Part shown: positions 1 through 15,714 of the stretch, in pieces
How the letters are laid out: each line of letters begins with the position of its first letter
Position numbering within the stretch: the stretch's first letter is position 1
Origin: Candidatus Iainarchaeum sp.
GTDB taxonomy: Archaea; Iainarchaeota; Iainarchaeia; Iainarchaeales; JAXPJC01
Assembly (NCBI GenBank): GCA_018304445.1
Contig: JAGVWD010000015.1
Location: forward strand, 1 to 15,714
DNA length: 15,714 nucleotides
Direction of reading: 5' to 3'
Program-made: the position numbers and the translations under genes
The notes under the pieces: generated by a model
What the model was told of the DNA's origin: nothing
What the model saw: only the letters and a program-made list of their open reading frames with translations
Databases searched by the model: none

Positions 1-105
1 GCGCTTGCGGCTTTCTCATATGCGCACGCGTGGCTTGATGCAGGGGTTAGGGCGAAACTGCTTGATGCGCGCGGGGATGATAACTTATTTACATTGCCCA
101 AATAA
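1..105 (+). CDS. DUF357-like protein, C-terminal end only
   Basis: Frame 1 is open from the first base to a TAA at 103-105 and gives 34 residues, so the 5' part lies outside the window. The visible tail contains AFSYAHAWLDAGVRAKLLD, which resembles the conserved C-terminus of the archaeal DUF357 family (a Y-x-H-x-WLDAG-R pattern). DUF357 proteins are short archaeal helical proteins of unknown function. I recognise the family from this short motif only, so the assignment is tentative. The stop codon lies inside the perfect inverted repeat at 101-123. Confidence 0.6.
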   Translation, partial: ALAAFSYAHAWLDAGVRAKLLDARGDDNLFTLPK

Positions 106-123
106 GGGCATTATGCCCTTATT
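101..123 (+). terminator. Perfect 10-bp inverted repeat over the stop codon
   Basis: AATAAGGGCA (101-110), a 3-base loop TTA, then its exact reverse complement TGCCCTTATT (114-123). It could fold into a tight RNA hairpin at the 3' end of the DUF357-like transcript. No T-run follows it, so it is not a classical intrinsic terminator. It may act in 3'-end formation or mRNA stability. The symmetry is seen directly and the role is inferred. Confidence 0.5.
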
Positions 124-140
124 AACCCCAAGTTCTGCGC

Positions 141-151
141 AATATTTAATA
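141..151 (+). promoter_or_regulatory. TATA-like box for the membrane protein gene
   Basis: AATATTTAATA is centred about 26 bases before the ATG at 172. This is the archaeal TATA-to-start-site distance, so the transcript is probably leaderless or nearly so. No Shine-Dalgarno sequence precedes the ATG. The call rests on spacing and composition only. Confidence 0.45.
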
Positions 152-171
152 ATAAGTAAGGCATAATTCTA

Positions 172-648
172 ATGATAAAAATGGGCTTATACGACAAGAA
201 GTTTGGCTTCAATTTCGCATTTGATGCGCGCATGCTCAGATGGCCTGCAATAATAATTGCTGTAGTGCTGGTCATTGCGCTTCTGGCAATTGCTGTGAAT
301 TCGCTTGTCCAGCAGAAGGCAATTGAGCTGCAGTATACTAACAATCCCCTTGATTTGAGCAGCGCGAAGAATGCATTGCTTGGCATTAAAATCACAAACA
401 TCACAGAGCAGGATGCGAACGGGGTTATAATAAATGTAAAGGCGGCGGATGCGGAATCAATAATCATCTATCCTGAGGAGAGCGATGCGCTCACTCTTGC
501 AAAGGGCGAATCACGCATTTTTACAGTTACAATAAAGCCGAATCCCGCAAAGGATGTTCTTTCGGGGGATTATGCGATTTCCGTTTCCGCGGAAATAAAC
601 AAGACAAAATTCGAGGCAAAGAGCTTCCTTACAATAAAGACCGCTTAA
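172..648 (+). CDS. Hypothetical membrane-anchored protein with a beta-rich outer domain
   Basis: The protein has 158 residues. A cytoplasmic N-terminus of about 20 residues is followed by one strongly hydrophobic helix at about 22-46, rich in Ile, Val, Leu and Ala. The remaining ~110 residues are soluble and beta-strand-like. The end of the chain, with SGDYAISVSAEI and alternating polar and hydrophobic residues up to SFLTIKT, is typical of immunoglobulin-like or CARDB/NEW-type beta-sandwich domains found in archaeal surface proteins. The likely topology is a single-pass anchor with the domain outside the cell. No catalytic motif is visible. The first ATG (172) is chosen over ATG 181 because of the TATA spacing. 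Its last 20 bases overlap the 3' end of the convergent Nudix gene. The function is unknown and I recognise no specific family. Confidence 0.75.
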   Translation: MIKMGLYDKKFGFNFAFDARMLRWPAIIIAVVLVIALLAIAVNSLVQQKAIELQYTNNPLDLSSAKNALLGIKITNITEQDANGVIINVKAADAESIIIYPEESDALTLAKGESRIFTVTIKPNPAKDVLSGDYAISVSAEINKTKFEAKSFLTIKTA

Positions 649-1078
649 TTGACTCAACGGCTTTTAATGCGATATTCCTGACATCCTTTGGAATGCGCCC
701 ATCGCTTAATTCATTTATGGAAAACCAGCCGAAATCATTCAATTCTGATTTATTGATTGTTAAGCTATTTGGATTTTTCGGCCTGCACAGGTAATAAAAA
801 CAGCAGTGATTGTGGTCCCCGACGCTGTGCACATTCACATAAAATGGAACTGCAAGCTGCTTTTTTATATTTCCTTCAATGGGAAGCTCATTTCTGTTCA
901 GAAGCTCAATTTCCAGATTCAGTTCCTCCCTGAATTCCCTTTCCAGCGCCTCATCAGGGGTCTCGTTTTCATTTATGTGCCCTCCAGGAGGAAGCCATAA
1001 ATCCAGTTTCTTGTGGTGTATCAAAAGAACCCTGTTGTTGTGAATTAAATAGCCTGCGACAACCAAGTCGGTTTTCAT
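629..1078 (-). CDS. Nudix hydrolase
   Basis: The protein has 149 residues, normal for a single-domain Nudix enzyme. The Nudix box runs from Gly33 to Leu55: GG-x5-E39-x7-R47-E48-F-R-E51-E52-L-N-L. Glu48, Glu51 and Glu52 are in place to bind the catalytic Mg2+. The usual Gly near the end of the box is Asn54, a modest deviation. WLPPGGH before the box is typical of the family, which cleaves nucleoside diphosphates linked to another moiety (X). The substrate cannot be told from sequence; a housecleaning or nucleotide-sugar role is possible. It is the second gene of a two-gene operon: its ATG overlaps the stop of the CPKC protein as ATGA (1078-1075), which suggests translational coupling. Its 3' end overlaps the convergent membrane-protein gene by 20 bases. 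Confidence 0.9.
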   Translation of the reverse strand: MKTDLVVAGYLIHNNRVLLIHHKKLDLWLPPGGHINENETPDEALEREFREELNLEIELLNRNELPIEGNIKKQLAVPFYVNVHSVGDHNHCCFYYLCRPKNPNSLTINKSELNDFGWFSINELSDGRIPKDVRNIALKAVESIKRSLL

Positions 1079-1338
1079 TGTTTGCCCTCAAGCGCCTCAA
1101 TTATCTTCTCTTTTGTAATTATTCCCGAGAGCATCCTGCTTGCGCCTTTTTCTGCATATTCAAAGACAATTACAGGAACTGAAAGTATGTTCAGCTTAAG
1201 CGCCTCTGCCATGCCTTCCTGAGTAGTGGTGCTGATTTCCTCGTATGAGAGAAGCCCCCGGTCTGCGAGCTCGCTGAGAATTAATTTCGCATTTGCGCAT
1301 TTGGGGCAGTTGACTTTCGTGAATATCTTTACCTGCAT
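1075..1338 (-). CDS. Small thioredoxin/glutaredoxin-fold protein with CPKC active site
   Basis: The protein has 87 residues when started at the ATG at 1338-1336 (MQVKIFTK). The frame is open further upstream to 1515, but that extension runs through the promoter and into the divergent gene and has no thioredoxin character, so I reject it. The chain shows the expected order: first beta strand, redox motif Cys11-Pro-Lys-Cys14, a helix, a second strand, then SVPVIVFE with the cis-proline loop, a strand and a C-terminal helix. It is probably a cytoplasmic dithiol-disulfide oxidoreductase of the glutaredoxin-like archaeal type. The electron donor and targets are unknown. It is the first gene of the operon with the Nudix hydrolase (ATGA overlap) and is probably made from a nearly leaderless transcript driven by the AT-rich box at 1360-1373. 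Confidence 0.85.
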   Translation of the reverse strand: MQVKIFTKVNCPKCANAKLILSELADRGLLSYEEISTTTQEGMAEALKLNILSVPVIVFEYAEKGASRMLSGIITKEKIIEALEGKQ

Positions 1339-1359
1339 GCTGAAGATTGAGAGCGAACA

Positions 1360-1373
1360 TAAATTTAAATATT
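1360..1373. promoter_or_regulatory. Shared AT-rich TATA-like box between two divergent genes
   Basis: TAAATTTAAATATT lies in the only gap between the CPKC gene (starting 1338, - strand) and the orphan gene (starting 1402, + strand). Its near-symmetry makes it a plausible TATA element in both directions: it is centred about 29 bases from the - strand ATG and about 35 from the + strand GTG. No Shine-Dalgarno sequence is seen before either start. It is inferred from position and composition. Confidence 0.45.
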
Positions 1374-1401
1374 CCGCCTGGCTCAATCTTATTGTGAGAG
1401 T

Positions 1402-2169
1402 GTGCGTTTTCGTCCAATAATTAAGAGAATAAGCCCTGCGGAACGTGAGGCAAGAAGGGCGACAAGAGACGTGTGGAGTGGGCTGAGCGGGCTTGGGCAG
1501 GATGCGAAGAAACAAAGAGCATGGATACTCAACTACATTGCAAATGCCCCCAAGAATATAAAGCCTGCGCTTGAGAGGGAATTCAATGCGGGCCTGCTAA
1601 GGCAGATTATAAGAGCGCGGGGAGCAAAGAAAGATGAGTTACAGTTAGAATACGATAAGCTCGTTACGGATAAGTTTTCACTTAAAACAAAGACATATTT
1701 CAGGAGGGATTGGCGCAGAACTCTGCATGATGTTGATACCTTATTGAATTCGCCTATATCGAAAGAAATAGCGCTTCCAGGCGCACTTGGCTGGGTTAAT
1801 ACTGCATTATCCGCATTGAGGTTAACAAGAAAAATAGATATAAACAGGCTTCTCTCAAAAATCGACAGCCTAAGGAACCACCCTAATCTTTCTCCCCAGA
1901 TGATAATACTTGCAATAAAACTTCAGGCATATAATGAGAGGCTTAAAGTAAAGGATAAAAACCTCGACAAAAAAATCTATAAGCGGTACACACAAAAAAC
2001 ACTTGGAGATAGGGCCATAAGGCTTCTTGGAATGCCACTCAGCCCGGATGGAACAATCCATAGGGCGCTTCCGCGCCTCCTTTATGAGGACATAAGGGAT
2101 GCTTTCCCAAATACCCCTATTGCGGCTCTTGCAAGGAATAAGCTCCTGAAATTATATGGAAAATCATAG
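1402..2169 (+). CDS. Hypothetical basic, mostly helical protein
   Basis: The protein has 255 residues and starts at GTG; no in-frame ATG lies upstream. It is rich in Lys and Arg, for example in residues 1-40, 92-106 and 178-206, and looks largely alpha-helical. A mildly hydrophobic stretch at about 123-142 (ALPGALGWVNTALSALRL) is too polar-flanked and Gly/Pro-broken to call a membrane helix. There are no cysteines, no Walker or zinc motif and no signal peptide. The charge would fit nucleic-acid or membrane-surface binding, but that is inference. I recognise no family. It stands alone: divergent from the CPKC gene, and 65 bases before the por operon, which seems to have its own promoter. Confidence 0.7.
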   Translation: MRFRPIIKRISPAEREARRATRDVWSGLSGLGQDAKKQRAWILNYIANAPKNIKPALEREFNAGLLRQIIRARGAKKDELQLEYDKLVTDKFSLKTKTYFRRDWRRTLHDVDTLLNSPISKEIALPGALGWVNTALSALRLTRKIDINRLLSKIDSLRNHPNLSPQMIILAIKLQAYNERLKVKDKNLDKKIYKRYTQKTLGDRAIRLLGMPLSPDGTIHRALPRLLYEDIRDAFPNTPIAALARNKLLKLYGKS

Positions 2170-2205
2170 CAATTGAACCAATAGCATTATTAAATTCATT
2201 TTCCA

Positions 2206-2217
2206 CTATTTATTATT
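2206..2217 (+). promoter_or_regulatory. TATA-like box of the por operon
   Basis: CTATTTATTATT is centred about 24 bases upstream of the TTG start of porG, which predicts a leaderless or almost leaderless mRNA. The T-rich stretch that follows (to 2223) could also end transcripts from the orphan gene upstream. The rest of the 65-base gap shows nothing else. Confidence 0.45.
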
Positions 2218-2234
2218 CTTTTTGGGGATTCAAA

Positions 2235-2729
2235 TTGAAGGAAATAAGGATTCATGGTAGAGGGGGGCAGGGCGCAGTTACCACTTCGCAGCTGCTTGCG
2301 ATTGCAGCATTCCACGATGGGAAAAGGGCGCAGGCATTCCCTGCATTCGGGGTGGAAAGGCGCGGAGCTCCTGTGCAGGCATTCACGCGCATTTCTGATG
2401 GGGAAATAAAAACCCGGCAGCAGGTTTATGAGCCGGATTATGTCATAGTGCTTGATGCGAGCCTGCTTGCAAGCGTTGATGTTGCGGACACTGCGCACAC
2501 AATAAATGTTACAAAGGCTGCGCTTGATGTAATTGGGAAGCCGTTTGTGAATACGGGGATTATTGGGGCATTTGCGGGATTGACAAAAGAGCTTTCGCTA
2601 AATGCGCTTGAGAAGGCAATTGATGAGAGGTTTGAAGGAAAGGTGGAAGTTGCCGAGAAGAATAAGCAAGTGATAAGGCTGCTCTATAGCCAATGCACGG
2701 AGCTTGGAAAATGCAAAATAAAAAAATAA
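2235..2729 (+). CDS. porG: Pyruvate:ferredoxin oxidoreductase, gamma subunit
   Basis: The protein has 164 residues, near the usual ~180 of archaeal PorG. The N-terminus carries GRGGQG at residues 8-13, the hallmark of the gamma domain of 2-oxoacid:ferredoxin oxidoreductases, followed by AFPAFGVERRGAPVQAFTRISD, which is highly conserved. The gamma subunit joins PorA, PorB and PorD in the complex that interconverts pyruvate and CoA with acetyl-CoA, CO2 and reduced ferredoxin; in the single-chain enzymes the equivalent domain contributes to CoA binding. The start is TTG at 2235. It fits the family N-terminus exactly, there is no in-frame ATG upstream, and a TATA-like box lies at the right distance. 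It is the first gene of porG-porD-cutA-porA-porB. Its end overlaps porD by 19 bases. Confidence 0.93.
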   Translation: MKEIRIHGRGGQGAVTTSQLLAIAAFHDGKRAQAFPAFGVERRGAPVQAFTRISDGEIKTRQQVYEPDYVIVLDASLLASVDVADTAHTINVTKAALDVIGKPFVNTGIIGAFAGLTKELSLNALEKAIDERFEGKVEVAEKNKQVIRLLYSQCTELGKCKIKK

Positions 2730-3001
2730 ATAAAGGGCATAAATTGCTTATTGGCGCGGTTATTGACGAGCCGGGAAGCAGCGAAAGGAACAAAACAGGC
2801 GGCTGGCGCACCTTCATTCCAATAATTGACCAGGAAAAATGCATAAAGTGCGGAATATGCTGGATGGATTGCCCGGACATGGCAATAAAGAAAAATCCGA
2901 ACGGGACATTCACTATAGATTATGCGTTCTGCAAGGGCTGCGGAATATGCGCAAAGCAGTGCCCCACAAAGGTAATAAGCATGAAACTGGAGGGGAAGTA
3001 A
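2711..3001 (+). CDS. porD: Pyruvate:ferredoxin oxidoreductase, delta (ferredoxin-like) subunit
   Basis: The protein has 96 residues from the ATG at 2711. An in-frame ATG at 2693 would add six residues, but GGAG at 2699-2702 sits 8 bases before 2711 and favours the shorter form. The family signature GGWRTFIPIID (30-40) precedes two bacterial-type ferredoxin motifs: Cys44, 47, 50, 54 followed by Pro, and Cys74, 77, 80, 84 followed by Pro. These bind two [4Fe-4S] clusters that pass electrons from the PorB cluster to external ferredoxin. All eight ligands are present. It overlaps the end of porG by 19 bases and is followed after one base by cutA. Confidence 0.95.
   Translation: MQNKKINKGHKLLIGAVIDEPGSSERNKTGGWRTFIPIIDQEKCIKCGICWMDCPDMAIKKNPNGTFTIDYAFCKGCGICAKQCPTKVISMKLEGK
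2989..2995 (+). promoter_or_regulatory. Strong Shine-Dalgarno sequence for cutA
   Basis: GGAGGGG lies 7 bases before the cutA ATG and inside the last codons of porD. It contrasts with the operon's first gene, which has no Shine-Dalgarno sequence, so internal genes here appear to be read by a different initiation mode from the leaderless first gene. Confidence 0.6.
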
Positions 3002-3002
3002 A

Positions 3003-3326
3003 ATGAAAATGGTTTATGCGACTTTCAAGGACGCGAAGCAGGCCGAGAAAATTGTCAATTCCCTCCTTAAGCAGAGGCTCATTGCGTGCGCGAACATAAT
3101 TCCGAACATAAAAAGCAGCTATTTGCATAAGGGAAAGATTGCAAATGCGAAGGAAGCCGCGGCAATAATGAAAACCGCGGATGAGAAGATTGATGACGTT
3201 ATAAACGAAATAAGGAGAATGCACTCATATGAAGTTCCTGAAATAATTTCATTTGAAATTGCGAAGGGAAATGCGCAATACATGGACTGGATAATAAAAG
3301 AGGTAAGGAAGAATGAAAAAGGTTGA
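3003..3326 (+). CDS. cutA: CutA1-family protein (divalent ion tolerance type)
   Basis: The protein has 107 residues, the usual CutA size. Conserved features seen: an N-terminal strand MVYATF, then KDAKQAEKIVNSLLKQRLIACANI (the helix and strand with the family's single conserved Cys), and near the C-terminus HSYEVPEIISFEI, the family's most conserved block. CutA proteins are compact trimers with a ferredoxin-like fold. They were linked to copper and other divalent-cation tolerance in Escherichia coli, but their true function is unsettled. Here the gene sits inside the por operon between the delta and alpha subunit genes, 1 base after porD and overlapping porA by 14 bases. Co-expression with an oxygen- and metal-sensitive Fe-S enzyme is therefore likely; a functional link is inference. 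Confidence 0.92.
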   Translation: MKMVYATFKDAKQAEKIVNSLLKQRLIACANIIPNIKSSYLHKGKIANAKEAAAIMKTADEKIDDVINEIRRMHSYEVPEIISFEIAKGNAQYMDWIIKEVRKNEKG

Positions 3327-4458
3327 AAGTGCTGCTGCAGCAATTGCTGAAGCGGTTAAGTTGTGCGATGTGAAGGTAATGCCAATGTATGCAATTACTC
3401 CAAGCACATTAATTCCTGAAAGATTGAGCGAGTTTGTGAATAATGGCGAAATGGATGCCGAAATGATTCATGTGGAATCAGAGCACAGCGCCGCGAGCGC
3501 GATGATTGGAAGCATTTTATGCGGGGCAAGGAGCTTTACTGCCACTGCTTCCCAGGGGCTTGCGCTTATGTTTGAGATACTTCCGATAATTTCGGGATTG
3601 CGCCTTCCCGCGGTAATGGCTGTTGCAAACCGCTCACTAAGCGCACCTCTGAACATATGGAATGACCATTCGGATTCTGTAAGCGCAAGGGATCAGGGCT
3701 GGATACAATTATATGCTGAAAGCGCGCAGGAAGCATTAGATACGACAATACAGGCATATAAAATTGCTGAGAATGTGAACGTACTGCTGCCCGTGATGGT
3801 CTGCATTGATGGTTTTACGCTGAGCCATGTTTATGAGAATATTGATGTTCCGGAAAAGGCGCAAGTTGGGAAATTCCTTCCCGCTTTTGCGCCGGAATAT
3901 GCCCTTGACCCTGAAAGGCCATTGACCTTTGGTCCTATTGTTTTCCCTGATTCTTTCATGGAATTCAAGAAGGCGCAGGAGGAGGCAATGGAAAATTCAG
4001 CAAAGGCAATTGCAAAAGTTAATGATGACTTTGGGAAAATGTTTGGCAGGAAATACGGGAACGGGTTGGTTGAAACCTACAAAATGGATTATGCGGAGCA
4101 TGCAATCCTGGGAATTGGGACTTTATGCACAACAGCGAGGAGTGTTGTGGATAAGCTGCGCGCAAATAAAATCAAGGCGGGCTTAATAAGAATCAGGTGC
4201 TTAAGGCCATTCCCAAAAGAAGAACTGCAAAAGCTTGCAAAAAGGCTGAAAACAATTGCGGTAATTGATAGGCATATTTCTCTTGGATTTGAGGGCGCGC
4301 TTGCAACCGATGTGAAATCCGCTCTTTCTGAAATGAAAAATAAGCCTTCCATTTCAGGCTTTATTGCGGGATTGGGGGGAAGGGACATTACTGAAAAACA
4401 TTTGGAATATGCGCTTAAGCAGGGCATGCAGAAAAAAGCAGGTGGCTGGCTCTTATGA
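3313..4458 (+). CDS. porA: Pyruvate:ferredoxin oxidoreductase, alpha subunit
   Basis: The protein has 381 residues, typical of archaeal PorA (about 380-400). YAITPST at 26-32 corresponds to the substrate- and ThDP-site loop of the single-chain enzyme, and the Glu-rich VESEHSA at 54-60 corresponds to the loop holding the Glu that activates thiamine diphosphate. The pyruvate-type signature LNIWNDHSD with [11 protein letters not shown], followed by [15 protein letters not shown], favours pyruvate over branched-chain or 2-oxoglutarate enzymes. The C-terminal part (about 255-370) is the transketolase C-terminal-like domain, with [16 protein letters not shown] at 3300-3303 lies before the start, and the gene begins inside cutA (14-base overlap). 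The TGA overlaps the porB ATG as ATGA (4455-4458), which couples the two catalytic subunits that share the ThDP site. Confidence 0.95.
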
Positions 4459-6467
4459 TAGCGGGATTGCCAGAAGAGGAATATTTTGCTTCTGGGCACA
4501 GGGCATGCGCTGGCTGCGGGGAAATACTTGCGGTAAGGCATGCGCTCAAGGCTTCCGGGAAGAATACAATTGCTGTAATGGCAACCGGGTGCATGGAGGT
4601 TGTTTCAACCCCCTATCCTGAAAGCTCATGGAAAATCCCCTGGGTGCACGGCGCATTTGAGAACCATCCCGCAATTGCATCAGGGGTTGATGCTGCATTG
4701 AAAGCTTTGGGAAAGCGCGATAAAATCAATCTGCTTGTTTTCGGCGGGGATGGCGCTTATTTTGACATTGGATTCCAGGCGCTGAGCGGAGCATTGGAGC
4801 GCGGGCACAAGGCGACTTATATCTGCACTGACAACGAGGCGTATATGAACTGCCTTGCGCTTTCAACCGAAATTCAGACCAAGGAGGGGTTGAAGAAAAT
4901 TACTGAAATTAAAAAAGGAGATTTGGTTTATGCGTTTGACCAGAAGAATCATGAATTGGTTCTGAAAAAGTGCTCAGGAGTTTTTGATAACGGCAAAAAG
5001 GAAGTTTTTGAGTTAAACACGCTGCATCACACAATTAAAGCAACAAACAATCATCCCTTCCTTACAGTGCAAAAAAGAGGCAGAGGTAGGGAAAATCTTC
5101 TTGTTTGGAAAACTATTGCCGAGCTTAAAAAGGGAGACCAGATAATTGTCTTAAAGAATTTAAGCGGTGAAAATTCTTTCAATTTCAAGACGGTTAAGCT
5201 ATCGCGGATTGGTGATTTTAAAGTGAATAGGCTCAACAACGTAAGGTTGCCATCCGCTTCCAGCCCTGACCTGATGGAGTTTATGGGAATTTTCACAGGC
5301 GACGGATGGACTAGGCTTACAAAAGGAGAAATTGGTTTCGCTTTGCCTGAAGGAAAGCAGGCAAGAGGCAGGCTCCTAATGCTTCAGGAGAGGCTATTCG
5401 GTCTGAATCCAAGGCTCGATAAGAATTATATCTATTTTAATTCAGTTAATCTGGTTAGGTTTATTGATTCATTGGGATTTAACCTTCCCGCCAAGAAAAA
5501 AACAGTTCCGGCGTGGGTTTTTACCCTGCCTGCTGATGAAAAGGAGGCCTTTGTTAGGGGGCTTATGCTTTCAGACGGCTATAAAATTGGGAACAGTTCA
5601 AGGATTGTTTCGGCAAGCTTTGAGTTGCTGAAAAGAGTGCGCTTGTTGCTGCAGACAATTGGTTATAGGGTCGGAAAGATCCATAGACAGAAAAAAGAAA
5701 AAGGAACTTATTGCGTTTATAGGAAATTATTGAAAGATTCAGAATATGGCTACATATGCTTCAGCCAGCGCAGCGAATGGGATATTGGAAAATATCAAAG
5801 CGAATATAAGTATCAGAATTTTCTGATTGGAAATAAATATTTCGAAACAGAAAAACTGCAGGGCATAAAATCTGTCGGAATTGAGCCTACGCTTGATTTA
5901 AGAGTGCAGGATGAACATAATTTCATTGCTGACGGAATAGTTGTGCATAACACAGGAATACAGCGCAGCGGGGCAACTCCTCCATTCGGCGCAACAACAA
6001 CTTCCCCTGCGGGAAAGAAAATCCACGGGAAGCAGCAGGCGAAAAAGCCGCTTCCGCTTATTGTAGCAGCGCATGGGATAAGATATGTTGCAACTGCAAG
6101 CGTTTCAAACATCCTTGATTATTATAAAAAGGTGCAGAAGGCGCTTGCAACCGAAGGGCCGAGTTTCATTCATGTATTTACCCCCTGCCCCATAGGATGG
6201 TATCATGACAGTGCGGATGCAATAGAAATTGCAAAACTTGCTGTTGATTGCAGAGTGCAGCCAATTTATGAAATTGAGAATGGTGCGCTTAAATTCACAA
6301 ACAAGATTGAGAATCCAAAGCCTGTTGCGGAATATTTGCAAAAACAGGGGAGATTCAAGCATTTGGGCGCTGATGAAATTAGCGCTGTGCAGAAATATGT
6401 TGATGAGCGCTATAATTTCCTGCTGGAGCTTGAAAAGCAGAAAAGGGCATTTGATGTTCTGCTGTGA
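4455..6467 (+). CDS. porB: Pyruvate:ferredoxin oxidoreductase, beta subunit, interrupted by an intein
   Basis: The 670-residue reading frame is a 303-residue PorB (132 N-terminal plus 171 C-terminal residues) split by a 367-residue in-frame intein. The extein length matches normal PorB (about 290-330). PorB binds thiamine diphosphate and the [4Fe-4S] cluster next to it. Visible ligands are Cys18 and Cys21 in ACAGCGE, Cys46 in ATGCME, and Cys578 in TPCPIGW of the precursor (Cys211 after splicing). The ThDP/Mg motif starts with GGDGAYFD (about 96-103) and ends with DNEAYMN (126-132) before the intein. It resumes with [11 protein letters not shown] (500 on), restoring the canonical [17 protein letters not shown] block. 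The start overlaps porA as ATGA. The stop is only 9 bases from the end of convergent purB. The enzyme can be active only if the intein is removed, because the break lies inside the cofactor site. Confidence 0.96.
4851..5951 (+). mobile_element. Intein with LAGLIDADG homing endonuclease domain, inserted in porB
   Basis: There are 367 residues between Asn132 and Thr500 of the PorB precursor. Splicing block A starts at Cys1 ([10 protein letters not shown], with [11 protein letters not shown] after it). Block B has Thr65-Asn-Asn-His68 followed by PFLTV. Block F is [15 protein letters not shown] (348-362), and block G ends VVHN, with penultimate His366 and terminal Asn367. The next extein residue is Thr, an accepted +1 nucleophile. 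This is a complete class 1 set. The central part has two LAGLIDADG-type motifs about 90 residues apart, MGIFTGDG (145-152) and VRGLMLSDG (235-243), each with its acidic residue (Asp151, Asp242), so endonuclease activity is plausible. Hand counts of single 60-base lines give about 32-33% G+C inside (5401-5460, 5821-5880) against about 55-57% in nearby extein lines (4801-4860, 6001-6060), consistent with acquisition by homing. Confidence 0.96.
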
Positions 6468-6476
6468 ATATAAGTA

Positions 6477-7853
6477 TTAGAGTTTTAGTTCGCCTTTCCA
6501 ATGATTGCAGATTTTCTCTGTTTTTTCCGCTGCAATGCCAATATATTTTTCAGGATTTTCAATTATTTCTTTCTGCTGTTCTGTAAATTTTTTCAAATAA
6601 GATTGCAGTGATGCATCTTCCAATGCCAACTCATTCAATTTTTTTCCATTCTTGCCTGCATCAAGCGTAAGCTTTTTCACATGCTCATGCGCATCAGGAT
6701 GCCCGTAAAATGCAAGCAGGATGTATAAAGGCTCTGCAACAATCATTTCCTTGCTCTTGTTGAAATTCTCAATCATTCTGCTGGAATCAATTGCCAGTTT
6801 GCCGCATGTCCTGTTGAGCCTTTTCACTGCTTCATTCAAGCCTGCGATTATTTCCCCTGTGAAGCGCTGGGAAGCTGAATTTGTCAAATCGCGCTGATGT
6901 TCTGAAATCTGGTCCAAATAAACTGTAATTATGCGCGGCATAAATTGCTTATAAAGGCTTTTAACATTCTCAAAGTTGATCGGATTCCTTTTGTGGGGCA
7001 TTGTGCTGCTTCCCACTTGTTTTGCCTCAAAGGCTTCTCCGACTTCTGCAATCTCGCTCCTCTGCAGGTTGCGCATATCATCTGCAAGATTTGCCAAAAC
7101 CGAAAAGCAGGAAATAAGCGCATGAATTAAATCAGCAATTGGCTCAGGCTCTGCAATTTGAGTTGATGCTTCGGAAACTTTTAACTGTAGCTCATCCATT
7201 ATTTCTTTTTCAAATTGCAATGGGTCAGAAACAAGCAATGAGCTCGCATTGTAAGCTCCGACAGCGCCAGAGAATTTTCCTGCAAGCTCATTTGCAGAAT
7301 TTTCAATTGTTTTGATTCTCTTGCCAAGCCTGCTTACATAATAGCTTAGGGCAAAGCCGAATGTTATGGGCTCTGCATGCTGGCCATGGGTTCTGCCCAT
7401 CTGCAGGGAATTTTTATAGGCCAAAGCCAGTTCTATTAGGGTTTTTTCCAATGCATTGAGATTTGGAATTAGCACTTCTTTAACAGCATCTTTATAGCGG
7501 AGGGCATTTGCCGTATCAACAATATCATAGGAAGTAGCGCTGAAATGCGCATAGGGCTTTGCCTTTTCGCTTACCTTATTCCTTATGCAGTTTACTAGTG
7601 CTCTAATATCATGCTTTGTAATTGCCTCTTCAGCATAAACCTCCTGCGCATTTATTGTTTCCGCTGCCTTTGCAATTTCATCTGCAGTTTCTTTTGTGCA
7701 AATGCCCCTCTTTGCAAGAACCCTTGCAAGCGCTGCCTCAACCCTTGCTTCATAGCGCACTCTGGCATTTTCACTTAGGAATTCCTGCAGGGCTTTATCT
7801 GCATACCTGTAATCAAGCGGCGAAATCGCATCAAAGGAATCAATGTTTGGCAT
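6477..7853 (-). CDS. purB: Adenylosuccinate lyase
   Basis: The protein has 458 residues, typical of the archaeal and Bacillus-type enzyme (about 430-460). It cleaves SAICAR to AICAR plus fumarate (step 8 of IMP synthesis) and adenylosuccinate to AMP plus fumarate. Seen in the chain: SPLDYRYAD at the N-terminus, the conserved HFSATSYD block (103-110), GRTHGQHAEP with the catalytic His156 region (153-162), and the fumarase/aspartase superfamily signature GSSTMPHKRNP (281-291), which holds the flexible catalytic Ser loop. It is the last gene of the purM-purE-purC-purB operon, 4 bases after purC. It ends 9 bases from the convergent porB stop, leaving almost no room for separate terminators. Confidence 0.95.
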   Translation of the reverse strand: MPNIDSFDAISPLDYRYADKALQEFLSENARVRYEARVEAALARVLAKRGICTKETADEIAKAAETINAQEVYAEEAITKHDIRALVNCIRNKVSEKAKPYAHFSATSYDIVDTANALRYKDAVKEVLIPNLNALEKTLIELALAYKNSLQMGRTHGQHAEPITFGFALSYYVSRLGKRIKTIENSANELAGKFSGAVGAYNASSLLVSDPLQFEKEIMDELQLKVSEASTQIAEPEPIADLIHALISCFSVLANLADDMRNLQRSEIAEVGEAFEAKQVGSSTMPHKRNPINFENVKSLYKQFMPRIITVYLDQISEHQRDLTNSASQRFTGEIIAGLNEAVKRLNRTCGKLAIDSSRMIENFNKSKEMIVAEPLYILLAFYGHPDAHEHVKKLTLDAGKNGKKLNELALEDASLQSYLKKFTEQQKEIIENPEKYIGIAAEKTEKICNHWKGELKL

Positions 7854-7857
7854 ATAC

Positions 7858-8823
7858 TCACTTATTTAACCCATCAAGAAAATTTTTATAGGAATCTACA
7901 ACTTCCCCAATGCTTGGGGCATTCCAAATTCTTTCATTTATCCATGCTTCGCATACTGATTTGTACATGTTGCTGACAATTTCAATTAATTCCTTTGGCA
8001 ATTTTGGTGGCTTTGGCCATGTTTCTTTGGGCTTGCCGGATTCCTTTGCGGAAATCATCTCATTCGCCCAGGGCAGGGTTTTGTAATAATCGCGCAAAAC
8101 CTGCTTGCTTATGTGCATGTTATGAAACAGCATCCTGTCCTCATCAAGCGTGCCGAAAACATCAACAAGCATCAATTCTTTTTTGGGGGTAACTGCAAAT
8201 TCCACTTTTCCATCAGCGTGCTCCAATCCTATTTCTTCCGCTCTTCTATTCAAAAATTCATTTATTTTCAGTGCGGTTTGTTTTAGTTCGGCAAGCTGCT
8301 GCCCTGAAATTTTTGCCATTTCCCTGGCTTCTTCCCAGTTCAAGTATCTGTCGCCAAGCTCAAGCTTTGTGGAAACGTCCATTATTGGCTTTGCAAATTT
8401 CTCCCCAGGCTCCGGCACATGGTCCAATCCCAGGTCCTCAAATTTCAATTCTCCTTTTTCGAGGCGCTTGAAGACGCTGCTTCCTGCGGGAAGCGAATTC
8501 CTGTAGATTATTTCAAGCGGAACCAAATAGTTTGCTGTTTCAGCTGAAATTTCATTCTTTTGCGGATATAGGACCCTTACAAGATTTACTTCCATTTCAT
8601 TCCCTTTCAAAAGCCTTCTGAAGTGTGTTTTAATTCCAAGTTTTTCTAGCTCCTTAAAATTGTATGCTGCCGTCCTACAGAGCGCTTCGCCTTTTCCTGG
8701 AATTTCATCCGGCATTTTCCCATAATCAAATACGCTGTAATCATCTGTGAAATGGAAAATGCCAATTCCTGTCTCATTTTCCCTAGGTTCTTTCTCTACG
8801 GTCAAATCCTTTACTGAGCCCAT
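7858..8823 (-). CDS. purC: SAICAR synthetase (phosphoribosylaminoimidazole-succinocarboxamide synthase)
   Basis: The protein has 321 residues. It joins CAIR and aspartate with ATP to form SAICAR, step 7 of IMP synthesis. It is longer than the ~240-residue bacterial PurC and resembles the haloarchaeal-type enzyme: FHFTDDYSVFDYGKMPDEIP (23-42), with the SVFD motif, then LVPLEIIYRNSLPAGSSVFKR for the nucleotide-substrate region, and SKQVLRDYY in the C-terminal half. The ATG overlaps the purE stop as TAATG (1-base overlap) and purB follows after 4 bases, so translation is probably coupled through the operon. The long-form resemblance is from memory of the family and not from an alignment. Confidence 0.92.
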   Translation of the reverse strand: MGSVKDLTVEKEPRENETGIGIFHFTDDYSVFDYGKMPDEIPGKGEALCRTAAYNFKELEKLGIKTHFRRLLKGNEMEVNLVRVLYPQKNEISAETANYLVPLEIIYRNSLPAGSSVFKRLEKGELKFEDLGLDHVPEPGEKFAKPIMDVSTKLELGDRYLNWEEAREMAKISGQQLAELKQTALKINEFLNRRAEEIGLEHADGKVEFAVTPKKELMLVDVFGTLDEDRMLFHNMHISKQVLRDYYKTLPWANEMISAKESGKPKETWPKPPKLPKELIEIVSNMYKSVCEAWINERIWNAPSIGEVVDSYKNFLDGLNK

Positions 8824-9584
8824 TATTGCACCTCCATCCTCTTGCTTTCATTTGCATCAGCCTCAAGCACTTTCCTTTTTGCCTGCCCCCTGTAAGCGCT
8901 TAATGCATTGTCAAACCTTCCATCGCTGTTAAGGAGCTGTATTGCAGCTAATGCAGCATTTTTGCCGTTGTTGAGGCCGACCCAAAAGCCTTTGTTTGAG
9001 AATTGCAGGAGGTTCTGGGCATTTTCCGCGCTTGGAATGAAAATTGCAAGCGCATTGCCAGTTTCAACCGCAGAACTCAAATCACTTGCAGCAATGTAAA
9101 TTTTTTTTTCATCTTCTTTGTCCAGTTCATCTGCTTTTTTATAATTAATCCCAAATTCCTTCAGCAATGCCTCTGCCTTTTCATTGCTTCCAACAACTGC
9201 AATTGATTCAAATTTCCTCAGGGCTTTTGATATCTCGTTATAATTTGAGTTAATTCCCATGCCAAGGACAGGAATTCCTGGCGGCATTTGGTGTATTGAG
9301 AGCAGGGAATCAAGCCCATTGTAATTTGATGCAATCGGAATTCCAATAACCGGCTTTGTTGTAAGCGCTGCAATTGCCCCTGGAAGCGCGGCGCTCAGGC
9401 CCGCGCCTGCAACAATTGCCCTTGCATTTGTTGCTGCAATAATTTTTTCCAATTCTTTCGGGGTTCTGTGGGCGGAGCATATGCGCAGCTCAAATTTGAT
9501 GTTTTCTTGCCTTAGCGCTTCAGCTATCCCCTCATAGATTTTTGCATCCGAATCAGAGCCAAATACAAGCAAAATTTCCGCCAT
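8823..9584 (-). CDS. purE: PurE-type phosphoribosylaminoimidazole carboxylase/mutase with an extra C-terminal half
   Basis: The protein has 253 residues from the ATG at 9584; a TTG two codons upstream (9590) is less likely. Residues 2-111 form a full PurE core: GSDSD (9-13), SAHRTP (37-42), GAGLSAALPGAIAALTTKP (60-78) and GLDSLLSIHQMPPGIPV (90-106). These bind the imidazole ribotide and catalyse the carboxyl shift to CAIR. Where a normal PurE (about 160-170 residues) passes straight to its final Gly-Asn-Ala-Ala helix, this one has about 90 further residues (112-200) before that helix appears as GLNNGKNAALAAIQLL (203-218). The extra part, starting IAVVGSNEKAEALLKEFG, has the strand-helix rhythm of a second PurE domain without its active-site motifs. 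Whether it uses N5-CAIR (needing PurK) or AIR plus CO2 cannot be decided; no purK is in the window. It overlaps purC by 1 base. Confidence 0.92.
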   Translation of the reverse strand: MAEILLVFGSDSDAKIYEGIAEALRQENIKFELRICSAHRTPKELEKIIAATNARAIVAGAGLSAALPGAIAALTTKPVIGIPIASNYNGLDSLLSIHQMPPGIPVLGMGINSNYNEISKALRKFESIAVVGSNEKAEALLKEFGINYKKADELDKEDEKKIYIAASDLSSAVETGNALAIFIPSAENAQNLLQFSNKGFWVGLNNGKNAALAAIQLLNSDGRFDNALSAYRGQAKRKVLEADANESKRMEVQ

Positions 9585-9607
9585 ACCCAAAAAAACTCCC
9601 CTAAAGA

Positions 9608-9634
9608 ACTAACGAACAAAAAATTAAAAATGAA
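9608..9634 (-). promoter_or_regulatory. T-rich tract between purM and purE
   Basis: On the - strand the sequence after the purM stop reads TTCATTTTTAATTTTTTG, and the purE ATG follows about 25-40 bases later. An oligo-T tract can end transcription in archaea, and the same AT-rich block could also act as a TATA element for purE. The gap is 50 bases, against 1-4 bases elsewhere in the operon, so purE-purC-purB may be partly independent of purM. Both readings are inferred. Confidence 0.35.
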
Positions 9635-10666
9635 TCAGTTGATTTCAACACCCCTGTTCCCTTTTGCAATTCTTCCAATTTCAATTGCCTCTTCATTAAG
9701 CGCTTTTAACTTTTTGGCTATCTTTTCTTTCTCATGCTCGGCAACAATGAGCGCTAATCCTATTCCCATGTTGAATGTCCTAAACATGTCCCTCTCAGGA
9801 ACATTCCCAATCTGCTGTATTTTCCTGAAAACCGGCGCAATGGGAATCTTTGATTTTTCAATTTTTGCGCATAACCCTTCAGGTAGCAACCTTTCAATGT
9901 TGTCATAAAGCCCTCCGCCTGTTATGTGGGCAATCCCGTGCAGTTCGGCAATGCCCATCAATTCCTGAATCGTGCTGGAATAATTCCTGTGCGTTCTGAG
10001 AAGCTCCTCTCCCAAGGTGGAATTAAACTCATCAATTCTTTCATTTACGCCAATTTTTGCAATTTCAAAGAAAACCTTCCTTGCAAGCGAATAGCCATTT
10101 GTATGCAAGCCGTTGCTTTTCAATCCAATCAAGGCATCCCCGGAAGCGATTTTGCCGCCAGTGATTATTCTTTCTTTTTCCACAACTCCAACAATGCAGC
10201 CTGCAAGGTCTGTCTCGTTTTCCAAATAAACCCCGGGCATTTCTGCTGTTTCGCCCGCAACTAATGCAATATTGCTTTCCCTGCAGGCCTTTGCCATGCC
10301 GCTTATGATATGCTCCACTACTTCAGGGGAGAGTTTGCTTGATGCAATATAATCAAGAAAGAAAAGAGGTTTTGCCCCGCATGCCGAAATGTCATTGCAG
10401 GAGTGATTTACCAAATCAATCCCGATTGTATCCCATTTATTGCATAGTGCGGCAATCTTTGTTTTTGTGCCAACGCCATCAATGCTTGAAATCAGCACAG
10501 GAAACTTCATCTTTTTAATTTCTGTTGCGGAGAAGGCGCCGCCAAAAGCGCCTATATCAAGCAGTACATTCCTATTGAATGTGCTTCTGACATGCCCTGC
10601 CATGCGCTTAACCGCTTCATTGCCTGCATTGATATCAACGCCTGCATCCTTGTATGTGATTGCCAT
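9635..10666 (-). CDS. purM: AIR synthetase (phosphoribosylformylglycinamidine cyclo-ligase)
   Basis: The protein has 343 residues, the normal PurM length. It closes the imidazole ring of FGAM to AIR with ATP, step 5 of IMP synthesis. The N-terminus (YKDAGVDINAGNEAVKRM) and the ATP-site block SIDGVGTKTK (61-70) are classic. Further matches are GIDLVNHSCNDI, the PurM-type NDI motif, followed by the central LVAGETAEMPGVY and GLKSNGLHTNGYSLAR. It belongs to the same ATP-binding superfamily as PurL. It is the first gene of purM-purE-purC-purB and is transcribed divergently from purL. The ATG at 10666 has no Shine-Dalgarno sequence. Confidence 0.96.
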   Translation of the reverse strand: MAITYKDAGVDINAGNEAVKRMAGHVRSTFNRNVLLDIGAFGGAFSATEIKKMKFPVLISSIDGVGTKTKIAALCNKWDTIGIDLVNHSCNDISACGAKPLFFLDYIASSKLSPEVVEHIISGMAKACRESNIALVAGETAEMPGVYLENETDLAGCIVGVVEKERIITGGKIASGDALIGLKSNGLHTNGYSLARKVFFEIAKIGVNERIDEFNSTLGEELLRTHRNYSSTIQELMGIAELHGIAHITGGGLYDNIERLLPEGLCAKIEKSKIPIAPVFRKIQQIGNVPERDMFRTFNMGIGLALIVAEHEKEKIAKKLKALNEEAIEIGRIAKGNRGVEIN

Positions 10667-10736
10667 TTCTTATCGCAAGAAGAATTCATTACAATTCTAA
10701 TTAAAAAGATTTCACATTTCCAATCTATGGGTTTTG
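10667..10736. promoter_or_regulatory. Divergent promoter region of the two purine operons
   Basis: This is the 70-base gap between the purM and purL starts. CTAATTAAAAAGA at about 10698-10709 is the best TATA-like element for both directions, centred about 34 bases from the purL ATG and about 37 from the purM ATG, which predicts very short leaders. ATTC/GAAT repeats occur nearby (GAATTCATT at 10682-10690, AATTC at 10693-10697), but I see no clear operator. It is too short for a riboswitch. Confidence 0.45.
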
Positions 10737-13706
10737 ATGGGAGTTAACAGAATTGAGATTGCCTTAAGGCAGGGCTTCAGGGATGCGCTTGCGGAATCAA
10801 CAAAAAGACGCATGCATGAGGATTTGGGCCTGGAAGCAAAGACTCTAAGCACAATACAGGTTTTCACAACAGATGCTGAATTAAATGAAAATGAAATTAG
10901 AAAAATTGCGGATGCGTTTGCAGATCCGGTTATACAGGAATATAAAATAAATGCCCCTGCTGCAAATTCTGCATTTGATTTTGCCGCTGAAATCGGCTTC
11001 AGGCCTGGAGTAACTGACAATGTTGGAAGAACGGCAAGGGAAGCCATGGAATACATCGTTGGAAGAAAATTAACGCAGAATGAAGCGGTTTACACTTCAA
11101 CGCAGTATCTGTTCGGCGGCAGTCTCTCAAAAGAACAAATTGCGCAGGTTTGTTCAGGCCTGCTCTGCAATGAGCTGATTGAGCGCTGGGAGGTAAAAGG
11201 CAGGGAAGAGTTTGGAGAAAAGGGATTTGAAGCAAAAGTGCCTAAAGTCAAGGAGGATTATGCAGTGAATGTCAGGGAAATAAACCTTGACGTCAGCGAT
11301 GGGGAACTGATGAAAATTTCAAAGGAAGGCGTGCTTGCCCTGAATCTTGAGGAAATGAAGGCAATAAGGGATTATTTCAAAAACAAGGGAGTAATTGAAA
11401 AAAGAAAAAAGGTTGGTTTGAGCAGCAAGCCGACTGATGTTGAATTGGAGGCATTGGCGCAAACATGGAGCGAGCACTGCAAGCACAAAATATTCAATGC
11501 CAGGATAAGATATAATGAAGGGAATAGAATTGAGGAAATAGATTCGCTGTTCAAAATATATGTAAAATCCCCGACAGAGAAAATAAAGAAGGATGTTAAT
11601 TGGCTGCTGAGCATTTTTTCCGACAATGCAGGGGTAATAAGGTTCAACAAGGATTCCTGCATTGCAATGAAGGTTGAAACCCATAATTCCCCTTCAGCAT
11701 TGGACCCTTATGGCGGCGCAATTACCGGAATTGTGGGAGTGAATAGGGATCCCATGGGAACAGGAAAGGGCTGCAGGCTTATATTCAATACTGATGTTTT
11801 CTGCTTTGCAAATCCCTACTGGAAAGGGGACTTGCCCCCAAGGATGCTCCATCCGAAAAGGATTTTTGAGGGAGTGCGAAAAGGCGTTGAGCACGGGGGC
11901 AACAAAAGCGGCATTCCTACAGTTAATGGCACGCTTGTTTTCGATGACCGCTATAGGGGAAAGCCACTTGTTTATTGCGGCACAGGAGGAATTATGCCAT
12001 ATAAAATAAGGGGCAAGCCTTCCTGGAAAAAGGAAAGCAATCCGGGGGATTTGATTGTAATGTGCGGAGGCAGAATCGGAAAGGACGGAATCCATGGAGC
12101 AACATTCTCTTCAGAGGAGCTGCATGAAGGTTCTCCCGCCACAGCAGTTCAAATTGGCGATCCAATTACGCAGAAAAAGATGCATGATTGCTTGTTGGAA
12201 GCTCGCGACTTGGGATTGTACAATTGCATAACTGACAATGGCGCTGGCGGCTTAAGCAGTAGTGTTGGGGAAACTGCTGAATTCAGCAATGGCTGTGAAA
12301 TGCATTTGGAAGAAGCTCCGCTGAAATATGCAGGCCTGCAGCCCTGGGAAATTCTTCTTTCCGAGGCGCAGGAAAGAATGACCTTGGCTGTGCCGAAGAA
12401 GAATGAGAAATCTTTAAGGGAATTGTGCATCAAACACGGAGTTGAAATGACTGTTCTTGGCACATATAAAAATACAGGAAACTTCCATGTGCTTTATGAT
12501 GGAAAAACTGTTGCCTATATTGATATGGATTTTATGCACAAGGGCCTGCCAAGAATGCATTTAGAAGCAGAATGGGAAAAACTAATTCATGAAGAGCCTG
12601 ATTTTGCAGAGCCAGCTGATTTAGCCGCTGAACTTAAGTCATTGCTCTCTTCGCTCAATGTCTGCTCAAAGGAATATGTTGTAAGGCAGTACGATCACGA
12701 AGTGCAGGGAAGCAGCATTGTAAAGCCGCTTACCGGAGCTAAAAACGATGGCCCAAGCGATGCTGCTGTGTTAAAGCCTATTTATAATTCCTGGGAAGGC
12801 CTTGTAATTTCAAATGGCATAAACCCGAAAATCAGCGATATTGACACTTACGACATGGCAGCAAATGCAATTGATGAAGCGCTTAGGAATGCTGTTGCTG
12901 TTGGTGCAAATCCTGAAAGAATTGCGCTGCTTGACAATTTCTGCTGGTGCGACCCCATTTATGACAGGGAAAAAACGCCTGACGGGAAATACAAGCTTGC
13001 GCAGCTTGTAAGGGCGTGCAAGGCATTGCGCGATTATTGCATTGCATTCAAAACGCCTTGCATCTCCGGCAAGGATTCAATGAAAAATGACTATAAAATC
13101 GGCAATACAAAAATAAGCATTCCTCCAACGCTGCTTATTTCTGCATTGGGAAAAATGGATGATGTTAGAAAGGCTGTTACAATGGACGCAAAGAATGTCG
13201 GAGATATTGTGTATATCCTTGGGGAAACAAAAAATGAATTGGGCGCCTCGGAATACCTTGCCTTGAAGGGATGCATAGGCAATACTGCGCCAAAGGTAAA
13301 TGCAAAAACCGCACTTAAACTCTATAAGTCGCTGTACAAGGCAATCAGTGCAGGCTTGGTCGCAAGCTGCCATGACATTTCAAACGGCGGCATTGCTGTT
13401 TGCGCTGCAGAAGCGGCATTTGCAGGCATGCTTGGAATGCAAATTGATGCAAGGAAAATCCCCTCTGATGGAATCAAAAGAGATGATTACTTGCTGTTTT
13501 CCGAAAGCGCCTCGCGCTTTATTGTAACAATTGCTGAGCAAAAGAAAAATAAATTTGAAAAAATTATGAAAGGGAATGTTTTTGCTGAAATTGGGATTGT
13601 AACAAAGGGGCCTAAATTTGCTGTAATTGGACTGGATGGAAAGGAAGCTATAAATGCAGGCATAAATGAATTAAAGCAGGCATGGAAAAAAACATTGGAC
13701 TGGTGA
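10737..13706 (+). CDS. purL: FGAM synthase, synthetase subunit with fused PurS-like domain
   Basis: The protein has 989 residues from the ATG at 10737; a TTG one codon earlier is possible. With PurQ it converts FGAR, glutamine and ATP to FGAM, step 4 of IMP synthesis. Domains: residues 1 to ~150 hold two PurS-like halves, each a strand with a helix (IEIALRQGFRDALAES and, from about 85, IGFRPGVTDNVGRTAREA). A linker domain follows at about 180-240. Then comes TWSEHCKHK (243-251) with the conserved His, ETHNSPSALDPYGGAITGIVGV for the first ATP-binding half, GGRIGKDGIHGATFSS and DNGAGGLSSSVGE, and a second AIRS-like repeat from about residue 620 to the end. There is no C-terminal glutaminase; it is supplied by PurQ 4 bases downstream. 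Length and fusion differ from the small bacterial and archaeal PurL (about 720 residues with a free PurS). Confidence 0.95.
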   Translation: MGVNRIEIALRQGFRDALAESTKRRMHEDLGLEAKTLSTIQVFTTDAELNENEIRKIADAFADPVIQEYKINAPAANSAFDFAAEIGFRPGVTDNVGRTAREAMEYIVGRKLTQNEAVYTSTQYLFGGSLSKEQIAQVCSGLLCNELIERWEVKGREEFGEKGFEAKVPKVKEDYAVNVREINLDVSDGELMKISKEGVLALNLEEMKAIRDYFKNKGVIEKRKKVGLSSKPTDVELEALAQTWSEHCKHKIFNARIRYNEGNRIEEIDSLFKIYVKSPTEKIKKDVNWLLSIFSDNAGVIRFNKDSCIAMKVETHNSPSALDPYGGAITGIVGVNRDPMGTGKGCRLIFNTDVFCFANPYWKGDLPPRMLHPKRIFEGVRKGVEHGGNKSGIPTVNGTLVFDDRYRGKPLVYCGTGGIMPYKIRGKPSWKKESNPGDLIVMCGGRIGKDGIHGATFSSEELHEGSPATAVQIGDPITQKKMHDCLLEARDLGLYNCITDNGAGGLSSSVGETAEFSNGCEMHLEEAPLKYAGLQPWEILLSEAQERMTLAVPKKNEKSLRELCIKHGVEMTVLGTYKNTGNFHVLYDGKTVAYIDMDFMHKGLPRMHLEAEWEKLIHEEPDFAEPADLAAELKSLLSSLNVCSKEYVVRQYDHEVQGSSIVKPLTGAKNDGPSDAAVLKPIYNSWEGLVISNGINPKISDIDTYDMAANAIDEALRNAVAVGANPERIALLDNFCWCDPIYDREKTPDGKYKLAQLVRACKALRDYCIAFKTPCISGKDSMKNDYKIGNTKISIPPTLLISALGKMDDVRKAVTMDAKNVGDIVYILGETKNELGASEYLALKGCIGNTAPKVNAKTALKLYKSLYKAISAGLVASCHDISNGGIAVCAAEAAFAGMLGMQIDARKIPSDGIKRDDYLLFSESASRFIVTIAEQKKNKFEKIMKGNVFAEIGIVTKGPKFAVIGLDGKEAINAGINELKQAWKKTLDW

Positions 13707-13710
13707 ACGG

Positions 13711-14550
13711 ATGAAAAAACCAAGCGCATTAGTGCTTACAGGCTATGGAATCAACTGCGATTATGAAACAGAATTTGCTCTGGGAAATGCCGGCTTTGAA
13801 CCAAAGCGCATCCATATAAACGACATTATTTCAGGAAGGGAAGATTTGGATGACTATCACTTGCTCTCCTTCCCGGGGGGCTTCAGCTATGGGGATGATC
13901 TGGGAGCGGGAAAGGCGCTTGCAAATAAAATCCAGAATGCAAAAATTGCAGATAAGAAATTCAACCAGCTTCTGCAGAAATTCATTGATTCTGGAAAGCT
14001 TATAATCGGGATATGCAACGGCTTTCAGATTATGGTAAAACTTGGGCTGCTGCCTGCATTTGGGGAGAAATATTTTGTGCAGGATGTTACGCTTACATTC
14101 AATGATTCCGGCAGATTTGAGGATAGATGGATTAACTTGAAAGCAAATCCTGGAAGCAAATGCATTTTTACCAGGGGAATTGATAAAATTGATTTGCCGA
14201 TTAGGCATGGTGAGGGGAAATTCATTGTTAGGGATGCAATTACATTGCAGCAGCTGAAGGAAAATTCGCAAATAGTCCTGCAGTATGCTGATGAAAATTG
14301 TGTTCCAACAATGTCATATCCGCAAAACCCGAACGGCTCAATTGAAGGCATTGCCGGGATATGCAATGCCTCTGGGCGTGTATTTGGCTTGATGCCGCAT
14401 CCTGAAGCGCACACTTTCTTCTTCAATCATCCGAACTGGACAAGAATCAGGGAGCAGCATCAAAGGCAAGGCTTGAAAATCCCTGAAGAAGGCGCAGGCC
14501 TGAAGGTATTTAAAAACGCCTTTGGGTATGCGGTTGAAAATCTAGTATGA
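13711..14550 (+). CDS. purQ: FGAM synthase, glutaminase subunit
   Basis: The protein has 279 residues, longer than the ~225 of Bacillus-type PurQ. It is a class I glutamine amidotransferase that releases ammonia from glutamine and channels it to PurL. The nucleophile is Cys102 in GICNGFQ, and the other triad members are His230 and Glu232 in MPHPEAH. SFPGGFSYGDDLGAGKALA (53-71) is the family's oxyanion-loop and helix block. The final ~40 residues with FFNHPNW, after the triad, are a C-terminal extension like that of the glutaminase domain in large fused FGAM synthases. This fits the large-type PurL partner next door. GGTGA at 13702-13706 precedes the ATG, overlapping the purL stop. The gene ends 5 bases from the convergent deaminase gene. 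Confidence 0.96.
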   Translation: MKKPSALVLTGYGINCDYETEFALGNAGFEPKRIHINDIISGREDLDDYHLLSFPGGFSYGDDLGAGKALANKIQNAKIADKKFNQLLQKFIDSGKLIIGICNGFQIMVKLGLLPAFGEKYFVQDVTLTFNDSGRFEDRWINLKANPGSKCIFTRGIDKIDLPIRHGEGKFIVRDAITLQQLKENSQIVLQYADENCVPTMSYPQNPNGSIEGIAGICNASGRVFGLMPHPEAHTFFFNHPNWTRIREQHQRQGLKIPEEGAGLKVFKNAFGYAVENLV

Positions 14551-14555
14551 AAAAA

Positions 14556-15020
14556 TTATTTGCTGAATTTCCTCACTTTCACTGCGCTTTCTGAAAGCAA
14601 TTCGCTTGAAAGCTCATCAATTTCCTCATTTTCATAGACCATTTCCCTGATGCCCGCATTTATCAGCTGCTTTGCGCATATTATGCAGGGAAAGTGCGTT
14701 GTGTAAAGTGTTGTGTTTTCAGTTGCAATTCCTGAGTATGCGGCCTGCACAATCGCATTCTGCTCCGCGTGCACTGCCCTGCAGTACTCAAGCCGCTCGC
14801 CTGATTTCAGGCCCTTGCGCTCACGGATGCAATAACCGCGCTCCAGGCAGTCTTCAAGCCCTTTGGGGGCGCCATTATAACCTGTGGAAATTATTTGCCT
14901 GTTCTTAACGAGCACTGCGCCCACTTTCTTCTCCCTGAAGCATGTGGCGCGCTCGCTTGCCACCCTTGCGACCTTCATAAAATACTCATCCCAAGAAATG
15001 CGCTTTTGCGTTTTCTGCAT
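14556..15020 (-). CDS. Deoxycytidylate (dCMP) deaminase family protein
   Basis: The protein has 154 residues from the ATG at 15020; a GTG at 15029 would add three residues (Val-Arg). The zinc site is complete: His84-Ala-Glu86 in HAEQNAI and Cys112 and Cys115 in PCIICAK. The N-terminal part SWDEYFMKVARVASERATC and GYNGAPKGLEDC, and the Cys-rich loop between them and the zinc site (Cys58, Cys64, Cys80), are typical of the dCMP deaminase branch rather than cytidine or tRNA deaminases. The enzyme turns dCMP into dUMP, the thymidylate precursor. It lies 16 bases downstream of purD on the same strand, so a nucleotide-synthesis operon is likely, and it converges on purQ. Confidence 0.9.
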   Translation of the reverse strand: MQKTQKRISWDEYFMKVARVASERATCFREKKVGAVLVKNRQIISTGYNGAPKGLEDCLERGYCIRERKGLKSGERLEYCRAVHAEQNAIVQAAYSGIATENTTLYTTHFPCIICAKQLINAGIREMVYENEEIDELSSELLSESAVKVRKFSK

Positions 15021-15036
15021 TCTGACCACACATAAA

Positions 15037-15714
15037 TTATTTTGCTAATGCCTTATAACCTATATCCTTCCTGAAGTGCATGCCCTCAAAGGATATTTTT
15101 GAAACCGCGGAATAGGCGGAATCAATTGCATTTTTTATGCCGCTGCCAAAGCCTGTTACGCCCAGAACCCTGCCTCCATTTGTTGCTATTTCTTTTTCTG
15201 CATTGAATTTAGTTCCTGCATGGAAAACCGCGGCATCTGGAATTTTTTGCGCAGCTTCCAGGCCATAAATTATTTTTCCTTTCTCATGCGCTTCGGGATA
15301 ACCTCCGGAAGCAAGGACAACGCAGCATGCTGCTCCGCTTGAAAATTTAATTTCTGCATTGCGCAAATTCCCATCAATGCACGCATCTATTGCATCAGGC
15401 AAATCGCTCTGCATCAGCGGCAGGACTGCCTGCGTTTCAGGATCGCCGAAGCGCGCGTTGAACTCAAGCACTTTTGGCTTGCTATTGCAGAGCATAATTC
15501 CTGCATACAAAATCCCTTTATATTCTGCTCCGCTAGCACGCATTGCATCTATTGTCGGCTGCAAAATTGTTTCTGCAATCTCATCCTGCAGCTCCTGCGT
15601 TATTATTGGCGCAGGGGCATATGCGCCCATGCCCCCTGTGTTTGCGCCCAAATCATTGTCATATGCGCGCTTGTGGTCCTGGCTCGGAACCATCGGAACA
15701 ATGTTTTTTCCGTC
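15037..15714 (-). CDS. purD: GAR synthetase (phosphoribosylamine-glycine ligase), C-terminal part
   Basis: The frame is open to the window edge, so only the last 225 residues are seen (full length is usually about 420-440). PurD ligates glycine to phosphoribosylamine with ATP, step 2 of IMP synthesis. The visible part starts in the ATP-grasp domain: SQDHKRAYDNDLGANTGGMGAY, then YKGILYAGIM, and the Mg/ATP block EFNARFGDPETQAVLPLM. It ends with the small C-terminal domain containing VTGFGSGIKNAIDSAYSAV. Key blocks are intact with no frameshift. It is probably upstream in an operon with the dCMP deaminase gene. Confidence 0.95.
   Translation of the reverse strand, partial: DGKNIVPMVPSQDHKRAYDNDLGANTGGMGAYAPAPIITQELQDEIAETILQPTIDAMRASGAEYKGILYAGIMLCNSKPKVLEFNARFGDPETQAVLPLMQSDLPDAIDACIDGNLRNAEIKFSSGAACCVVLASGGYPEAHEKGKIIYGLEAAQKIPDAAVFHAGTKFNAEKEIATNGGRVLGVTGFGSGIKNAIDSAYSAVSKISFEGMHFRKDIGYKALAK

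Follow-up and report, generated by a model that had tools for sequence, protein, structure and literature searches.

A class 1 LAGLIDADG intein, very probably mobile, at the catalytic pocket of the pyruvate:ferredoxin oxidoreductase subunit PorB

Outside PorB, the closest known counterparts of the intein described here are archaeal class 1 LAGLIDADG inteins such as TliVMA (7qss, 7qsu), PhoVMA (7qst), PI-PkoII (2cw7) and PI-PfuI (1dq3), whose identity to it is only 19-24%. By their entry names TliVMA and PhoVMA come from V-ATPases, whereas the host here is an oxidoreductase of central carbon metabolism; the other hosts among these solved inteins we take to be DNA polymerase and ribonucleotide reductase. 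Discussion of inteins usually centres on DNA replication and repair proteins (available part of PMC5874633), and metabolic enzymes are already listed among intein hosts (PMC7765530, in the portion available). The intein of Pyrococcus abyssi MoaA likewise lies in an oxygen-labile oxidoreductase, according to the accessible text of PMC10663303. It occupies another host and another site, and it is redox-gated, whereas the distribution of a cysteine that could serve this purpose in PorB, Cys124, gives gating no support.

A first-pass annotation of this DNA did not count PorB among the commonly listed intein hosts, and this agrees with our searches of the open-licence literature, which turned up no paper that names PorB or PFOR as the host of an intein; an earlier entry may exist elsewhere, for instance in an intein database, a subscription journal or supplementary files. 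In the parts available of PMC12713403, PMC3655853, PMC10643990, PMC4853749, PMC7765530, PMC5874633, PMC2814812 and PMC10663303, PorB is not named as a host. Some JGI records do bear the name 'pyruvate/2-oxoacid:ferredoxin oxidoreductase beta subunit/intein/homing endonuclease'.

The porB precursor and its intein

The window, by which we mean the whole stretch of 15,714 nucleotides analysed, contains on its plus strand a porB open reading frame (4455-6467) of 670 residues whose frame is intact throughout. The proposal that an intein at 4851..5951 splits this PorB is borne out by the sequence, by Pfam and NCBIfam domains and by the predicted fold. The N-extein (residues 1-132, 4455..4850, plus strand) could be aligned to 9bt4_C, 7plm_A and 1b0p_A, and has as landmarks the [12 protein letters not shown] motif (97-100), CTDNEAYMN and, at position -1, Asn132. 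It is followed on the same strand by a class 1 intein of 367 residues (133-499) that runs from Cys1 to His-Asn and encloses a LAGLIDADG homing endonuclease. The N-terminal splicing region of the intein (blocks A and B, 4851..5066, plus strand) matches TIGR01445 at residues 133-204, with the block B TxxH at residues 197-200, where conservation analysis finds T197 and H200 invariant in relatives. The endonuclease domain (residues ~268-419, 5256..5711, plus strand, outer limits approximate) has two motifs, GIFTGDG and GLMLSDG, whose acidic residues D283 and D374 are invariant among relatives; PF14528 (LAGLIDADG_3) covers one stretch of it, 362-419, and residues 248-422 match PI-PkoII (2cw7). Blocks F and [14 protein letters not shown], within residues 481-499, make up the C-terminal splicing region (5895..5951, plus strand), which matches TIGR01443 at 481-500 and PF14890 as far as 499, and the C-extein (residues 500-670, 5952..6467, plus strand) begins with TGIQRSG, in which Thr500 is the +1 residue.

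Thus all of the class 1 splicing blocks that the first-pass annotation had read (Cys1, Thr-x-x-His, the His-Asn end and Thr +1) are present, and they are conserved in relatives. The insert is in frame and is missing from homologues, and joining the exteins without its 367 residues yields a continuous PorB of 303 residues, as had been predicted. TPP_enzyme_C, Intein_splicing and LAGLIDADG_3 each match the reading frame above their Pfam cut-offs. Both terminal intein regions are above cut-off in NCBIfam, where PorB is the top-scoring host model; the joined 303-residue host scores 400.3 bits against an equivalog cut-off of 405 (5 short), and the next model, of VorB type, scores 339. The predicted model of the intein has the HINT fold. 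In this model residues 133-499 superpose on solved inteins starting at residue 1 of those inteins, the extein flanks align with a solved PFOR beta subunit, and the alignment with PI-SceI, PI-PfuI and PI-PkoII, which extends over 311-340 residues, shows the LAGLIDADG fold. The GC content of the intein is 39.9% compared with 43.8% for the window, and only 0.2% of sliding 1101-nt stretches are equally low. This is compatible with a foreign origin, to which it lends little weight because the intein sequence is itself under constraint.

The host is the thiamine diphosphate (ThDP)-binding subunit of a four-subunit pyruvate:ferredoxin oxidoreductase: it has the GDG...DNE ThDP-Mg motif and the beta-subunit fold, and the genes for the remaining subunits adjoin it. 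All three lie upstream of porB on the plus strand as open frames, namely porC (gamma subunit, 2235..2729; PF01558, TIGR02175), porD (2[4Fe-4S] delta subunit, 2693..3001; NF040684 PorD_Arch, 123.3 bits, cut-off 120) and porA (alpha subunit, 3313..4458; PF01855, PF17147 and NF040682, the last at 506.6 bits with a cut-off of 550), the end of porA overlapping the start of porB by 4 nt. A CutA1 gene (3003-3326) sits between porD and porA within the cluster. Beside the por genes, window positions 6477-15693 hold purine biosynthesis genes of purB, purC, purE, purM, purL, purQ and purD type together with a dCMP-deaminase-type gene; the PurL-type protein (FGAM synthase, 10734-13706) shows at its N-terminus, in the same chain, a weak match to PurS (PF02700, 28.3 bits, cut-off 22.2).

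The first-pass annotation had placed the splice site, DNEAYMN/TGIQRSG, in the cofactor loop that follows GDG, and alignment to Desulfovibrio PFOR confirms it. In the PDB-sequence alignment (7plm_A numbering) Asp99 of GDG corresponds to Asp963 and Asn132 to Asn996. According to the available part of PMC5020499, Asn996 of the Desulfovibrio enzyme lines the narrow pyruvate pocket and rotates once pyruvate binds, its counterpart in Sulfolobus OFOR (StOFOR) is Leu123b, and the Mg ligands of StOFOR are GDG (89b-91b) and Asn118b. Since the offset of 9 between Leu123b and Asn132 is the same for Asn118b, the latter equals Asn127 of the window protein. On these equivalences the intein lies directly after a substrate-pocket residue and five residues past a Mg ligand. 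The unspliced precursor is very unlikely to be active. Inteins generally prefer conserved sites (PMC2814812, available part).

We regard it as highly probable that porB carries a mobile class 1 LAGLIDADG intein that splices to give the 303-residue PorB and is capable of homing. Such an element would be inserted between the codons of Asn132 and Thr500, the latter being the Thr that follows Asn996 in Desulfovibrio PFOR numbering, and porB would be translated as a 670-residue precursor. Splicing would employ Cys1, the Thr and His of block B, the His of block F, the terminal His-Asn and the +1 Thr, and would proceed by an N-to-S shift, transesterification to Thr, Asn cyclisation and an O-to-N shift, the established order of class 1 intein chemistry. 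The 303-residue PorB would then assemble with PorA, PorC and PorD, while the freed intein would cut intein-less porB alleles at the conserved stretch and repair would copy the intein across. For the window copy we infer both splicing and endonuclease activity from its sequence, and homing is indicated indirectly by the empty sites and scattered presence described below.

Same-site relatives and other insertion sites in PorB

The database search of the intein region for which the first-pass annotation had called revealed that the PorB intein is far from rare, with 541 matching proteins, of which the best 120 are listed; a query with the N-extein, restricted to proteins of sufficient length for an insert, gave 132 matches (best 120 listed). 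Of 229 proteins retrieved, 176 carry, by pattern, a complete intein at the window's site. All 176 have Cys1, TxxHP or SxxHP, an HN end and a +1 Thr, a uniformity that is partly presupposed by the finding pattern, which already demands NC[LI] and H[NQ][TSC]G; the two LAGLIDADG patterns occur in 147 and 158 of this set. Among the rest of the 229, five had one pattern end matched (one of these, P0060, being complete by parsing of the listed matches), five by pattern plus P0228 by eye have an intein before CxDNE, and 41 matched no pattern and are mostly intein-less PorB fusions or long PorB forms. Two have an intein within GDG; in one of them, P0056, the window's site is occupied too, and this protein is among the 176.

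When one genome per species was scanned with two peptide patterns, 66 same-site loci emerged, which is a lower bound. These carry 18 lineage names and a few are unplaced, the names being taken from titles, which for bins can be wrong. The archaeal names are Diapherotrites/ainarchaeum, Aenigmatarchaeota, Woesearchaeota, Nanoarchaeota, Micrarchaeota, Altiarchaeales, Hadesarchaea, Methanophagales, Bathyarchaeia and Heimdallarchaeota, and the bacterial ones Omnitrophota, Aerophobetes, Cloacimonadota, Poribacteria, Patescibacteria, Vermiphilus, Subteraquimicrobium and Clostridia. The site is identical to that of the window in, for example, Ca. ainarchaeum (L001), Omnitrophota (L003), Bathyarchaeia (L009), Hadesarchaea (L011) and Heimdallarchaeota (L033), and the full-length copies, most of them 365-372 aa, show 49-79% identity and form one allele family with the window intein. 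Unlike the full-length window copy, the inteins at 8 of the 66 loci are mini-inteins of 146-203 residues. One locus (L065) shows the C-extein only and three (L051, L054, L055) start inside the gene. In an ANME-1 locus (L060, 6007-6536) the frame changes between the two halves of the mini-intein, by decay or sequencing error. We found no viral contig with a PorB intein: a scan of IMG/VR produced three pattern matches and zero relatives, an absence that is not proof.

Ten same-site proteins that we inspected all start at a Met just before the intein and are named homing endonuclease (five) or hypothetical protein (five). Proteins such as P0121 and P0123, which start at 'MN|C', might suggest a split gene and trans-splicing; we rejected this, as in the DNA of L001, whose contig agrees with that of P0121 in name and length, the N-extein is encoded immediately ahead of the intein without a break in the frame. 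The same holds at other loci whose contig extends far enough, and we take such starts to be an annotation effect. They carry a warning for annotators, in that the inspected same-site proteins lack the PorB name and begin at the intein. We likewise rejected as broken copies the N-extein fragments of G027, G034 and G035 and the C-part of G015, whose contigs end within the intein.

The active-site stretch of PorB has two further intein sites, so that three sites fall within about 31 residues. A different intein lies inside GDG (GDGA / S-Y/F-DIG) with a +1 Ser in P0015, P0056 and L114 (G063:C39), and P0056 bears both this intein and a mini-intein at the window's site. A third, of ~540 residues and with a +1 Cys, lies just before CYDNE in P0040, P0046, P0109, P0110, P0228 and P0229 (the last assigned by pattern alone). 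With this intein as query, 7992 of the candidates were scored and P0110, P0109, P0228 and P0229 were recovered; P0040 and P0046, with an intein at the same place, were absent.

Mobility of the intein and competing readings

In the order that contains L001, 60 of 75 genomes searched have a PorB match and 15 do not (counted by hand). The gene is uninterrupted at the window's site in 41 of the 60, interrupted there in 13 (four of them known only as contig-end fragments) and interrupted at GDG in one (G063, L114), the remaining five being fragments or weak matches. We built a host tree with 43 rows, namely the 13 filled (window included) and 30 of the 41 empty ones; three filled rows consist of the N-extein alone, and L106 and L112 are points where long branches come together. 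Intein presence on this tree requires 11 changes, nine of them forced by well-supported branches. Shuffled labels require a mean of 11.4-11.5, and presence in that order therefore tracks the host tree no better than chance. Filled and empty neighbours include L024/L101 (support 99) and L052/L095 (support 96).

We also compared intein and host trees for 50 full-length copies, leaving out cut exteins and inteins of <=340 residues. Each topology is rejected when tested on the other partner's data, with a delta lnL of 1386 for the intein topology and 1071 for that of the host, the comparison being between two whole topologies that each have many weak branches. Of 1225 pairs, 1139 are more alike in the intein than in the host, the median identities being 59.3% and 48.1%. 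Transfer of the intein across the family as a whole is well supported. AU tests did not reject a single clade for the eight inteins from the archaeal group to which the window belongs (p 0.374) or for five Woesearchaeota-type rows (p 0.074); given the former value, we do not claim a transfer involving the window copy as proven. An intein-less allele, L089 (G037:C43:2575-3474), groups with the filled L001 and L002 (support 99), and its target reads DTEVYSN-TGA where DNEAYMN-TGV is otherwise conserved, a difference of four changes. It is possibly a homing-resistant allele; this is a single case, and elsewhere its PorB differs to a similar degree.

Decay does occur in this intein family, as the mini-inteins at 8 of 66 loci and the frameshifted L060 attest, and the window copy could in principle be a relic that is merely inherited, either dead for splicing, with PorB lost, or dead as an endonuclease. 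It retains, however, every splicing residue and both LAGLIDADG acidic residues, its 670-codon frame is intact and the remaining por genes are present and open, and we consider a relic very unlikely. That an intein gene was falsely fused to porB during assembly is more improbable still, to the point of being negligible: although the source is probably a metagenome, the identical junction, to the codon, in dozens of separate assemblies, with 4 of the 66 loci on contigs >100 kb, refutes an artefact for the PorB intein family.

Conditional splicing, responsive to redox or temperature, could in addition gate an oxygen-labile enzyme. As an iron-sulphur enzyme, the host complex belongs to anaerobic metabolism. 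Nine residues ahead of Cys1 lies Cys124, which is shared by 48 loci among the 54 (of 66 in all) whose junction fitted the pattern, and in MoaA splicing is blocked when Cys1 forms a disulphide with a Cys of the N-extein (PMC10663303, available part). Yet Cys124 is native to PorB, occurring in 6 of 13 filled and 15 of 27 empty relatives (Fisher p 0.74; 3 of 30 empty relatives were unmatched by pattern). We accordingly rejected a redox switch through Cys124, which is unlinked to intein presence, and think gating improbable because this residue is equally common in empty relatives. There is similarly only a slim chance that a more sweeping picture holds in full, in which the ThDP stretch of PorB is a cross-domain hub of three sites, inteins move between anaerobic archaea and bacteria, splicing gates the enzyme in some hosts and L089 resists homing. 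A mobile class 1 intein that splices and is capable of homing remains the reading we strongly favour.

Dependence on splicing and meaning for PorB biology

Each of the seven filled genomes from the window's group yielded a single PorB, in two pieces that flank the intein. Of 15 further filled genomes from other groups, 13 are without a second match at >=36% identity, and six of these 13 have one weak match (27-31%), which we take to be another oxoacid oxidoreductase; intact second homologues are present in G077 (one, 47%) and G082 (two, 36% each). These counts come from genomes of no stated completeness and the window's own genome is not among them. We infer that a central enzyme depends on splicing; in support, 20 of the 22 filled genomes sampled gave no second PorB-like match.

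Taken together, the PorB intein is ordinary in mechanism, new in host within the searchable literature and unusually wide in spread. PorB inteins constitute a natural data set for homing, with filled and empty sites, mini-inteins, two other insertion sites and one possible resistant target, and they also inform on gene exchange between archaea and bacteria. In many uncultured lineages an intein thus sits at the catalytic pocket of an enzyme that is a gateway of anaerobic carbon metabolism, and cells with a filled PorB and no second PorB would need protein splicing for their pyruvate:ferredoxin chemistry.
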